Source of the DNA: a virus
IMG/VR virus record: IMGVR_UViG_3300008448_000145
Coordinates: 1-48,576 of that record
Reading direction: 5' to 3' (one strand)
DNA length: 48,576 nucleotides
The translations under genes and the position numbers were made by a program. Shown here piece by piece: positions 1 through 48,576 of this stretch (position 1 is its first letter; every line of letters starts with the position of its first letter). The notes under the pieces are model-generated. The model ran no database searches, was not told the DNA's origin, and saw only the letters and a program-made list of their open reading frames with translations.

Positions 1-345
1 TACATCTCGGATGCCCGCACCTACCAGAAGGCGCTCAAGGATCGTGTGCTCACTGGCTCACCCCCTGACGACATCGCATGGACACGCATCTATGGTGGCA
101 AGGTGACGGAGAACATCGTGCAAGCTCTTGCTGCATTGGTGATCCGTGAGCAGATGGCCGCTGCCGGACTGCACTTCAAGGTGGCCTTCCAAGTCCACGA
201 CGAGATCATCGTCGCTGTGCCCGAGGACAACGCGCTGGCCGACCAAGCCAAGCTCGAAGCCCTGATGTCCACTGCCCCCAAGTGGGCACCCGATTTACCT
301 GTGGCTTGCGAATCTGGCATGGCTGCGAACTATGGAGACACGTGA
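1..345 (+). CDS. DNA polymerase family A (PolA-like), C-terminal fragment
   Basis: The frame is open from base 1 to the TGA at 343-345, so this is the last 114 residues of a gene that begins outside the window. It carries polymerase motif C (QVHDEII, around residues 69-75), the palm motif with the catalytic aspartate of family A polymerases, preceded by a helix of the type found in phage PolA enzymes. Family knowledge: these enzymes copy the phage genome, often with a fused 3'-5' exonuclease that cannot be checked here. Its TGA overlaps the ATG of the next gene (TGATG), which suggests translational coupling within a replication operon. Any internal GTG, such as that at 46, is not a start. Confidence 0.93.
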   Translation, partial: YISDARTYQKALKDRVLTGSPPDDIAWTRIYGGKVTENIVQALAALVIREQMAAAGLHFKVAFQVHDEIIVAVPEDNALADQAKLEALMSTAPKWAPDLPVACESGMAANYGDT

Positions 346-530
346 TGACGCCCATACATCCAGACCCACGGGAGCACAGCAAGTTGTTCCCACCGGGTGG
401 GCCGTTCGCCCCGCACCGCTGCGCAATTTGCAATGGCCGCTTTGAGGTAGGCCAGCAGTTCTACAACTACGGACAGGGCGAGGTTGTCCATACCGCCTGC
501 CGATTCGATCCACCCAAGGAAAAGAAATGA
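345..530 (+). CDS. Small zinc-motif protein (61 aa)
   Basis: This start overlaps the polymerase stop by one base (TGATG), so it is preferred to the upstream ATG at 282 inside the polymerase gene. The protein has a CxxC pair (C26, C29) and a later HxxC (H49, C52), spaced like a single C2HC zinc ribbon or finger. I do not recognise a named family. A nucleic-acid-binding or structural zinc role fits the motif and the replication neighbourhood, but this is inference. The stop overlaps the next start as ATGA. Confidence 0.7.
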   Translation: MTPIHPDPREHSKLFPPGGPFAPHRCAICNGRFEVGQQFYNYGQGEVVHTACRFDPPKEKK

Positions 531-757
531 CCATCGCTGAAATCAAGCGCGAACCGCGCAACAAGGACACCATCGACCTGCTGAAGCACATCGTGCAACA
601 GGTTGAGGCGAGTGAAGATGCCACTGAGGTGCTGGCCTTCGTGAAGATCGGCAAGGACTACCACCGATTCTCGACGGGGATCGCCGACATGATGAAGCTG
701 ATCGCTGTGCTGGAGGTGGCAAAGCACGACTGCATCACCCGCATGACGACCGATTGA
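527..757 (+). CDS. Hypothetical protein (76 aa)
   Basis: An unrecognised small protein with an acidic helical N-terminal half (residues 1-45) and a hydrophobic helix near the end. The ATG overlaps the previous TGA as ATGA, and the following gene has its ribosome site directly after this stop. Length and tight spacing make it a real coding gene of the replication operon; function unknown. Confidence 0.7.
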   Translation: MTIAEIKREPRNKDTIDLLKHIVQQVEASEDATEVLAFVKIGKDYHRFSTGIADMMKLIAVLEVAKHDCITRMTTD

Positions 758-769
758 CAGGAGTTCTCC

Positions 770-1492
770 GTGGTGTACACTGGTGGTTCCAACATTACAT
801 CTCCCTCGCAGGTAGTCCCTGTGGGGCACACTGCCATGCGCCTAAGCCACTCATACTCGTCGATCAAGCTGTTCGAGAATTGCCCGTTGCGGTACTACCG
901 CCAACGGATCAAGAAGGAAGTCGTTGACGAGGGCGGCGAAGCGTCCAAGCACGGGGAACGTATTCATGCGTTCCTTGAAAACCGACTAAAAGGGTCGGGA
1001 TTGAACTCAGAGGTGGCGCAGTACGAACCCCTGTGTGCATCGGTGGAGAAGCTGGCAAGGCAGGGCACCCTGCACATCGAGTACGAACTGGTGCTCACCG
1101 AGAACCTTACACCAACAGGTTGGTGGGATGCTGACGCATGGCTGCGCAGCAAACTTGACGTACTCGTAATCATCGGCAACGATGCTGTGGTCATGGACTG
1201 GAAGACGGGCAAGCGCAATGCTGACCAGTTCCAGATGCAGATGTTTGCGGCTCAGGTGTTCAAGCACTTCCCGGATGTGCAGCGGGTGAAGACCTCACTC
1301 GTGTGGCTCAAGACAATGGAGATGGACACCGAGCAGTACACCCGTGTGAATATGAACGCGATCTGGGCTGAGATTATGAAGCGCATCCAGCGCATCCACG
1401 ACGCCTATGACCATGCCAACTGGCCTGCCCGCCCCTCTGGGCTATGCCGGTTCTGCCCCTGCCGTCACGACTGTGACTATGCTAGGGTTTAA
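770..1492 (+). CDS. Cas4/RecB-like PD-(D/E)XK nuclease with Fe-S cysteines
   Basis: The protein matches the Cas4/AddB-type nuclease plan. A helix with C38 (ENCPLRYY) is followed by a conserved histidine (H66), the acidic motif KLDV (D130), then DWKTGK (D143, K145), and a C-terminal cluster C226, C229, C231, C235. One N-terminal plus three C-terminal cysteines is the usual [4Fe-4S] ligand set of this family. Family members cut DNA ends and act in recombination; this one probably processes replication or recombination intermediates and is not linked to any CRISPR array here. The GTG at 770 has an AGGAG six bases upstream. An internal ATG at 836 (residue 23) would begin right at the conserved domain and is a plausible alternative start. 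Confidence 0.85.
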   Translation: MVYTGGSNITSPSQVVPVGHTAMRLSHSYSSIKLFENCPLRYYRQRIKKEVVDEGGEASKHGERIHAFLENRLKGSGLNSEVAQYEPLCASVEKLARQGTLHIEYELVLTENLTPTGWWDADAWLRSKLDVLVIIGNDAVVMDWKTGKRNADQFQMQMFAAQVFKHFPDVQRVKTSLVWLKTMEMDTEQYTRVNMNAIWAEIMKRIQRIHDAYDHANWPARPSGLCRFCPCRHDCDYARV

Positions 1493-1534
1493 CCTTACAA
1501 AATAAAACTTGACACTCGTGTAAAGGGGTATAGA

Positions 1535-1840
1535 ATGAGTGCATTGACACCAGAAGGCAAGGTCAAACGTAAGGTCGTTGAGGTACTGAAGAAGCATGAG
1601 GTGTGGTACTTCTTCCCCGCCAACAACGGGTTCGGTAAGTCAGGGATACCAGACATCATTGCCATCGTCGATGGACATTTTGTTGGAATCGAAGTGAAGT
1701 CTGCAACGGGCAAGCCCACTGAGTTGCAGAAGATTTGCGGTAGGCAGATCGAGGAAGCAGGGGGCACGTGGTTGGTGGTATCGAACGACGTGACCCTTGA
1801 AGTGTTGGACGCAGTAATCGAAAACAGAAAAGACAGGTGA
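1535..1840 (+). CDS. VRR-NUC domain nuclease (101 aa)
   Basis: A stand-alone VRR-NUC domain: an N-terminal helix, then GIPDI (D40), EVKS (E53, K55) and TELQ (Q65), the PD-(D/E)XK core of this family, followed by a final strand and helix. Phage VRR-NUC proteins are compact DNA nucleases, often found next to SNF2-type helicases as here, and related domains in FAN1 cut branched DNA. Upstream is a CTTGACAC motif at 1508-1515, shared with the control region near 45 kb, and an AAGGGG ribosome site before ATG 1535. The pairing with the following helicase suggests a recombination or branch-processing unit. Confidence 0.9.
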   Translation: MSALTPEGKVKRKVVEVLKKHEVWYFFPANNGFGKSGIPDIIAIVDGHFVGIEVKSATGKPTELQKICGRQIEEAGGTWLVVSNDVTLEVLDAVIENRKDR

Positions 1841-1844
1841 TGAC

Positions 1845-3410
1845 ATGCTCGTAGTCGAGAAGGCCAAGGCTCTGGCCCTCAAACTGAACAACCCGAACCG
1901 GGTGCTGGACGCAATCGCCACGGCCAAGGCTATGGATGTGCGTGGCACCCAGATCGTGATCACGCCGCATCGTCTGGATGAGGTCAAGGTTCTGCGCAAT
2001 CTCGGGATCAAGGCACCCAGCCCCATCCTGCATTACTACAACTGGCCGGGACAGTACACCCCGTTCGACCACCAGCGTGAGACTGCTGCGTTCCTGACGC
2101 TCAACCACCGCTGCTTGGTGCTCAACGAGATCGGCACTGGCAAAACCCAGAGCGCATTGTGGGCAGCGGACTACCTGATCAAGACCAAGAAGGTTGCGAA
2201 GGTGCTGATCATGTCACCGCTCAGTACGTTGGAGCGTGTGTGGGGCGACGGAATCTTTACCGGATTGGTTCATAGAAAGTTCGTGGTGCTGCATGGCACT
2301 GCTGAGAAACGCATGAAGCTGCTGAAGACCGAGGCTGACTTCTACATCGTCAACCACGAGGGCTTTGCCATCATCAAGGAGGAGTGCCACGGCATGTTCG
2401 ATCTGGTGATCGTGGACGAGGCGGCAGTACTGCGCAACCCATCGACGCAGAGGTTCAAGATTTTCCGCCGCTGGATGGACAACAACCCACAAGCACGTTT
2501 GTGGATGATGACCGGGACACCGACGCCCAACGACCCGACTGATGCGTGGGCACTTGCCAAGCTGGTGGGTTCACCCTACTGCACCAAGACGTTCACGGCG
2601 TTCCGTGAGCAGGTGATGATGAAGATCGGCCAGTGGAAGTTCGTGCCGCGCCCTGAGTCAGTGGACATCGTGAAGCACATCCTGCAACCTGCTGTGCGTT
2701 ACACACGGGACGAGTGCTTCGACCTGCCTGACACCATCATCCAGACCCGACAGGTGGAACTGACTGCTGACCAGAAGAAGCACTACACGCAGATGCTGCG
2801 CCACTTCGTGACTGAGATGGCAGCGGAGCGCGTGACGGGCGGAACCATCACGGCAGTCAACGAGGCAGTGAAGATTCAGAAACTTGTGCAGATCGCTTGC
2901 GGCGTGGCGTATGGCGATGACGGTCAGAACATTGAGATCGACTGCTCACCACGTATCAACTTAGTGAAGGAGGTGATTGAAGAAGCTGGCGAGAAGGTGA
3001 TCCTGTTCGTGCCACTGACAGGAACCCTGCACATGCTGGAGAAAGAACTGAGCAAGCACTGGACGGTGGGCGTGGTCAACGGTGAGGTTTCCGCTGGGAA
3101 GCGCAACAAGATATTTGACGACTTCCAAAAGCAGAGCGACCCTCGGGTATTGATTGCCCACCCCGGCACGATGGCGCATGGTCTGACACTGACCTCTGCA
3201 TCGACCATCATCTGGTACGGGCCGATCAACAGCAACGAGATATACGTGCAGGCAAACGGTCGCATCGAGCGTATCGGCAAGCGCAACGTGTCCAACGTGA
3301 TCCATATCGCGGCCACTGATCTTGAGCACAAGATGTACGAGCGACTGAGAAACAAGCAGAAGTTGCAAGGCTTACTGCTGGACTTGATCCAACAACTAAC
3401 ACAAAGGTGA
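1845..3410 (+). CDS. SNF2-type DNA helicase/translocase (521 aa)
   Basis: A complete superfamily 2 ATPase of the SNF2 type: Walker A GTGKT at residues 97-101, motif II DEAA at 191-194, motif III TGTPTPN at 223-229, and motif VI QANGRIERI at 469-477 with arginine residues R473 and R476. SNF2 proteins translocate on duplex DNA and remodel protein-DNA complexes or branched DNA. It follows the VRR-NUC gene by four bases and probably works with it. The start is preceded by AGGTGATGAC, which also contains the upstream stop. No fused nuclease domain is visible. Confidence 0.9.
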   Translation: MLVVEKAKALALKLNNPNRVLDAIATAKAMDVRGTQIVITPHRLDEVKVLRNLGIKAPSPILHYYNWPGQYTPFDHQRETAAFLTLNHRCLVLNEIGTGKTQSALWAADYLIKTKKVAKVLIMSPLSTLERVWGDGIFTGLVHRKFVVLHGTAEKRMKLLKTEADFYIVNHEGFAIIKEECHGMFDLVIVDEAAVLRNPSTQRFKIFRRWMDNNPQARLWMMTGTPTPNDPTDAWALAKLVGSPYCTKTFTAFREQVMMKIGQWKFVPRPESVDIVKHILQPAVRYTRDECFDLPDTIIQTRQVELTADQKKHYTQMLRHFVTEMAAERVTGGTITAVNEAVKIQKLVQIACGVAYGDDGQNIEIDCSPRINLVKEVIEEAGEKVILFVPLTGTLHMLEKELSKHWTVGVVNGEVSAGKRNKIFDDFQKQSDPRVLIAHPGTMAHGLTLTSASTIIWYGPINSNEIYVQANGRIERIGKRNVSNVIHIAATDLEHKMYERLRNKQKLQGLLLDLIQQLTQR

Positions 3411-3414
3411 TGAC

Positions 3415-3861
3415 ATGAGCGACAACGAAGTAGCATCGGACGCACGACTCCGTATAAACGTGCCCAACGTAGGTGATGTGATCCGCACCTACATGAAGCT
3501 GCGCGATCAGAAAGCTGCCGTCGAGGCTCGGGTCAAGGACGAAGTGTCCACGATCAAGGCCAAGCTGGAGAAGCTCGAAGCGTTCCTCAAGACGCAGATG
3601 GACGTGCAGGGCTTGACCAGTTTCAAGTCGGACTACGGCACCGCTTTCCTGACCACCACGGACTATGCAAACGTGGGCGACTGGGATGCAGTGCTGACAT
3701 TCATCCGCGACAACGATGCCTACGACATGCTGGAGAAGCGTGTCAGCAAGATCGCTGTGCGTGGATACATCGAAGCAAACAAAGCAGTTCCCCCCGGCAT
3801 TACATACGGCACCAAGCTGGAGGTGAACATTCGCAAACCCGGTGCCAAGGCAGAGGATTAA
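3415..3861 (+). CDS. Conserved phage protein with coiled-coil segment (148 aa)
   Basis: Residues around 25-65 (charged, rich in K, E, A and L) look like a coiled coil. They are followed by a compact alpha/beta region containing GDWDAVL and a C-terminal PPGITYGT segment. It recalls small phage proteins found beside recombination genes, but I cannot name the family. The ribosome-site junction AGGTGATGACATG is identical to that of the preceding helicase gene. A role in replication or recombination is inferred from position only. Confidence 0.75.
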   Translation: MSDNEVASDARLRINVPNVGDVIRTYMKLRDQKAAVEARVKDEVSTIKAKLEKLEAFLKTQMDVQGLTSFKSDYGTAFLTTTDYANVGDWDAVLTFIRDNDAYDMLEKRVSKIAVRGYIEANKAVPPGITYGTKLEVNIRKPGAKAED

Positions 3862-3862
3862 T

Positions 3863-4249
3863 ATGATCAAAGCATTCAAGAAGTGGCTGGCAAAAGCAGC
3901 CTATGAGGGGGCACAAGCAAATGGCCCGATGGAATCAATTCGCTCCACCAACAGATTGCAGGATATGTTGTCTGAATCTGGTGCCTCTATCGTGGCGTTC
4001 CAGATTGAGAACGGATTCTTGGTGCGCACCCTGCGCCACAACGAAGACAGAATTGGTGGCCGCTATCCCGGCTTCGTGTACTGCGCCGACCATCAAGCCA
4101 TTGCTGATCACATCGTTTCGTCGGCGATGAAGGATCGCCTTGGTGTGCAGCAAGACATGTTTGCTGAACAGCGCAAGCAAGTGAACATCGTCCCTAAATC
4201 AAAAACCGCTGGTCTTGTCGGTACCCAACAAGCCAACCCATCTTACTAA
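3863..4249 (+). CDS. Hypothetical protein (128 aa)
   Basis: Begins at ATG 3863 (MIKAFKKWL), two bases after the upstream stop; an ATG at 3842 lies inside the previous gene and is less likely. The protein has a basic amphipathic N-terminus, a central alpha/beta region containing GFLVRTLR, and a polar tail. No recognisable catalytic motif. It lies in the replication block between the coiled-coil protein and the putative ssDNA-binding protein. Confidence 0.65.
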   Translation: MIKAFKKWLAKAAYEGAQANGPMESIRSTNRLQDMLSESGASIVAFQIENGFLVRTLRHNEDRIGGRYPGFVYCADHQAIADHIVSSAMKDRLGVQQDMFAEQRKQVNIVPKSKTAGLVGTQQANPSY

Positions 4250-4265
4250 CCCAAGGAGTCTCAAA

Positions 4266-5261
4266 GTGAGCAACATCGTACCCGTGAATATCCAAGTCCC
4301 CGCCCACCTCGCAAGTCGTGTGGGTGTTCCCTCTATCCTCGGCGCTGCCTTGACTGGTGGCCTGTCCTCTGGTCAGTCGTTCCCCAAGATTTCCATCAAG
4401 GCCAGCCGCTTCCGCATCAAGGAAGGCGACACTGAAACTGTGCTGGAGTCCACTGCCCTCGACGTGGTGATCGTCGGTGCCAACCCCCGACTGTCCAAGA
4501 CTTGGTACGCCAAGGCATGGGACAAGGACGCAGAGCCTGCTGCACCTGACTGCTACTCGCTCGATGGTGTCTCGCCTGACCCAGAAGCTGAGGACGCGCA
4601 GAACGATCTGTGCGCAAGCTGCCCGCACAATGCGTGGGGTTCCAAGGTGACACCCACCGGACAACAAGTTAAGGCGTGTTCGGACAACAAGCGTCTGGCC
4701 GTCGTCTCGGCTGATGATCCATCTGGCCCGGTCTACCTGCTGTCGGTCACACCCGCTGCACTCAAGGGTTTGAACCAGTACCAGAAGGAACTGTCCGTGC
4801 GTGGCATCCCGCCTGAGATCGTCAAGACTCGTGTATCCTTCGACACTGATGCGTCGTTCCCCAAGCTGAAGTTCACCTTCGGTGGGTTCCTTGACGCCGA
4901 CATGCAAGAAGTTGTTGACGGTCTGTTCGGTTCTGAGCAGGTCAAAGAGATCACCGGGGAAACCCTTAGAACGCCAGTGGCTGTGCCCCAGATTGCACGT
5001 GCCGCTGCACCAGTTGCGCCGAAGCCCGCTGTCAAAGCAGCACCACCCGTTGAGGAACCTGCACCTGCCCCTGCACCAACACAGGCTGCTGCACCTAAGC
5101 GTGGTTTCGGCGCATCCAAACCGGTCGCTGCACCTGCCGCTGCCGCCCCTGCTGCCAAGCCCGCTGCCAAAGCTGCCGCCGCCCCTGCTGCGGATGCTGC
5201 CTCCTCACTGGCCGACGAGATCGCTGCTCTCGTTGGGGAGGTGAACGCAGATGACGCCTAA
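4266..5261 (+). CDS. Candidate single-stranded DNA-binding protein with Cys cluster (331 aa)
   Basis: The GTG start at 4266 has AAGGAG seven bases upstream; the longer frame from 4215 lies inside the previous gene. Residues 1-225 form a beta-rich domain carrying a cysteine/histidine cluster (CASCPHN followed by a later ACSDNKR), a likely metal site. Residues from about 235 are a low-complexity Ala/Pro linker, and the end is acidic (EVNADDA). A folded domain, a disordered linker and an acidic tip is the plan of phage ssDNA-binding proteins, and the position between helicase and primase fits. The assignment is inferred from architecture and context, because no OB-fold signature can be proved by eye. 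Confidence 0.5.
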   Translation: MSNIVPVNIQVPAHLASRVGVPSILGAALTGGLSSGQSFPKISIKASRFRIKEGDTETVLESTALDVVIVGANPRLSKTWYAKAWDKDAEPAAPDCYSLDGVSPDPEAEDAQNDLCASCPHNAWGSKVTPTGQQVKACSDNKRLAVVSADDPSGPVYLLSVTPAALKGLNQYQKELSVRGIPPEIVKTRVSFDTDASFPKLKFTFGGFLDADMQEVVDGLFGSEQVKEITGETLRTPVAVPQIARAAAPVAPKPAVKAAPPVEEPAPAPAPTQAAAPKRGFGASKPVAAPAAAAPAAKPAAKAAAAPAADAASSLADEIAALVGEVNADDA

Positions 5262-5538
5262 GCCGCCTCTTGACTTTTCCAAAGTCGAGGCGTTGCGCAA
5301 GCATATGCTCCTGACAACCTTGGACATGTCCGAGTTGTTGGGAGTGTCCCGGATGACTTATTATGGCTGGGTGAAGGGCAAACCCCTTCGCAAATCCAAT
5401 GATGAGTCTGTCCGAGCGATGCTGCGCAAGCTGTTGGATGTGATGACGCAACACAACTGGCCCACCCCAGAAGTGATTGCATCGGATCAGAAGCAGCGCA
5501 AAGAGCGCCTCATGGTTATTCTGAACTCAGATCAATAA
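5251..5538 (+). CDS. Small helix-turn-helix DNA-binding protein (95 aa)
   Basis: Residues about 15-45 (LLTTLDMSELLGVSRMTYYG) read as a Cro/CI-like helix-turn-helix, with DMSELLGVS as the turn and MTYYGWVKG as the recognition helix. The rest is a helical, charged tail. The start overlaps the preceding gene by 11 bases, so the two are probably co-translated. It is the only obvious small transcription-factor-like protein in the window and is therefore a candidate ligand for the repeated motifs at 44.4-45.9 kb; that link is a guess. Confidence 0.75.
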   Translation: MTPKPPLDFSKVEALRKHMLLTTLDMSELLGVSRMTYYGWVKGKPLRKSNDESVRAMLRKLLDVMTQHNWPTPEVIASDQKQRKERLMVILNSDQ

Positions 5539-5581
5539 GGTGGCGGGGAGGGGCAACCCTCCCTGTTTAGGCAGGGGCAAT

Positions 5582-8431
5582 ATGGACACGTTGAATTTTC
5601 TTCAGCGGGTTCTACCGTCGGCAGGTTTCTATGTCACCACAGTCATCAACCCAGATGGCAGACGCCAAGGATTCTTTGCTACAGTAGAAGAACTCGCAAA
5701 AGCAGTGACTGGTCTTGACCAGCGCGGCAACAACACATACTTCGCCATCTCGGCGTTCGTCGAGAAGGGGAATAGAAAACAGGAGAACGTCCGGGCGACC
5801 AAGGTGATCGCACTGGATGTCGATTGTGGAGACGGCAAACCGTACCCTACGTGGAGGGAAGGACTGGCTGCAACAGGTCGGTTCATTCAGCAGATGGGGC
5901 TACCCAAACCGCTGATCATCCACTCGGGCAACGGGCTGCACGTTTACTGGGTGCTGACCGAGGAGCTTGAACCGTTGCGGTGGAAGCCGCTGGCTGAGGC
6001 CATGAAGGCTGCTGCCAAGGACAAGGGCTTCGAGATTGACCCGGCTGTACCCGCCGACTCGGCGCGGGTGCTGCGCCCCGTAGGAACCACCAACCCCAAG
6101 AGCGGCACTCAGGTGCGGATGCTCATTGACGCCCAGCCTGCGGTAGTCGAGCAGTTGGCTGCTTGCCTGTCGGCGTACATGGTGGCTCATCCTGTGAGCC
6201 AGTCACGTTCAACATCCAGCAGTCCGTTGGCACAAGCGTTGCAGGTACAGCAGGACTTCCCTCCGGCCAACGCAACCGTGATCGCCACCAAGTGCCAGCA
6301 GATCGGCTGGGCGGCGAAGAATCAAGGCGATGTAGAGGAACCCTTTTGGTACGCCATGATCGGTGTGGCTGCACACTGCCAAGACCCAGAGGCCACGGCC
6401 ATATCGTGGTCAGATCAGCACCCCGGATACAACGCCAGCGAGACGCTGCGCAAGCTATCACATTGGAAAACGGCAACGACAGGCCCGTCGACCTGCAAGA
6501 AGTTTGAGGAGCTTCGGCCTGCTGGCTGCAAGGGTTGCAAGTTCAAAGACAAGGTGGGCACCCCGGCCCGACTCGGTATCCAGTACCTCGAAGTCGCGCC
6601 ATCGACCACCGCCCCCGACACCACAGCGCATGATGTCCCACTGCCCCGCCCGTTCAAGCGCACTGCTGACGGCATCAAGATGACCGTGGACGAGACAGAC
6701 ATCGACGTGTGCAAGTTCGACATCTACCCCGTGGGCTACGGCAAGGACGAGTCGCTCGGCTACGAGACGGTGCGCTTCCACTGGAACCGCCCGCACCTTG
6801 GGTGGCAAGAACTTGTGATGCGCCAAGCCCTGCTGACCGAGGGCCACCGCGATTTCGCCACGGTGCTTGCCGACCAAGGCATCGTTCTTCTCAACCGTAA
6901 CCAAACAGGATATTTCCAGATCATGCTGCGCTCATATATGGACGAGTTGCGGCAGAAACGTGCGATGACAAACCTGTACGCCACGATGGGTTGGAAGGAA
7001 AACTTCTCCCAGTTTGTCATCGGGGACACGGTTCTGCGTCGCAACACTGATGGCTCCGTCAGTGAAGAATCAATCGCTCTGGCCTCCGGCTCTGCTCGGC
7101 TGGGCCATGAACTCTGGCACACCGCTGGGTCGAAGGACGCATGGGTGAACTTCACCGCGCTGCTCGACAAGGCCGACCTCCGAGCGCACATGTTCGCGCT
7201 GGCAGTGGGCTTCTCCGGCCCGCTGTATGCGTTCACTGGCCTCAAGGGTTTGACCGTCTCGCTCTACGGCCCGACAGGTGGCGGCAAGTCACTGGCCCAG
7301 ATGTGGATTCAGTCCATCTATGGCAACCCCGACAAGCTGCACTTCGCTGCCAAGTTCACCCAGAACTCGCTGTTCGGTCGCATGGGTCTGTACTCCCACA
7401 TGCCCATGACCATCGACGAAGTGACCATGATGGACAACAAGGAGGTGGGCGACTTTGCGTACTGGGTGAGTCAGGGCCGAGACAAGGCCCGCATGAACCG
7501 CAACGCTGAGGAGCGTGACGCCAAGACGTGGGCGATGCCGGTCATCGTATCCACCAACAAGTCCATGAACTCCAAGCTGATTGCCAGTGGTCTGGATACC
7601 GACGCGCAGTTGGCCCGTATCCTCGAAGTCAGCGTACCACCAAGCAAGCTGTTCACCAAGGACAGTACGGCTGGCCGCAAAATCTATGAGTTCATCAACG
7701 CCAACTACGGCCACGTCGGTCGTGAGTTCATCAAGCGGCTGCTGGAGTTAGGCGAGACAGGCATCCGCGCCGCCATTGCGCAGGCCACCGAGGACTTCCG
7801 GGGTAAATACAAGGCGCAGTTCTCTGGTGAGGAACGCTTCTGGGAACAGTCCATCATCCTCGCTGATCTGGCCGCACGGCTGGCAAAAGAGTGGGGCTTG
7901 ATTGCATACGACCACAAGGACGGGATCGAGTGGGTGCTGGCGCAGGTGGGTGCCATCCGCCGTGCTGTGTCCGAGTTCAAGATTGATGCATTCGACCTGC
8001 TGACCGAGTACCTCAACGAGAACTCCGATGCCACGCTGACAGTTACCCAGACGGGAACCAACAAGCCAATGGTGGACTTCAGTCGTGTGCCTCGCGGTGA
8101 ACTGCGGGTGCGCTTCGAGATGTACCGCAAGACAAACGGCGACGTGTTCTCACATGGCACTGTGATGCTTGACCGCACCCACTTCCGTCGTTGGCTGGCG
8201 CAGCGCGGCGCAGACTACAAGACGTTCATGGGTGAGATGCAGGACGAGAGCGTGATCGCCACACCGAAGTCCAACAAGGCGTACCTCGGCAAAGACTCAC
8301 CGATCAAGCTGGGCCAGTCCTATGTGATCGGCGTGAACCTCACGCATCCACGGTTGCAGGGTATCCTGAGTGACGCAGACCAAGCCATCGAAGACATGGC
8401 CTACGGTCAACTCAAGATGATCACTCCGTAA
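5582..8431 (+). CDS. Primase-helicase fusion (949 aa)
   Basis: The N-terminal part looks like a RepB/archaeo-eukaryotic type primase: DVDCG (D79, D81), SGNGLHVYW (H120), then DSARVLRP (D159, R162, R165). A Cys-containing GCKGCKF segment follows, then a DUF927-like helicase ATPase with P-loop GPTGGGKS (residues 563-570) and MTIDEV as Walker B (D612, E613). Such fusions make primers and unwind DNA at the phage fork. ATG 5582 follows an AGGGGC ribosome site; the longer GTG start at 5540 has none and would add a low-quality extension. The stop overlaps the convergent giant virion gene by 11 bases. Confidence 0.88.
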   Translation: MDTLNFLQRVLPSAGFYVTTVINPDGRRQGFFATVEELAKAVTGLDQRGNNTYFAISAFVEKGNRKQENVRATKVIALDVDCGDGKPYPTWREGLAATGRFIQQMGLPKPLIIHSGNGLHVYWVLTEELEPLRWKPLAEAMKAAAKDKGFEIDPAVPADSARVLRPVGTTNPKSGTQVRMLIDAQPAVVEQLAACLSAYMVAHPVSQSRSTSSSPLAQALQVQQDFPPANATVIATKCQQIGWAAKNQGDVEEPFWYAMIGVAAHCQDPEATAISWSDQHPGYNASETLRKLSHWKTATTGPSTCKKFEELRPAGCKGCKFKDKVGTPARLGIQYLEVAPSTTAPDTTAHDVPLPRPFKRTADGIKMTVDETDIDVCKFDIYPVGYGKDESLGYETVRFHWNRPHLGWQELVMRQALLTEGHRDFATVLADQGIVLLNRNQTGYFQIMLRSYMDELRQKRAMTNLYATMGWKENFSQFVIGDTVLRRNTDGSVSEESIALASGSARLGHELWHTAGSKDAWVNFTALLDKADLRAHMFALAVGFSGPLYAFTGLKGLTVSLYGPTGGGKSLAQMWIQSIYGNPDKLHFAAKFTQNSLFGRMGLYSHMPMTIDEVTMMDNKEVGDFAYWVSQGRDKARMNRNAEERDAKTWAMPVIVSTNKSMNSKLIASGLDTDAQLARILEVSVPPSKLFTKDSTAGRKIYEFINANYGHVGREFIKRLLELGETGIRAAIAQATEDFRGKYKAQFSGEERFWEQSIILADLAARLAKEWGLIAYDHKDGIEWVLAQVGAIRRAVSEFKIDAFDLLTEYLNENSDATLTVTQTGTNKPMVDFSRVPRGELRVRFEMYRKTNGDVFSHGTVMLDRTHFRRWLAQRGADYKTFMGEMQDESVIATPKSNKAYLGKDSPIKLGQSYVIGVNLTHPRLQGILSDADQAIEDMAYGQLKMITP

Positions 8432-11400
8432 CGCCGTACAGTTCGAGGATACGCTCAGTCTCAGGCCGCATCGTTCTTGGTGCGGCCTTCAGGTACCGCT
8501 CAGTTGCCGTGCGTTGTGCTTCACGCAGCGCACGGTTGGCCGAACCCTCGAAGCTGCGAATCTCAAGGCCAGTACCCTTGGCTGCATCGTTCCAGTCCTT
8601 GACCATCTGCAACACTTCGCGGGCACGGTCATTGTCCTTGGCGATCTTGGCGCTGACATACAACCCACGATACGTTGCAGCGACATCCTTCTGGTAGTCG
8701 CCGATCCGCTTGGACATCCGCACCACGTCGTTCTCTGCCACAGCGGAGGCTGGGTAGAAGCCCAGCGCACGGGTGAGCATGGTGCCCAGATGTAGATCGT
8801 TGCTGACCACGAAGCCCTTCTGACTGATGATGGCACCTGCATTGTTGTATGCCACCATGTCTCCCAGCGCACGGAGCATGGCAACTGGCGACTCACGGGC
8901 GATCTTGTTGAGCGAAGTCTTGTCGTCCAGAACCCCGACAGTCTCCAGTCCATAGCGGGCCATGTCTGCCGACATTGCCACAGCACCTTGCAGGAAGGAT
9001 GCCACCGGGCCAGCGATCTCGATCAGTTCACGCCCCACATCTGCACCAGCCAGTGCGATGCCAGTGCCGGGGATGATGTTGGACAGGGACACACGGTCGG
9101 CCACGTTGGCAGGCGTGATGGTGTTGAGCAGGCCACGCATCAAGATGGGTGTCATGCCGGGAGCGATGGCGTCCACAGCTTCGGCCAGCGTCTTCTCGGC
9201 GCTGCCCTTCCAGATTTTGTTCGGGCCAAGCCCAAGTGCCTGCGCGATGGTGTCGATGATGTCCATCAAGTCTTCGGCAAATGGCAGACCCTTCAGACCA
9301 GCGAACATGGCGAGGATACCTAGCGCCAGCAGTTGCTCCTTGCGGGGCAGCGCGGCCAGCATCTGGATGCTGTTGACCGGGAACATCTTGAACATGAACA
9401 GGAACTGGCGCACGTCGCCACGGAACATGGCGGGCCGGTTGTACATGGCGTACTCACCGAGCGTGTTGTCGATCATGTCCACAGCAGCTTTGTCAGCCAC
9501 CTCGAAAGCTGTTGCGGCGTCCTTGCCTTCGGCCAGAGCGCGTGCGTAGGCCATGCGGAACGCAGCCAAACCTGTTGCACGGCGGCTGTGCTGCTCGGTG
9601 TAGTTGAACAGCGACATCCATGTCTCTGCCGCAGCCTTCGTGGCACCAGAGCGGAACTTGCCTCGGGCAGAACCCAGCAACGAGTTGGTCAGCGCAGCCT
9701 GCATGGTGCCGCCGCCGACTTCCTTCTGCATGAAGCGGGCTTCAGCAACAGTGAATCCTGCGGCCTTAGCTTTGTCTTCGATCTCCTTGTCGGTTCCAGT
9801 CAGGATGTCATCCCAGAACTTCACGTCGCTCTGACCGAAGCCCTTCGTGGCGTTGATGGCGCGACTGATTTCTACCGATGACATGCCCCAGCCGAAGCCG
9901 CCACCGAAGGCGTTCTTCTGGTTGTACCCGGAGAACGCAGGCAGCACGTTGGTTGCCAGCGCAAGATAGTTCAGGATGGCCGTGGCAAACGACGCGCCCA
10001 TGAACGCGAAAGTTGTTGCAGTGCGGATGGTGGACGCTGCTTCACCAGAGGCGAAGTCGGTGTAGTCCACGTTGGACTGGGATTCCATGAAGGCCACGGC
10101 GCGACGACCACGATCCTTGAAGCGGTTGCCCATGACCGGCGATTCCTTGGTCACGAACGTGTAGTGGTAGTCATCGAACTCCCGCTTGGCCGCAAACTTC
10201 GGGGCCTCGGGCGTAGTCGGGTCTTTCTCGGCAGCTTCCCACGCAGCCTTGCGGCGGTCGTACTCACCCTTGTCGCCGAACCACAAGCGGATGGAGTCTG
10301 GGTCAGCGTCGTCGAACAAGCGGTCGAGGCGGTGGCGGTTCTGCTTGCGTGCCACAGTCGATGCGGTTGACTCAAGATGTTGCGACACGTACTTGATGGT
10401 GTTCGGGTCTTCACCGGGAGTGCCCGCCCGCTTCAGGCGGGTACGCGCCTTGGCGTTCTGCTGGGTCATGCCCACGATCAGACGCTCACGTTCCTCTGGC
10501 GTGATGCTGATGGAGAAGCGAGTGATCGCGGAGATGATCTCGTTGAGGTTGGCCTCTGCCGTGGTAGAGACTGTTTCACGGGATGTCTCAGGCTGTGCAA
10601 CAAGTTTGACTTTCCTGATCACAAACTCTGTGCCGTCCAGCACTTCCATTTCAAAGCCGTCCTTCACATCGTCGAACAGTCCTTGGATGCGCTCGGCCAT
10701 CGCCTCAGCTTCGGCGCGGTTCTCCACCTGCGAGAACAGAAGCTGCTGGCGGTACTGCTCCGACACCTTGAAGATGCGGCCAGTGCGTGGATCAACAGCT
10801 TGGATGCGCACCTGCCACGAACCCTCACGACCGAACGGCACGTAGCCACCAGCGATGGATCGCTTGGCAAGCAGTTCAGCATCGGTCTTGCTCAACTCAA
10901 ACAGGGCCAAGTTCTGGATGGCTTGCTGGATGGCGAAGCGGTCAGGGCCAGAGCGCGGGATGTTGGAGTCCTTCTTCAGCGCCTCGATACCGGCGAACAC
11001 GTCGTCGGCCTGCGCTTTATCGAAGAACGCCTGCACGTCTGCATTGCGGTCGGTGTCGCGGCCCAGCACAGCGGCGTTGAACTTCTTGATGAAGTCGTTG
11101 GCAGCGGCCACGGACTCACGCTTGGTCATCATCACGCCACTGGCGTCAATGCTGGAGCCTTCGGCGCGGAGCGACAGGTACTTGTCTTCGACGGTCTTGA
11201 GGAACGACCTGTCGTTCTCAGTCAGGGCACGGTCGAGGAACCGTTGCACAACACGCTCTACGTTGTCGCGCTCACCCTTGGCCGCAGCAAAGTTTGCCAG
11301 CAGCATGTCGGTGGCCGACTTGTTCATGGTGTCGCGCACCTCGTTGTACATGATCCACTCAGGACTCTGGTCGGTCAGATCGGGCATGGCCGGGTAGGAC

Positions 11401-14400
11401 TGCTCAACATCGACAAGCATACTGGGTGCGTCGAGGCGCTTCTGGTACTCACGCTCGATGGCCTTGCGCTCTTTGTCGTTGGCAGCGGTGTCGAGTTCCA
11501 GATCACGCTCGGCCCGGATCGCTGCACGGCGCTCCTCGGTCATGGGGCGCGGCACACTGATGGTGTACTTGATGCCCTTCTTGAAGTCGTCCAGCGTGAA
11601 CTTGCCACGGGCTGCAAGGATGTCATACACCTCTTGGTTCAGGCGGGCTTCGCCACCCTCGATGGTGATCAGGCTACCCATCTTGCGCAGTTCAGCTTCG
11701 GTCAAGTCGCCCAGCTTCACACGGCTGGTGACGTTGAGCATGGCCGACGTGCTGGCAATCTGCGCCTCGGACGCGCCCTGTGTGAACCCGCGACCCAGCA
11801 CCTCTACGGCGGGGGACAGCACGGTATCCATCATCTTGTTGTACTGCGCACGCAGTTGCGCTGCGGTCTTGCTGGTATCGCGGAAGATGTCGTACAAGCG
11901 GCGGTAGCCTTGGTTCTCACGCGAGGCGTAGTTCATCGACTTGAGTTCGCCGATCAGGCGGTTGGTGTAGTCGCCGATGTTGACGCCGCGATCCTTGGCC
12001 TGCTGGAACAGGCTGGTGATGTCGAACAACTTGGTGCTGCGCTGGCCGAAGGCATCCATTGCGGCCACTCGGTTCTGCTCGTCGTAGTACTCACCGGCCA
12101 AAGCGAAGCGGCCAGAGCCGTCCGGGTCGTTGATGCCTTCGATTGCAGCCATGCGCTGGGCCATCGCCTTGAAGTCCATGAACGTGCCACTTGTTGTGCC
12201 GTTGCGCACGTAGCGGCGGGACTGGCTGACCAGATAGCGGGCAGTGTCATCGTCGAAGCGCACCCCGATCTTGTTCAGGGCGTTCTTGATGGCGTTCCAG
12301 AACCGGGCGATGATGTTGGTGTCCAGCATCCCGGCGAAGTCAGCGAGGTATTCCTCAGTGGCCTCTTGGCGCGACATCTTGCGGGCCTGCATGGCAGTGT
12401 CCACAGCAGCCTTGACCTTGGCACTGGAGTTGTACACCGCATCGAGGGCGGCGTTCAGTTCCTTCGCAGTCAACAGACCACGGAAGCCGAAGTGCCCCAG
12501 CGTCTCGTGCGCCAACACAAACTTCAGTTGCTGCTCAGTGGCAACCCGGTCAGCGAAGATGATGACGTTGCCATCACCGAACGAGTAACCTACGGCATTG
12601 GCCGTGTCGAAGTCGCCTTGCGGGCGAGACGCCACTGCCTGCGCATACAGCGTGGGGTTCTTGGCCTTGAAGTCCGCTTGGTTGCGGTAGACCTGCACTT
12701 TGGGTTTGATGCCCAGCTTGGACAGGAACGCACTGACCAACATCTTCACACGTCCCAGCGGGATTGGATTGTTGACCGGCGTGCCGTCGTCGCGGAAGTA
12801 GCGGCCATCGCTGAAGTCGTCAGCGCGGCCAATGTTGAAGTCGTCCAAAGAGAATGGCGCTTCATAGTCGTCGTCGGTCGGGATGTTGTCCTCGTCGATG
12901 ATCCTCTCGCGCTCGGCCTGCACGTCAGCAGTGATCTCCTCAGTCCCCACGCGGTACATGCCCTTGACGGTGCCCACGAACGGACTGCCATCTTCGTCGA
13001 AGTAGTCAGCCAGCATGTTGCCGTTCTGGTCAACGAACAGTTCCATACCTGCGGCGCGGGCAGCAGCCCACAGATCACGCAACTTCTTGGTGGCGTTCTC
13101 GCGCTGGGTCTTGTTCAGCGGAACCGTCTTGGTATTCAGTTCCTTGATGTAGTCGGACAGCGCCGTGGCGGCGTTGGAGCGGGTGTCGTTCTTTATGTTG
13201 GCACCGGCTTTGCCGATGATGCCACTGACTGGGCCGACGCTGGCCTTGTACTTCTTGACCGTATCGGCAGGCAGGTTGGCGACGCGCAGTTGGCCGGAGT
13301 CCAACATCTTGGTGGCCGCATCGACCGACAAACCTTTGACCACGGTGGTGATCTGGGGCAGCAGACCACGCTGGACAGCGTAATCAAACCACGGCTTGGA
13401 GTCGCCCTTGGTAGTGCCACGGGTGTAGACCGCCTCAACAGATGGCAGCGTGTTGACCAGTTCGAGCATCGCAGCGTCGATGGCGTTTTGCTGGGCGTCG
13501 GTGAACGACGTGTTCGCCAGCAGTTCGCGGGCACGCACGACTGCGGCCTTGGTGTTGGTTTCTTCGCTGGTGAAGTAGGCGAACTCAACCACGGTGCCGA
13601 TGGCATCGCGGAAGTCACGGATGTCGGTGGCCGACTCAGCCGAAGCGAACTCACTGTTGACCAGTTGCAGTGGGGTTTCTTCCACATCCCCAAGGATTTC
13701 CTCGGCCCGCTGCATGGTGGCCTTGCCAGCGTCCACATCCTGACGCCACTGGGTGCGCACAGGTGCGGGCAGATCGTCAAACGCCGGAGCGCCCTCGGGC
13801 TTCATGTCCTCCCACGCTTCGGCGGGAGGAAGGGCTTCAACCTTTACCGGAGCGGGGACGGCGGCGATTGCCGCCACGGCTTTTGGGGGCGTGGGTGCCT
13901 CCTTTTTCAGCGTCTTTTTTGCTGGTACAGAGGGTCTTTGCTTTTTGTCTTTGGCTTTGAGGGCTTCACCTTTTGCGGCAGCTTCTCGTTTGGTGGATAC
14001 TTCTGCTCCCACTCCTTCGCCAGCTTTGGGTTGTTGGCGTGTAGGTACCGGCGCTGGGCCTCGCTTTTGAACGGCACTTGGAGTCTCCTTGACTTCGACC
14101 GCGGCGACACCGGCCTGCTTTTTCAGACCGCGCTGGGTACGGGGTTTGGATACCGGCGCTTTGGGCGCAGCCGGAGCGGGCTTGACTGTTTCCTTACGAC
14201 CAGCAGACCTGAGCGCAGCCATCGAGGGCTGACCCTCTTGTGTAATCAGCGGCAACTGGGCGCGGCGCTGGGCGGCAGTCTGTGGAATCGCAACTGTAGC
14301 TGCGGGTAAACCCGTACCCACACCACGGCGCAGACCTTCGGCACGGCTGGGCACCGGAGCCTGACGGCGGTTGAACAGGTCAAGTTGTACAGGCTGGGTC

Positions 14401-16418
14401 GGGCCAGCTTGGCGCATGGGTAGCGTCGGCTGCACGGCAGCAGCTTGCTGTGCCTGTTGCATTGCATACAGGTCGCGGGCGTTTGCGCTCTGCTGCGCGA
14501 GTGCCTCAGTCTGTTGCTGGATCACTGCCGCTTGCTGGGCCTGCGCTGCCTCGAACTCGCGCTGACGGCGGATGCGGTCTTGAATGGCCTGCAACTGGTT
14601 CTGCATCTGCGTGTTGGCAGGTGCAACGGGCGCTTCGCCAGCGAACTGGAGCGCACCTTGGGCCGGATTGACCACGGGCACTTGGGCCGGGGCAGGCAGT
14701 CCGGGCAGCGGTTGCTGCGGCTGCATCCGGGTCGCCAATTCTTGGGCAGAGATTTGTCCACCGAAGATGTCCAGCACACCCTGAGTACCGGGGCCACCGG
14801 GAGGGACGTTGCCCTGCTGGCGCAGCATCTGGTCTTGGTAGGCTACAGCGTTCGGCCCCATGCCAGCCATGATGACTGGGCCACCCATCGGAGTGACGGG
14901 CGGGACAGGGCCGGGAAGCCCCAGCGCGGCAGGGCCACCCAGTTGGAGCGGAGCGCCAGCGCCGGGTGCGCCACCCATCGGGGTGACAGGGGTGTAGTAC
15001 GGAGCCACGCCCGTGCCGGGGCCGGGAGGTTGTGTCGGCGGGACTGTTGCCAGCGCACCGCCAGTGGGGGCAGGGTCAGGATTCTGGGCAGCGTTGAGCA
15101 GGTTGGCGGGCTGCTTGCCACGGAGGTTGGCAACAGCACCAATAGGGCCACCGACACCGAAGCCAGCGGCGAACGAGTTGATCAGCCGGTTGACGTTCTC
15201 AGGGGAGCCAAAGTCTTGGTCGGACAGTTGCAGCAACAGGGCTTCCTGCCCCAGTTCTGTGGCACCCTCAGCCGTACCGCCGATGGCGAAACCAGTTGCG
15301 CCGCGCTTGAGCAGTTCCAAACCACGACGGCTAGGGGAAACCCCTACACCCATTGGAGTCGGAGCACCCACGCCCTTGAACACACGACCAGCCAGCAGGA
15401 ACTCGGGCAGCGTCTCCATCAAGGCGTAGGGAACTGACCCGGCCAGCGCCGTCAGGCGGGCGTTCGTGTCTTCAGCGTCAGCGCCTTGCTCACGCAGTTC
15501 GCCGTAGATGTCAGCCGCACCCGTGGCAAGGTTCTGCCCATAGGACGCAGCCACAGCACCAGCGATACCGGCTGCTTCGCGCAGCAGTTTCTGTTCTGCG
15601 ACGTTGAGCGCCTCGCCCTTGGCCTGCTTGGACAGCGCAGACTTGACACCCTCTTTCCATGCAGCTTTACCCAGCAGGCTGGAGAACGCAGCGGCTGCGC
15701 CACCCACCGGAGTGCCAGAGGCAGCAGTGCCCGCGAGGAAACCCAGTCCAGCCGTGGCGATGGACTCGATCATGTTCGGCCCTTGCTGGGCGAAGTTGGC
15801 TACGAACCACTCAACGGCACCGCGACCCGACTCGATGTCAGTGAACTGGCGCTCATAGGGGGTTGTCCTGCGCAGGTCTTCCATCTGCTGTTCGACGATG
15901 CGACCACCAGTCTCCTCGGCACCGGCAAGCTGCAAGGCGCGGCCAGCCAGCATCTGCGTGACATCGACACCGCGCCCGAAGTTGCGTGCAGCCAGTGTGC
16001 CCAGCGAGGGGTTGCGCACGTTCTGAACCAGTTGCCCGTAGGACTGTGGGTCAAGCGGCATCCAGTCTCCGTCTGTGGGTAAACCCGTCGATGGGCCACC
16101 GAGCAGACCCTCGGCCTGCAACAACGACTGCGCGTCATCACTGGAGAACGTGGTGCCTTGGACGAAGAACTCTTTGCGCGATGGGCTGTAGCCAATGGAC
16201 GGTGGCTGCTTCATCTCCGGCATCGTGAACTGGTTCTGCCGTGCCGCCATGACACCCTTGGCACCCATGATAGCGAGGCTAGAGAGGTCGTCGCGCAGCG
16301 CATCAGAACCTGACGACGCTGCTGCGTTTTGAAATCCAAACGGATTTACGACCGCAGACGGAACCCCGTTTGCGTCCTGATAAAGAGGGTTTTCAAACGA
16401 GAGTCCCTTGGTCGCCAT
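8421..16418 (-). CDS. Giant internal virion / polyvalent protein (2665 aa)
   Basis: One uninterrupted frame of 2665 residues, the last gene of the late cluster. Visible parts: hydrophobic Gly/Ala-rich segments at about 213-250 and 276-313; a long disordered region rich in Pro, Gln and Ala at about 440-900; an alpha/beta region with HETLGH at 1304-1309, a zinc-metalloprotease-like HExxxH; extended helical regions; and hydrophobic stretches at about 2133-2176 and 2362-2395 near the C-terminus. Phage proteins of this size at the end of the internal-virion block are usually packed in the capsid and ejected with the DNA. The C-terminal part resembles large polyvalent proteins, which carry several effector domains. 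Enzyme activity is inferred from one motif and is unproven. Confidence 0.85.
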   Translation of the reverse strand: MATKGLSFENPLYQDANGVPSAVVNPFGFQNAAASSGSDALRDDLSSLAIMGAKGVMAARQNQFTMPEMKQPPSIGYSPSRKEFFVQGTTFSSDDAQSLLQAEGLLGGPSTGLPTDGDWMPLDPQSYGQLVQNVRNPSLGTLAARNFGRGVDVTQMLAGRALQLAGAEETGGRIVEQQMEDLRRTTPYERQFTDIESGRGAVEWFVANFAQQGPNMIESIATAGLGFLAGTAASGTPVGGAAAAFSSLLGKAAWKEGVKSALSKQAKGEALNVAEQKLLREAAGIAGAVAASYGQNLATGAADIYGELREQGADAEDTNARLTALAGSVPYALMETLPEFLLAGRVFKGVGAPTPMGVGVSPSRRGLELLKRGATGFAIGGTAEGATELGQEALLLQLSDQDFGSPENVNRLINSFAAGFGVGGPIGAVANLRGKQPANLLNAAQNPDPAPTGGALATVPPTQPPGPGTGVAPYYTPVTPMGGAPGAGAPLQLGGPAALGLPGPVPPVTPMGGPVIMAGMGPNAVAYQDQMLRQQGNVPPGGPGTQGVLDIFGGQISAQELATRMQPQQPLPGLPAPAQVPVVNPAQGALQFAGEAPVAPANTQMQNQLQAIQDRIRRQREFEAAQAQQAAVIQQQTEALAQQSANARDLYAMQQAQQAAAVQPTLPMRQAGPTQPVQLDLFNRRQAPVPSRAEGLRRGVGTGLPAATVAIPQTAAQRRAQLPLITQEGQPSMAALRSAGRKETVKPAPAAPKAPVSKPRTQRGLKKQAGVAAVEVKETPSAVQKRGPAPVPTRQQPKAGEGVGAEVSTKREAAAKGEALKAKDKKQRPSVPAKKTLKKEAPTPPKAVAAIAAVPAPVKVEALPPAEAWEDMKPEGAPAFDDLPAPVRTQWRQDVDAGKATMQRAEEILGDVEETPLQLVNSEFASAESATDIRDFRDAIGTVVEFAYFTSEETNTKAAVVRARELLANTSFTDAQQNAIDAAMLELVNTLPSVEAVYTRGTTKGDSKPWFDYAVQRGLLPQITTVVKGLSVDAATKMLDSGQLRVANLPADTVKKYKASVGPVSGIIGKAGANIKNDTRSNAATALSDYIKELNTKTVPLNKTQRENATKKLRDLWAAARAAGMELFVDQNGNMLADYFDEDGSPFVGTVKGMYRVGTEEITADVQAERERIIDEDNIPTDDDYEAPFSLDDFNIGRADDFSDGRYFRDDGTPVNNPIPLGRVKMLVSAFLSKLGIKPKVQVYRNQADFKAKNPTLYAQAVASRPQGDFDTANAVGYSFGDGNVIIFADRVATEQQLKFVLAHETLGHFGFRGLLTAKELNAALDAVYNSSAKVKAAVDTAMQARKMSRQEATEEYLADFAGMLDTNIIARFWNAIKNALNKIGVRFDDDTARYLVSQSRRYVRNGTTSGTFMDFKAMAQRMAAIEGINDPDGSGRFALAGEYYDEQNRVAAMDAFGQRSTKLFDITSLFQQAKDRGVNIGDYTNRLIGELKSMNYASRENQGYRRLYDIFRDTSKTAAQLRAQYNKMMDTVLSPAVEVLGRGFTQGASEAQIASTSAMLNVTSRVKLGDLTEAELRKMGSLITIEGGEARLNQEVYDILAARGKFTLDDFKKGIKYTISVPRPMTEERRAAIRAERDLELDTAANDKERKAIEREYQKRLDAPSMLVDVEQSYPAMPDLTDQSPEWIMYNEVRDTMNKSATDMLLANFAAAKGERDNVERVVQRFLDRALTENDRSFLKTVEDKYLSLRAEGSSIDASGVMMTKRESVAAANDFIKKFNAAVLGRDTDRNADVQAFFDKAQADDVFAGIEALKKDSNIPRSGPDRFAIQQAIQNLALFELSKTDAELLAKRSIAGGYVPFGREGSWQVRIQAVDPRTGRIFKVSEQYRQQLLFSQVENRAEAEAMAERIQGLFDDVKDGFEMEVLDGTEFVIRKVKLVAQPETSRETVSTTAEANLNEIISAITRFSISITPEERERLIVGMTQQNAKARTRLKRAGTPGEDPNTIKYVSQHLESTASTVARKQNRHRLDRLFDDADPDSIRLWFGDKGEYDRRKAAWEAAEKDPTTPEAPKFAAKREFDDYHYTFVTKESPVMGNRFKDRGRRAVAFMESQSNVDYTDFASGEAASTIRTATTFAFMGASFATAILNYLALATNVLPAFSGYNQKNAFGGGFGWGMSSVEISRAINATKGFGQSDVKFWDDILTGTDKEIEDKAKAAGFTVAEARFMQKEVGGGTMQAALTNSLLGSARGKFRSGATKAAAETWMSLFNYTEQHSRRATGLAAFRMAYARALAEGKDAATAFEVADKAAVDMIDNTLGEYAMYNRPAMFRGDVRQFLFMFKMFPVNSIQMLAALPRKEQLLALGILAMFAGLKGLPFAEDLMDIIDTIAQALGLGPNKIWKGSAEKTLAEAVDAIAPGMTPILMRGLLNTITPANVADRVSLSNIIPGTGIALAGADVGRELIEIAGPVASFLQGAVAMSADMARYGLETVGVLDDKTSLNKIARESPVAMLRALGDMVAYNNAGAIISQKGFVVSNDLHLGTMLTRALGFYPASAVAENDVVRMSKRIGDYQKDVAATYRGLYVSAKIAKDNDRAREVLQMVKDWNDAAKGTGLEIRSFEGSANRALREAQRTATERYLKAAPRTMRPETERILELYGVTE

Positions 16419-16419
16419 A

Positions 16420-18408
16420 TCAACGTCCCATGTTGAGTCCTGCGACTGGGCGAGCGGTTGGCGGAAGTTCTACCTTGCCAAGCGGAGTTTCTTCGACCTT
16501 GCCGTCAGGATTGATTACAAATACACGATTGCCTTGTTGGAAGTATGCCACGCCCTTGCTTGTGTCGATAGTCAACTTACCCTGAAGTTGCTTGGCACGT
16601 TCCTCGGCGATCCTGTACTCACCGTCAATCATGGCCTTCTGGATGTCACGCATGGCGTTGACCATCGCGTCGCCGTACTTGCGCTTGAGCGCCAGTTCGT
16701 TCTCCAGTGCAGCCGACGAGGAGGCAGCTTGGCGGGCTTCTGGGCTGAACTCCCTGAGCGCCATCGCGGCCAACTGCGCTGGGGACACACCGTCCTGCAC
16801 CTTCTTGCCATTGAGGAAGTAGTTGTACTTGCCGTCAGGTCGAGGCTGGATTCCCACCGGGGTGCCCATGAACTGGGTCAGCACACCGGACAGGCGACGT
16901 GGATCGTTGGCAGTGGCGAGTTCACGCAGACCCTGCATCCCTTGCAGGTACATCTGCTTCTGTCCAACTTGTTGCTGAATCTGGAGCAGGCTTTCGTCAA
17001 GCTGACCGATGTTCCCGCGCAAGCGCATGGCTGCGTCGATACCCTGCTGGGTACCACTGCGCATGTACACCTGTGCCAACTGTGCGGTTTCGTTGCGCTG
17101 CTGGGTCAGGAACGCAGACTGTTGCTGCGCCATCTGGTTGACTTGCTGCAACTCATACGGGATGGACTCGGGATTGGCGAGGTAGAACTCGGCCATCTCC
17201 ATGTTGCGGGCCTGAGTCTGTGGAACTTCCAATGCTGTAGGAGCCGCACCGGGGGCAGCAGGAGTTGCATTGAACCCACGTATTTCAACTTTGTATGGTG
17301 CAGCAGGAGCCGCACCGGGAGCAGCAGGAGCCGCACTAGGGGTTAACCCTGAGAGGATGTCACCGATGGGTTTGGACATTGCTGCCCGCCCCTTCTCCGA
17401 GGTTGCGCCCTTATAACGCATCAGGGCTTCTTCGACGTTACCACCAGACTGCTGAACCATCTGTGAGAACAGTTGCGCAGCAAACGGGATAGCCGTGTTG
17501 GGGTCGAGCATTTGCTCACGCGACAGTCCGTGGACGGCGGCAATCTGTGCAACGCCCAGACCGAACTTCTCACCGCGAGGCGAGACAGCCGTGGGGTTGA
17601 ACGACGACTCGGTGCCGATGAGCCGCTTGAAGACCACGGGGTCAATGCCGTACTGAACCGCGCTCTGCTGGATGATAGCGTCGTAGGGCGTGACCTTGTT
17701 GTCGAAAGCCTGCGCCCGTCTGGTGGGTTGCGCAGGTGCAGTTGGCTCAGTGGGTTTGGGTGGCTTGGGTGGCAACGTGCGAACACCCGCCGCCAGTTCC
17801 TGTTCAGGTTGGCGCACATACCGGTCGGTGAACGGCGTCATCGAAAAGCTGGGCGTTGGCAGTTCTGTGCCAAACAGGTAGTTGATGCCACGTGCCCCTT
17901 GGCTGACAATGTTCAGTCCAGCAGCAGCCGGAGCTTGCACAACGTCAAGCAATGCAGCGGGAGCTTTTACCAGCGCAGTACGGTTATACCCTTGGCGTAT
18001 TTGCTCAGGCGTCAGTGTTACCTGACCCGTTGCGTAGGGGTCTTGTTTTAGCCGCTCAACTTCTGCCGGAGTCATACGGCGAATACCACCCGAGGTAGTC
18101 GCAGCAGGGGCGGCAGCAGGCGCAGCAGGTGCAGCAGGTGCAGCAGGTGCAGCAGGTGCAGCAGGTGCAGCAGGTGCAGCACCCATCGGCATCGCTTGTC
18201 CGGGCATGAATTGCTGCGTGTACTGAGCCACATTTACCGGCTGGAAGGACGGCATCTGCAACCCGGCCAACTGCTTCTTCAGATCGGCCACCCGGTTCTG
18301 TTCTTCGATGGCAAGCTGGTTCTGACGAGAAACGCGCTCGGCTTCTTCAGCCTGTCGCATCCCTTGACCGACGACGCCAGCGCCGCCAAGTAGTTGTCCG
18401 AGGTTCAT
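16420..18408 (-). CDS. Internal virion protein with lytic transglycosylase (SLT) domain (662 aa)
   Basis: The central region contains the goose-type/SLT lysozyme signature GTESSFNPTAVSP with the probable catalytic glutamate E267, followed by GLGVAQI, typical of soluble lytic transglycosylases. In podoviruses such domains sit in ejected proteins and open the peptidoglycan for DNA entry. The N-terminus is helical, then a proline/alanine repeat at about 77-95 (encoded by 9-bp tandem repeats) acts as a linker. Further Ala/Pro linkers follow the enzyme domain, and the C-terminal half is helical. The gene ends one base before the giant protein starts (TGATATG), and its own start has AAGGAG. Confidence 0.87.
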   Translation of the reverse strand: MNLGQLLGGAGVVGQGMRQAEEAERVSRQNQLAIEEQNRVADLKKQLAGLQMPSFQPVNVAQYTQQFMPGQAMPMGAAPAAPAAPAAPAAPAAPAAPAAAPAATTSGGIRRMTPAEVERLKQDPYATGQVTLTPEQIRQGYNRTALVKAPAALLDVVQAPAAAGLNIVSQGARGINYLFGTELPTPSFSMTPFTDRYVRQPEQELAAGVRTLPPKPPKPTEPTAPAQPTRRAQAFDNKVTPYDAIIQQSAVQYGIDPVVFKRLIGTESSFNPTAVSPRGEKFGLGVAQIAAVHGLSREQMLDPNTAIPFAAQLFSQMVQQSGGNVEEALMRYKGATSEKGRAAMSKPIGDILSGLTPSAAPAAPGAAPAAPYKVEIRGFNATPAAPGAAPTALEVPQTQARNMEMAEFYLANPESIPYELQQVNQMAQQQSAFLTQQRNETAQLAQVYMRSGTQQGIDAAMRLRGNIGQLDESLLQIQQQVGQKQMYLQGMQGLRELATANDPRRLSGVLTQFMGTPVGIQPRPDGKYNYFLNGKKVQDGVSPAQLAAMALREFSPEARQAASSSAALENELALKRKYGDAMVNAMRDIQKAMIDGEYRIAEERAKQLQGKLTIDTSKGVAYFQQGNRVFVINPDGKVEETPLGKVELPPTARPVAGLNMGR
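18122..18175. repeat. Six copies of a 9-bp tandem repeat (GCAGCAGGT)
   Basis: Six perfect head-to-tail copies plus a partial seventh, inside the transglycosylase gene. Read on the minus strand they encode a repeating Ala-Pro-Ala linker. Copy number in such arrays changes easily by slippage, so the linker length may vary between related phages. Confidence 0.95.
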
Positions 18409-18417
18409 AGTATCTCC

Positions 18418-19923
18418 TTAACCGCGACCTTGCGACCGTTGGCTTCCGGTCAGGGAACCGAACAAGTTGCCGATGTCACTCTGGGTTTCACGTGCCCGTT
18501 GGTTTGCTGCGGTGTACGCACCACGCAAGTTCGTGTATTCACCCATGCTGGATGGGTAGGCGGTAGGCATCATCTGCATACCGGCCTGCATGGTTTGCAA
18601 GCGGCCACCCACACCAGTGAGATAGCCCTGATCGAACGACGTGCCCACATCGCGGGCGGTTGCCAGATCGAAGCGCCGCGCTTCCGCAGCCCGACCGGCA
18701 CCTTCAAGGCCACGCAACCCAGCACGTTTGGCTTTGGCTGCGGCAGTCTGAGCGCGGCGTGCGCGTTGCAGGCCGAAGTACTCAGGGTCGAAGTACTTGG
18801 ATTCGCCCATAAGGTTCTGCGCCTGCTCCAGTCGCTGTGCAAACAAGCCAGCGTTGGTCTGCTGGAGGGTACGCAACTCATCGGTCTGCGCGGCCAGCAG
18901 GGCACGCTCTTGGTCTGACAGACCATCGCCAGCAACGATGGAGCCAGCCAGTTGGCCTGCGGCCCGCAGTGTCAGATCAGCCAGCGCCTTCGGATCGTTG
19001 AACTTGGCAGCGATCTCACCGGGCACCTTGGACAATGCCTCAGTGAACGTGGTGGGCTTGGCCGCAGACGTTGCGCCTGTACCTGTGCCAGCAGCAATCG
19101 TGCCGCCTGTAGCAGTGCCAGTGGGGCCAACGTAGGAGCCACCCGAGTACTGGGAGATTGGAGTCGCCGACTGGGCAGTACCCGCAGCGGTCGTGACCTG
19201 AGCACCGCCCGTGACCGGGTTGACCGATGCGACCTGCAAACCGGTTGACGATGGAGCGTAAGCACCAAGGCTGTAATCAATCGGGGTGCCCGTTGCCAGC
19301 GCGTTGGACACGCCAGCTTGGAAGAAACCCGGATCAGGTGCCCGCAGACCGAAGCCAGCCGTGGCGGGGTTGAGGCCCGTAGTGGGGAACTGTGCGCCAG
19401 ACGCGAGGCTGTAGTCCACACCAGCGAACCCTGCTGGGCCACCGGCACCGGCCAGTCCGGTGGGTGCTCCTGCACCACCAAACGAGGTAGGCATCGTCAG
19501 CCCTGCACCGCCGCCACCTGTGGCACCGCCAAGACCCGTTGTACCACCACCGGTACCAAGGCCGTAGTCCACGGGGGAAATACCTGCGGTGGTCGTTGCG
19601 GCAGTCGGTGGTGCGGCTCCGGCAGCAGGAGTAACCCCGCCTCCGGCAGCAGTCGGTGCAGTGGTGTACCCACCAATACCGCCTCCGATTGCGCCCATCA
19701 GTGCCCCTCGCCCAACGTCGCCACCGAGTACCGCCTGTGATGCGCCCCCCAGTGCTGCGCCTACGGCTGCGGAACCCAGCACACTACCGACAGTTGCGGA
19801 CATGCCGAACGTGGCCGCAGTGACACCCAGCGATGTACCGATTGCTCCGGCTATCGCCGGGGCAGCAAATGGGATGGCGATTGCAACTGCAACCCCAATG
19901 AGAGTTTTTACGCCTTTGCTCAT
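18418..19923 (-). CDS. Glycine/alanine-rich internal virion protein (501 aa)
   Basis: Starts with a hydrophobic Gly/Ala-rich region (residues 1-90, several possible membrane-inserting segments), then a long Gly/Thr/Pro-rich low-complexity stretch to about 290. It ends in an alpha-helical, Ala/Arg/Gln-rich half. This plan is shared by small ejection proteins of podoviruses, which line the DNA-translocation channel in the host envelope. Neighbours are the transglycosylase protein downstream and an acetyltransferase-like protein upstream. An AAGGAG ribosome site overlaps the stop of the preceding gene. Function by context. Confidence 0.75.
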   Translation of the reverse strand: MSKGVKTLIGVAVAIAIPFAAPAIAGAIGTSLGVTAATFGMSATVGSVLGSAAVGAALGGASQAVLGGDVGRGALMGAIGGGIGGYTTAPTAAGGGVTPAAGAAPPTAATTTAGISPVDYGLGTGGGTTGLGGATGGGGAGLTMPTSFGGAGAPTGLAGAGGPAGFAGVDYSLASGAQFPTTGLNPATAGFGLRAPDPGFFQAGVSNALATGTPIDYSLGAYAPSSTGLQVASVNPVTGGAQVTTAAGTAQSATPISQYSGGSYVGPTGTATGGTIAAGTGTGATSAAKPTTFTEALSKVPGEIAAKFNDPKALADLTLRAAGQLAGSIVAGDGLSDQERALLAAQTDELRTLQQTNAGLFAQRLEQAQNLMGESKYFDPEYFGLQRARRAQTAAAKAKRAGLRGLEGAGRAAEARRFDLATARDVGTSFDQGYLTGVGGRLQTMQAGMQMMPTAYPSSMGEYTNLRGAYTAANQRARETQSDIGNLFGSLTGSQRSQGRG

Positions 19924-19933
19924 TTCGATCTCC

Positions 19934-20365
19934 TTATAGGGCCATTCTGACGTACATACAGGACTTGTTGAACCCGAAGCGGTTCAAGTAAATCTTTGCA
20001 AGACGTTCAGGTGCATACGCATCAAGGAACTCCACCCCGTTGGCTTTGAGCCATTCAAGGATGATGTGCCAATATGCAGATTTGAATCTCATCAGTCCAC
20101 GTCCAGCCAGCGCCATGACATCAGCGCACTTGTGACCATTCGTGGTGTTGAACTGGATGCCCAAGACACATGCCGGTTCGCCGTCCTCGAATCCAACAAA
20201 GACTGCTACCAGCCCAGCGAGTGCAAGGATGTAAATATCCTTGGCGTCCAGTTCATCTTTGGCAATCTCATTGCCTTTACATGCAGCATCAAAATGCGGC
20301 TCCAGAACCGGCCACAACTCAGTGACTCGTTCAGGTGTCAACATCTCAATGGTCATGTCTGTCAT
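19934..20365 (-). CDS. GNAT-fold acetyltransferase-like virion-associated protein (143 aa)
   Basis: The order of helices and strands (ELWPVLEPHFDAACKG, then a beta region with VFVGFEDGEPACVLG, a helix, and the terminal RFGFNKSCMYVR) resembles a small GNAT domain, with the usual C-terminal FGF segment. Phage T7 and relatives carry a similar small protein between tail and internal-virion genes, thought to help virion assembly. That parallel is from memory. The acetyl-CoA-binding loop is not convincing, so catalysis is uncertain. The start overlaps the preceding gene by four bases. Confidence 0.6.
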   Translation of the reverse strand: MTDMTIEMLTPERVTELWPVLEPHFDAACKGNEIAKDELDAKDIYILALAGLVAVFVGFEDGEPACVLGIQFNTTNGHKCADVMALAGRGLMRFKSAYWHIILEWLKANGVEFLDAYAPERLAKIYLNRFGFNKSCMYVRMAL

Positions 20366-21195
20366 TTGTATTTCTCAACAAGGCTGTCAAAAAACTCTTT
20401 GCCCTTCATCTTCACGACGTTGGCGGGGATGACGTATTCTCCCTCATGGGCGTTGATCAGTACAGAGCCATCTGCCTTCTTGGAGTCAGGGGTCATGCCG
20501 CCACGGGCCATCGACGGCACTGCGCCGCTGGAGACTTGGGAGGCGCTGATCTCGGGGCCACCGGCCATTGCGGGAGAACCGCCCTGCATCATGTTCTGCC
20601 CACCCACATCAGCTTGGATCGCACGGGCCGCGAGCAACAGGACAAACACCAGACCTTGGTCATACTGGGGCGGCAAGTCCTGCTCGGTGGCGATACCGTT
20701 CTGGATGGCGAACTTGCGGACGTAAGGATACATCTCGGGGTTCTGCGCAGCGACCGTCGCTAACTGGACGACCATGTTAAGTTCTTGCTGTGTCAACTCG
20801 CCGGTCTGCATGACCTGCTGGATCGCTACCCGGATAGCCTCAATCTGTTGTGGGTTCTGCGTAGCGAACTGGTTGACCTGCATCTCCAGCATCTGGGGCG
20901 ACATCGTGCCACCTTGCCCAACTGCCTGCTCGCTGACACCAACACCGGTACCGGCGCTCATACCTGCACCGGGCATACTGGACATACCGGCCATGTCAGG
21001 CGCACCACCGGGGCCGATCATGCCACCAGCTTGGTATGAGGGAGCGAAAGTTGCCGCGCCGCCCATGCCGCCCGACAGGCCAGCCACTGGGGGTGTATTC
21101 ATCGAGGGAGTGCCTGCACTGCCGACATTCAAAATGCTTGCGAGTGCCGGTGGAATATCGGGCATCGACATGTTGTAGGGGTTCTGCATGTTCAT
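20362..21195 (-). CDS. Virion-associated protein (277 aa)
   Basis: Residues 1-100 are rich in Pro, Gly, Met and Ala with no regular structure. Residues 105-190 are helical (VAIQQVMQTGELTQQELN). The C-terminus has the segment INAHEGEYVIPANVVK followed by a short helix, which I have seen at the ends of phage structural proteins. It overlaps genes on both sides by four bases, so it is translated together with them. Probably a tail or internal virion component; precise role unknown. Confidence 0.65.
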   Translation of the reverse strand: MNMQNPYNMSMPDIPPALASILNVGSAGTPSMNTPPVAGLSGGMGGAATFAPSYQAGGMIGPGGAPDMAGMSSMPGAGMSAGTGVGVSEQAVGQGGTMSPQMLEMQVNQFATQNPQQIEAIRVAIQQVMQTGELTQQELNMVVQLATVAAQNPEMYPYVRKFAIQNGIATEQDLPPQYDQGLVFVLLLAARAIQADVGGQNMMQGGSPAMAGGPEISASQVSSGAVPSMARGGMTPDSKKADGSVLINAHEGEYVIPANVVKMKGKEFFDSLVEKYK

Positions 21196-21548
21196 CCTTT
21201 CAGTTGATTGATCAACGTGTTCACCGTTGCTCGTAAATTGGCTACATCATTCGCAAGCTGCTGAACATCAGACACCAACTTACCATAGTCGTCAAGGCTC
21301 GGCACAGTCGCTCCGCCTATTGTAAACCCGGTACCCTGCGCAGTCACGCGAGTCATGTTCTGGGTCGGCGGGTTGGACACCGTAACTTGACCCTTAACGA
21401 CAGCACGAACTGAGTTGTCCGCACCCCGAGCGCCAGTCAGCAACTCGATGTTCTCTTTCATGGCAGTCAGGGTATTGAACTGCCAATCATTCAGCCCGCC
21501 CTGCGGGATGGACGGTATCGCTGTGAAGCGTGGGCCACGTGTTGCCAT
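21192..21548 (-). CDS. Small structural protein with C-terminal coiled coil (118 aa)
   Basis: An N-terminal segment contains IPQGGLNDWQFNTL, a middle beta region, and residues 85-118 form heptads (VQQLANDVANLRATVNTLIN) typical of a trimeric or dimeric coiled coil. The stop overlaps the next start by four bases and the start overlaps the nozzle gene stop by one base. Likely a tail-associated oligomer, such as a needle or plug. This role is inferred from location. Confidence 0.65.
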   Translation of the reverse strand: MATRGPRFTAIPSIPQGGLNDWQFNTLTAMKENIELLTGARGADNSVRAVVKGQVTVSNPPTQNMTRVTAQGTGFTIGGATVPSLDDYGKLVSDVQQLANDVANLRATVNTLINQLKG

Positions 21549-24205
21549 CAGACCTCCCTCAATCCAAGCATGGTTTCGGCCAGATGGATGGCACGAATCC
21601 GAATGTTGCCTTCGACACCGACCTCAAACGTATCGGTGCGGTACCCGGTCGGCAGGCGGAATCCATCTACGTCATTGACTGTGGTCGTGAAGATCAGTTG
21701 CTTGTTCACCCACATGCGGAACGTGATCTCGTCCGCCGTGTTCCAGTTGGTCAATGCGTTGTTCCACACCTGCACATCGGTATCCCACGTCTGCGTCACG
21801 GTGGAGTAGTCTGCAACCACCCGCGCTGCGCCAAGATTGATCATGTCCTTGGTGACGATGACCTTGGACTTCCACTCCTGAACCACAGGCGGCTGCGCAA
21901 GATTGTCCCACTCGTAGATGTCGCCGTTGGTGCCGCTGACGTAGTACACGATGCCGTCGATGGAGTCGTAGAACGAAGCTGAGAAGTTGTAGTCCGCATT
22001 GACAAAGAACCCACCGACCTTGGCATCTTGCTCGAAGATGAAGGCACCCGTCGAGTGCGAGGCGAAGTAGTTGTCGCCGTAGTACTCAGCCACCACCGTC
22101 TTGGGGTTGATGCTGGACTGCCACGTGTCGTTGTTGTACAGCAGCTTGGTGATGATGCCCGCGCCACTGCTGGGCGAATACACCGCCAGCCCGTCATGCG
22201 TGGAGTACACGATGCCATAGCCCATCGTCACCATGCTGTTCTTGTTCAGGCACGGGAAGTTGGCGTCGATCCGCGCTGTGGACATGCCGTTGGCTGGGTC
22301 AGAACCCGAAACGATGTACGGGTACGAGTCTGTCGTCACCAGCGAGGAGCCGCTGATCGCCGCGATACCCACGACGTTGTGTTCGAGGTTGACAGCATAC
22401 GCAGCAGGCCATGCGTGCGGGCGACCCGGCTCGGAGAAGAACAACGTGTTGCCAACAAAGCCCACGAGGATGTTGTTTTGGATGGCGGTCAGTCCCTGCA
22501 AGTCTTCAGGCGGTGCGTCGTAATTATCCGTGGCAAGAATGTCAAACAGATCACGCGAGTCGAAGTCATCGAGGAAGGTGTACACACCGCCGTCGCCCCA
22601 GTACCGCGCAGCCGTGGTGGGAGGGTTCTCAGAGACATCATGGAACAGGGTGCCCGCAACCACAAGGGTGTTGGCAACGTCTGCCGCCGCCTGCGCGTAC
22701 TCGAACGTGTAGTCGTCGATCACATCCGTGACGATGCCACCCGTGATGTCGAAGGATGCCACGGTGCAGCCGCTGATCTTGAAGCGATCATCGACCGACA
22801 AGTTGTGGGGGAAGATCAGCGCGACACGCGAGACGTTGGCTGTGCGCTGCACCGAGGCCAGCCCGGTGGGGAACCACAGGGTCTGGAGCAAATAGAACTC
22901 TGTGCCTGAAGCAGCCGCCAGCGTGCGGTAGAGCTTCACACCACGCACAAAGTTGTTGCCGGAAGGCTTGACCGTGGGGATGTTGGACACCGTGACGGAG
23001 ATGCCTTCCTTGATGAACAGATCATCAGACGGCTTGGCCGCGATGGACTCCTCGTCCCAAGGCGTGATCCATGTGAATGTGTATGACCGCGCTTGCGTCA
23101 GCCCACCGAGGTTGACCTTGCCAGCACTGCTCGTGGTCGTAGCAATCTGGGGGCCGGGGCTGAAGTAAGTGAAGGTCGTGGGGTTGGTGACTGTGCATTC
23201 GACGTTGGTCGCGTTCAAATTGCGGATGTCCCATTTCACAGTGCCGCTGGTCGTGTTGGGCACCGTTGTGATGATGTCGAACGTGTTGGCCGTGACGTTG
23301 GTGACGGTGTACGCGCCATCGGTGGCAGTGCCGGATGTGAAATCCAGCGTCACCTGTGCGCTATTCGCCAACCCGTGGGCGTTGATCGTGACCTGAATGG
23401 TCGTGGTGCCCGAGTTCGTCCACGTGATGTTGCCCGACCGAGCGGCTGCTACCGGTGCTGTGATAGCAAAGGTGTCCTTGTCGATCACGCTGACCGAGTA
23501 CGCGCCATTGATGGTGGTGTCGGCGCTGAACTGGAGGTTTGTCACCATGCCGGTCTGAAGGCCGTGGTCAGTGATCACGACGGCCAACGACAGCGTGCCG
23601 GAACTTTGGCTGTATGTGCCGGTGCGGGTCGATCCTGCCTGCGTGTATGTGCCGTTGATGTAGCTGAACCCGGAGACGGACACGGAGTTGCCAGTGCGCA
23701 GGCCATGCGCTGCGGAGGTCACGATGGTGACGATGTTGGCCGCATCACGGGCATACGAAGTGGTTGTCTTCTCGGTGAAGGTTCCAGCGGTCGTTGTCAG
23801 TTGTAAGGCATCATCGGGCGGTGCCAGTCCAAGGTCGTAAAAACCCACAGGGTATGGAGCCGCGCCAGTCGTTGCCAGTTCGTAGTTGCTGACCTTGGGC
23901 TTGCCGTCACCCGAGTAGTAGAACCGCTGCTCGTCCTTGTCGGTCTTGGAGGCAACAGCGATGTCCACATCAGTGAGCCACGAGAGCCACTTCTTGGCAT
24001 CGGTATCGGGATCGCGCAGCGCAAACAGCGTCTTGATCACGCCGGTGCGGCCTGTGTTGTCAACCACAACAGGTTGTGGATAGGGGATCAGATCACCGGA
24101 GTACAGTTTGCAGTTGTTCGCAATCTGGCCCGCCGTGTTGGGAAGCAACTCCGGCGAGATTTTCGGTGCAGTACCGAGGAAGCCTATGATCTTTACGCCT
24201 GCCAT
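21548..24205 (-). CDS. Tail nozzle-like protein (tail tubular B / gp10-like) with beta repeats (885 aa)
   Basis: The opening segment (GVKIIGFLGTAPKISPELLP) and the C-terminal half, with beta-propeller-like stretches such as FFSEPGRPHAWP and VYSTHDGLAVYSP, match podovirus tail nozzle proteins that build the distal tail tube. Residues about 150-330 hold at least three copies of a repeat of the form HGL.TG...v......NGaYtV..v...TF.i, with a divergent fourth near residue 460. These are small beta modules common in phage tails. It is translationally coupled to the endolysin gene upstream (one-base overlap). Nozzle assignment is by resemblance and size, not proof. Confidence 0.7.
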   Translation of the reverse strand: MAGVKIIGFLGTAPKISPELLPNTAGQIANNCKLYSGDLIPYPQPVVVDNTGRTGVIKTLFALRDPDTDAKKWLSWLTDVDIAVASKTDKDEQRFYYSGDGKPKVSNYELATTGAAPYPVGFYDLGLAPPDDALQLTTTAGTFTEKTTTSYARDAANIVTIVTSAAHGLRTGNSVSVSGFSYINGTYTQAGSTRTGTYSQSSGTLSLAVVITDHGLQTGMVTNLQFSADTTINGAYSVSVIDKDTFAITAPVAAARSGNITWTNSGTTTIQVTINAHGLANSAQVTLDFTSGTATDGAYTVTNVTANTFDIITTVPNTTSGTVKWDIRNLNATNVECTVTNPTTFTYFSPGPQIATTTSSAGKVNLGGLTQARSYTFTWITPWDEESIAAKPSDDLFIKEGISVTVSNIPTVKPSGNNFVRGVKLYRTLAAASGTEFYLLQTLWFPTGLASVQRTANVSRVALIFPHNLSVDDRFKISGCTVASFDITGGIVTDVIDDYTFEYAQAAADVANTLVVAGTLFHDVSENPPTTAARYWGDGGVYTFLDDFDSRDLFDILATDNYDAPPEDLQGLTAIQNNILVGFVGNTLFFSEPGRPHAWPAAYAVNLEHNVVGIAAISGSSLVTTDSYPYIVSGSDPANGMSTARIDANFPCLNKNSMVTMGYGIVYSTHDGLAVYSPSSGAGIITKLLYNNDTWQSSINPKTVVAEYYGDNYFASHSTGAFIFEQDAKVGGFFVNADYNFSASFYDSIDGIVYYVSGTNGDIYEWDNLAQPPVVQEWKSKVIVTKDMINLGAARVVADYSTVTQTWDTDVQVWNNALTNWNTADEITFRMWVNKQLIFTTTVNDVDGFRLPTGYRTDTFEVGVEGNIRIRAIHLAETMLGLREV

Positions 24206-24669
24206 TACGCAACCAATCCTTGAAGGTAAACCGTCTTGCCGTCTTGCTTGACAGCAGTCAGCGCCTGCTTCTTCAGGTTTGCGGGGTCATACGACACATG
24301 CACCCAGCCGCTGTCCGGCACACCCTGAGTATAAAACTCAAGGATCACCTGAGTAAATGGGAGATTGCTGCGAACCCACTCGGCCAGTTCTGCGTTGGGC
24401 ACGCCGGGGATTTCGATGTCCGCCGCCATGCCCTTGCAATGATCAGACGTTTTGGAGCCGCCCACCTTGGCGTTGACATCAGGATGGCGGAAGCCCGAGT
24501 TGACTTTCACGCCCTTGCCGTAGTGGTCACGCACAGGTTGAAGTACGTATACAGCCAGCGCCTGCAAGTTGCTGATCGCCGTCTGGTCGGGCGAGTTGTC
24601 CATGTCGTGGCGCAAAGCGGTTTCGCTTTTGGTCATCTCGGACAGCGTGAAGTTTTCAGTCAGGTTCAT
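24205..24669 (-). CDS. Peptidase M15-type endolysin (154 aa)
   Basis: A zinc peptidase of the M15 (D-Ala-D-Ala carboxypeptidase-like) type. The SGFRHPDVN segment is followed by SDHCKGMAAD (H77 and D84 as zinc ligands) and WVHVSY (H124 as third ligand). Family members cleave the peptide cross-links of the cell wall. The neighbouring holin-like gene (4-base overlap) makes a lysis role most likely. No signal peptide is seen, consistent with holin-dependent release. Confidence 0.88.
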   Translation of the reverse strand: MNLTENFTLSEMTKSETALRHDMDNSPDQTAISNLQALAVYVLQPVRDHYGKGVKVNSGFRHPDVNAKVGGSKTSDHCKGMAADIEIPGVPNAELAEWVRSNLPFTQVILEFYTQGVPDSGWVHVSYDPANLKKQALTAVKQDGKTVYLQGLVA

Positions 24670-25163
24670 TTTGCTGGCCCCGATTTAGAGAGCAGGTCGG
24701 TCTTGGCCTGTGAGCCAGCACTGCTGCCAAAGTAATAGGCAATGATGCCCGTCCATGCGGTGCCAAGTGAGCCGAGCATCATCAGGATGGCTGGGTTGCT
24801 GCTGTCGATCTGGTTGAAGAACATCATCACCATGATGCCAAAGAAGCCGATGGTAACTGCGCCAGCCAGAAGGGGTGGCATCATTGAGCGGGTGGTAGCC
24901 TGCATCTCTCGTGCGCTCTTGCGATCCTCAACCTCCAGCTTCTCGAAGTTGAGGCCAAGTTCCTGCGCTTGCTTTTGCAACTCGATCTCGGCGATCTTGA
25001 CCTGTGCGATCTGCTCTGCTGACAACTTGTTGTTGGAGATCATGTCGCCAACTTTGTCCGGGTCAACCCCGATGGCTTTGGAGATGGCCGACACAGCCAT
25101 ACCTGCCAGTGGGCCACCCATTGCGGTGGCGATAGTCGGTGCAATCTGTTTGAGCCAATCCAT
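24666..25163 (-). CDS. Holin-like membrane protein, GTA-holin type (165 aa)
   Basis: N-terminal segment DWLKQIAPTIATAMGGPLAG, a polar helical middle (residues 45-90), then two clear transmembrane segments at about 95-116 and 126-147 and a short basic tail. This layout matches the three-segment holin family described for gene transfer agents. It would permeabilise the inner membrane to release the M15 endolysin, encoded immediately downstream with a 4-base overlap. Confidence 0.82.
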   Translation of the reverse strand: MDWLKQIAPTIATAMGGPLAGMAVSAISKAIGVDPDKVGDMISNNKLSAEQIAQVKIAEIELQKQAQELGLNFEKLEVEDRKSAREMQATTRSMMPPLLAGAVTIGFFGIMVMMFFNQIDSSNPAILMMLGSLGTAWTGIIAYYFGSSAGSQAKTDLLSKSGPAK

Positions 25164-25164
25164 A

Positions 25165-25782
25165 TCAGTTACCCCTTTTGGTTAATATCGTGCTGGCAAT
25201 CTCCAGCATGAATTTGACCTGTTCTATATCCACAGGAGGTTCGGCCCAACCTACCGTGATCTGCCCAACAAACCGATGCGAGTCAGGCGGCACACTTACC
25301 CGACAGGTAAATTTTACGCCCTTCTCGATATACCACAAGCCTACCTCGGATTGTGCGTAGCGGTACTCACCACAAGGAATCTCGTTTGTCATCAGCTTGA
25401 CGACATCCGAGTTGTTGGACGAGTTCTGGCTGAACAGACCTACGTCGATTTCTTCAACCGCCTTGTCCCTGCCGTCCTTCGTGTAGGCCCGATACAACAC
25501 CCGGCTGTTGAACAGGGGGTTGACCTTGAAGATCGCTACTACTGCCGCCCCGGTCTGCTTAAACAACATGGAGCTTGCGTCGTCTGCCCTTGAGGTGTTG
25601 ATCTCCGGCAGCTTCTTGGACTCCTTGTATGCGTCCAGCATGAAGGTTTGGTTCTGCCAGAGGAAGTACCCGGCAAAGGCCACCACGCCCATGATGAGGA
25701 TGGCGAACAGCTTGAACGGCGAGTCCACATACCCGAGCACCTTGTCGAGTGTTGAATTGGCGTTCAGCTTTTCGTCGCTCAT
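25165..25782 (-). CDS. Membrane-anchored protein of the lysis region (205 aa)
   Basis: One transmembrane segment at about 23-43 (LFAILIMGVVAFAGYFLWQN) with a cytoplasmic N-terminus, followed by an alpha/beta domain that would lie in the periplasm. It contains two cysteines (EIPCGEYRYA and VKFTCRVSV) that could form a disulphide. It sits directly upstream of the holin and overlaps the gene before it by four bases. It may assist lysis or block superinfection; no family recognised. Confidence 0.65.
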   Translation of the reverse strand: MSDEKLNANSTLDKVLGYVDSPFKLFAILIMGVVAFAGYFLWQNQTFMLDAYKESKKLPEINTSRADDASSMLFKQTGAAVVAIFKVNPLFNSRVLYRAYTKDGRDKAVEEIDVGLFSQNSSNNSDVVKLMTNEIPCGEYRYAQSEVGLWYIEKGVKFTCRVSVPPDSHRFVGQITVGWAEPPVDIEQVKFMLEIASTILTKRGN

Positions 25783-26231
25783 CTTCGGACGTGCATCATG
25801 TACAAGACAATGCCGTAAATTAGTAACCCCGCCAAGACGATGGAGGCCATGCCAATGGCGATGTACTCAATCATGTCTTCTATTTGCGCCGCCCTGCGGG
25901 CCTTCTCCCGAGCGATGGCCTCTGCTTCCTCCCGCCTTCGCCGCGCTGCTTGGGCTTGGAACTGAAGCCAGTCATTCCAAAGCCCCGGCCTGCCTGCGTA
26001 GATCATGCGCTCCTTGAGTTCTTCCTCTTGCAGTCGAAGCTGCTCCAGCGCCATGAACTCCTCAAGACTGGAGCCACCACCTTTTTGATTGGCTTTTTCC
26101 TGAATCTTGGCTTTGTTGTCGAAGTAGTCAAAGACCCGACTGCCGAGCGCAGACAGTTCTTTCCCGTTTGCTAGGGCACCCTTGATGACAGCAAACGCTG
26201 CATTCGCGGCAGCAATTTCAGCAAGCATCAA
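25779..26231 (-). CDS. Membrane protein with helical cytoplasmic domain (150 aa)
   Basis: The Ala-rich N-terminal helix (MMLAEIAAANAAFAVIKGAL), a charged helical middle with many Arg/Glu/Ala residues (about 55-120) and one C-terminal transmembrane segment at about 122-144. It resembles a conserved phage protein found near lysis genes in several podoviruses. It overlaps the following gene by four bases. Role unknown; membrane targeting is clear. Confidence 0.65.
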   Translation of the reverse strand: MMLAEIAAANAAFAVIKGALANGKELSALGSRVFDYFDNKAKIQEKANQKGGGSSLEEFMALEQLRLQEEELKERMIYAGRPGLWNDWLQFQAQAARRRREEAEAIAREKARRAAQIEDMIEYIAIGMASIVLAGLLIYGIVLYMMHVRR

Positions 26232-26250
26232 GGCCCCCTAGTACGTGGAT

Positions 26251-26403
26251 TTACTTTTTGGACTTCAACATGCACTTGCCCATTGCTTTGCACTTGGCAG
26301 CATTAGGACACGCAGCGCAGGGCTTGAACACCATACCGCCTTTTTTGTAGGCCATAGGCTTGGCGGTGGACTTGTCTTTTTTCATCATCATCATTCCGGG
26401 CAT
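26251..26403 (-). CDS. Cysteine-containing microprotein (50 aa)
   Basis: A short frame from ATG 26403 to TAA 26251 preceded by AAGGAG. It is very basic and Met-rich at the start (MPGMMMMKKD), and its second half carries four cysteines as CAAC...C...C (C29, C32, C38, C44), a spacing that could bind one zinc. It fills the gap between two membrane-protein genes exactly, supporting a real gene. Function unknown. Confidence 0.65.
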   Translation of the reverse strand: MPGMMMMKKDKSTAKPMAYKKGGMVFKPCAACPNAAKCKAMGKCMLKSKK

Positions 26404-26406
26404 GAT

Positions 26407-26694
26407 TTACTCCTTGGTAAGTTTGGTTTCGAGCTTTTTGAACAGCAGCCCGAGGGTGCTGTCGATCTTGTTGAAGCCGTCTTTCATGTCGTGCTTCAAC
26501 TCCTTGAAGTCGTCCTTGATGTCAGTCATTGCAACTTTGAAGTCGTCCCTGCGGACGTAGACTTCAGGGAGGTCACGTTCGATCTGCTTCATGTCGGCCT
26601 TCAATTCTTTGATGGCATCCCAGACGACCTTCAGCACCCACCCGAGGGTAGCACCTAGTCCTGCAAACAGCCAGTTGACAATCGTCTGATCCAT
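26407..26694 (-). CDS. Transmembrane coiled-coil protein (95 aa)
   Basis: One transmembrane segment at residues 6-26 (VNWLFAGLGATLGWVLKVVW) followed by a long charged heptad region (28-92) that predicts a coiled coil. This resembles small membrane proteins in phage lysis blocks, including XhlA-like and spanin-related proteins, though none can be assigned. It begins six bases from the neighbouring gene and has good coding character. Confidence 0.65.
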   Translation of the reverse strand: MDQTIVNWLFAGLGATLGWVLKVVWDAIKELKADMKQIERDLPEVYVRRDDFKVAMTDIKDDFKELKHDMKDGFNKIDSTLGLLFKKLETKLTKE

Positions 26695-26700
26695 CGGGCT

Positions 26701-26961
26701 TTACTCCTGTGGGAGACGTGCGGCTTGGGCAGTCTGTGCAGCTTGGTACGCAGCAACAACTTCAGCAGTGTGCGTCGCCGCACAGATGGCCTGCACACGA
26801 GCGTCCTCTGCGCTGTAGTCATCACCGGGGGCGACAACGTGGCGGTGAAATGTGCCACTGATCTGCTTGCCATCTTCCATGATGGCGGTCTTGGTGCGTA
26901 CTTGTACGACACCTGATTCAATGACCTCGATGCGGTCAACTACGGTTACTTTTTCCAGCAT
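26701..26961 (-). CDS. Conserved phage hypothetical protein (86 aa)
   Basis: Residues 1-45 form beta strands (VTVVDRIEVIESGVVQVRTKTAIMEDG), followed by HRHVVAPGDDYSAED and an Ala-rich helix. Similar short proteins lie beside tail-fibre genes in several environmental phages, and a structural or chaperone role is possible. A GGAG ribosome site precedes the start. An inverted repeat at 26979-26998 lies just upstream. Confidence 0.6.
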   Translation of the reverse strand: MLEKVTVVDRIEVIESGVVQVRTKTAIMEDGKQISGTFHRHVVAPGDDYSAEDARVQAICAATHTAEVVAAYQAAQTAQAARLPQE

Positions 26962-26978
26962 GATGCTCTCCTAGTATG

Positions 26979-26998
26979 GCCCAAGAATCCACTTGGGC
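26979..26998 (-). other. Intergenic hairpin (7-bp stem)
   Basis: GCCCAAG and CTTGGGC, separated by six bases, lie in the gap between the 85-residue and the 86-residue genes. No T-tract follows on the minus strand, so it is not a normal terminator there; it may slow or protect the transcript. On the plus strand it is followed by TTTGGTTT. Confidence 0.5.
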
Positions 26999-27004
26999 TT
27001 TGGT

Positions 27005-27262
27005 TTAACAATCGGTCGCGCCAGCGAACTCTGGCTGTAGCTTCACAAACTCATACGCTTGCGCAAGCGGATTGGTTGCACTCATGTCGTATGCGCAAGT
27101 GTAATTAACGCTTCCCGCAGCAACTGTGCTCGCGGCATCTTTGTATGCTCGAACCCAAAATGTTATCTGCGCCTTATTGTCCAGCGATAAACCCTCGACA
27201 CGATGGTATGCGTCAACGATGTCAACACCGAAAGGTGTACCAACAGTTTTTTTGAGTGCCAT
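27005..27262 (-). CDS. Small virion-associated protein (85 aa)
   Basis: The ATG at 27262 has AAGGAG upstream and opens MALKKTVGTP; a longer frame from 27301 would run into the neighbouring tailspike gene and is rejected. The protein is beta-rich, containing QITFWVRAYKDAAS and a NYTCAYDM strand. I recall similar short proteins beside tailspike genes, but no function. It begins the AT-rich tail module. Confidence 0.65.
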   Translation of the reverse strand: MALKKTVGTPFGVDIVDAYHRVEGLSLDNKAQITFWVRAYKDAASTVAAGSVNYTCAYDMSATNPLAQAYEFVKLQPEFAGATDC

Positions 27263-27272
27263 AAAAATCTCC

Positions 27273-28634
27273 TTAGATAGCCATTGCACTACCCTTGACA
27301 AACATAATCTTTAACAATTGGTTTGTAAGTGTAATTGGGGATGCGGAAAAATTACGAGCAAATACACAGAAGTACTCTGTACTGCCAGTCGTTGCTGTTG
27401 TAACTTGGTAAATAAGATCAGGCTGGTAAGAACTTGTAATTTGCGCTAAACCAATTGCAAAATCATCGTTCCATAAATTTGGAACAGTTTGATCTGTAAT
27501 CAATGCCACGCGATCATTAGCGGGAACGGTGGCTGTAACCGTTCTTTTGTACAGCAAAACTTCTTTTTGCCTAGAAGTATTTGTAACGCCAGAATTTTGA
27601 GCCAGCGTAAGTCCAAGTTCATATAGGTAATTTTCATAGAATGTTGCACCAACAAAAGTACGCCTATAAACTTGCCTACTTGAGTTGATATTTGTTGAAG
27701 TTCCAAGAACACTATCCCAAAATTCAACTTTTTGTAGAATAGTTCCCGTTGCAATAATTTTATCAGTGCTGGCAGTTCCGCGAAATCTAAAAGCAACCAA
27801 CTCGTTGCTTGTCGCTTGAAGATCAAGACCGCCTGTACCATTTACATATGCTTGATTTATAAATGTTACACAACTAAAAAGCCGCATAAACGGTATTGTT
27901 GGTTCAGCTTCGAAATAACAATTTTCAATATACAGCGGGTCGGTGTTCTCAATATACGACTGGTACCCACTGGTCGTACCAGTATTGCTTTCAATTACAG
28001 AATCACGGAAGCATAAATTTTTAGAAACAATGGTTGGCGTTGCTTTAAAACCATAATCACTGTTTTGGTTAATGTATGTTTTGTTGAGTGTAAGTGTTGT
28101 AAAGTAGCCGTTATCACCAATACCATCGTATTGTGGATCAACAAGCATACCCTTAATGTTTCCAAAAATTCGACAATTATTAAACGTAACATCAAACAAA
28201 TTGTTTATTCGAACACCAAGATTGATTTCAGTAATGTTTACATCGGTTACAGTCACGTAACCTGTAAACTCATACACATTCACCGCAGATAAATAAATAG
28301 CAGTTCCAGCGGCAGTTGAAGTCCCAAACATTCCAAAATGCTCAAGATCATTGTTGCCACCAGCAACACGCAAAAAGTCACCAGTGTGTGCTGTGGTGTC
28401 ACACTTAAACCGGCTTTTGCTTGACCCTACGCCAAAAATACGCATACCGCTAGGCACAACTGATTGCCCTGTCAAGAGAAAAGTTCCCTGTGGAATAAAG
28501 ACCGCATTGCCAGTAGCAATGGCTGCATTGAGCGCCGCAGTACTACTTGCTACACCAGTTGGGTCAGCGCCAAAATCGAGGATGTTAGCAGTCTCACCGC
28601 TAATCATGGAGTAAGAAACTTTTGTAAGCGCCAT
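27273..28634 (-). CDS. Pectate-lyase-fold tailspike (453 aa)
   Basis: An N-terminal segment (NILDFGADPTGVASSTAALN) opens the Pectate_lyase_3 domain of many phage tailspikes, followed by FIPQGTFLLTG. Residues 90-330 have short repeated beta strands with Asn-rich turns, as in right-handed beta-helices. The C-terminus is beta-rich. Tailspikes bind and often cleave host surface polysaccharides. The gene is visibly richer in A and T than the capsid genes, which suggests exchange between phages. No catalytic residues can be assigned by eye. Confidence 0.82.
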   Translation of the reverse strand: MALTKVSYSMISGETANILDFGADPTGVASSTAALNAAIATGNAVFIPQGTFLLTGQSVVPSGMRIFGVGSSKSRFKCDTTAHTGDFLRVAGGNNDLEHFGMFGTSTAAGTAIYLSAVNVYEFTGYVTVTDVNITEINLGVRINNLFDVTFNNCRIFGNIKGMLVDPQYDGIGDNGYFTTLTLNKTYINQNSDYGFKATPTIVSKNLCFRDSVIESNTGTTSGYQSYIENTDPLYIENCYFEAEPTIPFMRLFSCVTFINQAYVNGTGGLDLQATSNELVAFRFRGTASTDKIIATGTILQKVEFWDSVLGTSTNINSSRQVYRRTFVGATFYENYLYELGLTLAQNSGVTNTSRQKEVLLYKRTVTATVPANDRVALITDQTVPNLWNDDFAIGLAQITSSYQPDLIYQVTTATTGSTEYFCVFARNFSASPITLTNQLLKIMFVKGSAMAI

Positions 28635-28643
28635 ATTGTCCCC

Positions 28644-29630
28644 TTAGACTTGGTAAGTAGCTTCAAAGAAATAATTATTTCCCGGCCCGCCACCTGTATA
28701 CAGTTCTGTCACAACAAATGCGGGATTGTTTACAGTGCCGTTTTTGAATAACTGCAATCTTGTGGAATTTGCAACGCACCCAGTTGCCAAAGCCGTTGGT
28801 TGGTTGTAGTTCCCGCTATCAGGATTGAACCAAACATTGCCTATGCCAGCTTCTCCAACCGTAAACGGCAGTCCCGTAATATAAACTTGACCCGATGCAG
28901 CCCCGACAGTTATTGCCCCGGATGTGAAAAAATTACCGCTGACATACACCGTCCGACCGATCTTCGTGTATTTCCCCACAGCACTATCAAAAGTAACGGT
29001 TGTAAAGGCTCCACCAGCAGAACTCAGACCGGGACTCCAAGTGCCTTCTTCATAGTCGTCCAGCAACTCGCTGGTCATGCCAGCGGGGTTCGGGTCTTGC
29101 GTGAAGTCGATGCCTTTGCCTGCCTCAGCAAAAACTAAGTTTGAGTGATACAAGGTCACATTTGAATACTCAACTTTAACCGTTGCATATCCGCCATTGA
29201 ATATAGTAAATGGAGTACCTATAGCTTGTGTGTCAAGCTGCATGTCCGTGCCATCATTGTACAAGTACCCTCTAGCAGTAGTTCCATCCGCAGCAAAGAA
29301 CTTCAGCATATATCCTGCTGAATTGATTGTTCCCAAAGTAAAAACTCCTGTGCTTGGAGTAGCCGAGCCTATTGCTCCGGGGGCTGCAAAAGTAGCACCA
29401 TTTAAACTGCTCGCATTTAAGTTAGCTACGTTGGTTGTTGAAGCAACAGTTAGTGGTGCAGTGCCTGTTGTAACAGTTGATGCAAAAGACAATCCACTTA
29501 CTGCTCTACCAGAAGTCAAATCTGCCACTGACACTTTTTTAGTTGTACTACTTTGGACGATTGGTAAAACTTCAGTTCCTGCTAGGGGGACAGCACCAGA
29601 AGTTAAGGCAGAAATTTTTGAGTCAGCCAT
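28644..29630 (-). CDS. Tail fibre protein (328 aa)
   Basis: The N-terminus (MADSKISALTSG... LPIVQSSTTKKVSVADL) is the attachment-type segment common to phage fibres. Thr/Ala/Gly-rich stretches at about 45-120 read as beta-helical fibre, and LLDDYEEGTWSP near residue 190 is a frequent motif at the start of fibre C-terminal domains. The rest is beta-rich with aromatic strands. It probably binds a receptor, next to two tailspikes. Composition is AT-rich. Confidence 0.78.
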   Translation of the reverse strand: MADSKISALTSGAVPLAGTEVLPIVQSSTTKKVSVADLTSGRAVSGLSFASTVTTGTAPLTVASTTNVANLNASSLNGATFAAPGAIGSATPSTGVFTLGTINSAGYMLKFFAADGTTARGYLYNDGTDMQLDTQAIGTPFTIFNGGYATVKVEYSNVTLYHSNLVFAEAGKGIDFTQDPNPAGMTSELLDDYEEGTWSPGLSSAGGAFTTVTFDSAVGKYTKIGRTVYVSGNFFTSGAITVGAASGQVYITGLPFTVGEAGIGNVWFNPDSGNYNQPTALATGCVANSTRLQLFKNGTVNNPAFVVTELYTGGGPGNNYFFEATYQV

Positions 29631-29655
29631 AATTTAATCCTTTAATTCACGAAGT

Positions 29656-29931
29656 TTAAAAATGATTTTTAAAAATCAAAAGCATTTCATTGTATGTAAC
29701 TGCCGATGAAATTTGACTTTCAACTGCAATGGCATCTGCTCGATGTGCTTGACGTTCTGCAATCATTGCTTGTGGAATTTCTTTTTGACTGCTTGGGTCG
29801 GCGGCACGCACCACGTACCAATCCGTCTTAGAGAGTAATTTTGCCAATTTCGCAGCATTCAATTTAAACAAGTCTTCACGAACGTCTTCAATTGGCCGCT
29901 GCACATTCTCGATCTCAAAAAATCTGTTCAT
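29656..29931 (-). CDS. Tail-fibre assembly-like protein (91 aa)
   Basis: The pattern KTDWYVVRAADPSSQKEIPQ followed by Arg-rich helices (ERQAHRADA) matches small fibre-assembly or XkdW-like proteins, which have tDWyv.R...g..IP followed by R...R. Such proteins often help fold or attach fibres encoded next to them, as here. The start is eight bases from the adjacent tailspike gene. Confidence 0.65.
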   Translation of the reverse strand: MNRFFEIENVQRPIEDVREDLFKLNAAKLAKLLSKTDWYVVRAADPSSQKEIPQAMIAERQAHRADAIAVESQISSAVTYNEMLLIFKNHF

Positions 29932-29939
29932 GATTTTCC

Positions 29940-31673
29940 TTAGTTAACGCTGCGGCATGTTTCAAACCAGTTTGTGCCTCTTTTTACAACCGTCAGGGTA
30001 TCGTGTTGCGTCCCCGCGAAAGATGCAAATCCTTGCAAATAGAAGTTTGCCAACGTAATTGTTGTGTTGCCGTTGGTGAAATACATCGTCACTTCTTGGC
30101 CTTCATAACCATCGTCTAAATTGGTCACGCTTGTTGCACTTGCGTTGTTAAAAACAATGTGCTTCGCGCTATTAACACTTGGCGTTGTATCGCCATTGGC
30201 GGCAGTAATCCACAACACTTGGTCGGCATACACGTTGATGCCGCAGTAAATGCCAGTTGCTGGGTCAAAGTCAATGACACCACGGGCCGTAATGCCAACA
30301 TACGAGTTGTTCCCGATGATATTTCCGGTTGGAAATGTTGGTGGCGCTCCCGTGTATGAAACAACAATTCCAGCCTGACTTGATGGAACAACCGATACTG
30401 ATGACAACACGTTGCCAGAAAAAATGTTTCCGCTTCCATTGACACAGAAGATGTGCAAACTTCCGGGGTCAATAATTACGTTTCCTGTAATTGTATTTCG
30501 ATTAGGATACGAGTTTGCTGGTACTCCACCTTCTAGATATATTCCATACACCGCTGGATTGACAATCGTATTTCCGATTACGACGTTATCGCAAGTATTT
30601 ACGTCCAAACCAATTGCGCGGCTACCTTGGTTATTTTTAATAGTGTTGTTTGCAACTGTGCAATAGCGAACACCGTCATATGATGCCACGTTGTAAAGGG
30701 CAATTGACTCTACAGCACAATTAACAGACGTGTTGTTTGCAACAACGCAGTATTGCGATCCCTGAGGCGATGAACCCGACAAATACACATCATGCCGCGC
30801 AACATTTTCAAAAGTATTTTCGGTAACGATAAAACGTAAACCAATGTTATAAACAGCATATCCGTTGCCCGATGGTGCAACACCCGTTCCAATGTCTTTA
30901 AAATAGTTGTTAATTACTTTGCAATCATTTGCGTTTTCATTGGTGTTTAGAAAACCGTTTGTCCAATTGTGAACATAACAATTCTGAAGCACCGTCTTGG
31001 GTGCGAATGTGCGAATTGCACTTTTGTTATCATTCGACACCGAAGCACCATCAAATTCCAATCCATTGATTTCAATGTTTGAACAAGTACTGTCAATATC
31101 CCAAAGATCAAACGATGTGTTAACTACAATTTTTGATGCAAACGGTTCACCAAACAAAGTCATATTTGCCACGTTGGTAAATGTAATCGTGCTGGTGATT
31201 AGATATGAGCCGAGTGGGAAATAAAGACTTTTTCCACTAGACGCCAAAATCGCAGTTCTAACGGCATTAGTGTCATCAGCCACACCATCACCTACAGCGC
31301 CAAAGTCCTTGACGCTGACAGTATCACGCAACTTATCGCGGAAATTACGAATCACTGCGCCGGTGCCTGATTGCAAAAAGTCTGTGACCGCTGCCCCAGT
31401 CACGCGCAACTCAATGCGGGAACCCGCAGCGAACGAGTTGGCCGTAGAGCCTTCCTGTGCCCGCACCACGGTCATGGAATCGCCAGACCGTGCTGTGACC
31501 TTGATCACCTCGAACGTACCGCCTGTGCTCTCCAGTGTGGCGTAGAAGTAGTCGGATGCGCCGAGCGCAGGGAAGCTGGCCCCGTTGCCCGTCGTCAGGA
31601 CGATGCCCGTGTCCGAGGCGCTGATCGCAGTTGCCAGCGTGCCAGAGGCGTTGTTCTTCAGTTGAATTCCCAT
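29940..31673 (-). CDS. Tailspike with anchor domain and pectate-lyase fold (577 aa)
   Basis: The ATG at 31673 has GGAG five bases upstream and is chosen over the GTG at 31679. Residues 1-105 form an anchor domain (GASDYFYATLES, KVTARSGDSMTVVRAQEG) that is clearly repeated in the separate 109-residue protein at 32171-32500. Then comes VSVKDFGAVGDGVADDTNAV, the Pectate_lyase_3 entry motif, and a long beta-helix with stretches such as VIGNTIVNPAVYGIYLEGG. The C-terminus is a beta-rich trimer-type tip. Probable host-polysaccharide binder or depolymerase. The spike part is AT-rich, whereas its anchor is closer to the genome average. Confidence 0.85.
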   Translation of the reverse strand: MGIQLKNNASGTLATAISASDTGIVLTTGNGASFPALGASDYFYATLESTGGTFEVIKVTARSGDSMTVVRAQEGSTANSFAAGSRIELRVTGAAVTDFLQSGTGAVIRNFRDKLRDTVSVKDFGAVGDGVADDTNAVRTAILASSGKSLYFPLGSYLITSTITFTNVANMTLFGEPFASKIVVNTSFDLWDIDSTCSNIEINGLEFDGASVSNDNKSAIRTFAPKTVLQNCYVHNWTNGFLNTNENANDCKVINNYFKDIGTGVAPSGNGYAVYNIGLRFIVTENTFENVARHDVYLSGSSPQGSQYCVVANNTSVNCAVESIALYNVASYDGVRYCTVANNTIKNNQGSRAIGLDVNTCDNVVIGNTIVNPAVYGIYLEGGVPANSYPNRNTITGNVIIDPGSLHIFCVNGSGNIFSGNVLSSVSVVPSSQAGIVVSYTGAPPTFPTGNIIGNNSYVGITARGVIDFDPATGIYCGINVYADQVLWITAANGDTTPSVNSAKHIVFNNASATSVTNLDDGYEGQEVTMYFTNGNTTITLANFYLQGFASFAGTQHDTLTVVKRGTNWFETCRSVN

Positions 31674-31675
31674 AT

Positions 31676-31804
31676 TCACTCCAGCAGAATGTACGAGCCG
31701 TCTTCTTGCAGCAGATCATCGCCGTCTTCAAGCAGCAAGTTGTTGAGGAGCGCAGAGGTCTGCCTCCGAATGCGCCGCATGATCAGGACGATGTTCAGTG
31801 CCAT
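31676..31804 (-). CDS. Small protein between tail genes (42 aa)
   Basis: Short frame from ATG 31804 to TGA 31676, where the tailspike ribosome site begins. The N-terminus is basic and hydrophobic (MALNIVLIMRRIRRQ) and the end repeats LLLEDGDDLLQEDGSYILLE, a beta-hairpin-like pattern seen at the ends of some phage tail proteins. It fits exactly between the genes. Possibly a tail accessory piece. Confidence 0.5.
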   Translation of the reverse strand: MALNIVLIMRRIRRQTSALLNNLLLEDGDDLLQEDGSYILLE

Positions 31805-31805
31805 G

Positions 31806-32159
31806 TCAGCCTCGCAACACCACGGTCACGTCAACGGCGTTGGCCGCGCCGCCAGCGATCACCGGGCGGATATACATCGCAGCAGTCGTGAACTCAAACA
31901 GCGCAGCCGCTGTGGCGCTGATCACGGTGCCACCCAAGTCCTTCATGTCGAAGTAGGTCGTGCCGTCGTTGGACACTTGCAGCCCGATGGTCGCACCACC
32001 GAAGGTGCCGCCGAACTGCACAGCGCCCGCCACAGCGGCCTGCGCGGCGACGGGGAAGGCCGTGAGGGTGTCACCAGTCACGATGTCTGCCCACGTCACA
32101 CGGGGCGTCTTGCCCGACTGGGTGGCGACGAAATCAAAGGTAGGGGTTACGGTAGCCAT
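31806..32159 (-). CDS. Beta-rich virion protein (117 aa)
   Basis: A single small beta domain: residues 1-30 contain FDFVATQSGKTPRVTWADI, then Gly/Ala-rich strands with GLQVSNDGTTYFDMKD and a C-terminal IRPVIAGGAANAVDVTVVL. Such proteins often decorate virions or tails. The gene lies between two related anchor-domain genes. Family not named. Confidence 0.65.
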   Translation of the reverse strand: MATVTPTFDFVATQSGKTPRVTWADIVTGDTLTAFPVAAQAAVAGAVQFGGTFGGATIGLQVSNDGTTYFDMKDLGGTVISATAAALFEFTTAAMYIRPVIAGGAANAVDVTVVLRG

Positions 32160-32170
32160 GTTGTGTCCTT

Positions 32171-32500
32171 TCAGAGAAGCAGATAGTCATTCGTCTCGTC
32201 GATGATGGCCGCAATGGTTGCGGCAGTGATCCGGTGCTCGAAGCGGCTGTTGGCCGGGAACGGGATCGCCATCGTGCTCTCCTGCGCCCGAACCATCGTC
32301 ATCACGTCATCGGTGCGGGCCGTGACCTTCACGATCTCAAAGTTGTTGTTGACATCACTGAGCGTGGCGAAAAAGTAATCGCCCGAGCCAAGGATGGGGA
32401 ACAAAGACCCCTTCCCGGTTGTCACGGTCAGCGATGTCTGTGTGCTACTCACCGAAAGCGGGACAAGGGCGGTAGCGTTGTTGGTCAGTTTGATTCCCAT
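32171..32500 (-). CDS. Stand-alone tailspike anchor domain (109 aa)
   Basis: ATG at 32500 follows a GGAGCC ribosome site; the longer frame to 32623 lies in the next gene. The sequence parallels the first 105 residues of the tailspike at 29940-31673 along its whole length: DYFFATL, FEIVKVTAR and MTMVRAQES match DYFYATL, FEVIKVTAR and MTVVRAQEG. It ends in IIDETNDYLLL. It may attach another fibre to the tail, or it may be a relic of an older spike gene. Both genes keep the anchor intact. Confidence 0.8.
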   Translation of the reverse strand: MGIKLTNNATALVPLSVSSTQTSLTVTTGKGSLFPILGSGDYFFATLSDVNNNFEIVKVTARTDDVMTMVRAQESTMAIPFPANSRFEHRITAATIAAIIDETNDYLLL

Positions 32501-32501
32501 G

Positions 32502-33278
32502 TCAGGCTCCAAAGGGTTGCATCCGCACGCGCATGGTGCCGCGCACGTTGCCGAGGTTGGCCCGAGCACGTCGCTCTGAGGTTTGGTAAACGTACTGCTT
32601 GGCGTGGTACGCAGCAAGCTCACGATCTGACCACGCTTGGTTCGGCAACACCAGAAGATGTTGCAGCGCCCCGTGCATGATAACCTCCTCCAACTCGTCG
32701 AAGATCACCTCGTCCATCGCCGTCGCGTTCTTCTTGGGCTTGAGCGCCAAGAACATGCGGCACCGGTAGGGCTTGTCGTTGTTGGGCAGCGGCAGGATGA
32801 TGTACTTGTCCGGCGTCACTTGTGTGATGGACTGGGGAGTGCTGGCATCGGCGATGATGGCGTCAGGCACCGTGAAAGCAGCCTGATCATTGAACAGCAC
32901 CTCGTTGTACTCTGGGGCGTTGAACGTGCTAGTCGAGGGTGTCTCGCTCCACGCTACTGCCGGAGCCTGCCCGCTGTAGAGGTCGGCCCACTGAGGATAC
33001 AACTCGATGGCTTTCTCCATCGTCAGGCGCTCCAAGGGGCGGTCATTGACCACCGCCTCGAACATCACATGCACATCGGTGTTCACCGGCTTGTTGTAGG
33101 CGTACTCGCTGACACCGGGCAACAAGTTGAACAACGGCACTTGGTATCGCCAGTACAGCGTGCGCTCGCACGTGCGGATGGCCGAGTCGCGGATGTACTG
33201 CACGATGGTGGCGTTGGGGCACCCCGGCACAGAAGCCTGCACACGGGGGACGAGGGATGCGAAGGTGCGGTCGGCCAT
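32502..33278 (-). CDS. Tail or head-tail adaptor protein (258 aa)
   Basis: The N-terminus (FASLVPRVQASVPGCPNATI) and the late segment DELEEVIMHGALQHLLVLPNQ are typical of small podovirus adaptor proteins of the head-tail joint. The protein is mixed alpha/beta without disordered regions, ending in an Arg-rich tail. It pairs with the adaptor-like gene 33280-33924 upstream by a two-base gap. Function by context and general likeness. Confidence 0.65.
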   Translation of the reverse strand: MADRTFASLVPRVQASVPGCPNATIVQYIRDSAIRTCERTLYWRYQVPLFNLLPGVSEYAYNKPVNTDVHVMFEAVVNDRPLERLTMEKAIELYPQWADLYSGQAPAVAWSETPSTSTFNAPEYNEVLFNDQAAFTVPDAIIADASTPQSITQVTPDKYIILPLPNNDKPYRCRMFLALKPKKNATAMDEVIFDELEEVIMHGALQHLLVLPNQAWSDRELAAYHAKQYVYQTSERRARANLGNVRGTMRVRMQPFGA

Positions 33279-33279
33279 G

Positions 33280-33924
33280 TCAGATCACCTGTCTCGGGTC
33301 TTGCCCGCCTGCTTCGGTATCCGTGATCGTGCGCGACTGCAACGACACACCGAGTCCCTGAACAAACGAATCTTGGAACAGCTTGGCTCGGCCCGAGTTT
33401 ACGTGCTCGTTGTCGATGGACTCAGCCAAAAACACCACCCCGTCTACAGTCGTAGGGAAGTAGGCATCAGTGGGGAACGTGATCTCTTGATCGAGGGCAT
33501 AGTCAGGCGGCGTCTGGGCGTACTCTCCAACAAGCACGACCCCCGCAGCAGGGCGGGGGGACACGAAGAACCTGTTGGGGTTGCGCACATGGCGCATGAA
33601 GTTCACAGGCTGGCCGGGAGTCTCGCGCACCCAACCGGGGGCTGTGCGATCCAGCGTTTCGCGGTCGGCTTCCGTGACGGCATCGCCGTCCTTGACTTGA
33701 AAGATTTCGATCAACCGTGTCGAGTCAGCGGGGCAGCTTTGCAAAACGGTGTTGGCCGTAGTCGGAAAGTCCGCGATCACCGCGAACAGATCAGGGCGAA
33801 GCATCACCATGCGCTTGAGCGTCTGATTGACGAAGCCCAGCAGCACCGCATCGCTGTAGCGGAACGGTGTCTTGGTGTCTTGGATCAGACGACGCACTTC
33901 GGTGATGACTTCGTTGGGTGTCAT
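33280..33924 (-). CDS. Phage adaptor protein, DUF6682-like (214 aa)
   Basis: Starts with TPNEVITEVRRLIQDTKTPFRYSD, then a helix VLLGFVNQTLKRMVMLRPDLF, followed by alternating beta strands and LVGEYAQTPPDYALDQEIT. This matches a family I recall as DUF6682, an adaptor between portal ring and tail in podoviruses. The overlap with the preceding gene is four bases. The name is from memory; an adaptor role is likely. Confidence 0.7.
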   Translation of the reverse strand: MTPNEVITEVRRLIQDTKTPFRYSDAVLLGFVNQTLKRMVMLRPDLFAVIADFPTTANTVLQSCPADSTRLIEIFQVKDGDAVTEADRETLDRTAPGWVRETPGQPVNFMRHVRNPNRFFVSPRPAAGVVLVGEYAQTPPDYALDQEITFPTDAYFPTTVDGVVFLAESIDNEHVNSGRAKLFQDSFVQGLGVSLQSRTITDTEAGGQDPRQVI

Positions 33925-34199
33925 GCAGGCAATCCTCGTGAGGCTTCTTCAGCCAGTTCAGGAGAAGTATACGCCGGAGCCTCTGGAATGTCAGCAGTTG
34001 ACAAGTCAAGCGCACCCTTCTTCTTGCGTCCAGTTACCTTCACAGCCTCTGCAACACGCTGTGCAGCAGCCGGAGGGATGAACCGCTCAGGGTACGCGAT
34101 CTCCTCTGGCACGACTTCGCAATCTGGGTTCTTTGCCAGAATCGGGTTGAAGTCATAAATGAAGCCATCGGCCTTGACTCGAATGTACATCTTGCTCAT
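33921..34199 (-). CDS. Small hypothetical protein (92 aa)
   Basis: The N-terminal part (SKMYIRVKADGFIYDFNPILAKNP) is beta-like; the rest is polar and rich in Glu, Pro and Lys with a basic patch GRKKKG, probably disordered. Its start lies just after the small basic protein genes, and the end overlaps the adaptor start by four bases. Role unknown, probably a virion component. Confidence 0.6.
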   Translation of the reverse strand: MSKMYIRVKADGFIYDFNPILAKNPDCEVVPEEIAYPERFIPPAAAQRVAEAVKVTGRKKKGALDLSTADIPEAPAYTSPELAEEASRGLPA

Positions 34200-34221
34200 T
34201 GGGATTCTTTCTCTTGGTTGA

Positions 34222-34455
34222 CTATCGGTACTTCGCGGTTTTCTTTGCGACAGATTTTGGTTGGGCTACGAACTGCTTCCCCGCAGCTTTGCCCATGCGT
34301 TTTGCACGTGTTGTTGCAGCGTACTCAGCAGGGCTAAGACTCTTAATTGCAGCTTCAGGAAGGTATCGTTCACCCGTGTCAGAAGATTTTTTACCACTTT
34401 TGGTTCTCCATTTTTGATCGCCCCAGTCTTTGAGGCTTTTCTGTGGGGCTTTCAT
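34222..34455 (-). CDS. Small basic protein, DUF5872-like (77 aa)
   Basis: ATG 34455 follows the upstream gene by one base. The protein reads KSLKDWGDQKWRTKSGKKSS, then ERYLPEAAIKSLSPAEYAATTRAKRMG, a pattern I recall as DUF5872, found in phages and some large viruses. It is highly basic, so it probably binds DNA or RNA or packs with DNA in the capsid. One of three short basic genes in a row. Confidence 0.7.
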   Translation of the reverse strand: MKAPQKSLKDWGDQKWRTKSGKKSSDTGERYLPEAAIKSLSPAEYAATTRAKRMGKAAGKQFVAQPKSVAKKTAKYR

Positions 34456-34456
34456 G

Positions 34457-34651
34457 TCAGTCCCTGTACCCGCCGCCAGCGGCCTTGTACTTCTTGGCAA
34501 CAAGTTGTGCCTTGCGTGCGCTCCATTGCCCAGCACCAGTGCCCTGCACCGCAGCAGACTTCACCTGCGACACGATCCGCTTGCGCAGTTCGGGCTTGGT
34601 GTAGTTGCCAGCAGCGTTGACCGTGGATTTGGCTTTGGGTTTGGTCACCAT
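34457..34651 (-). CDS. Small basic protein (64 aa)
   Basis: A lysine-rich protein (VTKPKAKSTVNAAGNYTKPE, QWSARKAQLVAKKYKAAGGGY). Short phage proteins ending in QWSARKAQ...A..YK..GGGY are common beside structural genes; function unknown. It has overlap-free tight spacing with the two basic neighbours, forming a small basic-protein cluster. Confidence 0.65.
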   Translation of the reverse strand: MVTKPKAKSTVNAAGNYTKPELRKRIVSQVKSAAVQGTGAGQWSARKAQLVAKKYKAAGGGYRD

Positions 34652-34652
34652 G

Positions 34653-34907
34653 TCAGCACTTCCAAGCCCGTAGGCTCTTGTTGATCCGGCTGTTGGGATC
34701 GTTGGCTGTCTTCTCGGAGGTGAGCTTCTTTTTCATGCCCTCCATCCGGGCACAGAACGAATCCTTGCGCGGGCCACCTTCAGGCTGCGGAGCCTTCAGT
34801 CCGGGTTTACCCGGATTGGCCTTGTTGTAGGACGCACGACCCTTGGCGTTCAAGCCGCCCTTGGGGTCTTTGCCTTCCTTGCGAGTCCATGCTGGTGTCT
34901 TTGCCAT
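34653..34907 (-). CDS. Small basic protein, DUF6321-like (84 aa)
   Basis: The pattern WTRKEGKDPKGGLNAKGRAS, then PGLKAPQPEGGPRKDSFCAR and MEGMKKKLTS, matches the family I recall as DUF6321, of unknown function. The ATG at 34907 overlaps the previous stop (TAATG). Strongly basic with two cysteines (C51 region and terminal C84). Possibly packed with phage DNA or a moderator of host processes. Confidence 0.7.
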   Translation of the reverse strand: MAKTPAWTRKEGKDPKGGLNAKGRASYNKANPGKPGLKAPQPEGGPRKDSFCARMEGMKKKLTSEKTANDPNSRINKSLRAWKC

Positions 34908-36067
34908 TACGCCACCGCTCCTTTCAGTACAAGAAACTGAATCACAGGACTCTCGGTGCCCGCTGACGGAATTGTTGCGTTGTCGATGTTGCCCACCGAA
35001 ATGACACACGATCCTGCGGAGACGGAGACAACGTGAACCTGATAATACTTGCGCGTGGCAGCAGCCGCACCAGATTTAATACTCAACACGAAGACATCGT
35101 TCGCCCCGATAGTGTTATTGGTCAGCGTGAATTCATCGGCATCATGCCCGCCAAGTGAGCCTGCAAACAGAACAATTTCCCCGGTGATCTTGTCGAGCGT
35201 GACCCCTGTAGTGCGGCTTGTGCCCTGCGTGACTGTTCCACCCGTACCGACCGGGTACCCGATTGAAGTGGTGGCCTCAACGGTCGTACCCTTGACAGAC
35301 GCCGGAGTTGTCGCGCCGACCGTAGTCCCGTCAACCGCGCCACCGTCAATATCCACTTTGGTGATGTTCACCTCACCCGTACCCTTGGGTGTTATGTTGA
35401 TGTCGATGTTGGTGTCGTCACCAGTCGCAGATAGCGTGGGGCCATTGCCCGTTGCAGCGTTTGCCAGCGTCAGTTCATTGACTGCCGAAGCAGTCGCCGT
35501 GACCTTCAGCAACTCGTTGCCGTTGGTGTCGTTGACCCCCGTGACAACACGAGGCGACGTAGCTGAGAGCGCCCCTACAACTGTGCGGCCTGTGCCCTTG
35601 GGCGTGATGTTGATGTCGATGTTGGTGTCGGTGCCGTCGGCACCCAACGTGTTGCCGTTGAGGTTCACACCCGCCGCCGCTGCGCTGGTTGCCAGTGTTG
35701 TGGACTCCACGAGGGTGAGGCCCGAGAACGAGCCAGTGATTGTTACGCCCGACAAGGTGCCGCCTGTGATGGCAACAGCGCCCGAGTTCTGGGTTGCCAT
35801 CGTGCCGAGGCCCAGCGCCGTGCGGGCGTTACTGGCACTGCCGAATGCGATGGCAGAACCCAGCGTAAGATTGCCCGTGGTGGCCTGCACCGTGTTGCCG
35901 GTCAACTGCACGTTGCCGACCGAGGCCGACGTGGTGCCCACCTTCAGCGCCGTGGCGACACCTGTGCCGCTGTAGACCGTCTTCTCAGTCGCGGTCGGGC
36001 CATCATCAACATGCAGCAGTTGATCGAAGGTGGAGGCAATGGTGGAGCCGGTAAGGTTGGTTGGCAT
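34907..36067 (-). CDS. Repetitive beta-helical tail/fibre-like protein (386 aa)
   Basis: Low-complexity Thr/Gly/Asn/Ala-rich sequence throughout, with two copies of TNIDINITPKGTG (about residues 145 and 225), separated by a repeated unit of about 80 residues. The 110 C-terminal residues form a compact beta domain (FVLSIKSGAAAATRKYYQVH, CVISVGNIDNATIP). Such proteins are fibre or decoration proteins. The gene lies in the structural operon between a fibre-like protein and the basic cluster. No assignment beyond a structural role. Confidence 0.7.
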   Translation of the reverse strand: MPTNLTGSTIASTFDQLLHVDDGPTATEKTVYSGTGVATALKVGTTSASVGNVQLTGNTVQATTGNLTLGSAIAFGSASNARTALGLGTMATQNSGAVAITGGTLSGVTITGSFSGLTLVESTTLATSAAAAGVNLNGNTLGADGTDTNIDINITPKGTGRTVVGALSATSPRVVTGVNDTNGNELLKVTATASAVNELTLANAATGNGPTLSATGDDTNIDINITPKGTGEVNITKVDIDGGAVDGTTVGATTPASVKGTTVEATTSIGYPVGTGGTVTQGTSRTTGVTLDKITGEIVLFAGSLGGHDADEFTLTNNTIGANDVFVLSIKSGAAAATRKYYQVHVVSVSAGSCVISVGNIDNATIPSAGTESPVIQFLVLKGAVA

Positions 36068-36068
36068 G

Positions 36069-36428
36069 TCAAGCCCTCTGGATCATTACTTCGATGGTCG
36101 AAGTCAACGGCGGAGCTTCGGAGAACGTCAGAGTCGTGCCGCTCACACCGTAGGTGTTCTTTTGCTGGTAGACCCCGTTGACGAACACCTGCGTGTTGTT
36201 CTCATTGCCGGGATCGTAGGTCAGCGTGAAAGCAACTGTGCTTCCGTTGCCGGTAAAATTCTGGACTCGTTGGATACCAGCGAGATCAATTGCCAAACCT
36301 TTGGCAAGTTCCTGTCGTGTGATCGCCTTCGTCTCGTTGGCGGTCGCATCAAAGATGACGAGCTTGTCGTCCGTCGCAGACTGTGCGCCAGTCAGTACGT
36401 TCAGTGCGGGAATACGCTTGGCTGTCAT
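36069..36428 (-). CDS. Fibre-type protein with GVYQ domain (119 aa)
   Basis: A short beta-sandwich with the pattern QNFTGNGSTVAFTLTYDPGN, then VFVNGVYQQKNTYGV and LTFSEAPPLTSTIEVM, common to fibre N-terminal regions and decoration domains in T7-like phages. The N-terminal 45 residues are helical. Encoded one base from the 386-residue protein, with which it may form a two-protein fibre. Preceded by a GC-rich hairpin and AGGAGG. Confidence 0.75.
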   Translation of the reverse strand: MTAKRIPALNVLTGAQSATDDKLVIFDATANETKAITRQELAKGLAIDLAGIQRVQNFTGNGSTVAFTLTYDPGNENNTQVFVNGVYQQKNTYGVSGTTLTFSEAPPLTSTIEVMIQRA

Positions 36429-36444
36429 CCTATCCTCCTGTGAA

Positions 36445-36465
36445 CAGGGGGCACGAAGCCCCCTG
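36445..36465 (-). other. Intercistronic hairpin 3 (8-bp stem, UUCGU loop)
   Basis: Inverted repeat CAGGGGGC/GCCCCCTG with the five-base loop TTCGT on the transcribed minus strand, between two structural genes. No T-run follows, so it is not a classical terminator; one of three similar hairpins in successive gaps (36833-36846, 37354-37369). May stabilise mRNA ends or attenuate transcription. Confidence 0.8.
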
Positions 36466-36475
36466 CCAGTTTACA

Positions 36476-36811
36476 TCACGCTGGAGTGACTGCGTTAGTA
36501 CCATCGGCTCGAACCCAAGTCGAGTTGGCGTTGGCACCAGTTGCAACCATCAAGCGGCTGTTGGTCGTGTCAAACACGATAGTCCCAGCAGCTTTACCCG
36601 CCGTATTGACAGCATCGCCGATAGCGCCGATCTGTGTAGCAGTTGCGGTGCGAAGCTGAATGTACCCAGCCGTCGCGTCTACGTCGCCGGTGAGAGTACC
36701 AGCAACGCCACCGGAAGCAGTCAATGCACCAGTCACAGTCAGCGTCTGCAAAACTGCTTTGCCGCTGTTGATGGTTACATTGTCTTGTGCAATACCCGTA
36801 TAAACACCCAT
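36476..36811 (-). CDS. Beta-structured virion protein (111 aa)
   Basis: The sequence is Thr/Ala/Gly-rich with LTVTGALTASGGVAGTLTGD and TATQIGAIGDAVN, resembling the head part of fibre or decoration proteins. The end contains FDTTNSRLMVATGANANSTW. It is flanked on both sides by GC-rich hairpins, within the capsid-decoration gene group. Role unknown. Confidence 0.65.
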   Translation of the reverse strand: MGVYTGIAQDNVTINSGKAVLQTLTVTGALTASGGVAGTLTGDVDATAGYIQLRTATATQIGAIGDAVNTAGKAAGTIVFDTTNSRLMVATGANANSTWVRADGTNAVTPA

Positions 36812-36832
36812 GATGTTCTCCTTTTAAGAGTA

Positions 36833-36846
36833 GGGGCCGAAGCCCC
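36833..36846 (-). other. Intercistronic hairpin 2 (cUUCGg tetraloop)
   Basis: On the minus strand GGGGC-TTCG-GCCCC, a 5-bp stem closed by C-G around a UUCG tetraloop, one of the most stable RNA hairpins known. It sits between structural genes with no following T-run. Confidence 0.8.
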
Positions 36847-36854
36847 CACAGGGT

Positions 36855-37322
36855 TTAGGCGTAGCTTGCAGCTACGTTAGCCACGATGGCAAACACACTG
36901 ACCACGCAATCAGTCGGCGCAGCCGTATTGATCAGGACATCAATGGTATCCGCAGCGGTCACTGCGGTCGGGTTCGCCAAAGACGCGATGGTGTAACCCA
37001 AAGCGTTTGAGGCTGCGTCGTTTGCATAAGCATTCGCAGCAGCCGGAGAACCCCCAGTGAAGCCAAGATCAAAAGTCGCCGTGGTATTCGTAGACTCGAC
37101 CTTAGTCACTTGCACACCCGCAGACAGCACCACGGAACCAGCCGGGAGGCTGATTACTTGCAGTGTGTCGGTAGCAGCCAGTGCGGTAGCACCAGCAGCG
37201 GAACGGGCAGCGACGATTGCAGCAAAGTCGAGCTTAACCTCAAACTTAGAGACTTCGGTCACATTGGCGGGGAAGGCAGCGGTGCCTTTGTTGAACCCCA
37301 AAGAGTCGGTAAATGCAGTCAT
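36855..37322 (-). CDS. Putative head decoration protein (155 aa)
   Basis: The protein is beta-rich and Ala-rich with TLQVISLPAGSVVLSAGVQV and TATFDLGFTGGSPAAANAY, a pattern I have seen in genes next to major capsid proteins in environmental phages. Its position just after the capsid gene and its size suggest a capsid decoration or stabilising protein, but this is inferred. The start has a GAAAGG ribosome site. Bounded by hairpins. Confidence 0.65.
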   Translation of the reverse strand: MTAFTDSLGFNKGTAAFPANVTEVSKFEVKLDFAAIVAARSAAGATALAATDTLQVISLPAGSVVLSAGVQVTKVESTNTTATFDLGFTGGSPAAANAYANDAASNALGYTIASLANPTAVTAADTIDVLINTAAPTDCVVSVFAIVANVAASYA

Positions 37323-37353
37323 TTTAATTTCCTTTCAGTGTTTGGACGAAGAC

Positions 37354-37369
37354 GGGGGCCGAAGCCCCC
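37354..37369 (-). other. Intercistronic hairpin 1 (cUUCGg tetraloop)
   Basis: On the minus strand GGGGGC-TTCG-GCCCCC follows the major capsid stop closely. It has a 6-bp GC stem and a UUCG loop without a T-run. Probably protects the abundant capsid mRNA from exonucleases or attenuates read-through. Confidence 0.85.
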
Positions 37370-37374
37370 AGTCA

Positions 37375-38298
37375 TCAGAATTGCACGACGGCGGTGGACA
37401 GAGCTTCGCCTTTGACAACCTTGTAACCGTAGACCTGAAGGCCACGGACGATGTTGCCGAAGGTGGACTCGGAACGGATGGTTTCCATGTTCGTCATCTG
37501 CGACGCAAACGTGAAGCCCATCTTGTGACCGGCGATGATGTTGTACTTGCCAGAAGACACAGCAAGGTTGTGACTGACGTAGACGGTGAAGCGGTCAATC
37601 ATACCCAGACGACCGTTGCGAACGATGGACATGCTGTCGCCGGTGAGCGAAGCGTCCTTCAGTTCGGACTTCTTGATCAGACCAGCCATCTTGGCGGGGA
37701 TGACCACAAAGCGGTCGCCTTCGGGGGCGTTGGCTTCGTCCAGCACGGTGCCGAGATCGACCAACAGGTCAACAACGGAAGTGGTGCTCGATGCGCCGTC
37801 CTTGGTCACGGTCAGCGGAGCGCCGGTCGTACCGAGGTTGAACGAGGCAGACTGCTCACCAGCAGTAGCGCCCTTGTTGGTAGAGGCAATACCGGGCAGG
37901 ATGTCGGTCAACACGCGCTGGTCGATCTTGATCTTCATACGCTCGGAAGCGTCTTTCGTCCAAGTATCCATCAGGTTGATGTCCGACTGAACCTTGTCCA
38001 CATCGTCTTCAACGCAGGCAAAGTACTCGCCCTTGTCGATCAACAGTTGGATTTTTGGTTTGTCAGGATTTTCCACGGTCAGGGTTTGGCCCTTCACGTA
38101 GTCACGGATGGTGATTTCCGGCGTGGTGCGGATGTTCACGGCGTCGCCGTACTGGCGGATTTCACCTTCGTAGTCGGTGTTCGAGATCGCTGCGAGCACG
38201 GTGGCATCGTAGAAGTTCTCGATCAGTTTGCCCGACCAGATTTCGGGGATGAAGTTGCCGCTGTAATTTGGGCGACCGGGGGAGACGGGATAAGACAT
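37375..38298 (-). CDS. Major capsid protein (307 aa)
   Basis: Size, position after the scaffold gene and features such as IPEIWSGKLIENFYDATVL, then YFACVEDDVDKVQSDINLM, and GHKMGFTFASQMTNMETIRS fit an HK97-fold phage coat protein of the P22-like/environmental podovirus kind. The domain order (N-arm, E-loop region, helix-rich P domain, A domain) is consistent by eye only. It would form the icosahedral head around the scaffold. The ATG is preceded by AAAGGAG. Expected to be the most abundant protein in the particle. Confidence 0.88.
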   Translation of the reverse strand: MSYPVSPGRPNYSGNFIPEIWSGKLIENFYDATVLAAISNTDYEGEIRQYGDAVNIRTTPEITIRDYVKGQTLTVENPDKPKIQLLIDKGEYFACVEDDVDKVQSDINLMDTWTKDASERMKIKIDQRVLTDILPGIASTNKGATAGEQSASFNLGTTGAPLTVTKDGASSTTSVVDLLVDLGTVLDEANAPEGDRFVVIPAKMAGLIKKSELKDASLTGDSMSIVRNGRLGMIDRFTVYVSHNLAVSSGKYNIIAGHKMGFTFASQMTNMETIRSESTFGNIVRGLQVYGYKVVKGEALSTAVVQF

Positions 38299-38314
38299 GA
38301 TGTAACTCCTTTAA

Positions 38315-39352
38315 TCAGGCATTTGCGGTAATGCGGTTTTCTCGCTGGGCAGCGAAAATATCGCGTTCGATTCGGGAACGCTCTTGCTCTCGGCCTTTGT
38401 ACTTCCCGGAGCGGACATCGTTGAAGAACTTCTGGATGTCAGCAGGGCTGTAGGTCTTGCCTTGGTTGGCGGATACAGGGGTTCCGGTGCTACGCGAGCG
38501 ACCGGGGGAAACCTGTTTCTCCAACTCAGAGTTGGGAGAGTTCCCAGTGGATTGAGCAACGGCGGCTTGTCCAGTGGACTCTAGCCAAGTGCGGAAGAAA
38601 CTGACGACACGCCGAGAGTCAAGCGACCGCTGGGCGTCATCGAGGAACGTCTGCCGAGTCACTCCAGTCATTGGGTCAAATTCCAACAGCCACGACTGGA
38701 AGTCGGCGTTGTCATTGATCTGACGGAAGTTCGGGACATTCGCAGACAAGTCAGCCCAGAACGCTTGCTCTGCGCTCATTTGCTGGCGTTGGGCCACGGC
38801 TTGCACCTGTGGTACCACGTTCACCTGCATTTGACGCAGCGTTGCTTCGACAGACGCCATGCGCTGGGCGACGGCCCCGAGTTCCTCGCGGGTCACTTTG
38901 CGCATCATGTCAATCGACTCACCATAATCCTGAACATCTTGGTCAGTGACCAGACGCTCGGCTGCTGGTGCAGCAGCTTGGGGGTTTGTGGCAGTCATCG
39001 AAGCAAGCAACTGTTCCATCTGCTGGACTCGCTGCTGCATCTCCCGGTTCTGCTGGTGCAGACGGGGGACTTCGGCGTTGTACATTCCCTGAAGTGTTCG
39101 GTACTTCTGGGAAACAGTTTCATCCGGCACATTGTCGGCACCCGGTTTCTGCTCGTTTGTGGGTGCCGGAGCGGCATTATTCGGGGCAGGATTCTCGTCG
39201 GCGTAATTCGGGTTGCCATTGTTCTCAACGGGCGTGACGGTGCCATCGGCGGGAGGAGTAGCTCCTGCGCCTGTGTTGTCGTCCGTGTTGAGTTGCTTGT
39301 ACAACTCCTGAACTGCCTCGGTCTGTTTGCGAATTTGCTCTGGGATTGCCAT
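38315..39352 (-). CDS. Capsid scaffolding protein (345 aa)
   Basis: Typical scaffold composition: an acidic, Pro/Asn-rich N-terminal half (residues 20-80), then a coiled coil (YRTLQGMYNAEVPRLHQQNR, MQQRVQQMEQLL) and a C-terminal helix-rich segment. The final basic region (PADIQKFFNDVRSGKYKGRE, QERSRIERD) is a likely coat-binding tail. It lies directly upstream of the major capsid gene with a normal ribosome site. Scaffolds guide capsid assembly and are then removed. No protease gene is seen here. Confidence 0.85.
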   Translation of the reverse strand: MAIPEQIRKQTEAVQELYKQLNTDDNTGAGATPPADGTVTPVENNGNPNYADENPAPNNAAPAPTNEQKPGADNVPDETVSQKYRTLQGMYNAEVPRLHQQNREMQQRVQQMEQLLASMTATNPQAAAPAAERLVTDQDVQDYGESIDMMRKVTREELGAVAQRMASVEATLRQMQVNVVPQVQAVAQRQQMSAEQAFWADLSANVPNFRQINDNADFQSWLLEFDPMTGVTRQTFLDDAQRSLDSRRVVSFFRTWLESTGQAAVAQSTGNSPNSELEKQVSPGRSRSTGTPVSANQGKTYSPADIQKFFNDVRSGKYKGREQERSRIERDIFAAQRENRITANA

Positions 39353-39398
39353 GTTGAACGCTCCTATCGGTGTGCGTGATTAAAGACGGCGAGTTGCA

Positions 39399-39614
39399 TC
39401 ATAACTTTGCCGCCATAGCAGGGGTGTTTTTTGCGAACTCAATGAGTTCGACCACTATCTGGCAGCGCCCCTGAAACACTGCCGGATTGTCAATCGCGTA
39501 AGGGAGACGCTTCAACTCCTGCGCGAGCACACCTTCCATCCACACCAGAATCTCTGGGTGTTGCCGGACGGCTTGCGCCAATCCTTTGATGACTTGTGGC
39601 TCGGGCTTGATCAT
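39399..39614 (-). CDS. Small hypothetical protein (71 aa)
   Basis: A mostly helical small protein (VIKGLAQAVRQHPEILVWME, VVELIEFAKN) between portal and scaffold genes, overlapping the portal stop by four bases. Probably a head accessory factor; no family recognised. Confidence 0.6.
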   Translation of the reverse strand: MIKPEPQVIKGLAQAVRQHPEILVWMEGVLAQELKRLPYAIDNPAVFQGRCQIVVELIEFAKNTPAMAAKL

Positions 39615-41677
39615 GCCGCCATCCCACTTACACGACTCTGTACCGTGTTGGCCTCCATCCCGCCTTTGGGAGAACCGTCAGGCTGTTGCGGTGCGCCACC
39701 TTGGGGTTGCTGTGCCTGCTGCTGTGCAGCGGCCATCGCAGCCCGTGCGGTGATACGACCGGTATACCCTTCCTTCTCCCGAGACGGAACAACGTCTTCC
39801 ACGGACATTTGCAACCCTTTTGCGATCTCCCGAAGGATACTGGCACGTCCCTCCTTGCCGATGATCTCAAGATCAATCGGGTTGGCGGTTGCATTGAGAA
39901 ATTCGATGCGGCGAATGTTGACAGTCTCCTTGACCGCGAGGTTAATCGCGCCCTTGGCAAGAACTTCAACGTCGCCCTTGATGGACTCATCCTCATCGTA
40001 CCGCATGTTGTACACAAACTGGCGCAGCACAATGGGCTTCACGACATCTGTGTCAATGTGCATCACGACTTGGCGAATGCCTTTGCCTGCCGCGCCCATA
40101 AGCATGGACAGGCCGGATGAAGTACGCCCAGCGCCCTGTACGTTCAGGTCGCCATAGACGTAGGCTGGGATGCCCGAGTGGTCGTCGGCCAAGCGGCTGA
40201 ACTTCTCGTACACACCCATGAGTTCGTTCGCCCGCGAGTCGGGCTGCGTGAACCGGATGGCCGGTGCGCTCGAACCCACGGGGTCATTGATGGTCTGCCA
40301 GATTTTCCAAGGCGTCAACTGGGTGATGTCCTCGTTGGGCGGCAGGCGCTCCACGTTGACTTCGACCTGTGGGCCGCTGGAGATACCCATGTTGTTGACC
40401 AGCGCACGGGCAGCGGCGTTGCACACGCCCTGCAAGTCTTCGATGATCTCGGGTATGGCTTTGCCCCAGAACGCGCCGGGGCACTTGATGAACGAGGTCT
40501 TGGCGTAGGGCTTCTCGCCCAGCGGGTCATAGTTGAGCACCGCCTTGATGACGTAGTTGCCCACCATCCAGACATTGGCGTCGTACTCGCGGGCCTCATC
40601 GGGCACATCTTCCTCGGTCAGACCCCACTCGCGCAGCATCTTGCCGCTGACTTTGCCCCAGAATTCCAGAGCATCGAACTCGGTGGTCGGCTTCATGTAC
40701 GAGTAGTACTTGCGCTCCTCCTCGTCCTTCTGAAGCTCCACGTCCTGATTGATCCACGACTGGCCGTTGCCAATCTCCAGCACTTTGCGGATGGCGTCTT
40801 CGTCGTAGCCCGGAACGCCGATGAGGTCGGACAGTTGCATCCGGCTCAGGGGGTGGTACTCGAACAGGTAGCCTTCGTTGATCGTGCTGATCCCCGGCTC
40901 GGGGTAGATGTAGAACGGATCGACCCGCTCGTACTCCGGCCCAAGGCGCTCAATGGGTTCGACCACAGTCTGGCCCATCGCGTTGGTCTTCCAACCCAGC
41001 GCCCGCTGGCGACGCACAACCGGCCCCTTGATGAACGCCGCAGGGAACGTCACAAGGTCGGTGATGAAATCGTTGAATGATGCTTCCCAGCCGCCTTGGG
41101 CGAACTGGTCTTGAATCTTGACCTTCATTCGGTCGGCACGCATCTGTGCTTGTTGCAGGACAGCGAAGCGGAAATCTTGGCTGACCGCCTCTCGCATCTC
41201 GGCCATCTCCTCCCGGTTCGGAGCCTTGCCGTACTCCTCGACCATCTTGATCACGCGCTCGGCGAAGATGGCTTGCACGTCCTTGGTCTGCGCTGGGCTG
41301 AGGTCAGGGATGGGCGTGGCCTGCAAGTCCCACGGCGGGGAGCCATTGTCAAGCAAGATGTCCCTGAGCCAAGACTCCGCAGCGCGGCACTTGACTTCGG
41401 TGATCATCATGTAAATCTCGGAGCCGCCCTGTCCTCGAATCTGTTGCAACTTGTCTGCGTCGTACTGGCCGTTGCGCTGACGCAGCGCACGCAGCATGAT
41501 GTACTCAATGGGCTTCTTCGCCATCTGGGCAACATCCCAGCATTGGCGCAGATACCCGGCCAAGCCGAGGATGACGGGTTGATTCTGCCGCTCGGCGAGA
41601 GCGCGATCTGAAACCTCTTGCTCTTGCCGAGCAAGTTCAGAGTTTGATACCACACGCAGGAATGTCAGTCCGGCCAT
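39611..41677 (-). CDS. Portal protein (688 aa)
   Basis: The length, the helical N-terminal region (GSEIYMMITEVKCRAAESWL), the wing/stem region with YIYPEPGISTINEGYLFEYH and PAYVYGDLNVQGAGRTSSGL, and the Gln/Pro-rich C-terminal tail (QQQAQQPQGGAPQQP) fit podovirus portals that form the dodecameric DNA gateway. Position is downstream of the terminase and upstream of the scaffold. Start ATG 41677. The overall alpha/beta pattern is characteristic, though residue-level proof needs a profile search. Confidence 0.85.
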   Translation of the reverse strand: MAGLTFLRVVSNSELARQEQEVSDRALAERQNQPVILGLAGYLRQCWDVAQMAKKPIEYIMLRALRQRNGQYDADKLQQIRGQGGSEIYMMITEVKCRAAESWLRDILLDNGSPPWDLQATPIPDLSPAQTKDVQAIFAERVIKMVEEYGKAPNREEMAEMREAVSQDFRFAVLQQAQMRADRMKVKIQDQFAQGGWEASFNDFITDLVTFPAAFIKGPVVRRQRALGWKTNAMGQTVVEPIERLGPEYERVDPFYIYPEPGISTINEGYLFEYHPLSRMQLSDLIGVPGYDEDAIRKVLEIGNGQSWINQDVELQKDEEERKYYSYMKPTTEFDALEFWGKVSGKMLREWGLTEEDVPDEAREYDANVWMVGNYVIKAVLNYDPLGEKPYAKTSFIKCPGAFWGKAIPEIIEDLQGVCNAAARALVNNMGISSGPQVEVNVERLPPNEDITQLTPWKIWQTINDPVGSSAPAIRFTQPDSRANELMGVYEKFSRLADDHSGIPAYVYGDLNVQGAGRTSSGLSMLMGAAGKGIRQVVMHIDTDVVKPIVLRQFVYNMRYDEDESIKGDVEVLAKGAINLAVKETVNIRRIEFLNATANPIDLEIIGKEGRASILREIAKGLQMSVEDVVPSREKEGYTGRITARAAMAAAQQQAQQPQGGAPQQPDGSPKGGMEANTVQSRVSGMAA

Positions 41678-41680
41678 TGT

Positions 41681-41998
41681 TTATTTCCAGTGAGAGCAGC
41701 TATTGCCGTACTCGCCCGTGTCAAATTCTTCGCCTTTGATGATCTCCATCGCCATGTATGGAGACGTGCCACCGTTGACCAGTTTAGCAGCTTGCTTGAG
41801 CTTGGGGATGTTGGTGATGGTCTGCGTCTTGTTGAAGTCTTCCTCCTCGCGGAGTGCCTTCATGTACAACTTGCCACCCGTGATCTCCTTGGGGGGAAGG
41901 GGGCGCATGTCGTAGCCCATCTGAGGCATCTTGGCCTTGACCCCAGATGTATCCATCTTGGGGTTTGTTGAGAAGATCGTGGACGATTTGGTAGCCAT
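41681..41998 (-). CDS. Small conserved phage protein upstream of portal (105 aa)
   Basis: The ATG at 41998 has AAGGAG nearby; a longer frame to 42028 lacks a ribosome site. It reads STIFSTNPKMDTSGVKAKMP, then MRPLPPKEITGGKLYMKAL, and ends in SNSCSHWK-like residues, an unusual Cys/Trp tail. No family recognised. It is the first gene after the terminator that follows the large terminase, so it is probably co-transcribed with portal, scaffold and capsid. Confidence 0.6.
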   Translation of the reverse strand: MATKSSTIFSTNPKMDTSGVKAKMPQMGYDMRPLPPKEITGGKLYMKALREEEDFNKTQTITNIPKLKQAAKLVNGGTSPYMAMEIIKGEEFDTGEYGNSCSHWK

Positions 41999-42023
41999 GT
42001 CAGCCTCCTTACGGCAGGGTTCT

Positions 42024-42044
42024 ACCACGAAGTATACACGTGGT
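42024..42044 (-). promoter_or_regulatory. Inverted repeat over a TATACT element (possible promoter/operator)
   Basis: ACCACG...CGTGGT flanks AGTATA, i.e. TATACT on the minus strand (complement of 42031-42036), just downstream of the terminase terminator and 26-33 bases upstream of the 105-residue gene. No convincing -35 is seen, so this may be a weak or activated promoter with a bound protein. Confidence 0.4.
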
Positions 42045-42045
42045 C

Positions 42046-42084
42046 AAATAAAAAGAAACCCCCAGAGTTTTCACGCTCAGGGGG
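42046..42084 (-). terminator. Intrinsic terminator after large terminase
   Basis: On the minus strand CCCCC-T-GAG, loop CGTGAAAA, CTC-T-GGGGG, followed by TTTCTTTTTATTT. The stem has one T-T mismatch. It follows the terminase stop (42148) by about 60 bases and separates the packaging genes from the portal operon. Confidence 0.75.
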
Positions 42085-42147
42085 TGAAACCCCGACTGGA
42101 GTGACGGGGAGGGAGGTGACAACTGCGACAGCAGCATGATCATGGTA

Positions 42148-43536
42148 TCACGTCCAGCCCAGAGCGGAAGTTCTTTTGACCTCCCGCCGCTGCTGGAGCG
42201 CGTGCCCCTCGCTGGCGTGGGCGATATGCAACATCAGGTACTGGAGCGCCTCGGCCACGTGCGAGTGCTTGTTCTTGTCGATGTCGCCGTCACCCTTGGG
42301 CTTGTACCGGTACCCGCCCATCATGGCCGCTTTAAGTTGCGTGCAGCGTGGATCAACGAGGAACGCCGGGTCGCCGTCCACCTGCCGCATGAGGTACTCG
42401 TCCACGGCGTTGATACGTGCCGACACGTTGTTGGTTCTGGCCGGGATGACTTTCATCCCCTCGGCCTTGATGATGTCCACCACGCTGCGCTCGTCGGTCT
42501 GCGCCCGCTGCACACCCGCTGGGTCAACGACAACCAGCACCGGGGAGCCGGGGTACCGTTCGTACAGTAACGGCTTGAGCATGGTGCGGATGAACCGCTG
42601 GATGCCCATGTCAAACGAGACAGCCTCGTCAAGTATCAGCGCCCGCCCTCGTGGGTCTTGCTGGCCGAGCACCGCCGCTGGGGTTAACCCTAAGTCCATG
42701 CCGATGACGATGGGCCGCACCCCGTTGACGATGGCCCGCAGGCGATCTTTCGCCATGTGGTAGTCAGGCCGAAAGTACTTGTACACCGGCATACCGGCTG
42801 AACTGAGGCCGTACTCGCCGTCGATGTAAACCCGGATGTACTCCTCGCTGCGGCCTTGGGTGTCGTAGTACCCGTCCGGCAGGTTCTCAATGTTCTCGGC
42901 GTAGGGACTGCGGCCCGAGGGCTGCTTGAACACGTCCCACCCGTTGTCGTTGGGGGAGACGCCATCCTTCACGTCCAACCCCTCCATCTGGTAGTACCAC
43001 CAGCCGTCCATCGTCGGCGGGTTGGTGTCGCCCCACATGCCGTGCCATGTCGGCCCGCCGTCCTTGGCCGAGGGAAAACGTCCAATACGTTTGGACATGG
43101 CGTCCATGATGTCTGGGTGGATGTCCCGGCACTCGTTGAACCACGCGAAGGTCAACTCCAGCGAGTTCAAGTTGGCAACGTCATCGGCATCGTCCAGCGC
43201 CCGGAACATGATCTCGCACTCCACGTCGCCCACCTTGAAGAAGTAGGTCTTGGTGGTGCGCATGTACTGCCCGCACACACCCGGTGGGAACCAGTCGAGG
43301 AAGGTCTTGATCGTCGTGTCCTGCAACTGGCGGGCGGTTTCCCGCACGATGGCCGCTCGGGTCTTCCTGATCCCCTGCGCGTTGGGTTCCTGCATGGACG
43401 CCCTGCGCACGATCTCGAAGCTGGAGGTAACGGACTTGCCCGAACCCACTGGCCCCATGAGGACGCGCATCTTGGCGTCCGAGGCCATGAACTTCTTGCC
43501 CGTGGGCGGCGGCGTGTAGTTGATGTCAAGTGCCAT
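42148..43536 (-). CDS. Terminase large subunit (462 aa)
   Basis: ATPase: Walker A GPVGSGKS (28-35) with K34, Walker B-like LELTFAWFNECRD with E135. Nuclease: GMDLGLTPAAV (D281), VVVDPAG (D338) and the acidic KHSHVAEAL (H424, H426) metal site region. It is the motor that packages DNA through the portal and cuts the concatemer. The N-terminus is short for a terminase, but all core motifs are present. It overlaps the upstream gene by one base (43536), showing a packaging operon. Confidence 0.9.
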   Translation of the reverse strand: MALDINYTPPPTGKKFMASDAKMRVLMGPVGSGKSVTSSFEIVRRASMQEPNAQGIRKTRAAIVRETARQLQDTTIKTFLDWFPPGVCGQYMRTTKTYFFKVGDVECEIMFRALDDADDVANLNSLELTFAWFNECRDIHPDIMDAMSKRIGRFPSAKDGGPTWHGMWGDTNPPTMDGWWYYQMEGLDVKDGVSPNDNGWDVFKQPSGRSPYAENIENLPDGYYDTQGRSEEYIRVYIDGEYGLSSAGMPVYKYFRPDYHMAKDRLRAIVNGVRPIVIGMDLGLTPAAVLGQQDPRGRALILDEAVSFDMGIQRFIRTMLKPLLYERYPGSPVLVVVDPAGVQRAQTDERSVVDIIKAEGMKVIPARTNNVSARINAVDEYLMRQVDGDPAFLVDPRCTQLKAAMMGGYRYKPKGDGDIDKNKHSHVAEALQYLMLHIAHASEGHALQQRREVKRTSALGWT

Positions 43537-43745
43537 CAGTGTTCCCTCAACTCACCGGACTCGTACTTCTCGCGCTGGTCGAGTGAGTGGTGCAGGACAA
43601 CTCGTGGCTCATCCACACTGGGCGTCGGGCGACACCAGCAGTCGATCCGGGTTTTGTGCTCCCGCAGATCATTCAGCGGCACCACGTGGATCAGGTCGCA
43701 GGTGCAGTTGCGCCCTTGGTTGCAGTCCCCGGTGCATGAACTCAT
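43536..43745 (-). CDS. Cysteine-rich small protein (69 aa)
   Basis: Contains CTGDCNQGRNCTC near the start and CWCRP later, six cysteines in total, plus LNDLREH and the late REKYESG. It resembles conserved short proteins found beside terminases of some phages. The cysteines may bind zinc; function unknown. It overlaps both flanking genes. Confidence 0.65.
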   Translation of the reverse strand: MSSCTGDCNQGRNCTCDLIHVVPLNDLREHKTRIDCWCRPTPSVDEPRVVLHHSLDQREKYESGELREH

Positions 43746-43945
43746 GCTGGCTCTCCCTGTACCAACGAGATCACGAACTCACGTCCGTGCTTCTTGCTGC
43801 GTGTGATCTTGGTCTGGAACGACAGGCTGGCGCGGCCCAGTGCGTTCTCTACGGCGACGGCCTCGGTGGCGGTGCGCAGTTTCACGGCGCGAAAGCCGTT
43901 GAAGTTCTGGGTGAATAGGTCTTCAATTTTCGATGGCAGTTGCAT
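43742..43945 (-). CDS. Small hypothetical protein (67 aa)
   Basis: ATG 43945 gives a 67-residue alpha/beta protein (LPSKIEDLFTQNFNGFRAVK, FVISLVQGEPA). A further in-frame ATG at 44002 would overlap small terminase by 80 bases and is less likely. Ribosome site not strong. It lies between small terminase and the Cys-rich protein. Unknown role, perhaps a terminase accessory factor. Confidence 0.5.
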   Translation of the reverse strand: MQLPSKIEDLFTQNFNGFRAVKLRTATEAVAVENALGRASLSFQTKITRSKKHGREFVISLVQGEPA

Positions 43946-44402
43946 CTTGTACGTCCACGGTGGTTGCTTCAATGGTACGGGCGTCGCGGGCGTCGCTGCC
44001 AAGGTTGATGGTGATCTTCACACCACCGGTGCCGTTGTCCTGCGGGCCAGCGTCCTTTGGCTCCAATCCGGCCCACTTCACCGTGGACTTGATCAGATCG
44101 GCCTTGACTGCGGGGGAGACTGCTGCGTCATGGATCAATAGCCACGAGGTCGTCAGCAACTCCTCGGCTTGGGCGCGGGCCTTGAGCTTGAACGTCAGCC
44201 CCTTCTCCCGAACCTCGGTGCGGTAGCCCTCCACCTTCTTGAGAAAGATGGGGTCGGCGTTGAACGTGAGGATGTCGTTGGCCGAGATGCGGTGCCGTGT
44301 GATGACCTCCTGCAAGGTATCACCACTGCCCTCAAGGGTCAGGGCTACGTCAAAGGCCAGACGGTCATTCCACTTGGTGTGATTGAGAGGTAGGTTGTCC
44401 AT
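43923..44402 (-). CDS. Terminase small subunit (159 aa)
   Basis: Position immediately upstream of the large terminase and a helix-turn-helix-like N-terminal segment (TLQEVITRHRISANDILTFN), then a helical oligomerisation region and an Asn/Asp/Thr-rich tail, match small terminases that recognise phage DNA ends. The ATG at 44402 has no upstream ribosome site; instead a -10 element lies seven bases from it, so a leaderless mRNA is likely. Assignment by context and fold. Confidence 0.75.
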   Translation of the reverse strand: MDNLPLNHTKWNDRLAFDVALTLEGSGDTLQEVITRHRISANDILTFNADPIFLKKVEGYRTEVREKGLTFKLKARAQAEELLTTSWLLIHDAAVSPAVKADLIKSTVKWAGLEPKDAGPQDNGTGGVKITINLGSDARDARTIEATTVDVQDATAIEN

Positions 44403-44439
44403 GAGCGCAATATAGCACGGGGGGTTACGGGGGTGTCAA
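44403..44439 (-). promoter_or_regulatory. Candidate sigma70 late promoter for leaderless small-terminase mRNA
   Basis: A perfect -35 TTGACA (44439 to 44434) and a -10 TATATT (44414 to 44409), spacer 19. The next six bases GCGCTC lead directly to ATG 44402, so transcription would begin at or near the A of the start codon. The spacer is longer than ideal. The -35 is part of the shared CTTGACAC motif. Confidence 0.5.
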
Positions 44440-44549
44440 GAGGTGGGGTAACTTTACACGTCCTATTTTTGGGTCTTGGTTTAAGAGGTTGCCTACAACT
44501 ACCGGGGGCCTCGCTTTTCTCAAGCCATGTACCCCCCTCCCCCTCGCGT

Positions 44550-44615
44550 CACGCACGCGCATCACGTGCGCACGCGCATCATGTGCGCACATGCGCATTA
44601 CGCGCATTATGCGCG
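44550..44615. repeat. GC-rich alternating purine-pyrimidine tract (GCGCAT repeats)
   Basis: Nearly strict alternation of purine and pyrimidine with GCGCAT at 44557-44562, 44574-44579, 44593-44598 and 44602-44607; a 17-base unit GCGCATCAnGTGCGCAC is repeated in tandem. Such tracts readily adopt left-handed Z-DNA under negative supercoiling. Confidence 0.85.
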
Positions 44616-44690
44616 AGGCAACTTGACACTTTCGGCAAGATCGGCGAGTCTGAATTTGTCGATGCAGTGATCTCGCTGCAAAGATTCAAA

Positions 44691-44702
44691 GCTCTTTAAC
44701 AA
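44691..44702 (+). promoter_or_regulatory. boxA-like antitermination element
   Basis: GCTCTTTAACAA matches the conserved boxA of ribosomal RNA leaders, where NusB and NusE bind to prevent Rho-dependent termination. It lies in the untranslated leader of the 44787 gene, the usual position for such elements. No unambiguous boxB hairpin follows. Confidence 0.65.
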
Positions 44703-44712
44703 CACATAGCAG

Positions 44713-44781
44713 TCTCCTTGCGTGATGACCTTCGTTAGAAGGTTGCATTCCGCCACCGGATGAGGGTCATCACTTAGGAGA
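44713..44781 (+). promoter_or_regulatory. Leader hairpin that can mask a Shine-Dalgarno site
   Basis: TCTCCT (44713-44718) can pair with AGGAGA (44776-44781) and GTGATGACC (44722-44730) with GGTCATCAC (44765-44773), giving about 15 pairs interrupted by a small internal loop. The loop holds 34 bases. The AGGAG at 44776-44780 is the ribosome site of ATG 44787, so folding should reduce translation. The competing small hairpin CCTTC-GTTA-GAAGG (44729-44742) could open the stem. Candidate riboregulator. Confidence 0.6.
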
Positions 44782-44786
44782 TAGCT

Positions 44787-45086
44787 ATGTCTGCAAAGAC
44801 TTTTGAGGGTTCGGTGTCCATCGTCAAGAACACCAAGGGCGAAATCGCTCTGAAGAAAGACGCTGACGGTAAGTTTACGGTTGAGAATGCTGGCGAATGC
44901 CACGCAAAGATGACCGAGCTTTCCAAGAAGCTCAAGGCTCCGATCAACAAGTACTCCTTGTTTATCGCTGACGGTGGCACCGAAGCAGTGATGTTGGCAA
45001 ACCGGTTCGGCAACCCCTACATCGCACTGCTCCCCAAGCGTGGTGACGGCGCTGTGAAGCGCAACGCAGTAACCAAGCTGGCGTAA
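44787..45086 (+). CDS. Paralogous small protein A (99 aa)
   Basis: A small alpha/beta protein whose ending FGNPYIALLPKRGDGAVKRN and KLA terminus is repeated in the protein at 46026-46322 (WGKPYIALLPERKAPGAVKV...KLA). The N-terminal halves also align (FEGSVSIVKNTKGEIAL against YQGQVSVFSNANKQLVV). Its expression appears to be controlled by the boxA and leader hairpin, and it is followed by a strong terminator. An abundant early protein would fit, but the function is unknown. Confidence 0.8.
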   Translation: MSAKTFEGSVSIVKNTKGEIALKKDADGKFTVENAGECHAKMTELSKKLKAPINKYSLFIADGGTEAVMLANRFGNPYIALLPKRGDGAVKRNAVTKLA

Positions 45087-45092
45087 GTAGTA

Positions 45093-45124
45093 ACCCGGAG
45101 CGTGACAGGCTCCGGGTCTTTTTT
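45093..45124 (+). terminator. Intrinsic terminator after protein A gene
   Basis: A perfect 9-bp stem ACCCGGAGC / GCTCCGGGT with loop GTGACAG, then CTTTTTT. The same loop sequence appears in the hairpin at 46773-46795. Confidence 0.9.
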
Positions 45125-45140
45125 CAAACTGGAGAACCAC

Positions 45141-45227
45141 ATGAGCGACGACACAAAAGCAATCCTTGGCGCGATCATCTTCGCACCCATCTTCTACTTC
45201 CTGCTGGTTGTAGTGATGTCCTTCTAA
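45141..45227 (+). CDS. Single-pass membrane microprotein (28 aa)
   Basis: ATG 45141 follows GGAGAACC and precedes TAA 45225-45227. The peptide is a polar start (MSDDTKA) followed by one transmembrane helix (ILGAIIFAPIFYFLLVVVMSF). It is bounded by terminators on both sides. Small hydrophobic phage peptides often affect host membrane or lysis. Function unknown; the ribosome site and context support translation. Confidence 0.6.
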   Translation: MSDDTKAILGAIIFAPIFYFLLVVVMSF

Positions 45228-45231
45228 CCAC

Positions 45232-45256
45232 AGCCCGCTTCGGCGGGCTTTTTTTT
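45232..45256 (+). terminator. Intrinsic terminator after the membrane microprotein
   Basis: Stem AGCCCGC/GCGGGCT with loop TTCG, followed by TTTTTTTT (45249-45256). Together with 45093-45124 it encloses the microprotein gene. Confidence 0.9.
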
Positions 45257-45479
45257 GTCTGATGTCTCCCTCATTGGTGAGGGTAAGACCGCCACAGGTT
45301 TACAGGCTGACGAACTGCGGGGAAACTCGCTTTTTTTCTGTGTGTTACACACACCATACGTCGGGGGTTTATAGCACCAACGCTGCGGTACTGAACGACT
45401 TTACAGCGGGGGGACTAGGCTAGTTTACACTGCGCTGTAACAGTACGTGTAAAGTGTCAAGTAAGGGGTTAACCTGACA

Positions 45480-45874
45480 CAATCTAACTGTACATCCAAC
45501 AATCTATTTTTAACTCAGCACGAAATCAGTACTTTACATCAAGAAACTTTACATACTTTAAGTGTCAAGTTAGAGGGAAAGTCCAATGAAATCAACCACT
45601 TACGTGGTTTTTACCATGAGCCATGAGTCTATGAACGATATAGATGATATAGAAAAGATAGGTTTTTAACGTATACCCTTTCACAAGAAAAAGAATTCCC
45701 TCGTTTCATAATGTGGGACATAAATCTTCCAACTTTTTAGTGCGACATTACTTCCAAAAACGTAGATTGTTTAGATCGTCGCTCCTAAGTCGTTGATTTC
45801 ATTGGAATTCTGCGATCTATGAGCAATCTAACTTGACACTTATTCATAGATTGTTTACATCAATTCGTAGATTG
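45480..45874. repeat. TAGATTG repeat family, six copies in both orientations
   Basis: CAATCTA at 45480-45486 and 45500-45506 (spaced 20 bases), TAGATTG at 45763-45769, CAATCTA at 45824-45830, TAGATTG at 45847-45853 and 45868-45874 (spaced 21 bases). Several are followed by TTTA. Spacings near two helical turns suggest a protein-binding array such as iterons or operators. Confidence 0.75.
45586..45669 (+). CDS. Possible leader-type peptide ORF (27 aa)
   Basis: ATG 45586 to TAA 45667-45669 encodes an acidic peptide (SHESMNDIDDIEKIGF). Only a GAGGGA-like sequence precedes it and it contains its own hairpin (45594-45612), so translation is doubtful. Confidence 0.2.
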   Translation: MKSTTYVVFTMSHESMNDIDDIEKIGF

Positions 45875-46025
45875 TTCACGCGCCAAGCCCCCTTAAAGCT
45901 GCTTGACACAACCCATGTTCTTGGAAAACAGTCCGCCACTTGACGTTCGGCGCAGCCCCGGCGAGACTGGCTGGGCCTCGGTGCTGGGCTTTATACAGCA
46001 TTACAACAACCTCTAAGGAGCCATC

Positions 46026-46322
46026 ATGGCGAAGATTTATCAAGGTCAAGTATCAGTGTTCAGCAATGCCAACAAGCAGTTGGTGGTCAAGCCCGATGTT
46101 GAGGGCAAGTTCAGCCATGAGAATGTCGCTGAACTTTACAGCACCATGTTGACACTCGGCAAGAAACACAAGATGGAAGTCAGGGTGTTCAAGCCTGAGA
46201 ATGAAACAAACTGTGACACCCCACTGCTGATGGCAGATCGTTGGGGCAAGCCTTACATTGCTCTGTTGCCAGAACGCAAGGCACCGGGTGCTGTCAAAGT
46301 CACTGTCCAAAAGCTCGCTTAA
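46026..46322 (+). CDS. Paralogous small protein B (98 aa)
   Basis: Paralogue of protein A (44787-45086), with the same size, fold pattern and ending GKPYIALLPERKAPGAVKVT and QKLA. TAAGGAG lies about six bases before ATG 46026. It opens the rightward operon of small genes. Function unknown; conservation of the terminal ALLP..GAVK motif in both copies points to a shared partner or activity. Confidence 0.8.
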   Translation: MAKIYQGQVSVFSNANKQLVVKPDVEGKFSHENVAELYSTMLTLGKKHKMEVRVFKPENETNCDTPLLMADRWGKPYIALLPERKAPGAVKVTVQKLA

Positions 46323-46334
46323 CAAGGAGACATC

Positions 46335-46535
46335 ATGGCTACTGTCCAAACCCTCCCTTACATTGCCCCTCGTAAACAGCGCAAGGAATCAGTTCGTTAC
46401 GTTGTCAAGTGGATCGTTGCTGACACGATGTACTTTCAATGGTTTAAACGTGACAGTGCAGCCTGTGCCTTTCAACAGCGCATGGTTGATGCTGGTTACG
46501 AGACTCGTTTACTGATGCACCCTGCATCAAAGTGA
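46335..46535 (+). CDS. Small basic protein (66 aa)
   Basis: Residues 15-40 (RKESVRYVVKWIVADTMYFQ) are basic and aromatic, and the gene follows a perfect AAGGAG. The protein is compact alpha/beta without cysteine clusters. Unknown function; likely an early phage modulator because it is short and lies in this operon. Confidence 0.65.
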   Translation: MATVQTLPYIAPRKQRKESVRYVVKWIVADTMYFQWFKRDSAACAFQQRMVDAGYETRLLMHPASK

Positions 46536-46547
46536 AGATTGCGGTTT

Positions 46548-46575
46548 GCAGTGTGCCGTCTCACACTGCGTTTTT
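46548..46575 (+). terminator. Hairpin with T-run between small genes
   Basis: Stem GCAGTGTG/CACACTGC (8 bp) with loop CCGTCT and GTTTTT. Terminator-like, but only 16 bases before the next start; may act as an attenuator. Confidence 0.65.
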
Positions 46576-46590
46576 ACTGGAGCTTCGGCT

Positions 46591-46761
46591 ATGAAAGTTG
46601 CAATGACAGAACAGCGTTTCGTTACGCTGGAAGACGCTGGTTTCGAGGAGGATAACTCCTCAGAGCCAGTGCATGGGCAGTACCTCAGCAGTGAGGGAAG
46701 CATCTACTCTTACACAGAGTGGTTCTACGATGCCGATGAGTCGGCATTCAGCATTGTTTGA
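46591..46761 (+). CDS. Small acidic protein (56 aa)
   Basis: The start at 46591 is supported by GGAGC eight bases upstream; an earlier ATG at 46546 lies inside the attenuator hairpin. The protein is acidic (FEEDNSSEP, EWFYDADESA). Its leader (TCACACTG...GGAGC...GCTATGAA) resembles that of the following gene. Function unknown. Confidence 0.6.
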   Translation: MKVAMTEQRFVTLEDAGFEEDNSSEPVHGQYLSSEGSIYSYTEWFYDADESAFSIV

Positions 46762-46772
46762 CACGTCAACTT

Positions 46773-46795
46773 ACAGCCCTGTGACAGAGGGCTGT
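46773..46795 (+). other. Hairpin with GTGACAG loop
   Basis: Stem ACAGCCCT / AGGGCTGT (8 bp) around the loop GTGACAG, identical in loop to the terminator at 45093. No T-run follows, so it is not a typical terminator; a palindrome TTGACACGTCAA (46758-46769) lies just before it. Confidence 0.75.
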
Positions 46796-46830
46796 GGGGT
46801 GCAATGTCGCACTGTATCGGAGCAAACGCT

Positions 46831-47181
46831 ATGAAGATTGCCAACAGAGATGCACGACAGTTCGTGCAGAAACAGCACCCCTTCGAGGGGAACAACATCT
46901 ATGCCCAGTTTCACACCCAGAACAACGACGATGGAACCAATGGCCCCGACATGTGGTACGTGGTTTACAGCTACGGGGATCACTGGCCGCTGTTCATCCA
47001 TGCTGGAGACACATGGTTCGAGAATGAGGACAAGCACTCTGTGACCACCAGCAAACACAGGACACAGACCCATCCTCACCGCCCCACTGTGCTGCTGTCC
47101 ACCAAGTGGATGCTGCGCCTTGCCAAAGGGGGTTATGCCGCCATTGCCAAAGAGCGCATCCTGCAAGGAGAGCCAGCGTGA
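46831..47181 (+). CDS. Hypothetical protein (116 aa)
   Basis: ATG 46831 follows GGAGCAAACGCT; an alternative ATG at 46804 would precede the ribosome site. The N-terminal MKIANRDARQFVQKQ is similar in style to the 56-residue protein upstream. Residues 40-75 contain DMWYVVYSYGDHWPLFIHAG, with many aromatic residues, and the C-terminal part is basic. Function unknown. Its stop overlaps the next start (GTGA). Confidence 0.65.
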   Translation: MKIANRDARQFVQKQHPFEGNNIYAQFHTQNNDDGTNGPDMWYVVYSYGDHWPLFIHAGDTWFENEDKHSVTTSKHRTQTHPHRPTVLLSTKWMLRLAKGGYAAIAKERILQGEPA

Positions 47182-47384
47182 AAGGCAAGCCAACGCTTTA
47201 CATCGACCAGTGGGGGAGCCGCTGGTGGGCCAAGACTGTCAAGGAACTGCGAGAGCAGATCGGCATGGGGGGAAGCCGTGTGTCCAAGATGTACGTGGAC
47301 AAGAAGGATGGCCGCTCTGTACATGTCGGCTATGTCGTCGGTCAGCACTGGCTGACTGCCTATCAACGAGTGGAGGGAACATGA
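47178..47384 (+). CDS. Hypothetical protein (68 aa)
   Basis: GTG start 47178 with AAGGAG seven bases upstream, overlapping the previous stop. It encodes a small alpha/beta protein (LYIDQWGSRWWAKTVKELRE, VGQHWLTAYQRV) with many Trp and basic residues. No known family. The stop overlaps the next ATG (ATGA). Confidence 0.65.
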   Translation: MKGKPTLYIDQWGSRWWAKTVKELREQIGMGGSRVSKMYVDKKDGRSVHVGYVVGQHWLTAYQRVEGT

Positions 47385-47575
47385 GAGTGATCTGCCGCTG
47401 TGGGGATGATGTCCCTACCAAACGTGCTGAACTGGGCTACAGGACATGCCTTGTCTGTGGTGACAAGGCAGCACGTCAAGTACGCCACACCGTGGCACCG
47501 ATGAACAAGAGCAACTACATGCTGTTCACTGACCCTGAACTGCTCAAGCAACTCAACCCAAAGAGGACAATGTAA
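47381..47575 (+). CDS. Small zinc-ribbon protein (64 aa)
   Basis: A four-cysteine zinc ribbon: CRCGDD and CLVCGDK (C5, C7, C23, C26), a pattern seen in DksA/TraR-like and other small phage regulators. The C-terminal half is basic and polar. It may bind RNA polymerase or nucleic acid, but this is inference. Tightly coupled to both neighbours. Confidence 0.65.
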   Translation: MRVICRCGDDVPTKRAELGYRTCLVCGDKAARQVRHTVAPMNKSNYMLFTDPELLKQLNPKRTM

Positions 47576-47802
47576 TGTTTAGGAACAAGTTCAAACTCAA
47601 GCCCATCCCCCCAATGGGGGTGTCCATCAACGACACCTTGTGGAAACGTGTTGCCCGGTGGCTGTCCTATGTCATCTCGGTGACTGTCATCGGTGTACTG
47701 ATGGCTGTGTTTCTGCTCGAATGGATGGCTGGTTGCGGGGAAACCTACACCGATTCCAAAGGAGTGCAACATGCCAACGAATGCCTGTTCATCAACCGAT
47801 AA
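47575..47802 (+). CDS. Single-pass membrane protein (75 aa)
   Basis: A basic N-terminus, then one transmembrane helix at about 31-52 (YVISVTVIGVLMAVFLLEWM), and a small exported tail with cysteines (CGETYTD, NECLF) that may form a disulphide. It begins at the last base of the preceding stop. Function unknown, possibly envelope-related. Confidence 0.7.
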   Translation: MFRNKFKLKPIPPMGVSINDTLWKRVARWLSYVISVTVIGVLMAVFLLEWMAGCGETYTDSKGVQHANECLFINR

Positions 47803-48013
47803 CCTGCGGCTTTACATGCTGCGGTACGGCAAACGTGGAGCACCAGTGCGTGACTCCACTGGCCGGATCATCTATTTCAACGACAAGGAGAGTGCAAAGC
47901 GACAGAGAAACGAACTTAACACCGGGGTAAACCCACCCATTTTTGTTGTATCTACCGGCCCTGACCATCAACCCAAATCCGAGAGGAAAATCAAATGCGA
48001 GCCACTCTGCTGA
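47771..48013 (+). CDS. Hypothetical protein (80 aa)
   Basis: The start at 47771 overlaps the previous gene by 32 bases and the end overlaps the next start. The sequence has a basic helical middle (KESAKRQRNELNTG) and Cys residues at both ends. No recognised domain; the start could be further downstream. Confidence 0.55.
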   Translation: MPTNACSSTDNLRLYMLRYGKRGAPVRDSTGRIIYFNDKESAKRQRNELNTGVNPPIFVVSTGPDHQPKSERKIKCEPLC

Positions 48014-48576
48014 AAGAAACCATCAAGTCTCTGTTCCCCATCACCCGTACCCTGTCCATTGAGGGTAGCCCCGGTGGTGGCAAGACCACCATCGTCCACG
48101 AGGTTGCACAGGAACTTGACATCCCCTGCATCGAACGTCACATGCCAACCATGTTGGTCGAGGACTTCGGCATCCTGTTCCCAGACGGCAGCGACAAGCT
48201 GAACTACCGTCTCCCTGACTGGTTCCCTGTCAAGGGCAAAGCTCCCGAGGCTGGCATCCTGCTGTTCGATGACCGCAACCAAGCTGGCCCTGATCTCCAG
48301 AAGGTGCTCGCCAACATCTGCCAAGCCCGGACACTGCATGGTGTACCGATGCCCGATGGCTGGATGGTGGTGTCCACTGGCAACAGGCAGTCTGACCGTG
48401 CTGGTGCCAACCGGGTGCTGAGTCACCTCCGTAACCGTGAGACTGTGATCGAGTTGGAAACCCACCTTGACGACTGGACTTCATGGGCCATCAACCACGG
48501 TGTCAAGCCCGAGGTGATCAGCTTCATCCGCTTCCGTCCCGGTCTGTTGCATGACTTCGATCCACAGCGTGACCAG
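47995..48576 (+). CDS. MoxR-like AAA+ ATPase, N-terminal part
   Basis: The frame is open to the window end, so the gene is incomplete. Walker A GSPGGGKT lies near residues 24-31, the Walker B-like ILLFDDRNQAGP near 88, and sensor-1 type VVSTGNRQSDR near 125. These are the marks of MoxR-type ATPases, which remodel metal-binding or protein complexes and often act with a VWA-domain partner encoded just downstream. In phages they can help virion assembly or counter host defence. No partner can be seen because the window ends. Confidence 0.85.
   Translation, partial: MRATLLKETIKSLFPITRTLSIEGSPGGGKTTIVHEVAQELDIPCIERHMPTMLVEDFGILFPDGSDKLNYRLPDWFPVKGKAPEAGILLFDDRNQAGPDLQKVLANICQARTLHGVPMPDGWMVVSTGNRQSDRAGANRVLSHLRNRETVIELETHLDDWTSWAINHGVKPEVISFIRFRPGLLHDFDPQRDQ

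Follow-up and report, generated by a model that had tools for sequence, protein, structure and literature searches.

Transcription of the lambda cI gene from PRM generates a leaderless mRNA, and to our knowledge the leaderless phage mRNAs whose ends have been mapped come mostly from single regulator genes. Lambda cI is named as a leaderless mRNA in a paper that describes initiation by the 70S ribosome on a 5′-terminal AUG, with enhancement by downstream CA repeats; its authors state that, to their knowledge, leaderless translation has not been studied under the changes in initiation factors that accompany T7 infection (PMC9031893). The cI and cro mRNAs of phage PY54 are also leaderless, both ends having been mapped by RACE (PMC4488713). 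Lambda cI and PY54 cI and cro are regulators of the switch between lysogeny and lysis in temperate phages. That phage transcripts are often leaderless is remarked in passing elsewhere (PMC5312081). In Deinococcus-Thermus a TANNNT motif lying about 6-7 bp before an ORF leads to a leaderless mRNA, an arrangement reported for about a third of the genes of D. radiodurans, often without dependence on a -35 element (PMC12340547).

The locus described here resembles PY54 cI and cro in that a phage mRNA would start at its AUG, from a promoter that abuts the start codon. The type of sequence evidence, a -10 motif adjacent to an ORF, is the same as that used for Deinococcus-Thermus (PMC12340547). In contrast to the lambda and PY54 genes, it is a probable packaging gene heading a structural strand, and the arrangement, as predicted from sequence, occurs in many phage lineages. 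Unlike the situation in D. radiodurans, we are dealing with one phage gene that has a near-perfect -35 element, in a genome where the other starts are mostly led by an SD site.

The window, i.e., the whole stretch of DNA analyzed, is the IMG/VR virus record IMGVR_UViG_3300008448_000145, of 48,576 bases. Profile and annotation searches recognize structural and packaging genes between 44402 and 8421 on the minus strand, among them genes for virion and tail proteins, and helicase, exonuclease, primase-like and ATPase genes on the plus strand. The genes of the minus strand that are needed below are as follows.

43923-44402, minus strand: probable small terminase subunit (TerS), 159 amino acids; phrog_36773, fold model and structure matches
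42148-43536, minus strand: large terminase subunit (TerL); Terminase_3 and phrog_2; SD-led (GAGG)
39611-41677, minus strand: portal / head-tail adaptor, from annotation searches; same strand as TerS
37375-38298, minus strand: major head protein, from annotation searches

A gap of 384 bases (44403-44786) parts the minus-strand run from the plus-strand genes, and the gene at 44402 is therefore the first of its run. Since this gene heads the structural strand, we infer that the run from 44402 comprises the 'late' genes, and the structural run presumably forms one transcript. At its other end the structural strand carries an ORF of 2,665 amino acids (8421-16418, minus strand), which is matched, in its C-terminal part, by large PHROGs of unknown function only. 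A host call was attempted from one genome scan and abandoned; it returned two MAG contigs, from an actinobacterium and from Paraglaciecola, and neither is a safe host.

An earlier note on this DNA had reported a perfect -35 and a good -10 element next to ATG 44402, with no ribosome site before it. Both observations are borne out by the sequence, which reads on the minus strand TTGACA, 19 nt, TATATT, GCGCTC, ATG, and contains no SD-like match of at least 4 bases upstream of the start codon.

44434-44439, minus strand: -35 element TTGACA, 6/6; TTGAC is nearly invariant in 103 anchored homologous promoters
44415-44433, minus strand: 19-nt spacer with extended -10 (TG at 44417-44416; TGC at its end), from the sequence
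44409-44414, minus strand: -10 element TATATT, 5/6; its position relative to the ATG is conserved
44403-44408, minus strand: 6-nt discriminator GCGCTC with a pyrimidine at -1, from the sequence and homologues
44400-44402, minus strand: start codon ATG; transcription is placed on its A (44402) by the spacing

The combined promoter score is 11/12, and the region has the elements of a sigma-70 promoter, i.e., a -35, a -10 and a compatible spacer or extended -10. The optimum spacer is 17 nt, so that 19 nt is longer, and an extended -10 usually makes up for a poor spacer. The automatic promoter scan missed the TerS promoter because it accepts spacers of 16-18 nt only. The -10 ends 6 bp before the start codon, making the A of the ATG the seventh base after it, which is the usual position at which transcription begins. 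On mononucleotide shuffling of the family upstream regions, none of 6,200 sequences reached 11/12 with a distance of 5-8 nt from the end of the -10 to the ATG, and 39 of 6,200 reached 9/12.

A TGA within the -35 element is in frame with ATG 44402, closing the frame upstream, and the window has no ATG, GTG or TTG between the two; ATG 44402 is therefore the sole candidate start of the homologous frame. Homology among the relatives begins at residue 1 of the 159-amino-acid protein. The remark that the other genes use strong ribosome sites is correct only in part: an SD match of at least 4 bases precedes 25 of 37 ORF starts in the window, which were picked by hand with the start positions taken mechanically, some being doubtful.

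Is the gene the small terminase, as had been proposed? We consider this probable. The position argues for the assignment, since only two small ORFs separate the gene from an unambiguous TerL downstream. The model of the 159-amino-acid protein is of low confidence (pLDDT 65) and consists of a helical bundle followed by two strands. The best match in the PDB found with VIA-align was phBC6A51 (Z 7.9), followed by the TerS proteins of E217 (5.2), NV1 (4.8) and PaP3 (4.3); where about 100 residues align, the matching chain is in most cases a small terminase or the phBC6A51-type phage protein, with middling Z values. An unrelated long-helix chain scores Z 5.8 against the same model, and Foldseek returned E values of 0.36 and worse. 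The profile phrog_36773, of unknown function in PHROGs, was matched in 31 of 31 family members. The protein has no match in Pfam, and a sequence search against solved structures returned no terminase.

The register of promoter and start codon was compared across the family. Loci were gathered using as queries the TerS protein, its alignment together with two distant members, TerL and the Rollin homologue. A profile search found a family member in 312 of 318 sequences; 298 were usable and 14 were dropped, with 124 distinct upstream 37-mers. A first set of homologues, from which 13 of 150 matches had been dropped beforehand, contained 65 distinct regions, and the anchored promoter alignment took 103 of 105 rows. 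The family rows are related, and the counts that follow are not independent events.

In the first set the best promoter ends 6 nt before the ATG in 52 of the 65 distinct regions, 7 nt in 7, 8 nt in 5 and 10 nt in 1. In the full set, 92 of the 124 distinct TerS upstream regions have a promoter that scores 9/12 or more and whose -10 lies 5-8 nt from the ATG; the same test applied to starts in the same loci gave 0/104 for TerL and 0/99 for the portal gene. With the threshold lowered to 7/12 the corresponding values were 104/124, 5/104 and 4/99, and 105 of the TerS regions passed when a neighboring in-frame ATG was permitted. Scanning the 124 TerS regions one gap at a time at 9/12 or better gave 80 at a gap of 6, 10 at 7, 7 at 8 and 2 at 5; outside 5-8 there were almost no hits, the count being zero for gaps of 3, 4 and 16-25. 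SD matches of at least 4 bases at 3-11 nt show the opposite distribution, preceding 9/124 TerS, 67/104 TerL and 56/99 portal starts. The base at -1 is C or T in 116/124 TerS regions, compared with 37/104 for TerL and 33/99 for portal. Transcription characteristically starts at a pyrimidine-purine (YR) step, and the excess of pyrimidine at -1 thus points to a YR initiator at the A of the start codon. The TG of this codon is a further possible transcription start.

Among the related rows, 39 promoters have a spacer of 19 nt, and 37 of these carry an extended -10 TG; with a spacer of 15-17 nt it is present in 4 of 44. This pairing of extended -10 with long spacers is as expected of real sigma-70 promoters. 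Information content in the anchored rows declines toward background just a few bases beyond the -35 on its upstream side, indicating that there is no second in-register promoter further up. Homologues down to about 60% protein identity retain the promoter elements and their register, with turnover of the spacer and the upstream bases. On a quick tree, which omitted 9 of the 124 (eight with E above 1e-50, plus L146), the gap between -10 and ATG changed at least 16 times without leaving the range 5-8, and at least 30 changes fell on the spacer. We do not use these two counts as proof of a tighter constraint on the gap, the spacer being three times longer. The orientation of the neighbors upstream of TerS was also set aside as an indicator, since mechanical ORF calls mixed the strands and even placed an antisense ORF in the copy from the window.

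Nineteen of the 124 upstream regions fail the 7/12 test even when a neighboring in-frame ATG is permitted. Four are near-fits by eye, i.e., L266 and L271 (TTGACA-N17-TAAAAG or TAAAAC-N6-ATG), L296 (TTGCGT-N17-TACCTT-N6) and L273 (TTGACT-N17-CTAGAT-N6). For L267 and L227 the cause was not found, the start of L146 is unsure, and L152, L275-L277, L279, L314 and L317 are distant relatives. In L299-L302 and L306 the TerS start is SD-led, with the SD 4 nt before the ATG; in the marine L299, L301 and L302 a sequence resembling a promoter can be made out by eye some 20 nt above the SD. Leaders with SD sites are found in one marine lineage and in distant cultured relatives. A sigma-70-like sequence can be seen by eye upstream of the gene before TerL in Cronobacter phage Ss1 and Vibrio phage VA-RY-3, as in the window, but in these two a leader with an SD-like site lies between that sequence and the ATG. 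Pseudomonas phage Rollin, the sole match in the phage records searched and at 34% identity, also has a small gene just before TerL, but with GGAG 5 nt before its start. The SD-led state takes at least two changes on the quick tree, which gives no order of the states. These relatives offer a natural contrast with which to test what leaderless initiation gains a lytic operon.

We propose that a host-type sigma-70 promoter abuts ATG 44402 such that RNA polymerase would begin transcription at the A, give or take about 2 nt. With the promoter so placed, the probable TerS mRNA would begin with AUG, lacking both leader and SD site. The same leaderless mRNA presumably runs on through the head and tail gene strand. 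A 70S ribosome, or a complex of the 30S subunit with initiator tRNA, would bind the 5′-terminal AUG directly, and the genes further down, mostly SD-led, would initiate normally. It is highly probable that the TerS mRNA of the window and of the family is leaderless in this sense, with a leader of 0-2 nt. The earlier claim of a start on the A of ATG 44402 has strong comparative support in the register, the base at -1, the distribution of SD sites and the extended -10, the transcription start itself being deduced. The predicted arrangement is found across a large group of freshwater and marine phages.

There is a small chance that transcription starts 1-4 nt before the ATG, in which case the short stub would have no room for an SD site. 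The window has a G at -4, as do 59 of the 103 anchored rows, and in the 20 of 105 family members with a gap of 7-8 the start could lie 1-2 nt before the ATG. At a gap of 6, however, such starts would fall only 3-6 nt after the -10, nearer than is usual, and the enrichment of pyrimidine at -1 indicates the A of the ATG. We regard it as very unlikely that the TerS message comes from another, more distant upstream promoter, with a leader whose translation needs no SD and the abutting sequence serving another role or surviving as a relic. Such a promoter would have parallels by eye in Ss1, VA-RY-3 and the marine L299, L301 and L302, where an SD leader lies below promoter-like sequence; but the family has no conserved in-register element further up, and the register with the ATG, the compensation between spacer and extended -10, and the bias at -1 would be left unexplained. 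Chance or shared ancestry, by which a promoter happened to end at the ATG in a common ancestor and nothing is said about leaderless translation, seems extremely improbable. The rows are related and a single origin of the leaderless arrangement is compatible with the tree, yet elements and register have been kept to about 60% protein identity despite the turnover of spacer and upstream bases, the spacer having changed length at least 30 times.

What would the leaderless start at ATG 44402 be for? It had been suggested that it ties the onset of packaging to changes in ribosome state. A simpler reading, which explains the data, is that promoter and start codon have been compacted and that initiation of the 70S type is tolerated. 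We think it improbable that the leaderless start has been kept for SD-free translation, the first cistron being the entry to the late operon, as part of a general phage strategy. If that were true, intact 70S ribosomes would load the TerS AUG late in infection, and would do so despite damage by host toxins or defense systems to the 3′ end of 16S rRNA or to initiation factors; AUGs abutting promoters would then be a general strategy of phages, not an oddity of repressor genes. Leaderless phage mRNAs are already known, but the case of a packaging operon appears to be new within the literature searched, in which subscription papers were scarcely covered and no title or abstract reported a leaderless terminase or late operon. 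A family of uncultured phages keeps its promoter locked to the start codon of what is probably the first packaging gene, and starts of this kind may be misplaced by gene callers for which an SD site is obligatory.

The idealized sequence TTGACA-N17-TATAAT-N6-ATG was sought in IMG/VR viral contigs and occurs in at least 132 distinct places (L324-L443 and others). We compared this N6 set with an N12 control by the make-up of the matches listed, not by totals, counting ORFs of at least 60 amino acids, or at least 30 if open-ended. Among the 132 N6 matches listed an ORF was opened in 86, a pyrimidine stood at -1 in 104 and an SD was present in 9; the values among the 118 N12 matches listed were 28, 44 and 28. 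Of the 85 proteins listed behind the gap-6 sites, 65 were scanned, the incomplete and some of the short ones being omitted; their matches include primase, exonuclease, dCMP deaminase, clamp loader, UvsY and a late-transcription coactivator, so that several belong to replication or nucleotide metabolism. In the contigs of the gap-6 set 6.8% of ORFs have TANNNT upstream at a gap of 6 (null 3.1%), to which the selected sites themselves contribute a large share. With the N6 excess and the variety of genes behind the sites, starts that abut a promoter look like a wider phage habit, which suggests that leaderless starts may be widespread in environmental phages.

The beginning of the coding sequence was also analyzed.

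44373-44399, minus strand: A/C-rich, G-poor first codons (nt 4-30), from the family composition

In the family the A+C content of nt 4-30 is 0.72 and that of G 0.12, G rising to about 0.28-0.30 further along the gene. In 98 of 105 family members the first 45 nt form a less stable fold than stretches inside the gene, and in the window the first 60 nt are without structure (z = +1.01). An AUG followed by an open, A/C-rich 5′ end fits leaderless loading, but open ends are common to many ordinary starts too and the feature is therefore a weak indicator.

The region upstream of the -35 contains a candidate regulator site.

44449-44459, minus strand: GTGTAAAGTTA, candidate regulator site upstream of the -35; motif GTGT[ACT][AT]AGTT

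The motif GTGT[ACT][AT]AGTT precedes 51 of the 99 family promoters, its distance to the -35 being 7-70 nt; reversed it is found in 2, and shuffled in 0. In the control region of the window, repeats of GTGTCAAGTT / TTGACACTT, with exact 12-nt copies, lie at 44449-44459, 44620-44632, 45451-45480, 45560-45576 and 45827-45842, and are candidates for the operator of a phage regulator. The -35 of TerS itself reads TTGACAC, which may be compared with these repeats. A 14-bp palindrome TGAC-N6-GTCA (44425-44438) overlaps the -35. GT[AC]A is conserved 11-14 bases after the start of the -35, such that TGAC-N6-GT[AC]A is present in 51 of 103 promoters, a possible operator over the -35. At one mismatch TGAC-N6-GTCA occurs 38 times in the window against 26 ± 5 expected, a modest enrichment. 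Between 44552 and 44615 a CGCACGCGCATCACGTG-like unit is present in three imperfect, near-tandem copies, and a 24-nt inverted repeat (45579-45602 and 45786-45809) has arms that are 92% complementary and 183 nt apart.
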